Shown here: positions 1 to 47,833 of the stretch, piece by piece
Layout: each line of letters begins with the position of its first letter
Numbering within the stretch: position 1 is the stretch's first letter
Assembly: GCF_014696345.1 (NCBI RefSeq)
Contig: NZ_JACJPY010000032.1
Coordinates: 1 to 47,833, forward strand
Source: Pseudanabaena cinerea FACHB-1277
Lineage (GTDB): Bacteria > Cyanobacteriota > Cyanobacteriia > Pseudanabaenales > Pseudanabaenaceae
Direction of reading: 5' to 3'
DNA: 47,833 bases
The notes under the pieces: generated by a model
What the model was told of the DNA's origin: nothing
What the model saw: only the letters and a program-made list of their open reading frames with translations
Database searches by the model: none
Made by a program: the position numbers and the translations under genes

Positions 1-41
1 GCTTGATCGTCTAACAGTTCAGTTAGGGGAAACTTGATCAT
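1..41 (-). CDS. Start of a gene running off the left edge, possibly a transposase
   Basis: On the minus strand an ATG at 41 opens a reading frame that stays open to the window edge and begins MIKFPLTELLDD. This N-terminus resembles, from memory, the start of some cyanobacterial insertion-sequence transposases, which begin with a short 'LTELLD' segment before a zinc-binding region. Only 13 to 14 codons are visible, so the assignment is weak. It lies 50 bases downstream of the stop of the hybrid kinase, on the same strand. If it is an insertion sequence, it may explain why that kinase ends where it does. Confidence 0.3.
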   Translation of the reverse strand, partial: MIKFPLTELLDDQ

Positions 42-91
42 GTTTATGTCTGTTGTTGCGTCAAAACTTTTTTCCTATTTTACCATTTCAC

Positions 92-1861
92 CTATTTACC
101 CCCATGAGCGAAAATTCGGAGCTTTGAGGCAGTACGAACTTCTCTGTTTATCAGATTCTTTTTGATTAGTTTTTGTCCATCTGGTGTACCTGCGATCGTG
201 TCAACTAGGCTGTTTAATAAACGCGCTTTGCGGACTGGTTTACAGAGATAGTCAGCAAAGCCAATCTCCAACATACGGCTTGCTGCACCACTTTGATCTA
301 ATGAAGTAAGCATAATTAAGTGCAGATTTTTCAGGACTGTCGAGCTTTTAATTTGGATGCCCAACTGCTCACCATCCAATTCAGGCATTTGCATATCTAG
401 TATGGCAACATGATGTGGCTGTCCCATCTCTATAGCTTGAAGGAGACAAGGAATAACATCAGGAGACTGGATAAGCACATCGACCACCATTCCCCAAGAT
501 TTTAGCTGATGATAAAGGATATTACAGTTCGTGATGCTATCATCAACCACCAAAACCTTTAGTCCCCTGAGATTTTCTATCCCTAGACTATGATCCTCAC
601 TGGATTTATTGGGTTGCATTTCAAAAGGAACTGTAAACCAGAAAGTGGAGCCCTTGCCTTCTTCACTTTCTAAATAAATTTCTCCTCCCATCAGCTCAAC
701 CAATTGCTTACAGATCGCTAGCCCCAAACCAGTGCCGCCATATTGTCTAGTTGTTGAAGCATCAACTTGGATAAAAGGTTGAAACAGCTTAGACTGAGAA
801 GATTCTGATATCCCAATTCCAGTGTCGATGACAGCAAATCTCAAAACCACAGAATTTCCTAGTGCAGCCTCTGGGCTTACTTCAATGATCACCTCTCCTT
901 GTTCGGTAAATTTAATGGCATTATTAGTCAAATTCAATAAAATTTGTCGCAACCGACTGATATCTCCTTGCAAGTATTTTGGCGTATCTGGATGAATAAA
1001 TGTGGCTATTTCTAACCCTTTACTATGAGCAGGTTTAGCTAAAATATCAGCAATCTCCTCTAAGCTTGACTCGATATCAAAGTCAAGTATCTCTAGCTGC
1101 ATTTCACGAGCTTCTAGTTTGGAGAAGTCGAGGATTTCATTGATAAGATTTAGCAGGTGTTCACCACTGTTGTGAATTGTGTCAACAAAATCTCGCTGTT
1201 GTGCGTCTAGACTAGTTTCTAGCAATAAGCCTGTCATCCCAATCACTGCATTCATTGGTGTTCTGATTTCATGACTCATGGTTGCTAAGAAAGAACTTTT
1301 TGCTTTGTTTGAGTTCTCTGCTGTTTGTTTGGCTATTTGAAGTTCGTGATTTTGTTGATTTAGCCGTTCATTTAATTCGACCAATTCTTGAGTCCGAAGA
1401 TTAACTCGCTTCTCTAGTTCTAATTTAGACTGATGCAATAATGTTTGGCTTCTTTGCTGTTCGGTAATATCGTTAATTGTGACAACTATGCTAATCTCTT
1501 TTGGCTCATTAACCGTTATTTCCACGTAGGTAGAAGTAATCTCAAGGATCGAAACTTGCTTACCAAGATAGCACTCATAACACTCACTAATTTTCCCTTT
1601 TTCCTCCATAGCTAATGCAATGGGATGTTTATCGGCTGGCACAAGAATTCCATCATAATGCAGAGGCAAAAGTGATGATAATTCTTTGCCCAAAATCATA
1701 ATATGTAATTTTCCAACTAAGCGATCGAAAGACTTATTACACCACTGGATACGACCTGATGCATTAGTCCACACTATCGCGCTATCTACTGCCCCCAGAG
1801 CGATTTCCATCTTGCCAAGGGTCGATCGCAGTTCTTGTATTTGAGAGGATGTAGATTCCAT
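92..1861 (-). CDS. Hybrid sensor histidine kinase (PAS-HisKA-HATPase-REC)
   Basis: This predicted soluble kinase autophosphorylates on histidine and passes the phosphate to its own receiver domain. I start it at the ATG at 1861 (MESTSSQ, 589 residues). That leaves 31 bases after the upstream PAS gene and has AAGAG upstream; the longer frame needs a TTG and overlaps the neighbour. From this start a PAS domain covers about 15-130 and a coiled coil about 135-190. The HisKA box [11 protein letters not shown] has its phospho-histidine at 197. The HATPase has an N box (NLTNNAIKF), DTGIGI and GGTGLGL. The receiver has VVDDS, phospho-aspartate 489 in [11 protein letters not shown] and lysine 541. No transmembrane segment is visible. 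The kinase core is almost the same as that of the gene at 2451-6524, so the two are paralogues. This copy ends soon after the first receiver and lacks the second receiver and HPt. The signal is unknown. Confidence 0.93.
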
Positions 1862-1892
1862 GAATATACTCTTAAGATTATTAACTAGAAAA

Positions 1893-2252
1893 TTAAGATT
1901 CAAGTGGACGCAATGTTGCTCCAAAGCTCCATTTACCGTCTATTTCTTCAGCAAGAATATAGTGCTCAGATAAAATCTCTCGTTCGTCTTTGGTAATTAC
2001 TTTAAGCTCTAGTGGATGATTGAGAATGGTTGAAACTCCTGAAGCTGTAAAACGGGAAAACCCCATATGATGGGACTCTCGAAAATAACTTGGTAAAATC
2101 ACCGAGATCAGTTGTCCAATAATTTCTTGCTTTTGCCATCCCGTCAATACTTCAAAATGCTCATTGACATCAACAATAATTCCCTGAAAATCAGCAATAA
2201 CACTAGGGAGATCGCTAGTTAAAATCTCTACAAGTGTCTGGGGGCGGTTCAT
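1893..2252 (-). CDS. Small single PAS-domain protein
   Basis: The protein is about 119 residues and consists of one PAS sensor domain ([22 protein letters not shown], then IIGQ and a C-terminal strand ending GATLRP). I start it at the ATG at 2252 because a good Shine-Dalgarno (TTGAGGA) sits eight bases upstream. The 139-codon frame would need a non-ATG start. It has no output domain, so it probably acts by binding a partner or a ligand. It lies between two hybrid kinases on the same strand, 31 bases before the downstream one. This suggests co-transcription, perhaps as a detachable sensor subunit. The ligand is unknown. Confidence 0.75.
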
Positions 2253-2450
2253 CAAGAAATCCTCAAGGTTAATATGGGCGTTAATTATGTTCTTACAGTG
2301 CCTTGTGCTCAAATCTAAACCAAATTGCTGTAATAAAAATATAGGTTAATTATACCTTTTGCAAGGGTTGTAAGTAAAGTTGTTATTGATTAAGTCCAAA
2401 CTATGAAAGAGAATGAAGTGAAAGAGAATGCAATAAAAGAGAATGAAGAT

Positions 2451-5400
2451 CTAAATATGGCTTTCTATTTCCCTAAGTCCTAGTGTTATTTTGTCAAAAA
2501 GTAAGGTTGCATTTTCAGGAAGCATCTTTTGTTTGCCGCTCTCCTCTAGTATCGATGCAAGTTGTGCAATGCCATTAATACCGATCGCCACGCTTGAACC
2601 TTTAATGAAATGAGCTTCTTGCTCAATCTCAAAATATTGCTTTCGGGCGATCGCTACTTTCAACGCTTCCATATGCTCAGGCAACGAGCTTAAATATGCC
2701 AGCAGAAGTTGTTGTTTAAACTCCTTATCACCATTAGACATTTCTTCTAGATATGCCCAATTAATCTCTAGTTCTTCTGCAATACCATGGGGGCTTGATG
2801 CTTTAGCACCAGAATAGGTGGCGCTATCATTAGGATCGGTTTCAGCAACTTTGGCTGTTTCTAGCTCACTCCTTTGAGCAATAACCCTGCTCCATAATGA
2901 GAGAATATCGGCAAGATTCTCTTTACGGACTGGCTTGCTGAGGTAGTCGTCCATGCCTGCCGCTAAGCAGCGATCGCGATCTTCCTGTAATGCATTAGCT
3001 GTCAGGGCAATGATAATCACCTTATGAGATTCTAGACAACCGTTGGCTGTTTCTAATGCGCGAATTTGGCGACTAGTACTATAGCCATCCAAAATTGGCA
3101 TTTGACAGTCCATCAAAATCATATCGTAATGAATTTGGGCGTATAGATCTAATACTTCCTGTCCATTTGCGGCAATATCAGCTTGATATCCTAAACTTTG
3201 AAGTTGATTGAGTGCAACTTTTTGATTAACTAAACTATCGTCTGCAAGTAAGATTTTAAGGTTAAAAGGTTGGATTGGTGGTAGATTGCCGACAGAGTAA
3301 AGCGATGATTCAATAGTTGATTTTTGGGAGTTGCCAGAAATGGTTTCAATTAAACAATTCAATAAGCGCACCTTACGGACTGGTTTGCGGAGATACTCAG
3401 CAAAACCAATTTCAATCATATGGGTAGCATCTCCACTTTGATCCAAAGATGTAAGCATAACCAAGTGAATATCCTTAAGGCTAGGAGAGTTTTTAATCTG
3501 TATTCCCAACTGCGCTCCGTCAAATTCTGGCATTTGCATATCAAGGATCGCGATTTTATATGGATCGTTTTCAGCGATCGCCTTTTCTAGATAAGGTAAA
3601 GTCAAACTAGATTGCTGAATCGTATCAACACGCATTCCAAAACTACTAAGTTGATGGTATAGAATATTGCAGTTGGTAATACTATCATCAACTATCAAAG
3701 CTCGAATATCTTCTAAAACTTCAGCTCCTATAAAATCACGGACACAATTAAGCTGTTTTTGCAATGGAATTACAAACCAAAAGGTTGAACCTTTATTTTC
3801 CTCGCTTTCCACATGGATCGAACCGCCCATTAACTCTACAATTTGCTTGCAAATGGCTAAGCCCAAACCAGTGCCACCATATTGACGAGTTGTGGAAGCA
3901 TCAACCTGAGTGAAGGGTTGAAATAGTTTCGTCTGTGCAGGCAGAGGAATACCAGTACCAGTATCAATGACTGCAAATTTTAAAACCACATCACTTTCAC
4001 TTTCAGTTTCTACCGTAACTTCGATTGTTACTTCTCCTTTAGAGGTAAATTTGATAGCGTTGTTTGTCAGATTTAGTAAGACTTGACGTAACCGACTAAC
4101 ATCGCCGCGACAACATTTCGGCACGTTGGGATGAATGAATGATGCTAGCTCTATGCCCTTAAAATGTGCTGATGGAGCAAGTATTTCCGTGATTTCTTCT
4201 ATGCTGATATCTAAATCAAAATCAAGATTCTCTAATTGCATTTCACCTGCTTCTAATTTAGAGAAATCAAGAATTTCGTTAATCAGATTTAGTAAATGAT
4301 CTCCACTAAAACGAATGGTTTCCGCAAAGTCTCTCTGCCTTGCATCAAGTTTGGTATCTAGTAGTAGTCCTGTCATACCAATGACTGCATTCATAGGAGT
4401 CCGAATCTCATGACTCATCGTAGCTAGGAAAGAACTTTTGGCTACAGTTGCCTGTTCAGCTTCTTTACGAGCAATTTCTAACTCAACATTTTGTTGTTGC
4501 AAAAGCTTGAGTTGTTCCTTCTCTTGGGTAAGCAATCTTGATTGGGCGATCGCAATCCCAATTTGGTCGGCAAGCTGACTCAAAAGACTGATTTCAAAAG
4601 ATTCCCAATGTCTTGGCGCAGAACATTGATGGGCGATAAGCAATCCCCACAAATGAGCATTTTCCATGATTGGAACAACTAGATTTGCTTGCACTTGAAA
4701 ACTAAACAAAAGCTCTTTGTGGCATTCACTGAGATCAGATTCAGCGACATTATCGATCGCTAACTTGCGTCCATCTTGATAAATTCGCCAGTATCCCGAT
4801 TGAAAGCAAGTATCCTGAATATTAGCATTTAAAGAGGATTTCCATTTAGGATTGAGCGATTCCACTTCTACTGTCCCTGTCCAATTATCATGAAATCGGT
4901 AAATGATGACGCGATCAGCTCTAATAAATTTGCGAATTTCACTTACAGAAGTATTCAGGATTTCCTGAATATCTAAAGACTGACGGATACGCAGAGCAAT
5001 ATCGGAAAGCAGTATTGAGCGCCAGTTCTGTTTATGTAAGTCCCTTTCGGTTTTTCGCCTCTCCATATATTGCCCGACTTGACTACCGATCGCTGTCACC
5101 ACGTTGATTATTTCTGTGCCACAATCATGCCTTTCCCGATTAAACAAAGTAATAATCGCCAAAACCGAATCATTCTCACCACATATAGGAAAACTTAGTG
5201 CATAACCTATACCCATTTTTTTGACAACTTCTGATTTATAAAAGTTAGGATATTGATCAATCTCAATATACTTAGGTTTCCCTTCTGCCCATACCGAGCC
5301 AATTAACCCCAAACCATATTCAACTGACATCAGTTTATGCGTCTGAATTAATTCTATTGAATCAATTTCTGGCTTGGCATAACTGGTCATCATGCTCAAA

Positions 5401-6524
5401 GAACGAGGATAGTTACTAATCAGCCATAGTTCAGCTACGTCCCAAGATAACTGTTCGCATAGTGTCCGTAAGATGCGTATTGCCGCATTACTAAAGCTAG
5501 GTGACTCTGCAAGCACTGCCGCGATTCGACTTTGGGCTGTTACCAATCTTTCGGTCTGCTGACGACGGAGGCGATCGCGTTCAGATTCTTTTTGGGCAGT
5601 AAGGTCTCTGGCTACACAGAGGCATCCAGTAACTTCTTCTAGCTGATTATAGATAGCAGTAATCGACAATAAAACAGGAATGCGATCGCCATTCTTACAA
5701 ATATAAATCCATTCCTTTTCAAAGGTTATCCCCAATTTTGCTTTAGTCGTAAATATTTCAATTCCAGCTTTGATCGGTTGATTTAATTCTATAGATAATT
5801 GATGGGAATTCTCAATGATTTCTTTGATGTCATGGAAAATTTCAAGACTTTTGCCAATTACTTCATCTGCACTATACCCCAATAGCGATGCTGCCCCTGA
5901 GTTGAAGGATTGAATATTACCTTGCAAGTCAGTGGAAATAACCGCAAAATTCACACTGTCTAAAATTGCCTGTTGCAGCATTGAGACTTTATGTGAAGAT
6001 TCAAGCACTGTCATAAGCATTTTTGATGCTTCGTTATTACGTCGTAACTCCAATTGGCTAATAACCAGGCGACCCAGGGCTTTGAGTTGTTGTATCTGTT
6101 GAGGTGTTAGGTCCTGTGGCTGGCGACCTATGACACACAAGGTTCCTAAATTAAAATTATCCGAGGTTTTTAAAGGCACGCCTGCATAGAAGCGAATATT
6201 TGGCTCATTAACAACTAGGGGGTTGTCAGCAAAGCGAGGATCTTGAGTTGCATCTGGAACATTCAAAAATGCATCGTTGGCAACTGCATGACCACAAAAG
6301 GAAATATCGCGATGGGTTTCTGCTGTTTCAATGCCCACACGAGATTTAAACCACTGCCGATCGCTATCAATGAAAGATATCAAAGCGATCGGTGTACCGC
6401 AGATGCTAGCGGCTAGTTGGGTCAGATCATCATATTCCTGCTCTGGCAATGTATCGAGAATTTGGTAGCGCTCAAGAGCGAGTTGGCGATCGCTCTCGTT
6501 CAGTGGCGTGTGAGGTTTTTGCAT
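2451..6524 (-). CDS. Large hybrid histidine kinase (GAF-PAS-GAF-GAF-HisKA-HATPase-REC-REC-HPt)
   Basis: This 1357-residue multi-sensor kinase carries a whole phosphorelay in one chain. In order I see a GAF domain (about 25-165), a PAS domain (180-310), a second GAF (330-490) and a third GAF (515-665) of the phytochrome-like type. HisKA follows with His705 in SHEIRTP, then an HATPase with [15 protein letters not shown] and GGTGLGL. There are two receivers with phospho-aspartates at about 995 ([11 protein letters not shown]) and 1139 ([11 protein letters not shown]), and a C-terminal HPt domain with His1305 in AHFIKGSS. The third GAF does not show an obvious CxH bilin-attachment motif, so photoreception is doubtful. 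No transmembrane segment is seen. Its HisKA-HATPase-REC1 block is paralogous to the kinase at 92-1861. Its HPt could serve both kinases, but that is inference. Confidence 0.95.
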
Positions 6525-6600
6525 GAAATCAAACCAAATGAGGCAAGTAAATAAACAAAAACATCTAGAGTCTTAGAAAGTGCTTTAAAACTTTTTATAT

Positions 6601-6671
6601 CCCTAAATCCCCCTTAAAAAGGGTGACTTTTTTAATCTTCTCCCCCTTTCGTAGGAGGGGTTAGGGGAGAG
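6601..6671. repeat. Intergenic C-rich/G-rich palindromic repeat
   Basis: Between the large kinase and cbiT lies a block beginning CCCTAAATCCCCC and containing CCCTTAAAAAGGG. A second inverted pair follows, TCTCCCC at 6639-6645 and GGGGAGA at 6664-6670. Blocks of this type are widespread between cyanobacterial genes. It lies downstream of cbiT (minus strand) and upstream of the kinase (minus strand), so it could act as a transcript end for cbiT. Confidence 0.6.
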
Positions 6672-6722
6672 ACATCGATATTTCTAGCAAGTACCGAGAC
6701 CTTTCAAACAGCCTCTATTAAA

Positions 6723-7322
6723 TTATAGCTTTTCGCCACTGATAATAAACATGGGGCTAACTGCTGCAAAAACTTGATGATGTCCCCTTGTTTCTAAGCG
6801 GTTAACCGAGGACTGAACCACTTCCACATTTCGTGCTTGCAACTTCGCAAAACTGGCCGAAATCGCATATAGCCCCTCAAGGCTATTAGTAGTAGCGATC
6901 GCCCGTCCACCAGTGCTTAATCGCCCCCAACCATAATCAAGAATATCCGCAACCGATCGCCCACCCTCAATACAGATGCGATCGGGAGTCTTTGTGAAAT
7001 TAGCTAAACATTCAGGCGCATTGCCGACAATGATTTCCACATTATCAACTCCAAATTTTTGGCAATTGAGCGCCATTAATCCTGCCACATCTTCATCCCG
7101 CTCGATCGCCACAATCTGCCCCTGAGGACATAGCAACCCCGCCTCAATGGGAATTGTGCCTGTACCCGCGCCAATATCCCACAGAATAGAGTCATTACGT
7201 AGGCGCAACTGTCCAAGAATAAGTAAGCGCGTCTCACATTTGCTCATCGGAATCCCTGGCAAGCGATCGAATAGCTCATCAGGGATGCCAGGCGTAACAT
7301 AAGGCCAGATCGATGCAGTCAT
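6723..7322 (-). CDS. cbiT: Precorrin-6B/8X C15-methyltransferase, decarboxylating subunit (CbiT)
   Basis: This 199-residue enzyme transfers methyl from S-adenosylmethionine to C15 of the corrin precursor and decarboxylates the C12 acetate side chain, a step in cobalamin biosynthesis. The N-terminus PGIPDELFDRLPGIPMSK is typical of CbiT. Motif I, WDIGAGTGTIPIEAG, binds the cofactor, and VAIERD is the acidic strand-2 motif. In many bacteria CbiT is fused to CbiE as CobL; here it stands alone. No other cobalamin gene is near, so the pathway genes must be scattered. It starts at the ATG at 7322 and is followed by about 200 bases holding a palindromic repeat. Confidence 0.93.
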   Translation of the reverse strand: MTASIWPYVTPGIPDELFDRLPGIPMSKCETRLLILGQLRLRNDSILWDIGAGTGTIPIEAGLLCPQGQIVAIERDEDVAGLMALNCQKFGVDNVEIIVGNAPECLANFTKTPDRICIEGGRSVADILDYGWGRLSTGGRAIATTNSLEGLYAISASFAKLQARNVEVVQSSVNRLETRGHHQVFAAVSPMFIISGEKL

Positions 7323-7464
7323 GGAGATAGGACAAGTAAAGATATAAGTTTAACGAATCAGCAACTTTGCTGCTATCCATCAAACCACAAATTCGCACAA
7401 GGACTATTATCCCTATGCGAATAAATGTACCGAAATACACATTTCAGTGCGCTGTGATACCTGC

Positions 7465-9330
7465 CTAAACGCTAGTGGTAGTACGTCTGCGGCGACCAGC
7501 ACTAGAAGTAACTGCACCAGTTGTTTCCGCCACCTTAGTATTGACAACAGGCTTGTCAACAGCACCACTAGCACTCACCTTCGAGGGTTTTAGCGTCACA
7601 CCGAGGGCATTGGGCTTAGGGGTCTCTGACTGAGTTACATTGCCAGGGGTTTGCAATAGGAAGACGATCATCGGCTTGCTCTGCATTTGCTGACGCAATA
7701 CACGGGTGAGATCCTTTTCCAATTGACCGCGCAAGCCAACCCAATCTACCTCTAGGGAGCCAATATTTCTGGCGAAATTACCCCAGCAACTTGCAAGAGA
7801 ATTTTCGATCGCCTTGGAAATAGCGGCGATAATCAGCGATCGCTCCATCGGCAAGACCACACCACTTAGCTGAATATCAGGCATAGCCGATAGTTTGCCA
7901 TCCAATCCAATGGACACAGCGATCGTAAAGATGCCATCCCCCGCAATTTGTTGGCGATCGCGCAAGACATCACCCTTAACCATGCCATCCCGCGAAGAAT
8001 CCACCAACTCCACACCCGAAGGCACTTTATCAACAATGCGAATCGCCGATTGGGAAACTTCCACCACATCGCCATTTTCAGCAATGACAATATTTTCCTT
8101 AGGAATACCCATATCCGCCGCCATCTTCGCGTGTTGCTTCAACATCCGCAACTCACCATGGGCAGGGAAGAAGAACTTAGGACGCACCAAAGCCAACATC
8201 ATCTTATGTTCTTCCTGAGCGCCGTGACCCGATACATGGATACCCTTATCCTTACCATAGATCACATTAGCACCGAGAGCCATCAGCTTATCGATCGTGC
8301 GAACCACGGGAATCGTATTACCAGGAATCGGATTGGCAGAGAAAATCACCGTATCCCCATCACGCACCTCAAGTTGCTTATGACTACGGTTTGCCATGCG
8401 GGTTAGCGCCGACATCGGTTCACCCTGAGAGCCAGTCGTCAAGATCAAAATTTGATCATCGCGGTAATGACGCAAATTTTGCAAAGGTTGGAATAGATCA
8501 TCACGACACTTGATATAACCAAGGTTCCGCGCATGGGCAATCACATTCAACATCGATCGCCCAACCACACCAACCACGCGCCCCTGCTTGTCGGCGATAT
8601 CCAAGATCATACTGACCCGATGCACAGAAGAGGCAAAGGTGGTAATGATTACCCGTCCAGTGGCAGCCCGAATATAGCGCTCAAGGTTAGGATATACGGC
8701 TCTTTCTGAAGGCGTAATTCCTGGTACTTCCGCATTAGTAGAATCACTAATCAGCGCCAGTACACCCTTTTCACCATGCTCCGCCAGACGTGCCAAATCA
8801 AAGAATTCACCATCAACAGGCGTATGGTCGATCTTGAAATCGCCTGAATGGATCACCAAGCCCGCAGGGGTATTAATGGCAATGGAAAAGCTATCACAAA
8901 TGGAATGCGTATTCCGAATAAACTCCACAAAGAAGCTTGAACCCACCCGCACCACATCACGGGGCATCACACGGCGGAGTTCGGTGCGATTGAGTACACC
9001 TGCTTCCTTAAGTTTGTCTTCGAGCAGAGCCATGGCTAAGCGAGGCCCATAAATTATGGGAATTTCAAACTGCTTCAAGTGGAAGGAAATTGCACCAATA
9101 TGATCTTCATGACCATGCGTAACAATCATCCCTTTAATCTTGTGTTTGTTATCGCGCAGATAGGTCATATCTGGCAATACCACATTCACCCCCGGCATCA
9201 TGTTGTCAGGGAAAGATAGCCCCCCATCAAGCAACATAATTTCATTGTTGTATTCAAATACCCATGTATTTTTGCCAATTTCATGCAAGCCGCCAAGAGC
9301 AATTATTTTGAGTGCTGGTGTGTTAGTCAT
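7465..9330 (-). CDS. rnj: Ribonuclease J
   Basis: RNase J is a metallo-beta-lactamase-fold 5'-exonuclease and endonuclease acting in mRNA turnover and rRNA maturation. The 621-residue protein has the zinc motif THGHEDHIG (His72, His74, Asp76, His77). It also has the beta-CASP signatures SDSTNAEVPG, TTFASSVHR and SANPIPGN, and the late histidine motif VSGHGAQEE. A C-terminal domain follows, with an arginine-rich tail (AGRRRRTT) that may touch RNA. It is the last gene of an asd-dapA-rnj run on the minus strand, an order seen in other cyanobacteria. The 83 bases before it are mostly tandem heptamers. The start is ATG 9330 with AAAGAGA upstream. Confidence 0.97.
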   Translation of the reverse strand: MTNTPALKIIALGGLHEIGKNTWVFEYNNEIMLLDGGLSFPDNMMPGVNVVLPDMTYLRDNKHKIKGMIVTHGHEDHIGAISFHLKQFEIPIIYGPRLAMALLEDKLKEAGVLNRTELRRVMPRDVVRVGSSFFVEFIRNTHSICDSFSIAINTPAGLVIHSGDFKIDHTPVDGEFFDLARLAEHGEKGVLALISDSTNAEVPGITPSERAVYPNLERYIRAATGRVIITTFASSVHRVSMILDIADKQGRVVGVVGRSMLNVIAHARNLGYIKCRDDLFQPLQNLRHYRDDQILILTTGSQGEPMSALTRMANRSHKQLEVRDGDTVIFSANPIPGNTIPVVRTIDKLMALGANVIYGKDKGIHVSGHGAQEEHKMMLALVRPKFFFPAHGELRMLKQHAKMAADMGIPKENIVIAENGDVVEVSQSAIRIVDKVPSGVELVDSSRDGMVKGDVLRDRQQIAGDGIFTIAVSIGLDGKLSAMPDIQLSGVVLPMERSLIIAAISKAIENSLASCWGNFARNIGSLEVDWVGLRGQLEKDLTRVLRQQMQSKPMIVFLLQTPGNVTQSETPKPNALGVTLKPSKVSASGAVDKPVVNTKVAETTGAVTSSAGRRRRTTTSV

Positions 9331-9350
9331 AGGTTATCTCTTTGGGAAAG

Positions 9351-9385
9351 TAAAAAGTAAAAAGTAAAAAGTAAAAAGTAAAAAG
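9351..9385. repeat. Heptanucleotide tandem repeat (TAAAAAG x5)
   Basis: Five consecutive copies of TAAAAAG lie between dapA and rnj. Heptamer tandem arrays are a known class in cyanobacteria (STRR sequences). The array sits just upstream of the rnj ribosome-binding region on the minus strand, so length changes could alter the rnj leader. Confidence 0.9.
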
Positions 9386-9400
9386 TTGATTCAAGTAAGC

Positions 9401-9421
9401 TAAAAGCTAAAAGCTAAAAGC
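9401..9421. repeat. Heptanucleotide tandem repeat (TAAAAGC x3) overlapping the dapA stop
   Basis: Three copies of TAAAAGC follow a short spacer after the TAAAAAG array. Read on the minus strand, they supply the last codons and the TAG stop of dapA. Confidence 0.85.
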
Positions 9422-10307
9422 TCAGCAATCCCACATCTTGCAAAACTTGCTTGATTTTTGCCTCAAGATCTGCATTACCTGCAACCATTGGCGATCGCAA
9501 GATGCCTGTATCGCTTCCCATCAGTCGTAAAGCCATTTTTAAAGGAATTGGATTACTGGTGAGAAACAAAGCTTTGAATAGGGGGAATAGTTGCAGATGA
9601 ATCTCAGTCGCCTCTGTTATTTTGCCTGCGGCGAAGGATTGCATCATGGTTTGCAACTGTCTACCCACTAAGTGCGAAGCAACGCTAATTACGCCCTTTG
9701 CACCCACTGCCATTAAGGGCAAGGTTAAGGAGTCATCCCCTGAATAAAGTGTAAATTCTGGGGGGGTGATACTGCGAATGTGACTTGCTTGATCTAAATC
9801 TCCAGTTGCTTCTTTTATGGCGACAATGTTGGGGATTTCTGCTAGTTTCGCCACAGTATCTGGCTCTAACTTGCAGCCCGTCCTTCCTGGCACATTGTAA
9901 AGAATGATCGGCAGTTCGGGAGAGGCGGCGGCGATCGCCTGAAAATGGGCGTATAGTCCATCTTGGGGTGGCTTGTTGTAGTAAGGGGTCACTTGCAAAG
10001 AGCCATCTAAGCCGAGGTGTGCAGCTTTTTGGGTGGCAGCGATCGCCTCAGATGTACAGTTAGAACCTGTGCCAGCGATGATTTTAGCTTTGCCTGCGAT
10101 CGCCTGTTTCAGTACTGAAAATAGCTGATATTCCTCATCCCAAGTTAAGGTTGGTGACTCGCCTGTTGTACCACACACAACTAAGGTATCTGTCCCTGTC
10201 GCAATCAGATCATGTGCCAATTTCTCGGCTCGAGCATAATCGACCCTGCCTTCCATATCAAAGGGGGTAATCATTGCCGTTAGTAATCGTCCAAAGTCAG
10301 CACTCAT
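9414..10307 (-). CDS. dapA: 4-hydroxy-tetrahydrodipicolinate synthase (DapA)
   Basis: DapA condenses pyruvate with aspartate semialdehyde in the first committed step to diaminopimelate and lysine. The 297-residue protein has LLTAMITPF at the N-terminus, the GTTGES loop (Thr47-Thr48-Gly49-Glu50), Tyr137 in LYNVPGRTG and the Schiff-base lysine 165 in AIKEATGD. This is the complete catalytic set for the family. It lies downstream of asd, which makes its substrate, and upstream of rnj, all on the minus strand. Its final codons and stop lie inside a TAAAAGC heptamer array, so the extreme C-terminus (LLSF) may be recent. No strong Shine-Dalgarno is seen before ATG 10307. Confidence 0.97.
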
Positions 10308-10540
10308 AGATAGAGCTTTTTACAAAAATTAGTGAAAGTTAAAGTGAATTGAAAATCATGATGTTGATTTGATGCAGTGATGTCAGGACATTTTGATAAA
10401 AATAACCCGCATAGGCAAGGAGCTTAAACCCCTTGTTAAGGCTAATAAAATCCTAAGAAATGCCTAACTTACTTTTTCAAGCTACCTAAAGAAGAAAATA
10501 TCAGTTTTCTCCCTTTCATCAGGATTTTTAAAATTGGATT

Positions 10541-11557
10541 CTAAATCAGGGATTTAGCAATCAACAATTCAGCAATCTGGACTGCATTCAACGCTGCTCC
10601 CTTACGGATCTGATCGCCGCATAGCCATAGCTCTAAACCGTTAGGATGAGAAATGTCTTGGCGCAGCCGCCCCACCAATACATCATCCTGACCGCTTGCA
10701 TCAATGGGCATCGGGAAATAGTTTTTATCAAAGTCTTCTACTAACTTCACCCCAACCGCAGTTGATAGAATTTCTCGCGCTTTGTGAACATCAAAGGGCT
10801 GATGGAATTCGAGATTTACTGCTTCAGAATGCGCTCTTAATACAGGCACTCTAACACAGGTAGCCGTAATTTGAATATTGCTATCCCCAAAGATTTTACG
10901 GGTTTCATTCACCATTTTCATCTCCTCTTCGCAGTAAGAGTTGGCGGTCATGGGTGAGTTGTGGGGAAACAGGTTAAAGGCGAGAGGGTAGGGGAGGACT
11001 TCAGGTTGAGGTGTCTCACCCTTGAGAATGGCGGCACTCTGAATTTTGACTTCTTCCATTGCCCTTGCCCCTGCACCACTAGCCGACTGGTAGGTTGCCG
11101 CAACAATCCGCTTGATAGGTTGTACCTGATGCAATGGATAAATAGCTACGGCTAACAAAATGGTGGTGCAGTTGGGATTGGCAATAATGCCTTGATGGGC
11201 GATCGCCGCTTCAGGGTTTACCTCTGGCACGATCAATGGCACATGGGACTGCATCCGAAAGGCACTGGAATTGTCGATGCAGACGGCTCCTGCTTTAGCG
11301 GCGATCGGCAACCATTCCTTAGAAGTACTCCCTCCTGCGGAGGCTAGCACGATATCTACATCATCAAAAGACGAAGCATTTACAGATTCAATTCGCAAGC
11401 GATCGCCTGCAAATTCGATCTCTTTACCTGCTGATCGCTCCGAAGCCAATACACTAAGTTTGCCTAGAGGAAATTTTCTTTCTTCTAGCAAGGCTAAAAG
11501 CTCTGTCCCAACTGCACCTGTTGCACCGAGAATGGCAACGCTGTATGTTTTACTCAA
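10541..11557 (-). CDS. asd: Aspartate-semialdehyde dehydrogenase
   Basis: This enzyme reduces aspartyl phosphate to aspartate semialdehyde with NADPH, at the branch point to lysine, threonine and methionine. The 338-residue protein starts with the Rossmann motif AILGATGAVGTELL. It has the nucleophilic cysteine 130 in NPNCTT, the substrate-binding RMQ segment, and the CVRVPVLRAHSEAV motif carrying the catalytic histidine. Length is normal for the family. It is the first gene of the asd-dapA-rnj run; the 233 bases before dapA leave room for a separate dapA promoter. Its own upstream region (11558-11897) is long and rich in small repeats. Confidence 0.97.
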   Translation of the reverse strand: MSKTYSVAILGATGAVGTELLALLEERKFPLGKLSVLASERSAGKEIEFAGDRLRIESVNASSFDDVDIVLASAGGSTSKEWLPIAAKAGAVCIDNSSAFRMQSHVPLIVPEVNPEAAIAHQGIIANPNCTTILLAVAIYPLHQVQPIKRIVAATYQSASGAGARAMEEVKIQSAAILKGETPQPEVLPYPLAFNLFPHNSPMTANSYCEEEMKMVNETRKIFGDSNIQITATCVRVPVLRAHSEAVNLEFHQPFDVHKAREILSTAVGVKLVEDFDKNYFPMPIDASGQDDVLVGRLRQDISHPNGLELWLCGDQIRKGAALNAVQIAELLIAKSLI

Positions 11558-11897
11558 TGAACCTCCGATAATAGAAACATTAAAAAATTGAAAAACTATG
11601 GTTCCTTTTTCGCAACTAACTTTGTAACTTGGTTGCCCTAACCCTTTGATCAGTTCTTTGGACTAATAACCAAAGTTACCGAAAAAGACTGTTAATGAGA
11701 GCGTTAGCCTGAGATGCGGAGGCTCTCTAGTGTTTAGGGTTGATGATCCCTAGACCTAAAACTAAATATACTGCAAATCTACAGAAACCTTTGATGGAAT
11801 GACTTAACTTGTTCATTCACTTATTTAGTTAACCATTTTAGTTAACCATATATTAACAAAATATCAACTAACTTTGTTAACAAATTCCTACTTTAGG
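11558..11897. other. Intergenic region upstream of asd
   Basis: These 340 bases contain no convincing gene. They hold a small hairpin TAGGG-N8-CCCTA at 11735-11752 and a tandem pair of the 13-mer TTTAGTTAACCAT at 11824-11849 with GTTAAC cores. As asd begins at 11557 on the minus strand and the DUF3143 gene ends at 11898 on the same strand, the region should contain the asd promoter. Confidence 0.5.
11824..11849. repeat. Tandem 13-bp repeat with GTTAAC palindromes
   Basis: Two adjacent copies of TTTAGTTAACCAT place the palindrome GTTAAC at 13-base spacing about 270 bases upstream of asd. A third GTTAAC occurs near 11876. It could be an operator, but no regulator is known to me for it. Confidence 0.6.
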
Positions 11898-12170
11898 TTA
11901 GGGACCTGTAAAAATCGCATCTTCGACATCCTGACGACTCAGGGAATAAGGGAAAGCGCGTTGGATCTCTTTGCCGCCGATCGCATCTTGGATATAACGT
12001 ACACGAATGTCTTCAATATCCATAACAATTTCGGCTTGCCATGCAGGGCGGGTGACTCGCCAAACATTCGGATTGTTTTGATCTTGATCGCAGCCTTGGG
12101 CATTGAGCCATGCTTCGAGGGCTGGCAAGGGATGGTTATATAGGGGAGTAGTTGGGGATGGAAGCGCCAT
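11898..12170 (-). CDS. DUF3143 family protein
   Basis: This is a 90-residue soluble protein that I recognise as the cyanobacterial DUF3143 family (LYNHPLPALEAWLNAQGC, then WRVTRPAWQAEIVMDIEDI, ending QDVEDAIFTGP). Its biochemical function is not known to me. The gene overlaps the end of the J-domain gene by 35 bases on the same strand, which indicates translational coupling. The pairing of DUF3143 with a J-domain protein recurs in cyanobacteria as far as I recall, so the two may work together. The start at ATG 12170 (MALPSPTT) lies inside the upstream gene. Confidence 0.82.
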   Translation of the reverse strand: MALPSPTTPLYNHPLPALEAWLNAQGCDQDQNNPNVWRVTRPAWQAEIVMDIEDIRVRYIQDAIGGKEIQRAFPYSLSRQDVEDAIFTGP

Positions 12171-12693
12171 AAATAAGATTAGACATCATTGATATAGGTG
12201 AAGATTCGAGTATTTGAGGCATCAGATCGGGCAGCAGAGGGTCGCCCCGTAGCCAAGCTATTAGAATTGCTAGAACCAAACAGGCCAATAGCGTACCACC
12301 AATTAATAATAGTGCAAATAGTTCACCACCAGATAGGGGGCGTTCGGTGGGTAAACCGTCATTGTCTATTGTTTGCAAGTTTTGCGGCGATCGCAATTTG
12401 TAGTCTTCATAGTTAGGTGTTGCGGCTACATTTGGGTTGGCGGCATTGCTGTATTGGTAGCGCGAAAACTGGATGAGGCGATCATAAGCATTGCGCCGTT
12501 CAGGATTGCTGAGGGTGGCGTATGCTTCATTAATTTGCCGAAAGCTTTCGACAGCCTCTGTTTGGGGCAGTTGGGTGGTGTCAGGATGGTAAAGCTTGCT
12601 AAGATCGCGATAGGCTCGGCGAATATCTACTTCGTTTGCCCAGGGTGTGACCCCAAGGATGGCATAGTAGGTTTTTTTGGGGCTTTTTGACAT
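12136..12693 (-). CDS. Membrane-anchored J-domain protein
   Basis: This 185-residue protein carries an N-terminal J domain (YYAILGVTPWANEVDIRRAYRDL) with the HPD motif at 36-38 that stimulates DnaK ATPase, ending NPERRNAYDRL near 72. It lacks the G/F-rich, zinc-finger and C-terminal substrate domains of DnaJ. Near residues 125-146 a hydrophobic stretch (LFALLLIGGTLLACLVLAIL) should form one membrane span, so the J domain probably recruits DnaK to a membrane. The gene overlaps the downstream DUF3143 gene by 35 bases. It is divergent from rpaB, with about 207 bases between the starts. Confidence 0.88.
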   Translation of the reverse strand: MSKSPKKTYYAILGVTPWANEVDIRRAYRDLSKLYHPDTTQLPQTEAVESFRQINEAYATLSNPERRNAYDRLIQFSRYQYSNAANPNVAATPNYEDYKLRSPQNLQTIDNDGLPTERPLSGGELFALLLIGGTLLACLVLAILIAWLRGDPLLPDLMPQILESSPISMMSNLIYGASIPNYSPI

Positions 12694-12900
12694 GGATTTT
12701 TCTGGAGTAACAAAGCGAACAAATAGGCTCGTCTGATTTTCACTCTAGATCTTTTGTTAGCGTTTTTTCATCTTAGCGTTAAAGATGCTGAGCTTTGAAC
12801 TCCTATTATTATTTCTGTAATGGACGCTTTCTTGTAAACTTAATTGAATAAATATGTAAAAATATAAAATTTTACCGAACCTTGGCATCAGCTTAATGGA

Positions 12901-13650
12901 GTGGACACTGGCTTGGAAAACCATAAGGAAAAAATTCTAGTTGTGGATGACGAAGCAAGTATTCGTCGGATTTTAGAAACCCGTCTGTCAATGATTGGCT
13001 ATGAAGTTGTTACTGCCGCAGATGGCGAAGAGGCGATCGAAGTTTTTCACCTAGAAAACCCAGATTTAGTTGTGCTTGATGTCATGATGCCAAAACTTGA
13101 TGGCTATGGAGTATGTCAAGAACTACGCAAAGAATCTGATATCCCCATTATTATGTTGACAGCTTTGGGGGATGTCGCCGATCGCATCACAGGACTAGAG
13201 CTAGGCGCAGACGACTATGTTGTTAAGCCCTTTTCGCCCAAGGAGTTAGAAGCAAGAATTCGTTCAGTACTGCGGCGCTTTGATCGCAATGGTACTTCAG
13301 GGATTCCTAGCTCTGGGGTCATTCATATCAACACGATTAAAATCGATACTAACAAACGCCAAGTATACAAATCTGATGAGCGCATTCGCTTAACAGGTAT
13401 GGAATTTAGCCTCTTGGAGTTGTTGGTGGGGCGATCGGGTGAGGCTTTTTCGAGAGCCGAAATCTTGCAGGAGGTCTGGGGATATACACCAGAGCGCCAT
13501 GTCGATACCCGTGTGGTGGATGTGCATATTTCCCGACTGCGGGCAAAGCTAGAAGAAGATCCTAGCAATCCTGAGCTAATTCTCACAGCAAGGGGTACAG
13601 GCTATCTATTCCAGCGCATTGTCGACAATGCTGAGTCTAAACAGTCTTGA
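12901..13650 (+). CDS. rpaB: OmpR-family response regulator RpaB
   Basis: RpaB is the conserved, essential cyanobacterial regulator (ycf27 of red algal plastids) that controls high-light and photosystem genes. The 249-residue protein has a receiver with the acidic pair DD at 16-17, phospho-aspartate 60 in VVLDVMMPKLDG, Thr87 in MLTALGD and Lys109 in VVKPFSP. A winged-helix DNA-binding domain covers about 140-243 (RLTGMEFSLLELL, VVDVHISRLRAKLE, RGTGYLF). I accept the GTG start at 12901 because GGA precedes it and the sequence MDTGLENHKEKILVVDDE matches other RpaB proteins as I remember them. A strong terminator follows the stop. The cognate kinase NblS is not in this window. Confidence 0.95.
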   Translation: MDTGLENHKEKILVVDDEASIRRILETRLSMIGYEVVTAADGEEAIEVFHLENPDLVVLDVMMPKLDGYGVCQELRKESDIPIIMLTALGDVADRITGLELGADDYVVKPFSPKELEARIRSVLRRFDRNGTSGIPSSGVIHINTIKIDTNKRQVYKSDERIRLTGMEFSLLELLVGRSGEAFSRAEILQEVWGYTPERHVDTRVVDVHISRLRAKLEEDPSNPELILTARGTGYLFQRIVDNAESKQS

Positions 13651-13679
13651 GGCAACGCTCTGCGTTCAAAAACAAAAAA

Positions 13680-13705
13680 AGCGCTACAAAGTAGTGCTTT
13701 TTTTT
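13680..13705 (+). terminator. Intrinsic terminator of rpaB
   Basis: An 8-base-pair stem AGCGCTAC / GTAGTGCT with loop AAA is followed by a run of T to 13705. The A run before it would make it work for the opposite strand too, so it may also stop the RemA-like gene. Confidence 0.9.
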
Positions 13706-13717
13706 GCTAAAGACTTG

Positions 13718-13732
13718 CGGCGCTTTGCGCCG
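13718..13732. repeat. Short hairpin CGGCGC-TTT-GCGCCG
   Basis: A perfect 6-base-pair stem with a TTT loop lies just downstream of the rpaB terminator. Similar cores occur after ndhF, radA and the methyltransferase, so it is one member of a small hairpin family. Confidence 0.7.
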
Positions 13733-13748
13733 AGAATCTTTTGGAGTC

Positions 13749-14009
13749 TTAATCATTGCTAACTTCTTTTGTTACCACAAATCGATTAGCCACGGTTTCG
13801 GGTTGAATTGCTGATAAAACGACATGACTGGAATCGGTAATAATAACTGCCCTTGTCCGTCTGCCATAGGTGGCATCGATCAGCTTGCCATGCTCCTTAG
13901 CTTCACTAATAATTCGCTTGATCGGCGCTGACTCTGGACTGACGATCGCCACCACACGATTTGCGGAAACGATATTGCCAAAGCCAATATTGATAAGCTT
14001 GATATCCAT
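13749..14009 (-). CDS. remA: RemA-like DUF370 (UPF0296) protein
   Basis: The 86-residue protein belongs to the DUF370 family. Its Bacillus member RemA is a DNA-binding activator of matrix genes, while its role in cyanobacteria is not settled. The sequence [27 protein letters not shown] and [20 protein letters not shown] is diagnostic. I start it at the ATG at 14009 (MDIKLIN) because family members begin there; the longer frame adds 26 unrelated residues. In many bacteria the gene is followed by gmk; here it is not, and it ends convergent with rpaB. No clear Shine-Dalgarno is visible. Confidence 0.88.
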
Positions 14010-14161
14010 AGGTATGACTGAGGAGCGATTTAGAGGTGGTTTAGCTACATTTTGGCAAGTATTATGACATCCTAGCGACAGAATCAAGCTTTTAAGACAT
14101 ATTTCGTAAAGTTGCAGTTTTTAAATCCTGTAAGGTGCTGCCAAACAACGCTTTACAGGCT

Positions 14162-15403
14162 CTAAAGATTTAGATACTGAATTACGGTATTTACATCCTT
14201 GTCGCCGCGTCCAGAGCAGTTGATGATAATGCGCTGATCGCTGCTTAGTTGAGGGCAGAGGGTTTCGAGATAGGCGATCGCATGGGAGGTTTCTAGGGCA
14301 GGAATGATCCCTTCTAAACGCGATAATAACTGAAAAGCATCTAACGCCTGTTGATCGGTGACGCTGTAATATTCAGCCCGACCAAGATCCTTGAGATAGC
14401 TATGCTCAGGGCCTACACCAGGATAGTCTAGCCCCGCGCTAATCGAATGGGCTTCCTGCACTTGCCCTTGATCATCTTGCAAGAGATAACTCATCGCCCC
14501 ATGCAATACGCCAACCCGCCCAAGGGTTAAAGTGGCTGCATGAAATTCAGTATTAGTGCCGCGTCCTGCTGCCTCTACACCGATCAGCCGCACCGAAGGC
14601 TCATCCACAAATTCATGAAATAAACCCATCGCATTAGAGCCACCGCCCACACAGGCAAGGAGAATATCAGGCAACCCGCCCCATTTCTCTTGACTTTGGC
14701 GGCGGCTCTCTTTGCCGATGACTGCGTGAAAATCGCGCACAATCATCGGGTAGGGATGAGGACCTGCCACTGAACCAAGAATGTAATGCGTATCAACAAC
14801 GTTAGTTACCCAATCGCGAATTGCTTCAGATGTGGCATCCTTGAGCGTGCCTGTCCCTGCTTCCACAGGGCGCACCTCTGCCCCCATCAGTTTCATCCGA
14901 AATACATTTAAAGACTGACGCTCCATATCCTGAACGCCCATGTAAATCACACATTGCAAGCCAAAACGAGCGCATACTGTCGCGGTGGCGACTCCATGCT
15001 GCCCTGCCCCTGTTTCGGCAATGACCCGCTTTTTGCCCATACGGATCGCCAACAGCACTTGGGCAAGGGCATTGTTAATTTTATGCGCCCCTGTGTGGTT
15101 GAGATCCTCCCGTTTTAGGTAAATCTGCGCCGTGCCGTAATGTTGGGTTAGCCGTTCGGCAAAATATAGAGGGCTAGGGCGACCCACATAATCACGCAGA
15201 TAGCCATCTAGCTCATTGTTAAAATCGGGATCGTTTTGATAATGATAAAAGGCTGTCTCTAGCTCTGTAAGCGCACTCATCAAGGTTTCAGGCACATACT
15301 TACCGCCAAAAATGCCAAATCTGCCAAGGGCATCGGGGCGGCTATTGGAAATATTGAGATTTGGGGTTGTTGTAAATTTGGGCGCGATCGGCGTTGTAGT
15401 CAT
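14162..15403 (-). CDS. trpB: Tryptophan synthase beta subunit
   Basis: TrpB joins indole and serine to tryptophan with pyridoxal phosphate. The 413-residue protein has [11 protein letters not shown] near the N-terminus, the PLP lysine 108 in [10 protein letters not shown], the ETGAGQHG loop, the phosphate-binding GGGSNAMG and the C-terminal CSGRGDKD. No trpA lies nearby, which is common in cyanobacteria, where trp genes are dispersed. I start at ATG 15403 (MTTTPIAP). The frame stays open upstream to another ATG at 15505, but family members begin near 15403 and the extra 34 codons run across a hairpin. Confidence 0.97.
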
Positions 15404-15445
15404 TGCAATGGTATTGATAAAGCTATTTTCCTTGTAGCTAGGATA

Positions 15446-15492
15446 ACAAAAAGAGATAGGCGCTGCTTGGCATCATCTGTCTCTTTTTGTTG
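15446..15492 (-). promoter_or_regulatory. Leader inverted repeat upstream of trpB (possible attenuator)
   Basis: Perfect 12-base arms AACAAAAAGAGA and TCTCTTTTTGTT at 15446-15457 and 15481-15492 enclose a 23-base spacer, 43 bases upstream of the trpB start. Transcribed toward trpB, the 3' arm contains a U-rich stretch, so the structure could end or pause transcription. No plus-strand gene lies to its left that would need a terminator here. Confidence 0.5.
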
Positions 15493-15622
15493 GCAATTAG
15501 GCATAAATTTTAAGAATCCCAACGATTTAGGGCGATCGCACTGTAATTGCGCTTTACTCAAGATATAGCAAGCTTTTTATTAGATCTTTTGTACTTTTTT
15601 ATAGATGAGTTGGTAGCTCGAT

Positions 15623-16456
15623 ATGTTACACCAAATTTTGTTAGCTGTGGATGGTTCGGGGCGATCGCGGGAAATGTTGAATATGCTGCTTGCCTTTCCA
15701 AGCATCCAAAATTCACAGATCAATGTACTGCACGTTATTCCCAATTCGATTAACTCTGAGTCGGTGGCAGAATACCGCCTAGCGGGTGAGAAAATTATTG
15801 AAAGGGAAATTAACAACCTCCGCCTCACTTCGGGTAACACCACTGTCCCATTACTCAAGGAGGGCGAACCTAAGGATGTAGTTTGTAAGGTTGCCGAAGA
15901 ACTCAAAGCTGATTTGTTGATTATCGGTTCCCGTGGTATGGGACGTTTGCAAGCGATATTGGCAAACTCCGTTAGTCAATATGTGTTTCAGTTGTCCGAT
16001 GTGCCAATGCTGTTGATCAAGGATGACGTATATGTTAAGACGATCCGCAGTGTGATGGTATCAGTGGATGGTTCGGCGGCGGCTAACCATAGCCTTGACT
16101 TGGCAATCAAATTGGCTAGTGGCGCTAAGGATGTGGAGATTTTCTTGGCTAGAATTGTGAAGAAGAATGACGATACTACGGCTAGTAACGATCCTGTATT
16201 AGCCGAGGCTGCTGCTAAGTTGAAGCGGCTAAACATTCCAGCGCGATCGTTTGTTGGCTCTGGTGATGTCGGTCGTGAACTTTGCCGCCTTGCCGATGAG
16301 TCGAATGCCAGTTTGTTAATGCTTGGCTCTCCTGATCGTCGCCCTTCGATCGCCCGCAGTTTACCCGATCTTGATCGCTTGCTTGGGACTTCTGTCTCTG
16401 ACTATGTAAGGGTAAATGCAACAGTGCCAGTGCTGCTAACCCGCACGATCGAATAA
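15623..16456 (+). CDS. Tandem universal stress protein (two Usp domains)
   Basis: This 277-residue protein has two UspA folds, at about 1-132 and 138-277. The first begins ILLAVDGSGRS and has the nucleotide-binding loop GSRGMGRLQAI followed by SVSQYV. The second begins VMVSVDGSAAANHS and has the altered loop GSPDRRPSIARSLP before GTSVSDYV. The first loop therefore looks able to bind ATP, while the second is degenerate. It is presumably a cytosolic stress-response protein of unknown specific task. It is divergent from trpB and ends in a strong hairpin terminator. Confidence 0.92.
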   Translation: MLHQILLAVDGSGRSREMLNMLLAFPSIQNSQINVLHVIPNSINSESVAEYRLAGEKIIEREINNLRLTSGNTTVPLLKEGEPKDVVCKVAEELKADLLIIGSRGMGRLQAILANSVSQYVFQLSDVPMLLIKDDVYVKTIRSVMVSVDGSAAANHSLDLAIKLASGAKDVEIFLARIVKKNDDTTASNDPVLAEAAAKLKRLNIPARSFVGSGDVGRELCRLADESNASLLMLGSPDRRPSIARSLPDLDRLLGTSVSDYVRVNATVPVLLTRTIE

Positions 16457-16756
16457 ATTAATTTGTGGATTTTTTGCGGTATTTATACAAAAGCAAGAAA
16501 TGGCTATGCCGTTTTTTGCTTTTGCATAAGCGTAGTTTATTTTGATTGGCTAATTGGCTAACATTGCTTAGGGACGCATAGGGCAATTGACAGAATGGCG
16601 ATCGCCTCTACAAAAAACGAGAGAATTAATTTTTCCTAAAATATTGATTTAATGGGTAGCAATGCTCATCACCAACACATCAGCCATGATCTGACTGTAG
16701 TAAACTAACTAGATTAGAAGTGTCTCTACAGTAAACTTAGCGTTTCAACGCGACCT
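16457..16756. other. Intergenic region between the stress protein gene and ndhF
   Basis: These 300 bases hold the hairpin terminator at 16488-16524 and otherwise no convincing gene. The right half should contain the ndhF promoter, but I cannot point to clear -35 and -10 boxes. Confidence 0.5.
16488..16524 (+). terminator. Hairpin terminator after the universal stress protein gene
   Basis: Arms CAAAAGCAAGAAATGGC and GCCGTTTTTTGCTTTTG pair over 17 positions, two of them G-T pairs, around the loop TAT. It starts 32 bases after the stop codon. The same ATGGC-TAT core recurs at 41593-41622. Confidence 0.85.
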
Positions 16757-18769
16757 ATGGACTTTGCATATCAATACGCATGGCTGATCCCCTTGCTGCC
16801 ACTCGCCGCAGCATTGATTATCGGCACAGGACTGATTACCTTTAACAAATCCACCAACAAACTGCGATCGCTTTGGTCGATCCTCAGCGTATCCGCAACG
16901 GGCGGCGCAGGGGTGATATCTGCCAATTTGCTTTGGAGCCAGATTCAAGGGCATGAGCCTTATCTCTATAGTTTTGAGTGGGCGCAGGCGGGTAGCTTCC
17001 ATCTCAACATGGGCTTTACCATTGATCATTTAACAGCATTGATGTTGGTGATCGTGACTAGCGTTGCCTTTTTGGTGCAGATCTACACCGATGGCTACAT
17101 GGCGCATGATCCCAGCTATGTGAGATTTTATGCCTACTTGAGCCTATTCACCTCCTCCATGTTGGGATTGGTAGTTAGCCCCAACTTGGTACAGATATAT
17201 ATTTTCTGGGAATTGGTGGGGATGTGTTCTTACCTACTAATTGGTTTCTGGTTCGATCGCAAGGGAGCCGCCGATGCTTGCCAAAAGGCATTTGTCACCA
17301 ACCGCGTGGGTGACTTTGGACTATTGCTAGGCTTACTTGGTTTGTATTGGGCAACAGGCACGTTTGAATTTGTGGAAATGGGCGAAAGACTCACCGAATT
17401 GATTGAGTCAGGGGCAATTAGCGCCGCCTTAGCCACCCTATTTGCAATTCTGGTATTCATGGGACCCGCCGCTAAGTCGGCACAGTTTCCCCTCCATGTC
17501 TGGCTACCTGACGCGATGGAAGGTCCCACTCCGATTTCAGCATTAATCCATGCGGCAACGATGGTTGCGGCTGGCGTATTCCTGATTGCGCGGATGTTCC
17601 CTGTATTTGAAGAAATTCCTACGGTAATGAATACGATCGCTTGGACAGGGGCATTTACCGCTTTCTTAGGCGCAAGTATTGCGATTACCCAAAATGACAT
17701 TAAAAAAGGGCTTGCCTATTCCACCGTGTCCCAATTGGGTTACATGGTTATGGCAATGGGCGTGGGAGCCTATGGCGCAGGGCTATTTCACCTGATGACC
17801 CATGCTTACTTTAAGGCGATGATGTTCTTGGGTTCTGGCTCCGTCATTCATGGCATGGAGGAAGTGGTGGGACATGATCCCGACCTTGCCCAAGATATGC
17901 GCGTCATGGGTGGACTGCGGAAATATATGCCAATTACAGCGATTACCTTCTTCATCGGCACTTTGGCAATTAGCGGTATTCCTCCCTTTGCAGGTTTCTG
18001 GTCAAAGGATGAGATCCTTGGGGCGACCTATGCCGCCAACCCCGTATTGTGGGCGATCGGCTTTGTGACGGCGGGGATCACCGCTTTCTATATGTTTCGT
18101 ATGTACTTCACTACTTTTGAAGGCAATTTTCGCGGGACAGACAAAAAGCTATTGGCGATGGTCAAGGCTGAAAACTCCGTGGGCAAAGAACCTTCCGAGG
18201 AAAAATCCCACAGCGATCATCATGCCAGCAAGCCTCACGAGTCACCGATCACGATGACATTCCCTCTGATGATGTTGGCGATCCCATCGATCGCCGTTGG
18301 TTTAGTCGGCACACCCTTGGGCAATTACTTCGAGTACTTTATTCATCCTGCCTCTGAAGTAATTAGTGAAGTGCCTGTGGAAGGCTTTACTCCCGAATTT
18401 TTATTGATGGGTGGTAGCTCCATTGGCATTGGCTTGATCGGTATTTCGCTGGCAATCTTGATGTATATGCAGAAAAAGATCGATCCCAGTGCGATCGCCA
18501 AGTCCATTCAACCGCTCTATCTTCTCTCCAAAAACAAATGGTACATTGACGAAATTTACAATGCTGTCTTTGTCTTAGGATCGCGCCGCATTGCCCGTCA
18601 GGTGCTAGAGGTTGATGCCAAGATTGTCGATGGCATAGTCAACCTTGCTGGTTTTGTGACAGTGGTTTCTGGCGAAGGCTTGAAATATTTTGAAAACGGT
18701 AAGGCACAATTTTATGCCCTTGTCATTTTCATCGGTATTCTTGGCTTCGTAATTGCCACATCAATCTAA
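16757..18769 (+). CDS. ndhF: NAD(P)H-quinone oxidoreductase subunit 5 (NdhF)
   Basis: NdhF is the NuoL-like proton-pumping membrane subunit of thylakoid NDH-1. The 670-residue protein is highly hydrophobic with about 15 spans. It starts AYQYAWLIPLLPLAAALIIG and has the family signatures GFTIDHLTALML, FWELVGMCSYLLIGFWF, QKAFVTNRVGDFG and FPLHVWLPDAMEGPTPISALIHAATMVAAG. These match the respiratory NdhF1 type better than the CO2-uptake forms, though I cannot align them here. A charged, histidine-rich loop lies near residues 475-500 (SEEKSHSDHHASKPHES). No ndhD is adjacent, at least up to the permease gene. A large palindrome follows the stop. Confidence 0.95.
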   Translation: MDFAYQYAWLIPLLPLAAALIIGTGLITFNKSTNKLRSLWSILSVSATGGAGVISANLLWSQIQGHEPYLYSFEWAQAGSFHLNMGFTIDHLTALMLVIVTSVAFLVQIYTDGYMAHDPSYVRFYAYLSLFTSSMLGLVVSPNLVQIYIFWELVGMCSYLLIGFWFDRKGAADACQKAFVTNRVGDFGLLLGLLGLYWATGTFEFVEMGERLTELIESGAISAALATLFAILVFMGPAAKSAQFPLHVWLPDAMEGPTPISALIHAATMVAAGVFLIARMFPVFEEIPTVMNTIAWTGAFTAFLGASIAITQNDIKKGLAYSTVSQLGYMVMAMGVGAYGAGLFHLMTHAYFKAMMFLGSGSVIHGMEEVVGHDPDLAQDMRVMGGLRKYMPITAITFFIGTLAISGIPPFAGFWSKDEILGATYAANPVLWAIGFVTAGITAFYMFRMYFTTFEGNFRGTDKKLLAMVKAENSVGKEPSEEKSHSDHHASKPHESPITMTFPLMMLAIPSIAVGLVGTPLGNYFEYFIHPASEVISEVPVEGFTPEFLLMGGSSIGIGLIGISLAILMYMQKKIDPSAIAKSIQPLYLLSKNKWYIDEIYNAVFVLGSRRIARQVLEVDAKIVDGIVNLAGFVTVVSGEGLKYFENGKAQFYALVIFIGILGFVIATSI

Positions 18770-18783
18770 TCAAGAATCAGCAT

Positions 18784-18818
18784 AATTTTGAAGCGGCGCT
18801 TCGCGCCGCTTCAAAATT
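18784..18818. terminator. Perfect 16-bp hairpin after ndhF
   Basis: Arms AATTTTGAAGCGGCGC and its exact reverse complement flank a TTC loop. It begins 15 bases after the ndhF stop and ends 28 bases before the next start. It probably terminates ndhF transcription; the AATTTT/AAAATT ends make it symmetrical. Confidence 0.88.
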
Positions 18819-18845
18819 AAATAAATCTGTAATCTAAAAAATTTA

Positions 18846-19742
18846 ATGATAGAAGTTCTGCAATCAACTATTGATGGCATTGCTGTGGGTAGTATTATTG
18901 CTCTAGCGGCTGTTGGATTAACCCTTACCTATGGTATTCTCCGTCTCTCTAACTTCGCCCATGGCGATATCCTTACCCTAGGCGCTTATTTTGCCTTTTT
19001 TGCCAATACCACTTTCAAAATCAATATTTGGTTAGCGATCGCCATTGGGAGCCTGCTTTCGATATTAGTGGTGCTGATTTGCGAAAAAATCCTGTGGCAA
19101 CCCCTGAGAGCTAAACGTGCCACTACCACCACGATGATGATCGTCTCCATTGGTTTGGCGCTAGTGATCCGCAATGCGATCGTGCTGATTTGGGGGGCAA
19201 AGCCGCAAAAGTATGATCTGCCGACTTTCCCCGCGATTAATATTTATGATGTGGCAATTACGCGCAATAAAATTGTCGTAATTATCGCGGCGATCGCTAT
19301 TATTGCGGCACTGCACTATCTATTGCAAAACACCAAGATTGGTAAGGCGATGCGAGCAGTTGCCGATAATCCTGAACTGGCTAAGGTGTCAGGTATTAAT
19401 GTTAATGCTGTTATTCTTTGGACTTGGGTGATTGCAGGGGGCATGACCGCCTTTGGTGGCAGCATTTACGGACTAATCACCAACCTGCGTCCGAATATGG
19501 GCTGGTTCATGATCCTACCTATATTTGCTGCTGTCATCTTGGGTGGCATCGGTAATCCTTACGGTGCGATCGCAGGAGCATTTATTGTCGGTATTTCTCA
19601 AGAAGTTGCCACCACCTGCCCCGTCGCCCTGGGGGAATTGCAAAAATATTGTATCGGTACAGATTACAAGCTCGGCATTGGTTTAGTAATTATGATCTGT
19701 GTCTTGCTATTTAAACCTCAAGGATTATTTAAAGGTACTTGA
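18846..19742 (+). CDS. Branched-chain/neutral amino acid ABC transporter permease (LivH type)
   Basis: The 298-residue integral membrane protein has about eight spans and belongs to the LivH family. It shows GIAVGSIIALAAVGLTLTYGILRLSNFAHGD near the N-terminus and the EAA-like coupling segment NTKIGKAMRAVADNPELAKVSGI. GGIGNPYGAIAGAFIVG lies near the end. In cyanobacteria such permeases serve the Nat system for neutral amino acids (NatD-like), and the length fits NatD better than the longer UrtB. No LivM, ATPase or binding-protein gene is adjacent, so its partners must be elsewhere. Confidence 0.9.
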   Translation: MIEVLQSTIDGIAVGSIIALAAVGLTLTYGILRLSNFAHGDILTLGAYFAFFANTTFKINIWLAIAIGSLLSILVVLICEKILWQPLRAKRATTTTMMIVSIGLALVIRNAIVLIWGAKPQKYDLPTFPAINIYDVAITRNKIVVIIAAIAIIAALHYLLQNTKIGKAMRAVADNPELAKVSGINVNAVILWTWVIAGGMTAFGGSIYGLITNLRPNMGWFMILPIFAAVILGGIGNPYGAIAGAFIVGISQEVATTCPVALGELQKYCIGTDYKLGIGLVIMICVLLFKPQGLFKGT

Positions 19743-19805
19743 AACACCTAGTTAAACCCAAACCATCGAAATCCAGATCCCCTAAGGGAGCGTGCTTGCA
19801 CTACT

Positions 19806-21266
19806 ATGGCAAAAGCAAAAACTCGTTATGTTTGTAATAGTTGTGGTGATGACTTCCCGCAAATGTATGGTAAATGCCCTGGCTGTGCTAGCTGGGGAAC
19901 ATTGCAAGAAGAAATTATCCCGACCACAAACACAAATGCGATCGCCACCTTTGCCAATCTTGGTACGGGCAAATCTTCAGGTAAAAACTCAAGTAAAAAT
20001 ATTCCCCGCGAATCGCTCACCCTTTCACAAATTACTGATAATCAACAGGCGCGATCGCCTTCAGGTTATGAAGAACTAGATCGGGTATTGGGCGGTGGCA
20101 TTGTCGCAGGTTCCCTAGTGCTGATCGGCGGTGAGCCAGGCATTGGCAAAAGTACATTGCTATTGGGAATGGCACAGAAATTAATGTGTCGCTATCCCAC
20201 ACTCTATGTCTGTGCCGAAGAATCTGCCCAGCAGGTGAAATTGCGATCGCAGCGTTTGGGAATTTCTGAAGAAGATTCTGAAAGTCTGTATTTGTTAGCA
20301 GAAACCGATTTGGAAGTCGTACTGCGAGAATTACAATCTTTGCGCCCCAAAGTTGCCGTGATTGACAGCATTCAAGCTTTATACTTTGCTAATCTCAATG
20401 CAGCTCCTGGGTCAGTATCGCAGGTGCGGGAATGTACAGCCGCCCTGATGCGTGTTGCCAAACGGGAGAATATTTCCCTCTTTATCGTTGGTCATGTCAC
20501 CAAGGAAGGCGCGATCGCAGGACCAAAAGTCTTGGAGCATATGGTAGATACTGTTCTCTATTTTGAAGGCGATCGCTTTGCCACCCATAGACTCCTGCGC
20601 TCGGTCAAGAACCGCTTTGGGGCAACCCAAGAGATCGGCGTATTTGAAATGATTGATCGGGGGTTGCGAGAGGTATCAAATCCTTCGGAATTATTTCTCG
20701 GCAACCGTGATGAGTCTGTGCCAGGGACTGCCACTATCGTTGCCTGTGAAGGAACCCGCCCGATTGTGGTGGAGTTGCAAGCCCTCGTTAGTCCCACTAG
20801 TTACTCGTCGCCGCGCCGCACCACCACAGGGATTGAGACTAATCGCTTTTTACAAATTTTGGCAGTTCTCGAAAAGCGCATCGGCATTCCCTTATCAAAG
20901 TTAGATGCCTATGCTGCTTCGGCGGGTGGCTTGAACGTGGCGGAGCCTGCGGTGGATTTGGGCGTGGCGATCGCTGTGGCTGCTAGTTTTCGCGATCGCA
21001 CCGTTGATCCGCGCACTGTTCTCATCGGCGAGGTGGGCTTAGGTGGGCAGGTACGCCCCGTTCCTCAATTAGATTTAAGACTAAAGGAGGCAGCCAAATT
21101 GGGCTTCAAAAAAGCGATCGTTCCGAATATGCAGGTGATGCAAGATTATGGAATGGAAATTGTGACTGTTACCAAAGTTCTTGATGCGATCGTGGCAGCC
21201 TTGCCGCGCACCAAGTTTGAAGCGACAGATGGAAATGGAGTCGCAACCCAAGATCAACCTAATTGA
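19806..21266 (+). CDS. radA: DNA repair protein RadA (Sms)
   Basis: RadA is a RecA-like hexameric ATPase that promotes branch migration during recombinational repair. The 486-residue protein has a zinc finger with Cys10, Cys13, Cys24 and Cys27. A RecA core follows with Walker A GGEPGIGKST and Walker B VAVIDSIQALY, then the RadA-specific KNRFG motif (SVKNRFGATQEIGVFEM) and a Lon-like C-terminal domain (YAASAGGLNVAEPAVDLGVA). Everything expected is present. It lies 63 bases after the permease gene with no obvious terminator between, so co-transcription is possible but has no functional logic. Confidence 0.97.
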   Translation: MAKAKTRYVCNSCGDDFPQMYGKCPGCASWGTLQEEIIPTTNTNAIATFANLGTGKSSGKNSSKNIPRESLTLSQITDNQQARSPSGYEELDRVLGGGIVAGSLVLIGGEPGIGKSTLLLGMAQKLMCRYPTLYVCAEESAQQVKLRSQRLGISEEDSESLYLLAETDLEVVLRELQSLRPKVAVIDSIQALYFANLNAAPGSVSQVRECTAALMRVAKRENISLFIVGHVTKEGAIAGPKVLEHMVDTVLYFEGDRFATHRLLRSVKNRFGATQEIGVFEMIDRGLREVSNPSELFLGNRDESVPGTATIVACEGTRPIVVELQALVSPTSYSSPRRTTTGIETNRFLQILAVLEKRIGIPLSKLDAYAASAGGLNVAEPAVDLGVAIAVAASFRDRTVDPRTVLIGEVGLGGQVRPVPQLDLRLKEAAKLGFKKAIVPNMQVMQDYGMEIVTVTKVLDAIVAALPRTKFEATDGNGVATQDQPN

Positions 21267-21440
21267 CAAACAGGTTACAGCGCTTTGCGCCTAGCTAAAA
21301 AACAGACAATCTTTGAAAATTTGCGGAGTAACAAGGTGGCAATCCTTTTGTCTGCAAGTTTGGCTTTTCACCCAGCCATGTAATAGACTCAGAAATATTT
21401 CTGTACTACTCAAAGCCTCTATAAGCTTCATTTATTAGCC

Positions 21441-21899
21441 ATGCTCATTAATCAAAAAAAAGAAGAAACCCTCAAGTTCCTGATCTTCACGATGGGAAAT
21501 CTCAATCTGGCAATGGGAATCGATAGCATTATTCGGATTATTCCTTTGCCACAGATTCATCGCAGTGGCGACAAGTTGTTGGGAATAGCGACCTATGAGG
21601 ATCGAGAAGTTTTGGTAATTGACCTGTATAAAAAGATTTATGGCAAAGAATCGGCAATTTCTCAGGGCTTTTTGGTGATATTTGCAGGGCGGCAAGGCTG
21701 GTATGGGCTGACGATCGCCTCTTTGCCAAATGTGCAGGATGTGCCGCTAAATATTTTGCAGCCAGTACCGTCAGAATATCGCGATCGCGACACCCTTGGT
21801 ATTGCCAGCCACATGATGCAAGTATCCCTCAAAAAATCTGAACAATTGCAAACCGTCTTTTTGCTAGATGCAGACTTACTGCTAAAAATGGCATCATAA
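21441..21899 (+). CDS. CheW-like domain protein
   Basis: The 152-residue protein resembles the CheW fold: KFLIFTMGNLNLAMGIDSIIRIIPLP at the start, then GIATYEDREVLVIDLYKKIYG and FLVIFAGRQGWYGLTIASLPNVQDVP. CheW proteins couple chemoreceptors to CheA. No other chemotaxis or phototaxis gene is nearby, so this may be an orphan adaptor. Sequence similarity to classical CheW is moderate. It lies 38 bases upstream of the methyltransferase gene on the same strand, which suggests a shared transcript. Confidence 0.8.
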   Translation: MLINQKKEETLKFLIFTMGNLNLAMGIDSIIRIIPLPQIHRSGDKLLGIATYEDREVLVIDLYKKIYGKESAISQGFLVIFAGRQGWYGLTIASLPNVQDVPLNILQPVPSEYRDRDTLGIASHMMQVSLKKSEQLQTVFLLDADLLLKMAS

Positions 21900-21937
21900 T
21901 TTGGTATAGACAAATTGCTAGATATTGCTTTTCCATC

Positions 21938-22591
21938 ATGAAACTCTCAAACCAACAGCGCACTAAGCTTGATAATGCCGATGATGCCTTGTTTTATGAC
22001 TATCCGCGCTTCGTTAATCATGTGGACGATCGCTTTATTGAGCAACTCACCGATCTTTATCGTCAAAGACTAACCCCCAATAGCCGCATCCTTGATTTAA
22101 TGAGTAGTTGGGTGTCGCATTTGCCCACCGATATGAAATTTGCCCATGTGGAAGGGCATGGACTCAATGCTGAAGAATTAGCCAAAAATCCGCGCCTAGA
22201 TCATTATTTTGTGCAGAACCTCAATCAAAATCAAATCCTGCCCCTAGCCGATCAAAGCTTTGATGCAGTGATTAACATCGTCTCAGTGCAGTATTTGCAA
22301 TATCCTGAAGTTGTATTTGCAGAAATCCATCGAGTGCTGAAGGTGGGGGGCATCGCCATTATCAGCTTTTCTAATCGGATGTTTTACCAAAAGGCAATTC
22401 AAGCATGGCGGGATGGCTCGGAAAGCGATCGCACAAGGTTAGTATTTAATTATTTCGCATCGGTTCCCAAGGGTTTTACCAAGCCTGAACTAGTGGCAAA
22501 TGTAACGCCCAGTTCGCCTTTTTTAGCAATGCTGGGCATGGCAAGCAGCGATCCTTTTTATGCCGTAATCGCGACTCGCTGTGAAATATAG
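21938..22591 (+). CDS. Class I SAM-dependent methyltransferase
   Basis: The 217-residue protein has a class I methyltransferase core. The strand-1 motif is NSRILDLMSSWVSHLP, in which the usual glycine-rich loop is replaced by MSSW. FDAVINIVSVQYLQYPEVVFAEIHRVLKVGGIAI forms the motif II-III region. The family has Methyltransf_11-like members of unknown substrate, and I do not recognise a specific one. It lies downstream of the CheW-like gene. Two hairpins follow before the convergent fasciclin gene. Confidence 0.82.
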   Translation: MKLSNQQRTKLDNADDALFYDYPRFVNHVDDRFIEQLTDLYRQRLTPNSRILDLMSSWVSHLPTDMKFAHVEGHGLNAEELAKNPRLDHYFVQNLNQNQILPLADQSFDAVINIVSVQYLQYPEVVFAEIHRVLKVGGIAIISFSNRMFYQKAIQAWRDGSESDRTRLVFNYFASVPKGFTKPELVANVTPSSPFLAMLGMASSDPFYAVIATRCEI

Positions 22592-22605
22592 GTTAAAAAC
22601 AAGTA

Positions 22606-22626
22606 GGGCGGCGCTTTGCTCCGCCC
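22606..22626 (+). repeat. Hairpin GGGCGG...CCGCCC after the methyltransferase gene
   Basis: The arms GGGCGG and CCGCCC enclose GCGCTTTGC-like sequence and belong to the GCGC-TTT-GCGC hairpin family. It starts 15 bases after the stop codon. Confidence 0.7.
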
Positions 22627-22665
22627 CATTTGCTCTTAGGTTTGCAGGAAGTATGCATTATAAAA

Positions 22666-22696
22666 AATAAAGAAATGGCGTAGACATTTCTTTATT
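22666..22696. terminator. 12-bp perfect hairpin between convergent genes
   Basis: AATAAAGAAATG and CATTTCTTTATT pair perfectly around the loop GCGTAGA. It sits between the plus-strand methyltransferase gene and the minus-strand fasciclin gene, so it may end either transcript. Confidence 0.75.
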
Positions 22697-22725
22697 GAAC
22701 AACCTTACTGGATTTGGTTTTCAAT

Positions 22726-22753
22726 TCACAAAAGTGTAATCACATTTTTGTGA
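22726..22753. repeat. Inverted repeat close to the fasciclin stop
   Basis: TCACAAAAGTGT and ACATTTTTGTGA pair with one G-T around AATC, ending seven bases before the fasciclin stop codon. It is probably the 3' end structure of that mRNA, though a clear U tract is missing. Confidence 0.65.
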
Positions 22754-22760
22754 GTTGTTA

Positions 22761-23330
22761 TTACTTCAAGTCAGGGGGCAAAAGTACAGTGTCGATTACA
22801 TGGATAACTCCATTGCTGGCTTTCACATCAGCGATCGCCACGTTGGAGTTGTTGATGGTGACACTCTTGCCTGACTTAGTAACTGTGATCAAACCACCTT
22901 CAACAGTTTTCACTGAGGCAGTACCACTTTTAATATCCTTGGACAAAACCTTACTTGGCACAACATGGTAGGTCAAAACTTTAACCAAAGTGGCTTTATT
23001 CTCAGGCTTTAGTAGTTTTTCGACAGTTCCTTTAGGTAATTTGGCAAAGGCAGCATCGGTTGGTGCAAATACGGTGAAAGGTCCTTTACCAGAGAGCGTA
23101 TCTACAAGCCCTGCGGCTTTAACAGCAGTAACTAAGGTTTTAAAAGAGCCGTTAGCAACAGCAACCTCAACAATGTTAGGTTCTTGCTTAGCAACAGCTT
23201 CAGCCATTTTCTTGGAGCTAGAGGAGTGACAATCATTGGCTAAAGCGGGCAAACTAGATAGTAGACTTGATGTGGCGATCGCTGCACCAGCGACGTTGAG
23301 TAAGAATCTAGTAGTTGTATTAGCTTTCAT
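22761..23330 (-). CDS. Secreted fasciclin (FAS1) domain protein
   Basis: The 189-residue protein has a Sec signal peptide: basic MKANTTTR, a hydrophobic core, and a likely cleavage after ALA at 29-31. The mature part is a single FAS1 domain of about 130 residues with the H1 box GPFTVFAPTDAAFAKLP, the central VLTYHVVPSKVL and the H2-like NGVIHVIDTVLLP. FAS1 proteins often mediate adhesion or surface interactions. The protein should be periplasmic or exported. It has its own promoter region, as the neighbours are convergent on one side and divergent on the other. Confidence 0.93.
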   Translation of the reverse strand: MKANTTTRFLLNVAGAAIATSSLLSSLPALANDCHSSSSKKMAEAVAKQEPNIVEVAVANGSFKTLVTAVKAAGLVDTLSGKGPFTVFAPTDAAFAKLPKGTVEKLLKPENKATLVKVLTYHVVPSKVLSKDIKSGTASVKTVEGGLITVTKSGKSVTINNSNVAIADVKASNGVIHVIDTVLLPPDLK

Positions 23331-23486
23331 AGGATTGACCTTTAAGTTTTAATAAGTTTTGTTACTCATATTTAATAATAAGTCAACTTTCTGAGTTTTG
23401 GGGTGTCCTAGGATGCCAAGATCTATTTAAAACCTATTCAAAACCTAAAATTAGCAATTAGGACAATTTATTTTCGAGGTGTAGTT

Positions 23487-24494
23487 ATGTCGGATGTTTT
23501 GGTAATTGGTGGGGGAATTATTGGTCTAGCATCGGCGATCGCTCTCGCGCAAAAGGGGGCAAGTGTGACGATCATAGAGCGCGATCGCTGTGGTCAGGGC
23601 GCAACATGGGCGGCGGCGGGAATGCTTGCCCCCGAAGCGGAGATGCTAGAGGGTGATTTATTAGATTTTGGCATCCGCAGTCGCGATCTCTATCCTCAAT
23701 GGATTGCCAATATTATGAAATTGTCAGGGTTAGACTGTGGCTATTGGTGCTGCGGCATGATTGTGCCAATTATTGCCAGTGACGATCGCCGCCTACAGCA
23801 CCCCCATTACATCGATCTCCAAGAGGCACACCGCCGCCAGTCAGGGCTAGGCGATATTGTCAAGGGAGCGCTATGGTTGCCCCATGACGGACAGGTAAAT
23901 AATCGGAAGCTCATGCAAGCGCTATTAATGGCGGCGCGATCGCTATCGATCAAAATTTTAGAAGGGACAATCGTTCATGCCATAGCAAGGGAGCGAGAGC
24001 GAGTAACGCATCTGGAAACTAGTAACGGCAAAATGCAAAGCGATCGCTATATCTTGGCAACGGGCGCATGGACACGATCGCTGTTGCCATTACCGATCAA
24101 ACCGATCAAGGGGCAGATGCTCTCAGTTTTTGACGGCGATCGCCGCTTGCAAAGGGTGATTTATGGCCCCAGTTGCTACATTGTGCCGCGTCAGGATGGC
24201 ACAATTGTGATCGGCGCAACCGTTGAAGATTGTGGCTTTAGCCAAGGCAATACCGCCGCAGGCATCGCCCAATTATTAAACAATGCTATTAATATTTATC
24301 CAGCGATCGCCGCCATGCCCATCACCGAAACTTGGTGGGGTTTCCGTCCCCATGCACCACAGGAAGTTCCCTTAATTGGCAAGAGCGATTACGACAATCT
24401 CATCCTCGCCACAGGGCATTATCGCAACGGCATTTTATTTGCTCCTCTCACTGCCCAGCTAGTTACTGAGGCGATCGCCTTCAGGCAAGGCTGA
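23487..24494 (+). CDS. thiO: Glycine oxidase ThiO
   Basis: ThiO oxidises glycine to iminoglycine for the thiazole part of thiamine, using FAD. The 335-residue protein begins with the Rossmann motif VIGGGIIGLASAIALAQKGASVTIIERD. It continues with GQGATWAAAGMLAPEAE, typical of ThiO, and ends with WWGFRPHAPQEVPLIG and LATGHYRNGILFAP, where the conserved arginine and glycine-rich loop bind substrate and FAD. In several cyanobacteria ThiO is fused to ThiG; here it ends after the oxidase domain and no thiG follows. It is convergent with the next gene, with three bases between the stops. Confidence 0.93.
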   Translation: MSDVLVIGGGIIGLASAIALAQKGASVTIIERDRCGQGATWAAAGMLAPEAEMLEGDLLDFGIRSRDLYPQWIANIMKLSGLDCGYWCCGMIVPIIASDDRRLQHPHYIDLQEAHRRQSGLGDIVKGALWLPHDGQVNNRKLMQALLMAARSLSIKILEGTIVHAIARERERVTHLETSNGKMQSDRYILATGAWTRSLLPLPIKPIKGQMLSVFDGDRRLQRVIYGPSCYIVPRQDGTIVIGATVEDCGFSQGNTAAGIAQLLNNAINIYPAIAAMPITETWWGFRPHAPQEVPLIGKSDYDNLILATGHYRNGILFAPLTAQLVTEAIAFRQG

Positions 24495-24497
24495 GAG

Positions 24498-24911
24498 CTA
24501 ATCCTCCCGTTTTTCTCGAAAGCCCAACTCAATCAACGCCTTACGGATTTTGGCTTTAGTTGGTTGCGTTATGGGCATAGCGAGATTTAGCTCACGCGCT
24601 GTTTCTAGCATTTGCCTGATTAAAATATCTAGCAAATTATCATCCACATCTTCAGGAACCTGCTCAATGCGTCCTTGATAAGCCAATGTATAAAGCTCTA
24701 AGTGGTGTTTGCCCATGACCTTAGCCAGCTTTGTCAAGGTCTCAGGCGTAGGGCAGGTTCCTTTGAAGCAAGCACCCCTTAGCCTTGGCTGTGGCACACC
24801 TGCCAATTCTGCTAAATGGTTCATGCTTATATTCTGCTCCTCTAGGTATTGCAGAACATACAGCCCCAATGGTGAGCAATCTTCATCTTTAACTTGTAAC
24901 CTTGGCGGCAT
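24498..24911 (-). CDS. XRE-like helix-turn-helix protein
   Basis: The 137-residue protein has an N-terminal helix-turn-helix at about 17-70 (LGLYVLQYLEEQNISMNHLAELAGVPQPRLRG, then TPETLTKLAKVMG) resembling the XRE/Cro family. The C-terminal half is helical and acidic (EDVDDNLLDILIRQMLETARELNLAMP). It is probably a small DNA-binding regulator; its targets are unknown. Its start is divergent from the tamB-like gene with 73 bases between them, so it could regulate that gene or itself. I do not recognise a named member. Confidence 0.72.
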   Translation of the reverse strand: MPPRLQVKDEDCSPLGLYVLQYLEEQNISMNHLAELAGVPQPRLRGACFKGTCPTPETLTKLAKVMGKHHLELYTLAYQGRIEQVPEDVDDNLLDILIRQMLETARELNLAMPITQPTKAKIRKALIELGFREKRED

Positions 24912-24984
24912 CGCGAAACCACTAAAATGCTATACACAATATGCCAGAATAATACCTGTGTGGGCATCAATGGAGTGAAAATTT

Positions 24985-27900
24985 GTGGGACAGGCTCAAT
25001 TACCGCCGCAGCAACCAACTAAGTCTACTCTAACCCAAATTCTGGGACGTGTGGGCGTGATCGGCGCGATCGCTTTGACAGCAACCACCCTTGGCGGCTT
25101 TTGGTATGGACGCTATTTTATCAATGAACAACTGTCACCACTATTGCAAACAGAGCTTGCCAAGGCATTGAAGCGACCTTTGCAATTGGGAGAAGTTGAA
25201 CGGTTTAGCTTTTCGAGTGTCAGGTTTGGCAAATCCCTAGTACCACCAACCGCGCAGGAGTCCAATTTTCTGGCGGTGGATGCCCTAGAGGTGAAGGTGG
25301 ATCTATGGAGTTATCTGACTCGCCGTCAACTGGGTTTGGACGCGATCGCCGAAAAGCCACAGGTATTTCTGAAGCAGGATGTTTCGGGGATGTTGCAACT
25401 GCCCAAAATTACCAAGCCTGCTCCCGATCAAGATGCGGGGTTTGTGGATTTACGCACCCTGCGCTTTGACAATGCTCAGGTAACAATCCAAACGATCGCT
25501 AAGGGCGAACTAGTCTCTCTCAGCCAAGTCCAAATCAATAGCAAGTGGCAAATCACCGATCCCAATAATCAAAGTCTGCAAATGAATGGTCAGGGAAGAG
25601 TGACCTTGCCAAATTTAGCGGCGATCGCTGCACCTCCTAGCCCCGAACAGCTTGCCCTAGCGATCGCCAATGCTGAAGCCCTCCCAGATGGTAACAAGGG
25701 CAAAGTATCCTTCAATGTTGATTGGGATTTGACCAATGGACAAGGAACCGTCGATTTGCGTTCTAATAACTTGGAGGTGGCGGCCGTCCAAGGCTTTGCC
25801 ATCAATGCCCCCGTGACAGTGGAGCAGGGCGAGATTAATGCTGAGGCAAAGATAGGCGTTATTGCAGGTAGAGAATTACCCACAGTAGCATTGACCGCCG
25901 AACTGTTTTCTGGGGCAGTTAAGTCGCCACAACTCCCAAAGCCAATCACGAATATTGCAGGACAGTTTAGTTTTGATGGCAATACTGCCACTTTAAAAGA
26001 CTTTGTCGCCGAATATGATTTTCTCAAGGCAGCGATCGCTGGCACATTTAGCGAAAAAACAGGTTTTAATATCAGCTTTGCCAATACCACCATCGATCTT
26101 GCAAAAGGGGCTGAGAGTTTTAATTTGAAACTGCCTGTGGCGATCGCAGGACAGGTGGATCTCGGCGGCAAGCTCACTGGCTTATTGTCAAAACCATCCC
26201 TTACCCTCAATTTGAATGCACCCAAACCGATCAGTATTGATCGCGTTAATATTGATCGGCTCTTGGCAACGGTGCAACTGCAAGATGCTAATACCATCAG
26301 GATCAAGAAGGTGCAAGCCGCTTCCACAGGGGCAACCTTAACGGGGGAAGGGCAAATTCGTTTACCACAAAAGGATCAACCTGCCGAAATTCTTTTTAAT
26401 TCCAGCTTAGTGGGCGTGGTGGAAGATTTTGCAGCTCTCTACAATGCGAAATTACCGATTACGATCGGACAGGTGATTACCAATGTGCAAGTGGCGGGCA
26501 GTCTGGAAGACCCACAAATTCTGGCTCAGGTTAATGCTCCCAATGCCCAATATCCCGCCCAAGGTGAGGTAAGTATTGCCAATGGCTTGGCTACTATTCG
26601 CAACACAAAGGTGAAGTTTCCCATTGGCGAGGTTGGTTTGACTGGCACTTACAATCTGGCAGATGGAGCTTGGAAGTCACAGCTAAATAGCAATGGTATT
26701 CCGCTCTCAGCATTCCTACTCAATCAAAAGGGCTTTATCCAAGGTTTGATCAATCTTCGCAGCGATCGCGGTAGTTTTAAACTAAGTGATATTACTGCCG
26801 ATGCCTCCTTGAGCTTGCCCCAAGGGCTGACCGAATTACCTGATGCGATCGCCGCCAATCTCACATGGGATGGCAGAAATCTCTTAGTTCCTTCCCTTGA
26901 GGTTGGCAACTATCTAACCGCTAATGGCAAAATCGACTTAGCCTACGATCAAAATCAACTTCCCTCAGGCATAGCCGCCCTTAATCTCGATCTCGTTTCC
27001 CAAAATGTTAGTATTGACCGCCTTGCTTCTCTTTCCTCTGTGATCCCAGCTAAAGCAACGGGTTTACTTAATTTTCGCGGTAATTTAGCGGGGGCGATCG
27101 ATCAACTTAAGATTGCAGGAGCATTGCAGTTGGAGAATGTCGATCTTGCATCTTTGGGCAGTGGTCTCGCCAAGCAAGGCATCACCATGCCATCAAGGGG
27201 CAAGCTCAATTTTGACGGGGCGATCGCAGGCGCAGTCACCTCACCGCAACTCACTGGCAAATTACAGGTTGCCAATGTTCGCATCAATCAAATTGAACTA
27301 GACAATGCCACCTTTAACGGCTCGATGAATGCGGTTAATAGCGTCATTCAGGCGACAGGTAAACTAGCCCTGGCTGGATTAAGGCTCGATCGCAATGCCT
27401 TTGCTCAAGGTTCTAGTATTGCCAAAAATCCCTTTGACATCGATCGATTAACGGGAACTTTAGACTTTAACAGCAATCAAGGATTAAATCTCGATCTGCG
27501 GCGAAATGATAGTATTACCAGCGATCGCCTCATCGCTCAACTCGATGCTGCTTTTCGTCCTGTTAATTTGGATCTCAAAATTGGTAAAATCACGGCGATC
27601 GCCAAGCGCTTAGAGAACAATCCCAATCGCTTGAATGTTAATGTTGATCATCTGCCATTAGCCCTCATTACTTCCATCGCAGGTCAAAATGATGTGGGGG
27701 GGCAGTTGTCCAGTCGCTTAGTTGTGGATATTGATCAATCTCCCAAAGCGATCGGACAAATTACAATTGACAGCCCTCGCTTTGGTCGTGTGGTGGGCGA
27801 GAAAGCGATCGCCCAAATATCCTATGCCAATGGTATTTTGGATATTAAAGACGGCAACCTCAATATTCGCAAAGCCGACTTTAGCAATGATTACAAATTC

Positions 27901-30132
27901 CGCTTCACCTATGATCCTAATGCTGAAAATCAATTAGTCGGCAATGTCAAGATTACCAAAGGTAAGGTACAGGATATTTTGGCGACTCTGCAATGGTCAA
28001 ATGTGGTAGATATTACCCAAGGCATTAGCCTTGCCGCTAATCAAGCCTCTGACCTAAAGCCATTAGAGGCGATCGCGCTTTTAGGTGAACCCCTTTACAA
28101 ACAGTTGCAGTACCTCGCTCAACTCAGCAAGCGCCAAGAACAGCAGGAAATAGTTGAATCAGCGCGTAACTTCGATTTGCCACCACTTACCACTTTTTAT
28201 GGCGACATTGAGGGCGATCTTGGCTTTAGATTTAGCCAGCGTCGTGGCTTTCGCTTTAACTTTGATCTCGTGGGTAAAAACTTTAGCTACAACAAATACG
28301 ATATTGCCGATGTGCAGCTTAAGGGTGGCTATGGTAACGGCGTATTTAGACTAGCCAATGCTAATTTTCAATCTGGTGAAAGCTATGGACGCATTACCGA
28401 TGCAAGGATAAGGGTCACGACCGATCCTAATCCCTTGCTCAGATTTCGCGAACAAAGTGGAAAAGTTGAACTCAAAGACTTCCCCATTGAAAGTATTCGC
28501 TTCCTGCCCTTCTTTCGTAAAAATGCCTTTGAAAATATTAAAGGTAAGGTCAATGGCAGTTTAGCGATCGCTGGCACAAATGTCCTTGATCTTAAAATCG
28601 ATGGTGATCTCAACCTCACCAACGGCTCCTACAACGATCAACCAATTGAGCGAGTTGCCGTCAAGTTCAATTATGCCGCCTTAAACGTTAACTTCGATGT
28701 CAATATGAACCTAGCAGAAGGAGCCGTATTAGCGGCAGGTAATGTTGGGGTCTTTGGCAACTTTAAGGTCAAACTAGATGTTAAAGATGGCGGTATTGCC
28801 TTGATCAATGCCATTAATCCGACCCTAAACTGGATTAGTGGCAAAGGTGCGATTAATATCAACGCTGATGGTACGTTTAGAGATCCTAAAATCGCTGGTA
28901 AGGTGGTTCTGGATAACGCCCAAATTGAAGTATTAGGCTTGCCTGGTAAATTTACCGAAGTAACAGGGGCGATCGACTTTACCCGCGATCGCCTCTTTAG
29001 TGAGATTACCAGCAAATTCAGTGATGGCAACCTGCAAATCAATGGATTTCTGCCCATCAGCAATACCCGACTATTTACCCAAGAAAGCCCCGAATATCAA
29101 AAAGCCCTCGCCATTAACGCCGATAAACTCAAGTTAAATATTCGCGATATCAGTTCCGACAACTTCAACAGTCGCGTAATTGTCAGAGGTTCGTTATTTG
29201 AACCAATTCTCACAGGCGAAGTTTTGCTGGGAGAAGGACGCTTTGTGATTGGTAATGACGCGGCTGCCGAAAGTCAAGGAGCGAATGCAAGTCCCACCAC
29301 CGACATTGCCTTTGATCGCCTTGCTGTCAAATTGCAAAATATGCAGGTGACAAGATTTCCCATATTTAACTTCCTTGGTGAAGGAACTTTAGTCTTTAAT
29401 GGAACTTTGCAAAGACCCGAACCCGAAGGCAGAATTAAGATTTCCAGAGGACAATTTAATGCCATTTCTGCAAGATTCCGTCTTGATCGCGCCTACGAAA
29501 ACTTTGTCGAATTCCGCCCCAGTCAAGGATTTAACCCCAACCTCAATGTGCGTGTATCAGGCGCTGTTGCTGAAGTTACTCGTGTGCCGATTAATTCCAA
29601 TCGTCCTAACGATCTGTTCAGCCCCAATGAAGTGCCAGTTAGCAATCTGGGGGCGCAAAAAACCCTACGGGTACAGGCGAGTGTCACAGGCACGGCGCTT
29701 GCCCCTGATATTCGCCTATCTAGTAGCCCACCGCGCAGCCAAGCAGAAATCGTCACCCTGATCGGTGGTGGTGTACTTCAGCAGCAGGGTGGCTCAGACC
29801 CCGCTTCAGCCCTTGCCAGCTTTGCAGGTGGTACAGTGCTTAACTTTCTACAGGATGCGATCGGTGATGCTTTAAATCTCGCAGAATTTAACCTTAGCCC
29901 TGTCACCACGAATTCCGAAGGCACGAGTACGGGGACGCTAGGGCTATCTGCTGAGGCCGCGATCGATGTTAGCAATAGTTTCTCGGTTGCCCTGCAACGG
30001 ATCATTAATGATTCCACTCAGCCCACTAATTTCGCCGTGCGCTATCGCGTTGATCCTAATGTTCTCTTGAGGGGCAGCTATAGCTCCAATGGGCAAACAG
30101 GCATATCAGTCGAGTATGAAAACCGCTTTTAA
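24985..30132 (+). CDS. tamB: TamB/Tic236-like translocation and assembly module protein
   Basis: This 1715-residue envelope protein has one N-terminal membrane span (about 22-45) and a very long repetitive beta-rich body in which short 'G.L.....L.L.NA.I' units recur. A C-terminal TamB (DUF490) domain covers about 1350-1715 and ends with SVEYENRF, a terminal aromatic residue. Such proteins bridge inner and outer membranes for lipid transport or outer-membrane protein assembly, and the plastid homologue is Tic236. The start is the GTG at 24985, with GGAG nine bases upstream. No BamA/Omp85 gene adjoins it here. Two hairpins follow. Confidence 0.93.
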   Translation: MGQAQLPPQQPTKSTLTQILGRVGVIGAIALTATTLGGFWYGRYFINEQLSPLLQTELAKALKRPLQLGEVERFSFSSVRFGKSLVPPTAQESNFLAVDALEVKVDLWSYLTRRQLGLDAIAEKPQVFLKQDVSGMLQLPKITKPAPDQDAGFVDLRTLRFDNAQVTIQTIAKGELVSLSQVQINSKWQITDPNNQSLQMNGQGRVTLPNLAAIAAPPSPEQLALAIANAEALPDGNKGKVSFNVDWDLTNGQGTVDLRSNNLEVAAVQGFAINAPVTVEQGEINAEAKIGVIAGRELPTVALTAELFSGAVKSPQLPKPITNIAGQFSFDGNTATLKDFVAEYDFLKAAIAGTFSEKTGFNISFANTTIDLAKGAESFNLKLPVAIAGQVDLGGKLTGLLSKPSLTLNLNAPKPISIDRVNIDRLLATVQLQDANTIRIKKVQAASTGATLTGEGQIRLPQKDQPAEILFNSSLVGVVEDFAALYNAKLPITIGQVITNVQVAGSLEDPQILAQVNAPNAQYPAQGEVSIANGLATIRNTKVKFPIGEVGLTGTYNLADGAWKSQLNSNGIPLSAFLLNQKGFIQGLINLRSDRGSFKLSDITADASLSLPQGLTELPDAIAANLTWDGRNLLVPSLEVGNYLTANGKIDLAYDQNQLPSGIAALNLDLVSQNVSIDRLASLSSVIPAKATGLLNFRGNLAGAIDQLKIAGALQLENVDLASLGSGLAKQGITMPSRGKLNFDGAIAGAVTSPQLTGKLQVANVRINQIELDNATFNGSMNAVNSVIQATGKLALAGLRLDRNAFAQGSSIAKNPFDIDRLTGTLDFNSNQGLNLDLRRNDSITSDRLIAQLDAAFRPVNLDLKIGKITAIAKRLENNPNRLNVNVDHLPLALITSIAGQNDVGGQLSSRLVVDIDQSPKAIGQITIDSPRFGRVVGEKAIAQISYANGILDIKDGNLNIRKADFSNDYKFRFTYDPNAENQLVGNVKITKGKVQDILATLQWSNVVDITQGISLAANQASDLKPLEAIALLGEPLYKQLQYLAQLSKRQEQQEIVESARNFDLPPLTTFYGDIEGDLGFRFSQRRGFRFNFDLVGKNFSYNKYDIADVQLKGGYGNGVFRLANANFQSGESYGRITDARIRVTTDPNPLLRFREQSGKVELKDFPIESIRFLPFFRKNAFENIKGKVNGSLAIAGTNVLDLKIDGDLNLTNGSYNDQPIERVAVKFNYAALNVNFDVNMNLAEGAVLAAGNVGVFGNFKVKLDVKDGGIALINAINPTLNWISGKGAININADGTFRDPKIAGKVVLDNAQIEVLGLPGKFTEVTGAIDFTRDRLFSEITSKFSDGNLQINGFLPISNTRLFTQESPEYQKALAINADKLKLNIRDISSDNFNSRVIVRGSLFEPILTGEVLLGEGRFVIGNDAAAESQGANASPTTDIAFDRLAVKLQNMQVTRFPIFNFLGEGTLVFNGTLQRPEPEGRIKISRGQFNAISARFRLDRAYENFVEFRPSQGFNPNLNVRVSGAVAEVTRVPINSNRPNDLFSPNEVPVSNLGAQKTLRVQASVTGTALAPDIRLSSSPPRSQAEIVTLIGGGVLQQQGGSDPASALASFAGGTVLNFLQDAIGDALNLAEFNLSPVTTNSEGTSTGTLGLSAEAAIDVSNSFSVALQRIINDSTQPTNFAVRYRVDPNVLLRGSYSSNGQTGISVEYENRF

Positions 30133-30200
30133 CCTATCTTTGGTTTTCAGCTTAGGTACGGACAAGGTAAAAAACAAAGATAGAAAATATGGATTTGATG

Positions 30201-30231
30201 GTTTGCAAGTTGTCAAGGACAACTTGCAAAC
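30201..30231. terminator. 13-bp perfect hairpin after the tamB-like gene
   Basis: GTTTGCAAGTTGT and ACAACTTGCAAAC pair perfectly around CAAGG. It is the first of two hairpins between the convergent tamB-like gene and the response regulator gene. Confidence 0.75.
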
Positions 30232-30247
30232 GGCGATAAACCAAGAC

Positions 30248-30286
30248 AAGTCTTGAAAACTTTGCTAGGTAAAGCTTTCAAGACTT
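30248..30286 (+). terminator. Long hairpin ending in T tract between convergent genes
   Basis: AAGTCTTGAAAACTTTGC pairs with GTAAAGCTTTCAAGACTT with one mismatch and one G-T pair, loop TAG, followed by TTTAC. It probably terminates the tamB-like transcript, and may stop the opposing one. Confidence 0.78.
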
Positions 30287-30354
30287 TTACTATGGTTGAT
30301 TTGATCGGTAACTGTTGTCAGTCCGCGCAAAGTGCTGACACGAGTTCTTATTCA

Positions 30355-31464
30355 TTAGTCAATCGATCGCCCTGCTTCACTCACAGCAACAAGGGGTAAA
30401 TGCACGTAAAAAGTGGAACCTTGATGGGGAACTGACTGCACATGAATCTGACCATTGTGGGCGCTGATGATGTAATGGGAGAGATACAGCCCCAAGCCAC
30501 TGCCTTGTTTTTGATGATTGCCTTGGCGAAATCTCTGAAATAGGAAAGGCTGCTCTTCGGTGGGAATGCCTGCGCCTGTGTCAGCGATCGCCACGACTAC
30601 GGTTTGAGCATGGCGATCAAGGTTTAGACTAATAGTTACATCGCCCTTATCGGTAAACTTAAGGGAATTGCCAATCAAATTATTGAATACGCGCAATAAT
30701 TCGAGGCGATCGCCTTTAATAATTACTTTTTCCGCCGTACCGAGATCGCTATGCAGGGCTAGTCCCTTAGAAATAGCGATCGGTCTAAGCTCCTGCAATT
30801 CTTGCTCTAATAGTTCCTTTAAATTGAGATCTTGCAGATTAATGGTTTTACTTCCCGACTCATAGCGATAGACATCCAGTAATTTATTGACCATCTCTAA
30901 TAAATTGAGATTGCTACGCTCCATAATCGTGAGGGCTTCGCGCACTGATGCAGAAATCTCGCCCAATGCGCCATCTTGCAATAAACCGATCATGCGATCG
31001 GCGGCAACTAAGGGTGTGCGTAAATCATGGGTGAGGCGTGAGACAAAATCTTGACGCTGCCGATCAATGCGATCGCGTTCGGCAATGCTATGTTTTAACC
31101 GCAATAGTGATCGTACCCGCGCTAGCAGTTCGTCCGCCTCAATGGGTTTGCGAATAAATTCATCTGCGCCAAGATCTAGCCCCTTGACAGCATTGGCGCG
31201 ATCGTAAGCGGTAATTAACAAAATGGGGATAAAGGGCAGATCCTTCATGGCTCTGATCCTTTTAGTGACTTCATAGCCATCCATGAGCGGCATCATCACA
31301 TCTAGCAGCAGCAAATCGGGAGGAGATGACTCGACTATTTTCAGCGCATCAAGACCATTAGTTGCTGTGATGACCTCATACCCCTCATCTTCAAGAATAG
31401 TTCTGGCAAGAAATACATTGTCAGGCACATCATCAACAATTAGCAAACGGTCAGGGGATTTCAT
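30355..31464 (-). CDS. Response regulator fused to a histidine kinase (REC-HisKA-HATPase)
   Basis: The 369-residue soluble protein starts with a receiver (LLIVDDVPDN, phospho-aspartate in LLLLDVMMPLMDG, lysine in IRKPIEADE). A coiled linker follows, then HisKA (FVSRLTHDLRTPLVAADRM) and an HATPase with NNLIGNSLKFTDKG, DTGAGIP and GSGLGLYL. The histidine sits in THDLRTP. This REC-first layout is common in cyanobacteria, where the receiver gates the kinase in response to another phosphodonor. It is a single gene with no obvious output partner nearby. The long palindromic repeat at 31571-31668 lies upstream. Confidence 0.93.
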   Translation of the reverse strand: MKSPDRLLIVDDVPDNVFLARTILEDEGYEVITATNGLDALKIVESSPPDLLLLDVMMPLMDGYEVTKRIRAMKDLPFIPILLITAYDRANAVKGLDLGADEFIRKPIEADELLARVRSLLRLKHSIAERDRIDRQRQDFVSRLTHDLRTPLVAADRMIGLLQDGALGEISASVREALTIMERSNLNLLEMVNKLLDVYRYESGSKTINLQDLNLKELLEQELQELRPIAISKGLALHSDLGTAEKVIIKGDRLELLRVFNNLIGNSLKFTDKGDVTISLNLDRHAQTVVVAIADTGAGIPTEEQPFLFQRFRQGNHQKQGSGLGLYLSHYIISAHNGQIHVQSVPHQGSTFYVHLPLVAVSEAGRSID

Positions 31465-31570
31465 CGTAACGCTCAGATCAAGACGTACAGCATTAAGATA
31501 TTGTCATGAAACCGTAAATAAAGCAGTCATCCTGATGATAGAAATTAGGATTTACGCATAATCCAAATTG

Positions 31571-31668
31571 CCCTCATCCCCCAACCCCTTCTCCCAGAAC
31601 GGGAGAAGGGGAGTAAAAAATTTTCTGTTTCCCCTCTCCCAAAAAGGGAGAGGGGCTAGGGGTGAGGG
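31571..31668. repeat. Double-hairpin C-rich/G-rich intergenic repeat
   Basis: Two hairpins lie side by side: CCCCTTCTCCC / GGGAGAAGGGG at 31585-31611 and CCCCTCTCCC / GGGAGAGGGG at 31631-31655. Both are enclosed by outer arms CCCTCATCCCC and GGGGTGAGGG. This pattern is widespread between cyanobacterial genes. It lies just downstream of the decarboxylase stop on the minus strand. Confidence 0.85.
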
Positions 31669-31677
31669 TCTTAGAAA

Positions 31678-33033
31678 TTACCCTGCATAGGGATGTAAAA
31701 TTACAGCTTTGAGAATGCGATCGCCTTTCCACAGTGGTAATGACAGCCATAACTTCCCTTCGTCTATCCACTTTTGGCGGAGATCACTGCTGCTAACATC
31801 GGGATTAGCCGATCGCAGACAGATAATATTTAAGGTTGGTTCGCAAACTAGTTCCAATTCTGGATCATCATTAATCCATTTGACAAGGCGATCGCTGAGT
31901 TCTAGCGATCGCTCGACCATATATTGACAGCCTGAAGTTCCCATCGATTTGAGGACCATCCATAATTTGAGGCTATCGGTGCGGCGTGTACCTTGCAGGT
32001 TGAGATTGCCAAAATTTAGGGTTTGATCATCCATATAGGGCAGTTTGCCATCAAAGCCATCAATGAGATGCTGCCTATTTTTGACCAGTAGCATCGCACA
32101 GGTGCGCGATACCCAGAGCCATTTTTGCGGGTTAAAGGTCAGGGAATCGGCAAGGTCGCAACCTTGGAAGAGGGGTTGTAATTTGGGCGTAAATATCCCA
32201 GCGCCGCCATAGGCAGCATCCACATGAAACCAGCAATCATATTGTTTCGCGAGTCTGCCCACCGCTTGAATTGGATCAACGGCTCCAGTTATGGTCGTGC
32301 CAGCGATCGCCGCTATAAAAAAAGGTTGCTTCCCCAGTTGGATTTGCTGCTGAACCATGGATTCTAAAGCTTCCAAAATGATTTCACCGCGATCGTTGCT
32401 CGGAACCCGCAATAGATTGTCCTTCCCCAATCCCACCACATTCATCGCCTTCTCAAAGGAAGTATGCGCCGCATCGGATACAAAGGCGACTAGGTGATCG
32501 ATATTACCCAGATCTTTACTCTGAGGTTGTTTCCAGTTCCTTGCCAACAACATCGCCGAAATATTGGCAAGGCTTCCTCCCGCCGTCAAAGTACCGAAGC
32601 AATCAGTTCCCATCCCAAATAGATTGCCGAACCATTGCATCAACTGTGCTTCCATTTGCGTAAAAATGGGAGAGAGTTCGTAACTGAGCATATTGTTATT
32701 GACTGCCGAGATCAGCGCATCTGCCCAAATGCTTACTGCCGCAGGGATACTATCCATATGTCCCATGTAACGCGGGTTATGGAAGTTGATCGTGCGGGGC
32801 AAAATCTGCGATCGCACCGCATCGATAATCTCTGTCAGCGCTTCTCCCTGCTCGGGAATGATGCTGACAAAGGGGGAAGAATCTTGAATAAACGCCTGAT
32901 TTTGAGTATCTAGCACCCCATCAACAATGAGATCCACAAAGGCATAGCCCAGCTTGCGGATCTCTGGCAGATTGGAGCGATCGGGATTGAGAAAATGCGC
33001 GTTCAGGAAAGATTGCTCAGAAAAATCAGGCAT
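31678..33033 (-). CDS. Group II pyridoxal-dependent decarboxylase
   Basis: The 451-residue protein belongs to the aromatic/glutamate/2,4-diaminobutyrate decarboxylase family. It has INFHNPRYMGHMDSIP near the substrate region, GTLTAGGSLANISAM for the PLP phosphate, HTSFEKA, the PLP-binding aspartate in WFHVDAAYGGAG and the Schiff-base lysine in FNPQKWLWVSRTCAML. Which amino acid it decarboxylates cannot be told from the sequence alone. It starts 12 bases after the stop of the peptide-type ABC ATPase gene, so the two form an operon. That could link uptake of a compound with its decarboxylation, but this is inference. Confidence 0.92.
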   Translation of the reverse strand: MPDFSEQSFLNAHFLNPDRSNLPEIRKLGYAFVDLIVDGVLDTQNQAFIQDSSPFVSIIPEQGEALTEIIDAVRSQILPRTINFHNPRYMGHMDSIPAAVSIWADALISAVNNNMLSYELSPIFTQMEAQLMQWFGNLFGMGTDCFGTLTAGGSLANISAMLLARNWKQPQSKDLGNIDHLVAFVSDAAHTSFEKAMNVVGLGKDNLLRVPSNDRGEIILEALESMVQQQIQLGKQPFFIAAIAGTTITGAVDPIQAVGRLAKQYDCWFHVDAAYGGAGIFTPKLQPLFQGCDLADSLTFNPQKWLWVSRTCAMLLVKNRQHLIDGFDGKLPYMDDQTLNFGNLNLQGTRRTDSLKLWMVLKSMGTSGCQYMVERSLELSDRLVKWINDDPELELVCEPTLNIICLRSANPDVSSSDLRQKWIDEGKLWLSLPLWKGDRILKAVILHPYAG

Positions 33034-33045
33034 TAGAATTTAAAA

Positions 33046-34698
33046 TCAATGGACTTGGGGAATGCGGGGAATAGAAGCAATCAGAGATTTGGTATAGACC
33101 TGTTGCGGATTGGTGAGAACTGCCTGCGTAGTACCCTGCTCCACAATTTTACCCTTACGCATTACCGCAATGCGATCGCAAAAGAACTGTGCCACCGCCA
33201 AATCATGGGTGATAAAAATATAGGTGAGTTTAAATTCTTGCTGCAAATCGCGCATCAGTTGCAAAACTTGGCTCTGAATCGAGGCATCGAGCATACTCAC
33301 GGGTTCATCACAGATCACCAGTTTGGGATTGGTAATCAAGGCACGGGCGATCGCCACCCGTTGCAGTTGTCCGCCCGATAGATCCGATGGATAGCGATCG
33401 GCAAGCTGCAAATCTAGCCCCACTTTTTCTAAAATCTTCGCCACGGGTTCCCTTGCCGCCTCTAGATTAGGTACTAGCCTATGGATTAGCAGGGGATCGG
33501 CAACACTGCGAAAGATGGTCATTTTGGGGCTGAAACAGGCTTTAGGATCTTGAAAAATCATTTGCATCTGCGATCGCATCTTTCGCATTTGTTGAGGGGC
33601 GAGACTCGTCAAATCCACACCATTAAAATATACGGAACCGCGATCGGGTTTGATTAGTTGCAAAATCGCTCTGCCTGTGGTGCTTTTGCCAGAGCCACTT
33701 TCACCAATAATGCCAAAGCACTCTTGAGCATAGATTTCTAAATCAATGCCATCCACCGCCTTAACAATCCCCGCTTCAGGATTAGTCAAACGCTCTAGAA
33801 AATTGCCACCCGTCACATAATGCTTTTTTAAATGACTGACCTTAACAATTACCTGCGGCTCGGTTGACTTATCAGGAGCGGTTGCGCTAGTTGCTTCTGT
33901 GGGTGAATGATCAACAGATGCAATAGTTTCAAGGGCTTCGGGATGAAAATGCAAGACCGATCGCAACAAGCTCTGGGTATAGGGATGCTGTGGATTGGTG
34001 AAAATATTCGTCACTGTACCAGTCTCAACGATCGCGCCCTTGTACATCACCGCAATGCGATCGCAATATTCCGCCACCATCCCCAAGTCATGGGTAACTA
34101 ACAACAGCCCCATCCCCCGACTGCGGCGCAATTCCGTAAGTTCTTTTAAAATTTCTGTGGCAACGGTGACATCAAGGCTAGTGGTCGGCTCATCGGCAAT
34201 CAACAATACAGGATTGAGCAATAGCGCTAGGGCGATCGCCACCCTTTGCCGCATCCCGCCGCTAAACTCGTGGGGATATTGCTTAGCGCGGCTAGGATCG
34301 ATGCGTACCGCTTGCAGAGATTCTTTGAGTCTTTGTTTTGCCGAAGTTGTGGACAGCTTAGGAAAATGGGAATTGAGCAACTCCAAGCCATGTGCCTCAA
34401 TGCTCATCAATGGGTTGAGGCGTGTCATCGGATCTTGAAAAATCAAACCCACCTTTTCACCCCGCCATGCGCCATCCTTTTTGGTGGCGATCGCCTCACC
34501 ATCGATATAAACCGTACCTTCGCTGCTGGCATAGCGCGGTAATAGATTTATCAGCGATCGCCCGACAGTCGATTTGCCACAACCACTTTCGCCGATTAGC
34601 CCTAGCGCTTCCCCCGCCTGTAGCTGAAAACTAACGCGATCGACGGCTGGCGGAGCCTCTCCATAGTGAACCGTTAAATTGTCAACTTCAAGCAGCAT
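33046..34698 (-). CDS. Peptide-type ABC transporter, two fused ATPase domains
   Basis: The 550-residue protein contains two nucleotide-binding domains in one chain, as in GsiA or YejF (a DppD-DppF fusion). Domain 1 has GLIGESGCGKSTVG, FSGGMRQRVAIA and LLIADEPTTSLD. Domain 2 has GIIGESGSGKSTTG, LSGGQLQRVAIA and LVICDEPVSMLD. Both catalytic sets are complete. After each domain the short oligopeptide-transporter signature (NPQHPYTQSL; NPQQVYTKSL) is present. It should energise uptake of peptides, nickel or opine-like compounds, with permeases encoded elsewhere. It is the first gene of an operon with the PLP decarboxylase. Confidence 0.94.
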   Translation of the reverse strand: MLLEVDNLTVHYGEAPPAVDRVSFQLQAGEALGLIGESGCGKSTVGRSLINLLPRYASSEGTVYIDGEAIATKKDGAWRGEKVGLIFQDPMTRLNPLMSIEAHGLELLNSHFPKLSTTSAKQRLKESLQAVRIDPSRAKQYPHEFSGGMRQRVAIALALLLNPVLLIADEPTTSLDVTVATEILKELTELRRSRGMGLLLVTHDLGMVAEYCDRIAVMYKGAIVETGTVTNIFTNPQHPYTQSLLRSVLHFHPEALETIASVDHSPTEATSATAPDKSTEPQVIVKVSHLKKHYVTGGNFLERLTNPEAGIVKAVDGIDLEIYAQECFGIIGESGSGKSTTGRAILQLIKPDRGSVYFNGVDLTSLAPQQMRKMRSQMQMIFQDPKACFSPKMTIFRSVADPLLIHRLVPNLEAAREPVAKILEKVGLDLQLADRYPSDLSGGQLQRVAIARALITNPKLVICDEPVSMLDASIQSQVLQLMRDLQQEFKLTYIFITHDLAVAQFFCDRIAVMRKGKIVEQGTTQAVLTNPQQVYTKSLIASIPRIPQVH

Positions 34699-35051
34699 AT
34701 TGTTTTATAAAGTTTTATTTAAAAAAGATTTATAAAAAGGATTATAGAGGCGGATGGCAAGAATATTTACAGGAAGAACAGATCTTTGGATTAACTTATT
34801 TCTTTTTAACTTACTAACCCCATCCCCGATAGAGTTGCAAATACACCCTCCCAGATTTTGGTAAAGGCACGAAATAGAAATACCATCGCCCCCAATCTCA
34901 ATCAAACAGCGATCGCTTAAAATATTTATTTGATCTATTTGATACAGCCTGTTGAGGCAATATGGGACACATTAGAATAGTCCACGCAACCGTTACAGGC
35001 TAAAATTGTACCCCTTGATAGCTAAACAGGCTGTAGTATGAGCAAAAATAG
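34699..35051. other. Intergenic region holding a 93-base inverted-repeat element
   Basis: These 353 bases contain a possible 26-codon minus-strand ORF (34806-34886) and the inverted repeat at 34943-35035. HIP1 occurs once. It marks the junction between the housekeeping part and the accessory part of the window. Confidence 0.45.
34943..35035. repeat. 93-base element bounded by 11-bp inverted repeats (possible MITE)
   Basis: TACAGCCTGTT at 34943-34953 and its exact reverse complement AACAGGCTGTA at 35025-35035 enclose 71 bases with no ORF. I see no target-site duplication, so a miniature transposable element is only one possibility. It lies just downstream of the stop of the OLD-like gene. Confidence 0.5.
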
Positions 35052-37013
35052 TCATAAGTTTAATAAAAAGTCCCATTCTTTAAACCAAGTTGAATGATCT
35101 ACCATCCTGAGTAAATCAATAAAGTCATTTTCAATATCAAAAGAAATGTGATAAGGCTGCAAGACTTCATTGAGTATCTTTGATACATCCTCTTTTTTTG
35201 TTAGTTTAAAGAATTTTTGAGTGATAATAGATTGTTTTAGATGTTCTTGATATAACATTGTAATTTCAGCATTATCTTCAACTATTAGATTGGATGACTT
35301 AGATCTAGCGAATAAGATTTTTAAGCTGTCTCTAACTTTGATATATCTATGGGCAGCTTGTAAGATCCACTCATTATTGTCGAGATATTTTTGTTGTAAA
35401 TCTTTTTCAATCTCTTGATAACTTATATGTAAATTTTCTCTTAATGTATCTGTATCAACTTGCTGAGAATATGACACCTCAATCCATTTTGCTAATAGGC
35501 GGCTTAATACATCTAACTCCGTTAATAAGGTAGCTTCAAATGTATATGCAATCGAAATGTAGGTTTCTAAACCAAGCTTTTCTTTCATTGCTTTAGCAAT
35601 TGCTTGATAATGTGCATCATTTAAAAAATCTCTGTCAAAAATCAAAACAGACTTTTCCCATAATGTTCTTTGATTTTTTATTACAGAAAAAACAGTTTTA
35701 TAAGACAGGATATCATTAAAAATATGATTGACTCCATTCAAAACCCAAAAGACATATTTTTTTGAGCTTGCTGAAGACTTACTTTTTTGTAATAGTAGAC
35801 TAATTGCTCTTGCATCATCTTCTCCTTCAACGAAAATAAGTCGATCAGATTCAATTCCATTAATAAAGTCTAATCCATTAGTATTTCCCAACGAACTGAT
35901 AATAGGATTAGTAACACTGGGATAAATACCTTTAAAACGAAGACCAAGTTTACTAATCTCATTATTGTCAACTGGTTTATAATTACCTTGAAAACTGTTC
36001 TCTAAGTGAAAAAGATGACGTATATCTGAATGACGTATTAGCGATTCATTATGAGTTGTCATTATAACCTGATTACGATCTGCAAACTTAGTTATAATTT
36101 CTAGCAACCTCTTTTGGATATCTCTATGAATATGGCTATCTGGTTCATCTAATAAAATAATATTCAGATCAGTAATTTGAACGTGATCATACAAATTGAG
36201 TAATATTTCAATGATTTGTAATGATCCACTGCCAAGTAAGTTAATATCTTTTTTGTTTCCACGTTTACCAATTTGGAATTCTAAGATCACCTGAGTATCT
36301 TTCTGAATATCGCTATTAGTATAAAATTCAATTTTTTCTTGATTGTCAAATAGAATATAAGATAAGTCATCAATAAAATTTCTATATAAATCAAGATTAC
36401 GTTGATTACGATATAAAGAATATAGACGATTACGCAAAATGCTAGATGATTCTCTTATTTGAATTGCTTCTTTTACTTGAGGAAGAGTTGCAAAATTCTC
36501 TCTAGCTCGAATTGTTGGCACAGGTGATGCATAGTACAAGCTGATTGGTACGGGAAGGTTTTGAAAGAAATTATTAAATGATTTAAAATCGTACTTATTA
36601 AAATCAATTAGTTCTATAACATAGTTTAGTCCAGATACACTTATTTGAAAACTAACTACTAAATCCTTATTACCATTATTTAATAGTGCAGTAAGCTCTA
36701 TTTTTTTTGTTTTGTCACGCTCATAGAAAATGTCATCAAAGTTAGGGCTGCGAACACTGTGAATCTCATAAAAAGGGAAATACTTGTCTTGTGTATTTCC
36801 AAGAATATAATCTCCCTTATTATAATTTTTGGTTGCTCGTCCAGCCTGACGAATTAATTTAGTAAAACATTCATGCCACAATGCGATCGCTTCTAAAACG
36901 GTTGTTTTTCCTGAATTGTTTTTACCCGTAAATATATTGATGTCAGAATTTAGTAAAATTGTGACATCCTGAAATGATTTAAAATTTTTAATTTCTATCG
37001 ACCGTATAAACAT
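35052..37013 (-). CDS. AAA ATPase fused to a TOPRIM nuclease (OLD / merged-PARIS-like)
   Basis: The 653-residue protein starts with an SMC/RecF-type ATPase: FKSFQDVTILLNSDINIFTGKNNSGKTT (Walker A 30-37). The signature LLGSGSLQIIEIL is at about 259-271, Walker B IILLDEPDSHIH at about 285-296, and the switch TTHNESLIRHSD follows. A TOPRIM-like domain comes next, with Glu396 in FVEGEDD and the acidic DRD at 460-462. This layout is known from OLD-family nucleases and from merged forms of the PARIS phage-defence system. No UvrD-like gajB helicase gene adjoins it, so it is not a standard Gabija pair. The gene is far more AT-rich than its neighbours and carries only one HIP1 site, which suggests transfer from outside. 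Confidence 0.85.
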   Translation of the reverse strand: MFIRSIEIKNFKSFQDVTILLNSDINIFTGKNNSGKTTVLEAIALWHECFTKLIRQAGRATKNYNKGDYILGNTQDKYFPFYEIHSVRSPNFDDIFYERDKTKKIELTALLNNGNKDLVVSFQISVSGLNYVIELIDFNKYDFKSFNNFFQNLPVPISLYYASPVPTIRARENFATLPQVKEAIQIRESSSILRNRLYSLYRNQRNLDLYRNFIDDLSYILFDNQEKIEFYTNSDIQKDTQVILEFQIGKRGNKKDINLLGSGSLQIIEILLNLYDHVQITDLNIILLDEPDSHIHRDIQKRLLEIITKFADRNQVIMTTHNESLIRHSDIRHLFHLENSFQGNYKPVDNNEISKLGLRFKGIYPSVTNPIISSLGNTNGLDFINGIESDRLIFVEGEDDARAISLLLQKSKSSASSKKYVFWVLNGVNHIFNDILSYKTVFSVIKNQRTLWEKSVLIFDRDFLNDAHYQAIAKAMKEKLGLETYISIAYTFEATLLTELDVLSRLLAKWIEVSYSQQVDTDTLRENLHISYQEIEKDLQQKYLDNNEWILQAAHRYIKVRDSLKILFARSKSSNLIVEDNAEITMLYQEHLKQSIITQKFFKLTKKEDVSKILNEVLQPYHISFDIENDFIDLLRMVDHSTWFKEWDFLLNL

Positions 37014-37256
37014 TTTATTGGCTCTGAAATTAAGATATTGACTTGATTAAAACTATTAACATTGGAATTGATTTGGTCTAGGCAGAGCAGAACTCTTATT
37101 TGGTGTGATTCATAATTTGATCTAGAAGCAATATTTGTCACTACTATCGAACCAATAAAGTGACTGCTTTCACCTTCACATAGATCAATTAAGTAAGTAC
37201 GATGTCATTTGAATGATTATATAGCTTTTTACGCGATTTTAGGCAAATATTTAGAT

Positions 37257-37496
37257 TTAAGTGCTGATTTGCCATGTAGCAATTTTAAAATCGTCATCAT
37301 TGGCGATCGCCACACCCTCACCTGAAGGCTTAATTACAAACAAACCTTGATGATAGGCATAACGATCTATCCCCTCATTAATCTCAGTTCCTGCCACAGC
37401 ACCATAAATAGTTTGTAGATGTCATCAATGTGGGAATTGACTTTAAAGACAGCATTGAGGGCATCATCACCACTCCAACCATCTTCTAAGCAGGTA
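37257..37496 (-). pseudogene. Decayed remnant of a DUF3782-like protein
   Basis: On the minus strand, codons from about 37421 down to the TAA at 37257-37259 read IYGAVAGTEINEGIDRYAYH, then GLFVIKPSGEGVAIANDDDF and KIATW before the end. This resembles the conserved C-terminus of the cyanobacterial DUF3782-type proteins (GAVAG, YAYRKGFFVI, SGD, W). An in-frame TGA at 37422-37424 closes the frame upstream. A neighbouring frame reads LEDGWSGDDALNAVFKVN and HIDDIYKL further upstream, so a frameshift and 5' truncation are likely. The rest of 37014-37577 shows no gene. Confidence 0.55.
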
Positions 37497-37577
37497 GGTT
37501 AGAAATTACTTCATCGGCGATCGCGGGTACAATCGTTAGCGTAATTTTACTGAAAGGACTTACACAAGGAATATAGT

Positions 37578-39242
37578 GTGAAAATTGAAAAATGGGCGAT
37601 CGCCATTCTCCTATGGGGAGGATTGTTTAGACTGCTATGCGCCAACTACCTCAACCTCGGCTTTGACGAAACCTACTACTATCTCTACACCCAAAACCTA
37701 CATCTCAGCTACTTCGATCATCCGCCCCTAGTTGCCTTTACTGCGGGAATTGGCATCTGGCTCACTGGCATCGCCAATCCTTTCACCCTTCGCATCGGCG
37801 GCGTATTGCTGTACACGGGGACTTTGCTTTTTTCCTACCTAACCAGCAAAAAACTATTTGGCGATCGCGCCGCCACCATGACCCTCGCGATTTTAACCAC
37901 GATTCCCATCTTCCAAATTGCCTTTGGCATCCTCACCCTGCCCGATAATGCCCTGATGTTCTTTTGGGCAGCCTGTCTATACGTAGCAGCGATCGAATTT
38001 TTCCCATCCGCAAATTCCCCAAATTCCATATCCTATCAACCCACCTACCGCCTCGCTATCGTTGGGTTATTGGTAGGACTAGCATTCTTGGGCAAATATC
38101 ACGGGGCTTTGCTAGGTGGTGGCTTAGTTCTCTTTTGTTTGGTTAGCCCACAACATCGGCGTGCTTTATTTTCGCAATGGACTTTGGCAGCGATCGCCCT
38201 ATTTTTGGCAGCGATCGCCCCTGTCGTGTTTTGGAATGCTCAGCACGAATGGGCTTCTTTCCGTTTTCAAGGCAATCGCGCTATTCCCACCACTGGGTAT
38301 AGCCTAGAGCGCTTGCTGGTAACAGTGCTAGTTGCCTTGGGCTATCTATTCCCCACCTTTGGCATTCCCATTTGGTGGACAAGCTTCAAAAGCTTGGCTG
38401 AGATTATGAATAAGAGAACTTCAAAATCTCAGGTAGCAGATTCTACGGACATTTCAGAATTAAAATCTGAATTAAAACCAGAGTTAAAAACGGCTGAAGC
38501 AACATTATTCAATAAACGTCTATTTATCCTCTGTGTATCCATGCCCATCTTTTTTGGCTTCACCTTTTTAGGTGGTTTTATTCAAATTTTACCCTCTTGG
38601 CATATGCCAGGATTCTTTGGCGCTACTTTCTTGCTAGGAGAGAGGGCAGCATTAGTGCAGTTAAAACGCCCAAAATTCATTCGCAATTGGCTTTGGGGGT
38701 CGGGTTTAGTAATTTTACCTCTGCTGTTGATTGGGTTACTGCACGTTCATTTGGGCATTGCTCAGAAGGGTGGTGATGCAGCGATCGCGGGTGGCTTTTG
38801 GGAAGCGAAGGACGATCCATCTACGCAAATGGTGGATATTGTGCAGTTACGTCAAGCCTTTGTGGAGAATCCCCAACTAAAGGCTGAGCTACAAAAAGCA
38901 GATTTTGTATTTGTGAATAACTTCTTTGTGGCGGGTCAAGTTGGCATGGCGATCGAGCCATTGGGTAAAAAAGTTACCTGTTTCGATGAAGATTTGCGTG
39001 GCTTTGCCTATTGGAGTAAGCCCCAAGATTTTGTGGGCAAACAGGCTCTATACGTCACTTCCGAACTATTTCTAAAGGACGATCGCTTTCCCAATCCCCT
39101 TGATAAATATAAAGGCTATTTTGATTCCATTACTAAAATTGCCGATATTCCCATTCAGCGCGGCGGTCAAGCCGTGCAAATTTTCCCTGTCTATCGCACC
39201 TCGCCTATGCTCAGACCTTACCCACGCCCCTACGGAAACTAA
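37578..39242 (+). CDS. GT39-family membrane glycosyltransferase (ArnT/PMT-like)
   Basis: The 554-residue protein has about ten membrane spans and the N-terminal loop signature FDETYYYLYTQNLHLSYFDHPPLVAFT. In GT39/ArnT-type enzymes this carries the catalytic aspartate and the HPP motif. Such enzymes transfer sugars from polyprenyl phosphate donors to lipids or proteins on the outer face of the membrane. A soluble domain near 440-540 follows the last spans. The start is the GTG at 37578, with AAGGA seven bases upstream. The acceptor is unknown. A cytoplasmic-looking insert with repeated 'ELK' triplets lies near 292-304. A terminator follows directly. Confidence 0.88.
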   Translation: MKIEKWAIAILLWGGLFRLLCANYLNLGFDETYYYLYTQNLHLSYFDHPPLVAFTAGIGIWLTGIANPFTLRIGGVLLYTGTLLFSYLTSKKLFGDRAATMTLAILTTIPIFQIAFGILTLPDNALMFFWAACLYVAAIEFFPSANSPNSISYQPTYRLAIVGLLVGLAFLGKYHGALLGGGLVLFCLVSPQHRRALFSQWTLAAIALFLAAIAPVVFWNAQHEWASFRFQGNRAIPTTGYSLERLLVTVLVALGYLFPTFGIPIWWTSFKSLAEIMNKRTSKSQVADSTDISELKSELKPELKTAEATLFNKRLFILCVSMPIFFGFTFLGGFIQILPSWHMPGFFGATFLLGERAALVQLKRPKFIRNWLWGSGLVILPLLLIGLLHVHLGIAQKGGDAAIAGGFWEAKDDPSTQMVDIVQLRQAFVENPQLKAELQKADFVFVNNFFVAGQVGMAIEPLGKKVTCFDEDLRGFAYWSKPQDFVGKQALYVTSELFLKDDRFPNPLDKYKGYFDSITKIADIPIQRGGQAVQIFPVYRTSPMLRPYPRPYGN

Positions 39243-39247
39243 AAAAG

Positions 39248-39272
39248 TCAGGTTGCACTGCGACCTGATTTT
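39248..39272 (+). terminator. Intrinsic terminator of the GT39 gene
   Basis: The stem TCAGGTTGC / GCGACCTGA (one G-T pair) with loop ACT is followed by TTTT and lies six bases after the stop codon. Confidence 0.9.
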
Positions 39273-39330
39273 CCGAATTGAATACCGAATTGAATCGAAT
39301 TGAATACCGAATTGAATACCGAATTGAATA
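39273..39330. repeat. 12-bp tandem repeat (CCGAATTGAATA, about 5 copies)
   Basis: Copies begin at 39273, 39285, 39296, 39307 and 39319; two of the five are 11 bases long. The array starts right at the end of the terminator of the preceding gene. Confidence 0.85.
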
Positions 39331-39449
39331 TGGTACGCAAACCTCAATCGCCAGTTTTGAGGTCGCCACGGTTTTAGTCATCAAAGCCTCTCTGGGCGAT
39401 ACAAGTACTGAAGTTGACTATCTTGAGCATGACCAACCTGATTGACTGA

Positions 39450-39617
39450 CAGAAGTATTTACAAGCCCTGTCAGACAAGATGTCTGACCCACAGAAGTAT
39501 TTACAAGCCCTGTCAGACAAGATGTTTGATCCACAGAAGTATTTACAAGCCCTGTCAGACAAGATGTCTGACCCACAAAAGTATTTACAAGCCTTGTCAG
39601 ACAAGATGTCTGACCCA
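39450..39617. repeat. 42-bp tandem repeat, four full copies, each with a hairpin
   Basis: Unit starts are 39450, 39492, 39534 and 39576, with partial copies on both sides. Each unit contains GTCAGACA-AGA-TGTCTGAC, a perfect 8-base-pair hairpin (39470-39488, 39512-39530, 39554-39572, 39596-39614). In the second copy the right arm is TGTTTGAT, which keeps pairing through G-U on the plus strand. There are no unique spacers. Confidence 0.92.
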
Positions 39618-39768
39618 CAAAAGCAGAATCCTTGTGAAACGAGTATCTTGCTCGTTTATGGTTAAGAATTTGTCAGTCAATTAGCTTCTGCCCTCAAAAA
39701 AATATAGTGAGGATGCAACAAAGTGAGAAACTAATTTATGGTGAATTGCAAATATTTGAGCTAAAAGT

Positions 39769-41556
39769 TTGAAAGACAAATTTTCAGGCAAATCTGCGGG
39801 CAAATCTGCGGGGCAGCCTTCAAAACGTTCCTCCTATTGGCAAATGCGCGATTATGTTTATCCCCAGCGCTTTCTCATTGCCAAAGCATTTTTATGTACC
39901 CTTGTTTTTATCGGCTCAATGCCACTGCTGGCAGAGTTGATGGGGCGAGTGGCTCAGGCCTTGGGCAAGGGCGATGTGAATGGGATTTTGCAGATCGCCG
40001 CTTTTACGGTGGTGATGTTTGTATTTCGGGGCTTGGCACAATATGGGCAGGACTCGATGATGGCACAGGCAGCACTAAATGCAGCGAGGGATTTGCGTGT
40101 TGATGTCTATGCCCATTTGCAAACCTTAGATTTAGATTACTTTGCCGAATCGCGGACGGGGGATCTATCCTATCGCCTCACCGAAGATATCGATCGCATT
40201 GGTGAAGTAATCGGTAAATTCTTTCATCAGTTTATTCCGTCAGTCCTGCAATTATTGTTTGTACTGGCTTATATGATTTATCTAAACTGGATATTGACGC
40301 TGACCACCCTGGCGGTGGCTCCTTTAATTGCGATTTTAATTGCTTGGTTTGGCGATCGGATGTTGAGCCTAAGCCGCCGTAGCCAGGATCAAGTTTCTAA
40401 TCTTGCCGCCTTGCTATCGGAGATTTTTAGCGGCATTCGCCTAGTCCGCGCCTTTGCCACAGAAGCCTATGAAATTGAACGCTTTCAACAGGAAGCAGAA
40501 CAAAATAGCCGCCGCAAATATGCCGCCGATCGCGTGAGAGCGATTCAATATCCTGTGGTTGGCTTTTTGGAAGCGACAGGAATTTGCTTTTTGTTTTTAT
40601 TGGGAGGTTGGCTCATTGCTAACAATTGGCTCAAGCCCGAACAGTTTGTTGCCTTTGGGGCAGGTGTGGCGCTCTTAATTGACCCGATCGCCAATACCAC
40701 CAATAGCTATAACGAAATCAAACAGGCGGAAGCATCTGTGGATCGCATCTTTGAGATTTTTGATATTCAACCCGTAGTGACCGAAAAAGCCCACGCAATT
40801 CCTCTCCCTGAAGTTACGGGCAAAGTGGAATATATTAATGTGGGCTTCCATTATCAAAGCGATCGCCCTGTACTTACGGATATCAATTTGGTGGCACAGC
40901 AAGGAGAAGCGATCGCGCTGGTGGGAGCGTCGGGTGCTGGCAAATCAACGATGATGAATTTATTGATGCGCTTCCATGATGTCAATCATGGCAAGATCCT
41001 GATCGATGGTTATGATATTCGTGATGTGCAGATCAAGAGCCTGCGCCAACAATTAGCGCTAGTGCCGCAGGAGAACATTCTCTTCTCAGGAACCGTTGCT
41101 TCTAATATTGCCTTTGGTAAAAAGGATTATGACACTCAAGCAGTGGAAGCTGCCGCTAAGATTGCCAATGCCCATGACTTCATTCGCGAACTACCCCAAG
41201 GCTATGACACATGGGTGGGAGAGCGGGGCGTAAACCTCTCTGGTGGTCAGCGTCAGCGCATTTCCATAGCCCGTGCTGTGCTGCATAATCCCAAAATCCT
41301 GATCCTTGACGAAGCCACTTCCGCCTTAGATACCGAATCGGAAAGTCTTGTCCAAGAAGCGTTACAGCGTTTAATGCAGGGACGCACCGTATTTATTATC
41401 GCGCACCGCTTAGCGACCATTAGAAACAGTGATCGTATCATTGTTTTAGAACAGGGGAAGATTGTGGAATCAGGAACCCACGATGATTTGCTCCAAAAAG
41501 GAGGACGCTATGCCCAATTACATTCGCGCCAGTTTGATCATGCGATCGCCAATTAA
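39769..41556 (+). CDS. ABC exporter (fused membrane and ATPase domains)
   Basis: The 595-residue half-transporter has six membrane spans (about 35-320) and an ATPase domain with Walker A LVGASGAGKSTMM (385-393), signature LSGGQRQRISIARA (about 490), Walker B ILILDEATSALD and the switch IIAHRLATIRNSD. It resembles MsbA/HlyB-type lipid or peptide exporters, and the substrate is unknown. The frame can begin at a TTG at 39769, which includes a duplicated AAATCTGCGGG segment, or at the ATG at 39841. The second removes 24 low-complexity residues and is a fair alternative. The stop codon lies inside a 14-base tandem array. Confidence 0.93.
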   Translation: MKDKFSGKSAGKSAGQPSKRSSYWQMRDYVYPQRFLIAKAFLCTLVFIGSMPLLAELMGRVAQALGKGDVNGILQIAAFTVVMFVFRGLAQYGQDSMMAQAALNAARDLRVDVYAHLQTLDLDYFAESRTGDLSYRLTEDIDRIGEVIGKFFHQFIPSVLQLLFVLAYMIYLNWILTLTTLAVAPLIAILIAWFGDRMLSLSRRSQDQVSNLAALLSEIFSGIRLVRAFATEAYEIERFQQEAEQNSRRKYAADRVRAIQYPVVGFLEATGICFLFLLGGWLIANNWLKPEQFVAFGAGVALLIDPIANTTNSYNEIKQAEASVDRIFEIFDIQPVVTEKAHAIPLPEVTGKVEYINVGFHYQSDRPVLTDINLVAQQGEAIALVGASGAGKSTMMNLLMRFHDVNHGKILIDGYDIRDVQIKSLRQQLALVPQENILFSGTVASNIAFGKKDYDTQAVEAAAKIANAHDFIRELPQGYDTWVGERGVNLSGGQRQRISIARAVLHNPKILILDEATSALDTESESLVQEALQRLMQGRTVFIIAHRLATIRNSDRIIVLEQGKIVESGTHDDLLQKGGRYAQLHSRQFDHAIAN

Positions 41557-41602
41557 AAATCGCCAATTAAAAATCGCCAATTAAAAATCGCCAATTAAAA
41601 AT
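41551..41602. repeat. 14-bp tandem repeat (AATTAAAAATCGCC) at the end of the ABC exporter gene
   Basis: Three full copies and one partial copy follow each other, and the first supplies the last sense codon (AAT) and the TAA stop of the ABC gene. The CGCC ends recall half of the HIP1 site GCGATCGC that precedes the array. Confidence 0.9.
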
Positions 41603-41622
41603 GGCTATGTCATTTCTTAATT
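41593..41622 (+). terminator. Hairpin AATTAA...TTAATT with TAT loop
   Basis: AATTAA-AAATGGC pairs with GTCATTT-C-TTAATT with a one-base bulge around TAT. It shares its core with the terminator at 16488-16524 and probably ends the ABC exporter transcript. Confidence 0.6.
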
Positions 41623-41676
41623 GGGAATACTATTTGCCTCGCGTAATTTTGCGTAGAATTTTGACAAGAGTTAACC

Positions 41677-42444
41677 ATGCAAGATCTAGAATCGATACTA
41701 ACTAAGATTAATCAGCGCAAATCTGAGCTAGACATTTTGCGTCAAAATCTTGACAATGCCACAATTAAAGAAGCTTTAAAAGTTGAATTTTTGTATGAGA
41801 GTAATCGCATTGAAGGCAATACTTTAACCTTGCGTGAAACTCAGCTTGTAATCAATGAAGGGATGACGATTAGTGGCAAAAGTATGCGCGAACATTTGGA
41901 AGCAATTAATCATAAAGAAGCAATTTTGTTCATTGAAGATCTAGTTACTCAAAAAATGGAGCTATCAGAATATATACTCAAACAAATTCATGGAATTGTT
42001 TTGTATGGCATAGATCGCAAGAATGCTGGAGTTTATCGCAAGTTACCTGTCGCGATCGCAGGAAGTAAACATTTACCACCGCAGCCCTATTTATTGCAAG
42101 ATTTAATGGAAGATTATTTTCGATTTTATGAACTCCATAAAAATGATTTACATCCCGTAGTTTTAGCTGCCGAAATGCACGAAAGATTAGTTTCCATTCA
42201 TCCTTTTATTGATGGCAATGGTCGCACTTCCCGTTTAATTATGAACTTGATTTTATTACAGCATGGTTTCCCTTTAGCAATTATTGGCGGTGATTATGAA
42301 AGTCGCATGGCTTACTATGATGCTTTAGAAAAGGTGCAAGCTGAGAATGATAAACAGTCCTTTATTTTGTTGATTGCCGAAAAAGTTTTGTCAGGATTAG
42401 ATCGATACATCAATATTTTAAATCCGAAAAAGAACACAGAATAG
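41677..42444 (+). CDS. Fic-domain protein (probable AMP transferase)
   Basis: The 255-residue protein has the full Fic motif HPFIDGNGRTSR at 175-186, with the catalytic histidine first. Such enzymes transfer AMP or related groups from nucleotides to protein hydroxyls. Near the N-terminus SNRIEGN (42-48) fits the inhibitory helix motif (S/T)xxxE(G/N), which places it with the self-inhibited class II enzymes. AAGAG precedes the ATG at 41677. It stands alone upstream of the type I R-M locus; Fic genes are frequent in such islands. The target is unknown. Confidence 0.92.
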   Translation: MQDLESILTKINQRKSELDILRQNLDNATIKEALKVEFLYESNRIEGNTLTLRETQLVINEGMTISGKSMREHLEAINHKEAILFIEDLVTQKMELSEYILKQIHGIVLYGIDRKNAGVYRKLPVAIAGSKHLPPQPYLLQDLMEDYFRFYELHKNDLHPVVLAAEMHERLVSIHPFIDGNGRTSRLIMNLILLQHGFPLAIIGGDYESRMAYYDALEKVQAENDKQSFILLIAEKVLSGLDRYINILNPKKNTE

Positions 42445-42488
42445 GCGATCGCAAAATGATCTCTATCCAGTCCTCTACGAATTATCAA

Positions 42489-42578
42489 TTACGAATATTC
42501 CTCAAACTCTGGCAAGGGAGCATCAAAGTCATCGGACATGAATATTTTACCTTTGTCGCTGCCAAATAACGATCGCTT
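42489..42578 (-). pseudogene. C-terminal remnant of a DUF2281-type antitoxin
   Basis: On the minus strand the sequence ends KRSLFGSDKGKIFMSDDFDA then PLPEFEEYS and a TAA at 42489-42491. It resembles the C-terminus of cyanobacterial DUF2281 antitoxins, which end 'GSAKGxIxxxDDFDEPLEDFxEYM'. The N-terminal half is missing and the sequence upstream does not match. No VapC-like toxin gene adjoins it. The stop lies within AATTACGA repeat sequence. Confidence 0.5.
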
Positions 42579-42695
42579 GGGGGCAGTAGATACTAATCTA
42601 GCTATGGGCTGATCGCCAGACGATCGCAAGTTGTTTTATAATGAAATAAAGCAGAAAAATTAATCCATGTTTGGGTTTGATACTGGTGGTTGGTA

Positions 42696-45233
42696 ATGAC
42701 AAATAATGAAGCTACAGTCAGAATTAAGATTAATAAGTTGCTTGAATCATCGGGTTGGCGTTTTTTTGCGGAAGGGGGACAGCCTGCGAATATCGTGCTT
42801 GAGGCGGGGACTCAGATTACATCTTGGGATTTGGATGAATTTTGGGAGGATTTTGGGAAGACGAGAAAGGGCTTTATTGATTTTTTGCTGCTGAATGAAA
42901 AGGGTTCTCCGTTTATTGTTTTGGAGGCAAAGGCGGGGAATCTTGATCCGCTCGTGGGGAAAGAACAGGCGCGAGATTATGCCAAGTCTCAAAAATGCCG
43001 TTTTGTGATTCTGTCCAATGGCAATAAGCATTATTTTTGGGGTTTGGAACAAGGGAATCCCTATGAAATTACAAGTTTTCCTACGCCTCAATCGGTGATT
43101 GGGTATCAGAAAGTGATTGCTGATCCGCAACGTCTTGTCGATGAGGTGATTGATGATGATTATGTGGTGTTGACGCAATATCCTGATTATGAGAATGATG
43201 CAGGATGGAAGAATGAACTGGAAAGAGCGAGTTTTATTGAGAAGAATAAATTACGATTTTTAAGGAGTTATCAAAAACAGGCGATCGCGGCTTTACAAGG
43301 TGCGGTGCAAGCTGGGAAAGATCGTTTTTTGTTTCAGATGGCGACTGGGACAGGGAAAACCCTGACTTCGGCGGCGGTGATCAAGTTATTTTTAAAGACG
43401 GGAAATGCACGGCGGGTTTTGTTTTTGGTCGATCGCATTGAGTTAGAGGAGCAAGCTAAGAAAGCTTTTGACCTACTGCTTAAAAATGACTATAAAACGG
43501 TAATTTATAAGGAAAATCGTAATGATTGGCGACTTGCGGATATTGTGGTGACTACGGTGCAGTCATTGCTAACGGGTAACAAATATCGCGATCGCTTTTC
43601 ACCGACGGATTTTGATTTGGTGATTTCGGATGAGGCGCATCGCTCTATTGGTGGGAATGCACGGGCGGTATTTGACTATTTTATTGGCTACAAATTAGGG
43701 CTGACGGCGACACCGAAGGATTATCTGAAGCAATTTGATCGAGCTAAGCCCACGACTAAAGATCCACGAGAATATGAACGGCGGATAATGCTGGATACCT
43801 ATCGCACTTTTGGCTGTGCGGATGGAATTCCGACTTTTAGCTATGGTTTAAATGATGGGGTTAGGGATGGCTTTTTGATTCAGCCAACTGTGGTTGATGG
43901 GCGGACTGAGGTGACGACAGAGCTTTTGTCTAAGGATGGCTTTTTGGTGGAGTTTACGGATGAAGAAGGCGAAAAGACGGAAGAGAGTTTTAAAATTCGG
44001 CAATTTGAGAAGCGCTTTTTTTCATCAGCGACCAATCAGCTTTTTTGTAAGACTTTTTTAGAGAAGGCTTTTCGCGATCCGATTAGTGGCGAGATTGGGA
44101 AGTCAATTATTTTTGCGGTGAGTCAGCCTCATGCGCTGAAGTTGACGGAAATTTTGAATGAGATGGCGGATCGTATATTTCCGAATCGGTACAATTCAGA
44201 TTTTGCAGTACAGGTGACATCACAAATAACGGACGCTCAACTATTTACGAGTAATTTTACGAATAATAATTTGCGCGGTACGGCGAATTTTTTGGAAACC
44301 TATCGCACGAGCAAGGCGCGGGTATGTGTGACGGTGGGGATGATGACGACGGGCTATGATTGTCCTGATTTGTTGAATTTGGGGTTATTTCGTCCGATCT
44401 TTTCACCGACAGATTTTATTCAAATTAAGGGACGAGGGACTCGTAGGCATAATTTTTTGACTGATTTGCATGATCAGGATCTCAAGGCAACGGTAAAGCA
44501 TCCAGAGAAGACTGCTTTTAAATTGTTTGATTTCTTCGCGAACTGTGAATACTTTGAGAAGGATTTTAAATATGATGAGGTGTTGGCTTTGCCTAAGCCG
44601 AAAGCTGAGACTGGTGGCGGTGATGGCGGTACGGGAGGTGGAACTGGCGGGATTAATAGCTATGAGCATCTTGGTGCAGATATCATTACGAGTCTCAAGG
44701 AAGAGGCGATAGCCTATGGTGGCATGAAGATCGATCGCTTATATTTTGAGCGTTTTGAGGAGGTGATTCGCAACGATCGCGAGTTGGCGGCGGCGATCGA
44801 GGTCGGGCATTGGGAAAAGGCGATCGCCTATGTGAATGAGAAATTTTTTGCTGATTCTGAACAGGCTTATACCTTGGAAAAGTTGCGTAAGGCGGCGGCG
44901 GTGGATCGGCGGTTGGAGGTGCGCGAGATTTTGGAAAAGATTTTTGGCTTAATTCCCAGATTTAAGTTGAAGGATGAGTTGTTGGAGGAAGAATTTGAGA
45001 AGTTTGTGGCAAATTATCAGCCTGATGAGTCAATTCCTGCGATTAAGAGTTACTTTAAAGCCTATGTAACTAACGACCAGATTCGGAAAATCATTGAGGC
45101 AAAAAATTATGCTGAGTTAGCGACAAATGCGTTTTTATCCCTTGATAGTTTTAAGGCTGTGCCGAAGTCATACCGTAATTTAATTCCTGAGTATGTGAGG
45201 GAGTTTGTGGTGTTGGAGAGATTCGTTAGTTGA
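42696..45233 (+). CDS. hsdR: Type I restriction enzyme R subunit (HsdR)
   Basis: HsdR is the translocase and nuclease of a type I R-M complex. The 845-residue protein has an N-terminal PD-(D/E)xK nuclease (FIDFLLLNEKGSPFIVLEAKAG) and a superfamily 2 helicase with ATGTGKT (about 215-221), SDEAHRS (about 311), LGLTATP and IQIKGRGTRR. A C-terminal domain follows, of the kind that holds EcoEI-type R subunits to the methylase. I choose the ATG at 42696 with GGTGG upstream rather than the TTG at 42690. A glycine-rich linker (GGGDGGTGGGTGG) lies near 645. HIP1 sites inside it suggest it has long been resident. Confidence 0.95.
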   Translation: MTNNEATVRIKINKLLESSGWRFFAEGGQPANIVLEAGTQITSWDLDEFWEDFGKTRKGFIDFLLLNEKGSPFIVLEAKAGNLDPLVGKEQARDYAKSQKCRFVILSNGNKHYFWGLEQGNPYEITSFPTPQSVIGYQKVIADPQRLVDEVIDDDYVVLTQYPDYENDAGWKNELERASFIEKNKLRFLRSYQKQAIAALQGAVQAGKDRFLFQMATGTGKTLTSAAVIKLFLKTGNARRVLFLVDRIELEEQAKKAFDLLLKNDYKTVIYKENRNDWRLADIVVTTVQSLLTGNKYRDRFSPTDFDLVISDEAHRSIGGNARAVFDYFIGYKLGLTATPKDYLKQFDRAKPTTKDPREYERRIMLDTYRTFGCADGIPTFSYGLNDGVRDGFLIQPTVVDGRTEVTTELLSKDGFLVEFTDEEGEKTEESFKIRQFEKRFFSSATNQLFCKTFLEKAFRDPISGEIGKSIIFAVSQPHALKLTEILNEMADRIFPNRYNSDFAVQVTSQITDAQLFTSNFTNNNLRGTANFLETYRTSKARVCVTVGMMTTGYDCPDLLNLGLFRPIFSPTDFIQIKGRGTRRHNFLTDLHDQDLKATVKHPEKTAFKLFDFFANCEYFEKDFKYDEVLALPKPKAETGGGDGGTGGGTGGINSYEHLGADIITSLKEEAIAYGGMKIDRLYFERFEEVIRNDRELAAAIEVGHWEKAIAYVNEKFFADSEQAYTLEKLRKAAAVDRRLEVREILEKIFGLIPRFKLKDELLEEEFEKFVANYQPDESIPAIKSYFKAYVTNDQIRKIIEAKNYAELATNAFLSLDSFKAVPKSYRNLIPEYVREFVVLERFVS

Positions 45234-45274
45234 ATTACGAATTGGGAATTGGGAATTACGAATTACGAATTACG
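45232..45274. repeat. GAATTAC heptamer repeats after hsdR
   Basis: The array begins within the hsdR TGA stop (45231-45233) and includes three perfect consecutive GAATTAC copies at 45254-45274, plus GAATTGG variants. Confidence 0.85.
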
Positions 45275-45318
45275 GAGCTTTTTTCTGTTTTGGGCTTAGG
45301 ATAGCTTGCTGTGCAAGT

Positions 45319-45357
45319 CAATTAATAATTCGTAATTGATCAATTCGTAATTGATTA
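45319..45357. repeat. Inverted GTAATTC-type repeats before the toxin-antitoxin promoter
   Basis: ATTCGTAATTGAT is repeated here in the opposite orientation to the copy at 45232-45274, so the two arrays together could form a long hairpin. Confidence 0.7.
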
Positions 45358-45387
45358 TTGACGTACTGGATAGCGTACGCTTATAAT
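45358..45387 (+). promoter_or_regulatory. Promoter and operator of the yefM-yoeB operon
   Basis: TTGACG at 45358-45363 and TATAAT at 45382-45387, 18 bases apart, form a good vegetative promoter. Two GTAC cores at 45363-45366 and 45375-45378, the second within the palindrome AGCGTACGCT, are 12 bases centre to centre. That is the spacing described for the TGTACA cores of the E. coli yefM-yoeB operator, and both lie between or on the promoter boxes. Confidence 0.7.
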
Positions 45388-45419
45388 AAGCTATATTTTT
45401 GAGTTAAGTAGAAAATGTA

Positions 45420-45662
45420 ATGTCAACTTTTACGGCTAGTGAGGCTAGGGCGAATTTTTATCGTCTGATTGATGAGGCTAATGAGTCCCATGAGCCGATT
45501 TTGATTACGGCTAAGCGTGGTAATGCGGTTTTGTTATCGGAGGATGATTGGAAGGGGATTCAGGAGACACTTTATTTGTTGTCAATACCAAATATGCGGG
45601 AATCGATTCAAGCTGGTTTGGCTACTGCGATCGCTGATTGTGATGAGGATTTGGACTGGTGA
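45420..45662 (+). CDS. yefM: Type II antitoxin, YefM/Phd family
   Basis: The 80-residue antitoxin has the Phd/YefM N-terminal DNA-binding fold (FTASEARANFYRLIDEANESHEPILITAKRGNAVLLSEDDW) and an acidic C-terminal tail (IADCDEDLDW) that should wrap the toxin. It is followed by the YoeB-type toxin gene with a four-base GTGA overlap, so the pair is translationally coupled. The promoter at 45358-45387 carries a likely autoregulatory operator. The pair sits between hsdR and hsdM, where loss of the locus would release the toxin. Confidence 0.93.
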   Translation: MSTFTASEARANFYRLIDEANESHEPILITAKRGNAVLLSEDDWKGIQETLYLLSIPNMRESIQAGLATAIADCDEDLDW

Positions 45663-45922
45663 GTTGGAGAATTGTATATACAAAACAATCTCAGAAGGAT
45701 GCACAGAAATTATTGTCGGCGGGGTTGAAAGCTAAGACTGATAAGTTGTTGGATATTCTCAAAGAGAACCCTTATCAAACGCCTCCAAGTTATGAGAAGT
45801 TAGTTGGAGATTTGGCGGGTGCATATTCACGCAGGATTAATATTCAGCATCGTTTGGTTTATCAAGTTTTAGATAGCGATCGCGTTGTGAAGGTGATTCG
45901 GATGTGGACGCATTATGAATAA
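45659..45922 (+). CDS. yoeB: Type II toxin, Txe/YoeB mRNA interferase
   Basis: The 87-residue toxin is a ribosome-dependent endoribonuclease of the RelE superfamily. WRIVYTKQSQKDAQKL starts the fold, and GAYSRRINIQHRLVYQV carries the conserved arginines. MWTHYE at the C-terminus has the His-Tyr pair needed for cleavage in YoeB. All key residues appear intact. It begins at a GTG that overlaps the antitoxin stop. AATTACGA repeats start at the stop codon. Confidence 0.94.
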   Translation: MSWRIVYTKQSQKDAQKLLSAGLKAKTDKLLDILKENPYQTPPSYEKLVGDLAGAYSRRINIQHRLVYQVLDSDRVVKVIRMWTHYE

Positions 45923-45963
45923 TTACGAATTGGGAATTACGAATTGGGAATTACGAATTACGA
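45920..45963. repeat. AATTACG heptamer repeats after yoeB
   Basis: Several AATTACGA copies, with AATTGGG variants, run from the yoeB stop codon onward in the same orientation as those after hsdR. Confidence 0.85.
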
Positions 45964-46012
45964 GTTATTGGGTTAGGGTTAGGGGTATCGCTTAGGAGTT
46001 ATAATATTCTAC

Positions 46013-46045
46013 CAATTCGTAATTGTTAATTCGTAATTCGTAATT
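46013..46045. repeat. ATTCGTA repeats directly before hsdM
   Basis: Inverted-orientation heptamers (AATTCGTAATTGTTAATTCG and on) run to within five bases of the hsdM start and leave no Shine-Dalgarno. Confidence 0.85.
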
Positions 46046-46049
46046 TTTA

Positions 46050-47750
46050 ATGCTTGATTCTGAAACTAAACGCCGCATCGATACTGCTCGTGATATTTTG
46101 GTGGGGAAGGTTCCCGATCCGAAGTCACAGGTGGAACAGATCACCATTGCTCTCATCTATAAGTTTATGGATGATATGGATGCGGAGGTGGAGGAGTTGG
46201 GGGGCGATCGCAGTTTTTTTGCGGGTGAGTTTGCGAAGTTTGGTTGGGGTCGGTTGATGAGTCCGAGCGTGGGTGGGCATGAGTTGCTGAGCCTTTACAG
46301 TGAGGGGATTAGCACGATGCCGCAAAATGCGGGGATTCCTGCGTTGTTTCGAGATATTTTTAAGAATGCATATCTTCCCTATCGCGATCCTGAGACGTTG
46401 AAGAGTTTCTTGAAGGTGATTGATGGTTTTACCTATGATCATTCGGAACGGTTGGGGGATGCGTTTGAGTATTTGCTGTCGGTGTTGGGTTCGCAGGGGG
46501 ATGCGGGGCAGTTCCGCACGCCGCGCCATATTATTGATTTTATGGTGGAGATTTTGCAACCTAAAAAGGGTGAGGTGATTCTCGATCCTGCTTGTGGTAC
46601 GGCGGGTTTTCTGATTTCGGCGTATAAGCATATTTTGCGGTCTAATCTGGATGCTCAGGGGAATAGTACGCTTACGCCCGATGAGAAGGGGAAGATGGCG
46701 ACGAATTTTAAGGGTTATGATATTTCGCCCGATATGGTGCGGTTGTCGTTGGTAAATCTCTATTTGCATGGGTTTAAGAGTCCACAAATTTTTGAGTACG
46801 ATACTTTGACTTCTGAGGATCGCTGGAATGAGTTTGCGGATGTGATCCTTGCGAATCCGCCGTTTATGTCGCCGAAGGGTGGGATTAAGCCCCATAAGCG
46901 GTTTTCGATTAAGGCGAAGCGGAGTGAGGTTCTATTTGTGGACTATATGGCGGAACATCTTTCGCCAAGGGGTAGGGCGGGGATTATTGTGCCTGAGGGG
47001 ATTATCTTCCAGAGTCAGACTGCTTATAAGGATTTGCGGAAGATGTTGGTTGAAAATTCGCTGGTGGCGGTGATTTCGCTTCCTGCTGGGGTTTTTAATC
47101 CTTATTCTGGGGTGAAGACTTCGATTTTGATTTTGGATAAGTCTTTGGCGAAGAAGACGGATAAGATTGCGTTTTTTAAGGTGGAGAATGATGGGTTTGG
47201 GTTGGGCGCACAAAGGCGGGCGGTTGAAGGGGATGATTTGCCGTTTGTTTTGGATCAAATTACGAATTACGAATTACGAATTACGAAGGGAGAGGAGTTA
47301 ATTACGAGTGAGGATGATCGGGTTTTGATTGTGCCGAAGTCTAAGATTGCGGCTAGTGGTGATTATAATTTGATTGGGGAAAGATATCGAGAGACAAGCT
47401 TTGTTAGTAGTCATTTTCCAATGGTTGAGCTAGGTGATGTTTCCGAAGTAACATCTAGCAAAAGAATACTTGCAGAAGAATATGTTCCATCTGGCATTCC
47501 ATTTTATCGAACTAAAGAGATAGTTGAGTTAAGCAAAGGTCACGAAATTACACTCGAACTGTTTATTTCTGAAGAAAGATTTCAGTCGATTAAATCTCGC
47601 TTTGGATCACCTGCAAAAGGTGACTTGTTGATCTCAGCAGTTGGTACAATTGGGATCTCTTGGATTGTTTCGGATGATCGGGAGTTTTATTTTAAAGATG
47701 GAAATCTTATTTGGGTAAGAAATTTAGAAAATAGACCTGTTGGGAAATAA
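46050..47750 (+). CDS. hsdM: Type I N6-adenine methylase (HsdM) with fused, truncated specificity domain
   Basis: The 566-residue protein starts with the HsdM helical N-terminus. The methylase core has the cofactor motif DPACGTAGFL (about 178-187) and the catalytic NPPF (about 268-271). Between about 403 and 412 the repeated codons ITNYELRITK derive from four AATTACG heptamers. After GDYNLIGERYRE, residues from about 456 (FPMVELGDVSEVTS to GNLIWVRNLENR) form the first part of an HsdS-type target-recognition domain. The frame ends at 47750 inside that domain. Two stops (TAA at 47748-47750 and TAA at 47754-47756) interrupt a frame that then stays open to the window edge. No Shine-Dalgarno precedes the ATG. 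The locus order hsdR, toxin-antitoxin, hsdM is unusual. Confidence 0.9.
   Translation: MLDSETKRRIDTARDILVGKVPDPKSQVEQITIALIYKFMDDMDAEVEELGGDRSFFAGEFAKFGWGRLMSPSVGGHELLSLYSEGISTMPQNAGIPALFRDIFKNAYLPYRDPETLKSFLKVIDGFTYDHSERLGDAFEYLLSVLGSQGDAGQFRTPRHIIDFMVEILQPKKGEVILDPACGTAGFLISAYKHILRSNLDAQGNSTLTPDEKGKMATNFKGYDISPDMVRLSLVNLYLHGFKSPQIFEYDTLTSEDRWNEFADVILANPPFMSPKGGIKPHKRFSIKAKRSEVLFVDYMAEHLSPRGRAGIIVPEGIIFQSQTAYKDLRKMLVENSLVAVISLPAGVFNPYSGVKTSILILDKSLAKKTDKIAFFKVENDGFGLGAQRRAVEGDDLPFVLDQITNYELRITKGEELITSEDDRVLIVPKSKIAASGDYNLIGERYRETSFVSSHFPMVELGDVSEVTSSKRILAEEYVPSGIPFYRTKEIVELSKGHEITLELFISEERFQSIKSRFGSPAKGDLLISAVGTIGISWIVSDDREFYFKDGNLIWVRNLENRPVGK
47258..47285 (+). repeat. Four AATTACG heptamers inside the hsdM coding sequence
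   Basis: Four perfect tandem heptamers are read in frame as ITNYELRIT at the linker between methylase core and specificity domain. In this orientation the repeat has no stop codon in any frame. Confidence 0.92.
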
Positions 47751-47833
47751 AAGTAAAGTACAGAAAGGGTTTTACTTTTTCCATCCATTTTTAAGCAGAA
47801 TCTAAATAGAAGTTCCATAAACCAGCAGCATTC

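What the first reader, a model, noticed from the sequence alone, without database searches (positions are those of the whole stretch)
45232..47285. GAATTAC heptamers at module junctions and read through inside hsdM
The same heptamer array occurs after hsdR, before and after the toxin-antitoxin pair, before hsdM and inside hsdM. Because 7 and 3 share no factor, every frame of (GAATTAC)n cycles through the same seven codons (N-Y-E-L-R-I-T) with no stop, while the reverse strand meets TAA. In one orientation the repeat can therefore enter coding linkers harmlessly, as seen at 47258-47285.
Basis: partly seen in the sequence, partly recalled or inferred. Interest (0 to 1): 0.55.

Follow-up and report, generated by a model that had tools for sequence, protein, structure and literature searches.

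The report
Heptamer arms of a four-helix-bundle element
The short 7-letter repeats in this cyanobacterial defence locus match the arms that flank a small, possibly mobile gene of unknown function, and in one direction they can be read as harmless protein linker; related genes in other bacteria carry their own 7-letter repeats, which may explain scattered repeats that have had no explanation.

Summary
In detail: five GAATTAC arrays lie at 45232-47287 of a Pseudanabaena contig. The codon argument is right. In-gene copies in the genus fall at 11 independent sites, each with an arm in the readable direction; two sites also carry a closed arm, read without an in-frame stop. That argument was already published for TAACTGA heptamers (PMC4679880).

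What the arrays are: the same heptamers flank, as inverted arms, a ~120-aa four-helix-bundle gene (PF05635/TIGR02436). This genome's copy sits in the 3' part of what appears to be the same hsdMS gene, on another contig. At 52 such loci in Cyanobacteria, heptamer periodicity hugs both gene ends. At non-orthologous sites, proteins at least 80% identical carry the same heptamer (20 of 20 pairs, three clades); below 60% almost none do. Six loci carry TAACTGA itself.

Shown: the gene-repeat association. Inferred: that the protein spreads the repeats. Against it: no movement was seen, arrays are not synteny breakpoints in general, and arrays persist in genomes without the gene, one of them a single-contig assembly.

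The parts
45232..45274 (+). GAATTAC array, open arm of intergenic hairpin 1, begins inside the hsdR stop codon
45326..45355 (-). GTAATTC array, closed arm of hairpin 1, before the toxin-antitoxin pair
45921..45967 (+). GAATTAC/GAATTGG array, open arm of hairpin 2, overlaps the yoeB-like stop codon
46014..46045 (-). GTAATTC array, closed arm of hairpin 2, ends 4 bases before the hsdM start
47258..47287 (+). GAATTAC array read in frame inside hsdM as QITNYELRITK
42690..45233 (+). hsdR-like gene (ResIII, HSDR_N_2)
45420..45662 (+). YefM/Phd-type antitoxin, cassette gene between the two hairpins
45659..45922 (+). Txe/YoeB-type toxin, cassette gene between the two hairpins
46050..47750 (+). 5' part of a fused hsdM-hsdS gene; homology to the roughly 835-aa orthologue stops at 47733, where an inserted sequence begins
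9347..9386 (+). (AAAGTAA)5.7 array, a rotation of the heptamer seen beside another four-helix-bundle subfamily in the genus
9397..9422 (+). (AAGCTAA)3.7 array, a rotation of the heptamer beside the four-helix-bundle gene on this genome's contig C79

Best explanation
The arrays are the arm repeats of a small element built around a ~120-aa four-helix-bundle gene (PF05635, '23S rRNA intervening sequence protein'; TIGR02436), here called IVP1. The full form is (GAATTAC)n - gene - (GTAATTC)n, about 390-520 bp between outer arm ends (shown). The window holds forms without the gene: two hairpins between hsdR, the toxin-antitoxin pair and hsdMS, and one single open arm inside hsdM. This genome's gene-bearing copy lies in the 3' part of an hsdMS sequence on contig C12 that takes up the orthologous gene where the window's copy breaks off (shown by comparison with an orthologue). 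Inferred: the element's arms pair as RNA or single-stranded DNA, and the encoded protein (distantly similar to Avd of diversity-generating retroelements) helps copies spread, leaving gene-less arms; replication slippage then changes arm length. In genes, mainly arms in the stop-free direction survive, often in linkers. At the hsd locus, repeated arms may have let different toxin-antitoxin cassettes be exchanged by recombination (inferred from species comparison).
For: IVP1 genes at least 75% identical: 7 of 7 have GAATTAC cores on both sides, 0 of 45 other PF05635-type loci on either side; L126, a bacterium of unstated phylum with an 81% gene, has them too. Lag-7 identity in the 100 bp beside the gene is 0.52 upstream and 0.49 downstream against 0.28 at 400-1100 bp. 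Upstream and reverse-complemented downstream flanks share at least five 7-mers in 39 of 52 deduplicated loci and 1 of 15 control genes; (57 loci, duplicates kept) at least one is shared in 49 inverted and 37 direct, mean 16.2 inverted, 9.4 direct, 2.7 for random pairing. Protein similarity predicts heptamer similarity at non-orthologous sites: 20 of 20 pairs at 80% or more (16 of them IVP1), 0.4-2.4% of pairs in the bands from 30 to 60%, 0 of 500 permutations as strong. Genomes of the genus with IVP1 have 22-61 copies of the 18-mer (n=5), those without 0-34, median 2 (n=21). In four folded cassettes much of the upstream arm pairs with the last 150 nt. Contig C12 carries IVP1 in hsdMS sequence.
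Against: No movement, excision or target duplication was seen. G018, G001 and G004 carry 34, 19 and 18 copies without an IVP1 gene; G001 is one contig. A Nostoc plasmid gene only 43% similar also has GAATTAC arms, in the opposite order, so the pairing of protein and heptamer is not one to one. Seven of 52 loci have mean lag-7 below 0.36, this genome's own IVP1 copy among them. The nearby-gene control was small (15 genes) and itself raised at lag 7 (0.37). The IVP1 copies share upstream context in part: three in or after hsdMS, three after one gene family, two at one orthologous place. Arrays are not general synteny breakpoints. Other transposases were not surveyed.
Confidence: 0.58

Rival explanations
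1. The heptamers are plain slippage satellites of the cyanobacterial short-tandem-repeat kind; the four-helix-bundle gene only tends to lie in such intergenic places.
For: Lengths change in whole units: gcvP orthologues differ by 7 or 14 residues, the CocE-like array is 67 or 25 bp. Arrays occur without the gene in several genomes.
Against: Slippage does not predict that arms face each other across one gene family, that the signal fades within 200 bp of the gene, or that each protein clade keeps its heptamer at non-orthologous sites.
Confidence: 0.16
2. The hairpins are spread by another enzyme, such as a REP-associated tyrosine transposase, and the four-helix-bundle gene is a passenger that inserts into or lives inside such hairpins.
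For: The layout (inverted doublets, mostly extragenic) resembles REPINs (PMC3116915; abstract and passages).
Against: A passenger would not need a clade-specific heptamer. The full elements were found through the PF05635 gene or as arms around it, so they cannot by themselves exclude elements with another gene.
Confidence: 0.15
3. The arrays are selected regulatory signals: hairpins after stop codons that stabilise, process or terminate mRNA, or binding sites for a translational regulator.
For: Of 41 arrays touching a gene edge, 31 lie at a 3' end in the open direction and 4 in the closed direction. MacGregor 2015 suggested a translational role for TAACTGA (abstract). Hairpins of -37 and -41 kcal/mol in the window.
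Against: Presence and arm length differ between orthologous places, and 42 of 65 clusters have no inverted partner within 150 bp (one in-gene site split over 8 clusters).
Confidence: 0.11

Closest known systems
TAACTGA heptamer repeats of Beggiatoaceae, Cyanobacteria and Bacteroidetes (MacGregor 2015, PMC4679880)
   Same: Heptamer repeats, mostly intergenic; stop codons limit one orientation in genes, the other is read through, mostly at protein edges (abstract and sections read). TAACTGA dimers flank 6 of 52 PF05635-type loci here.
   Different: Another unit; in that genome 169 direct sets and one indirect. The main text names no such gene family ('four helix', 'S23', '23S', 'intervening': 0 occurrences) but speculates that a repeat-binding protein could be the mobile element (passage).
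23S rRNA intervening sequences (IVS) with an S23p gene, e.g. Coxiella (PMC4990558)
   Different: Here outside rRNA genes, between or inside protein genes, about 390-520 bp, with heptamer arms and gene-less copies in many places.
REPINs and their RAYT transposases (Bertels and Rainey 2011, PMC3116915)
   Same: Repeat doublets in inverted order that fold as hairpins, thought derived from repeats that flanked an autonomous element (abstract and passages).
   Different: Arms are tandem heptamers and the flanked gene is a four-helix bundle, not a Y1 transposase.
Avd protein of diversity-generating retroelements
   Same: Weak similarity: Pfam bAvd 4e-6, NCBIfam Avd 2e-4; PMC10053308 notes that PF05635 resembles Avd (passage).
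   Different: Both scores are below the curated cut-offs; no reverse transcriptase or template repeat was looked for.
Rickettsia palindromic elements and cyanobacterial STRR heptamers (both recalled, not looked up)
   Same: Repeats read through in frame in genes; heptanucleotide tandem repeats in Cyanobacteria.
   Different: Sequence and size; no link to a four-helix-bundle gene known to me.

Membership tests
Four-helix-bundle / 23S IVP family (for the IVP1 protein) | Match over curated cut-off | tested here: met
   PF05635 109.7 bits against cut-off 33.8; TIGR02436 121 against 24; PDB 2rld, 7e-38
23S rRNA intervening sequence | Ends complementary, able to form a stem | tested here: met
   In 4 of 4 folded cassettes upstream-arm bases pair with the last 150 nt: 23/32, 51/80, 24/62, 22/25
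23S rRNA intervening sequence | Located inside an rRNA gene | tested here: not met
   IVP1 lies in hsdMS sequence, after hsdMS, and beside other protein genes
23S rRNA intervening sequence | Excised by RNase III | not testable with these tools
   needs RNA work
REPIN/RAYT | Inverted doublets forming hairpins | tested here: met
   59 + to - pairs against 5 - to + pairs within 150 bp in the genus, not independent; 21 against 2 clusters. Weaker elsewhere: 15 against 8 in viral contigs, 2 against 0 in the Oscillatoriales regions; 102 arrays unpaired
REPIN/RAYT | Linked gene is a Y1 tyrosine transposase | tested here: inconclusive
   The gene between arms is PF05635, but full elements were sought through that gene, and transposases elsewhere in the genomes were not surveyed
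TAACTGA heptamer family | Unit TAACTGA | tested here: not met
   Unit is GAATTAC
Diversity-generating retroelement Avd | Score over Avd cut-off | tested here: not met
   21.4 bits against 80
Diversity-generating retroelement Avd | Reverse transcriptase and template/variable repeats nearby | not tested
   not looked for

The most novel reading that the evidence does not exclude
Four-helix-bundle (IVP) genes across many phyla form one large class of minimal mobile elements, each clade with its own cognate heptamer arms; the scattered heptamer repeats of Cyanobacteria and others, TAACTGA included, are their gene-less offspring, copied through a hairpin RNA or single-stranded DNA with the Avd-like protein as guide and a borrowed reverse transcriptase or replication fork, often settling at junctions of defence operons.
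Probability: 0.33. Interest if true: 0.88.

Novelty: new variant of a known kind. Interest (0 to 1): 0.7.

Why it matters
Heptamer repeats have been reported in Cyanobacteria and other bacteria without a known origin, and the four-helix-bundle/IVP proteins have no known function. Tying each protein clade to its own heptamer gives both a testable explanation, and shows how such arms come to sit at gene junctions and, in the stop-free direction, inside enzymes as protein linkers.

Tried and rejected
Arrays as general recombination or synteny breakpoints: rejected as a rule (69 of 449 lost across arrays, 324 of 1556 elsewhere; both sides of the comparison come from regions chosen for arrays), though orthologous hsd loci do differ at them. 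Genus-restricted repeat: suggested (22 of 58 genomes, none of 32 outside the genus), rejected (4 of 44 genomes reached through hsdM loci, one with 489 copies; 82 stretches of viral contigs). Plain insertion into hsdM: rejected. One protein subfamily per heptamer: not strict (Nostoc C052).

That genes are entered only in the open direction is partly circular when genes are defined by open frames. A homology check found 30 open, 5 closed and 0 split genes, but its database held only genes of the fetched regions. Four of the 5 closed are gcvP; the fifth lies in a decayed further copy of the IVP1 gene in G019 C94, where matches hold 3 to 5 TAA.

Rows dropped: arrays under 18 bp. One search counted frames of 250 aa or more, which left out L276 and L283; from its 19 in-gene clusters I merged one ABC-transporter site split into 8 and set aside L277 (array 11 residues from the frame's start), giving 11 sites. 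Viral contigs: 80 listed loci of 82 analysed; 12 open (two the same gene) and 2 closed of 119 arrays. In the 20 Oscillatoriales regions 1 of 27 arrays is in a gene, read open. Plasmids: 11 of 27 records with a hit were fetched; 6 of the 11 genes lie next to a defence gene (L574, L575, L577, L579, L580, L581), one has an N-6 methylase about 1 kb away (L572), 4 do not or are unannotated; no background rate was measured. The 52 loci are the best matches that two searches handed out, not a random sample; loci without a match to my two query proteins fell out.

Literature: the strings NYELRIT, ITNYELRI, LRITNYEL, VIRNSQF, RNSQFVI and GAATTACGAATTAC gave 0 papers. Searches joining four-helix bundle, S23/IVP, heptamer and repeats listed no paper that by title and abstract start links them; only part of the literature is held, and one search listed 30 of 5,279. 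One search listed 40 of 4,795 papers with short strings, none relevant by title.

Full report
Observation. The window is on contig C106 of an unnamed 4.77 Mb genome in a genus whose members include Pseudanabaena sp. lw0831 and SR411 (one search lists contigs of 144,197 and 19,920 bases, the lengths of the orthologous contigs of G019 and G004). The copies at 45326-45355 and 46014-46045 are reverse complements, so each intergenic place is a + to - pair with a spacer of 54-55 bases that folds as a hairpin. The open arms begin in or on the stop codons of hsdR and the toxin gene. All frames of the open strand read ELRITNY; the closed strand has TAA every seventh codon.

In-gene copies. In 144 regions around arrays of the genus (the window's last 5.8 kb, 18 own-genome and 125 relatives' stretches; 84% coding), 204 distinct arrays of at least 18 bp include 35 inside frames in the open direction, 5 in the closed direction, 41 at gene edges and 123 intergenic. 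After grouping and dropping one doubtful start there are 11 independent in-gene sites: hsdM, a CocE-like hydrolase, NadB, two type IIG-like enzymes, PabB, photolyase, MnmE, a fused ABC transporter (8 genomes), GcvP and an Orn/Lys/Arg decarboxylase (gene names from Pfam matches and, for NadB, PabB, MnmE and CocE, partly from recall). Six lie between two Pfam matches (NadB, PabB, photolyase, ABC, decarboxylase with 2 residues overlap, GcvP). In GcvP 11 of 26 aligned orthologues contain NYEL, and the linkers of those 11 differ by 0, 7 or 14 residues; in MnmE several other species carry a different repeat-like string in the same loop. The closed arms occur only at one type IIG site and GcvP, behind an open arm.

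The hsd locus. Orthologous loci in three species show what lies between hsdR and hsdMS. G000 and G007 share the YefM/YoeB pair; G007 has a further TacA-like antitoxin with a protein of sub-threshold GNAT similarity; G004 has instead two reversed small genes with only sub-threshold Phd- and PIN-like matches; G019 keeps a fragment like that antitoxin and shows no hsdR match in the 5.2 kb before it. Homology stops or resumes at or next to the arrays in all three comparisons. This is local: in the whole set, neighbours are lost across arrays no more than elsewhere. In hsdM, G000, G007 and a related MAG (L112) have the array, and L120 (a Planctomycetota MAG) and L126 have an inverted pair in the same linker, while most of the 84 aligned sequences have an unrelated linker of about the same length.

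The element. A ~120-aa gene matching PF05635 and TIGR02436 lies between a + and a - array in G000, G007, G013, G016 and twice in G019, in an Oscillatoriales MAG right after hsdMS, and in L126 right after hsdMS. Their surroundings are of three kinds: hsdMS (G000, the Oscillatoriales MAG, L126), one upstream gene family with differing downstream sequence (G013, G019 twice), and one orthologous place (G007, G016). In G000 the copy is on contig C12: reversed, C12 matches the G019 hsdMS gene from 7039, where the window's match ends at 7042, up to 7220; the element (464 bp) follows; the match resumes at 7732-7859. So relative to G019 the element stands in place of 511 bp of hsdMS, and a separate inserted sequence lies at the window's and C12's ends.

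Generality. A phylum search found matches in 82 of 386 genomes. At 52 deduplicated loci handed out by this and a genus search, lag-7 identity beside the gene is 0.52 and 0.49 against 0.28 farther off (103 and 698 windows, p about 1e-46, loci not independent). GAATTAC flanks 7 of 7 close IVP1 genes and none of 45 others; TAACTGA dimers flank six others. Across 61 loci and 1753 pairs with non-orthologous surroundings, heptamer similarity follows protein similarity: mean cosine 0.73 at 80% identity or more, 0.22-0.31 at 60-80%, 0.10 or less below; of the 20 closest pairs 16 are IVP1, 3 a TAACTGA clade and 1 another. Plasmid copies: periodicity is clear in Bernardetia (Bacteroidota) and Treponema (Spirochaetota, flanks alike mostly in direct orientation); Monoglobus (Bacillota), Chlorohelix (Chloroflexota) and Azospirillum (Pseudomonadota) are weaker but share 10, 5 and 21 inverted 7-mers. 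Two further window arrays, AAAGTAA and AAGCTAA, are rotations of heptamers beside two other subfamilies in the genus.

Reading. Association of gene clade and heptamer, inverted arms and gene-less arrays of the same unit are shown. That the protein drives spread is inferred by analogy with RAYT/REPIN, with intervening sequences and with Avd. Array number is higher where IVP1 is present (5 against 21 genomes, p 5e-4, related genomes), but three genomes with many arrays lack it. No paper joining the two was found in the searches made.

Noticed in passing
window 9347-9422: Two adjacent heptamer arrays (AAAGTAA, then AAGCTAA) in one intergenic gap; their units are rotations of the heptamers beside two other four-helix-bundle subfamilies of the genus.
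   Followed up: partly
window 47733-47833: The fused hsdM-hsdS frame is broken by an inserted sequence at the contig end; contig C12's end carries a near-identical inverted terminus (about 21 bases, 19 alike by eye), as an insertion element would.
   Followed up: partly
L107 (G007), L108 (G004), L106 (G019): The space between hsdR and hsdMS holds different toxin-antitoxin-like cassettes in related species, bounded by array pairs.
   Followed up: yes
L574, L575, L577, L579, L580, L581: Four-helix-bundle genes sit between or beside defence genes on plasmids: hsdS/hsdR, cas2/cas1 twice, before cas1, drmD/pglX, helicase/N-6 methylase.
   Followed up: partly
MnmE orthologues among L313-L334: The loop after the NKxD motif carries LTPSPSPxGRGEQ/LTPPLLRERGLGGEG-like strings in several species where G000 has NYELRIT: another repeat family in the same loop.
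   Followed up: no
window 39449-39623: A 42-bp unit repeated 4.2 times at 95% match.
   Followed up: no
window 41545-41602: A 14-bp unit ATCGCCAATTAAAA repeated 4.1 times across the stop of the 595-aa frame at 39769-41556 (unit length twice 7).
   Followed up: no
L299 (G019 C94) 1949-2483: Second and third, decayed copies of the four-helix-bundle gene with several in-frame TAA among closed arrays.
   Followed up: partly
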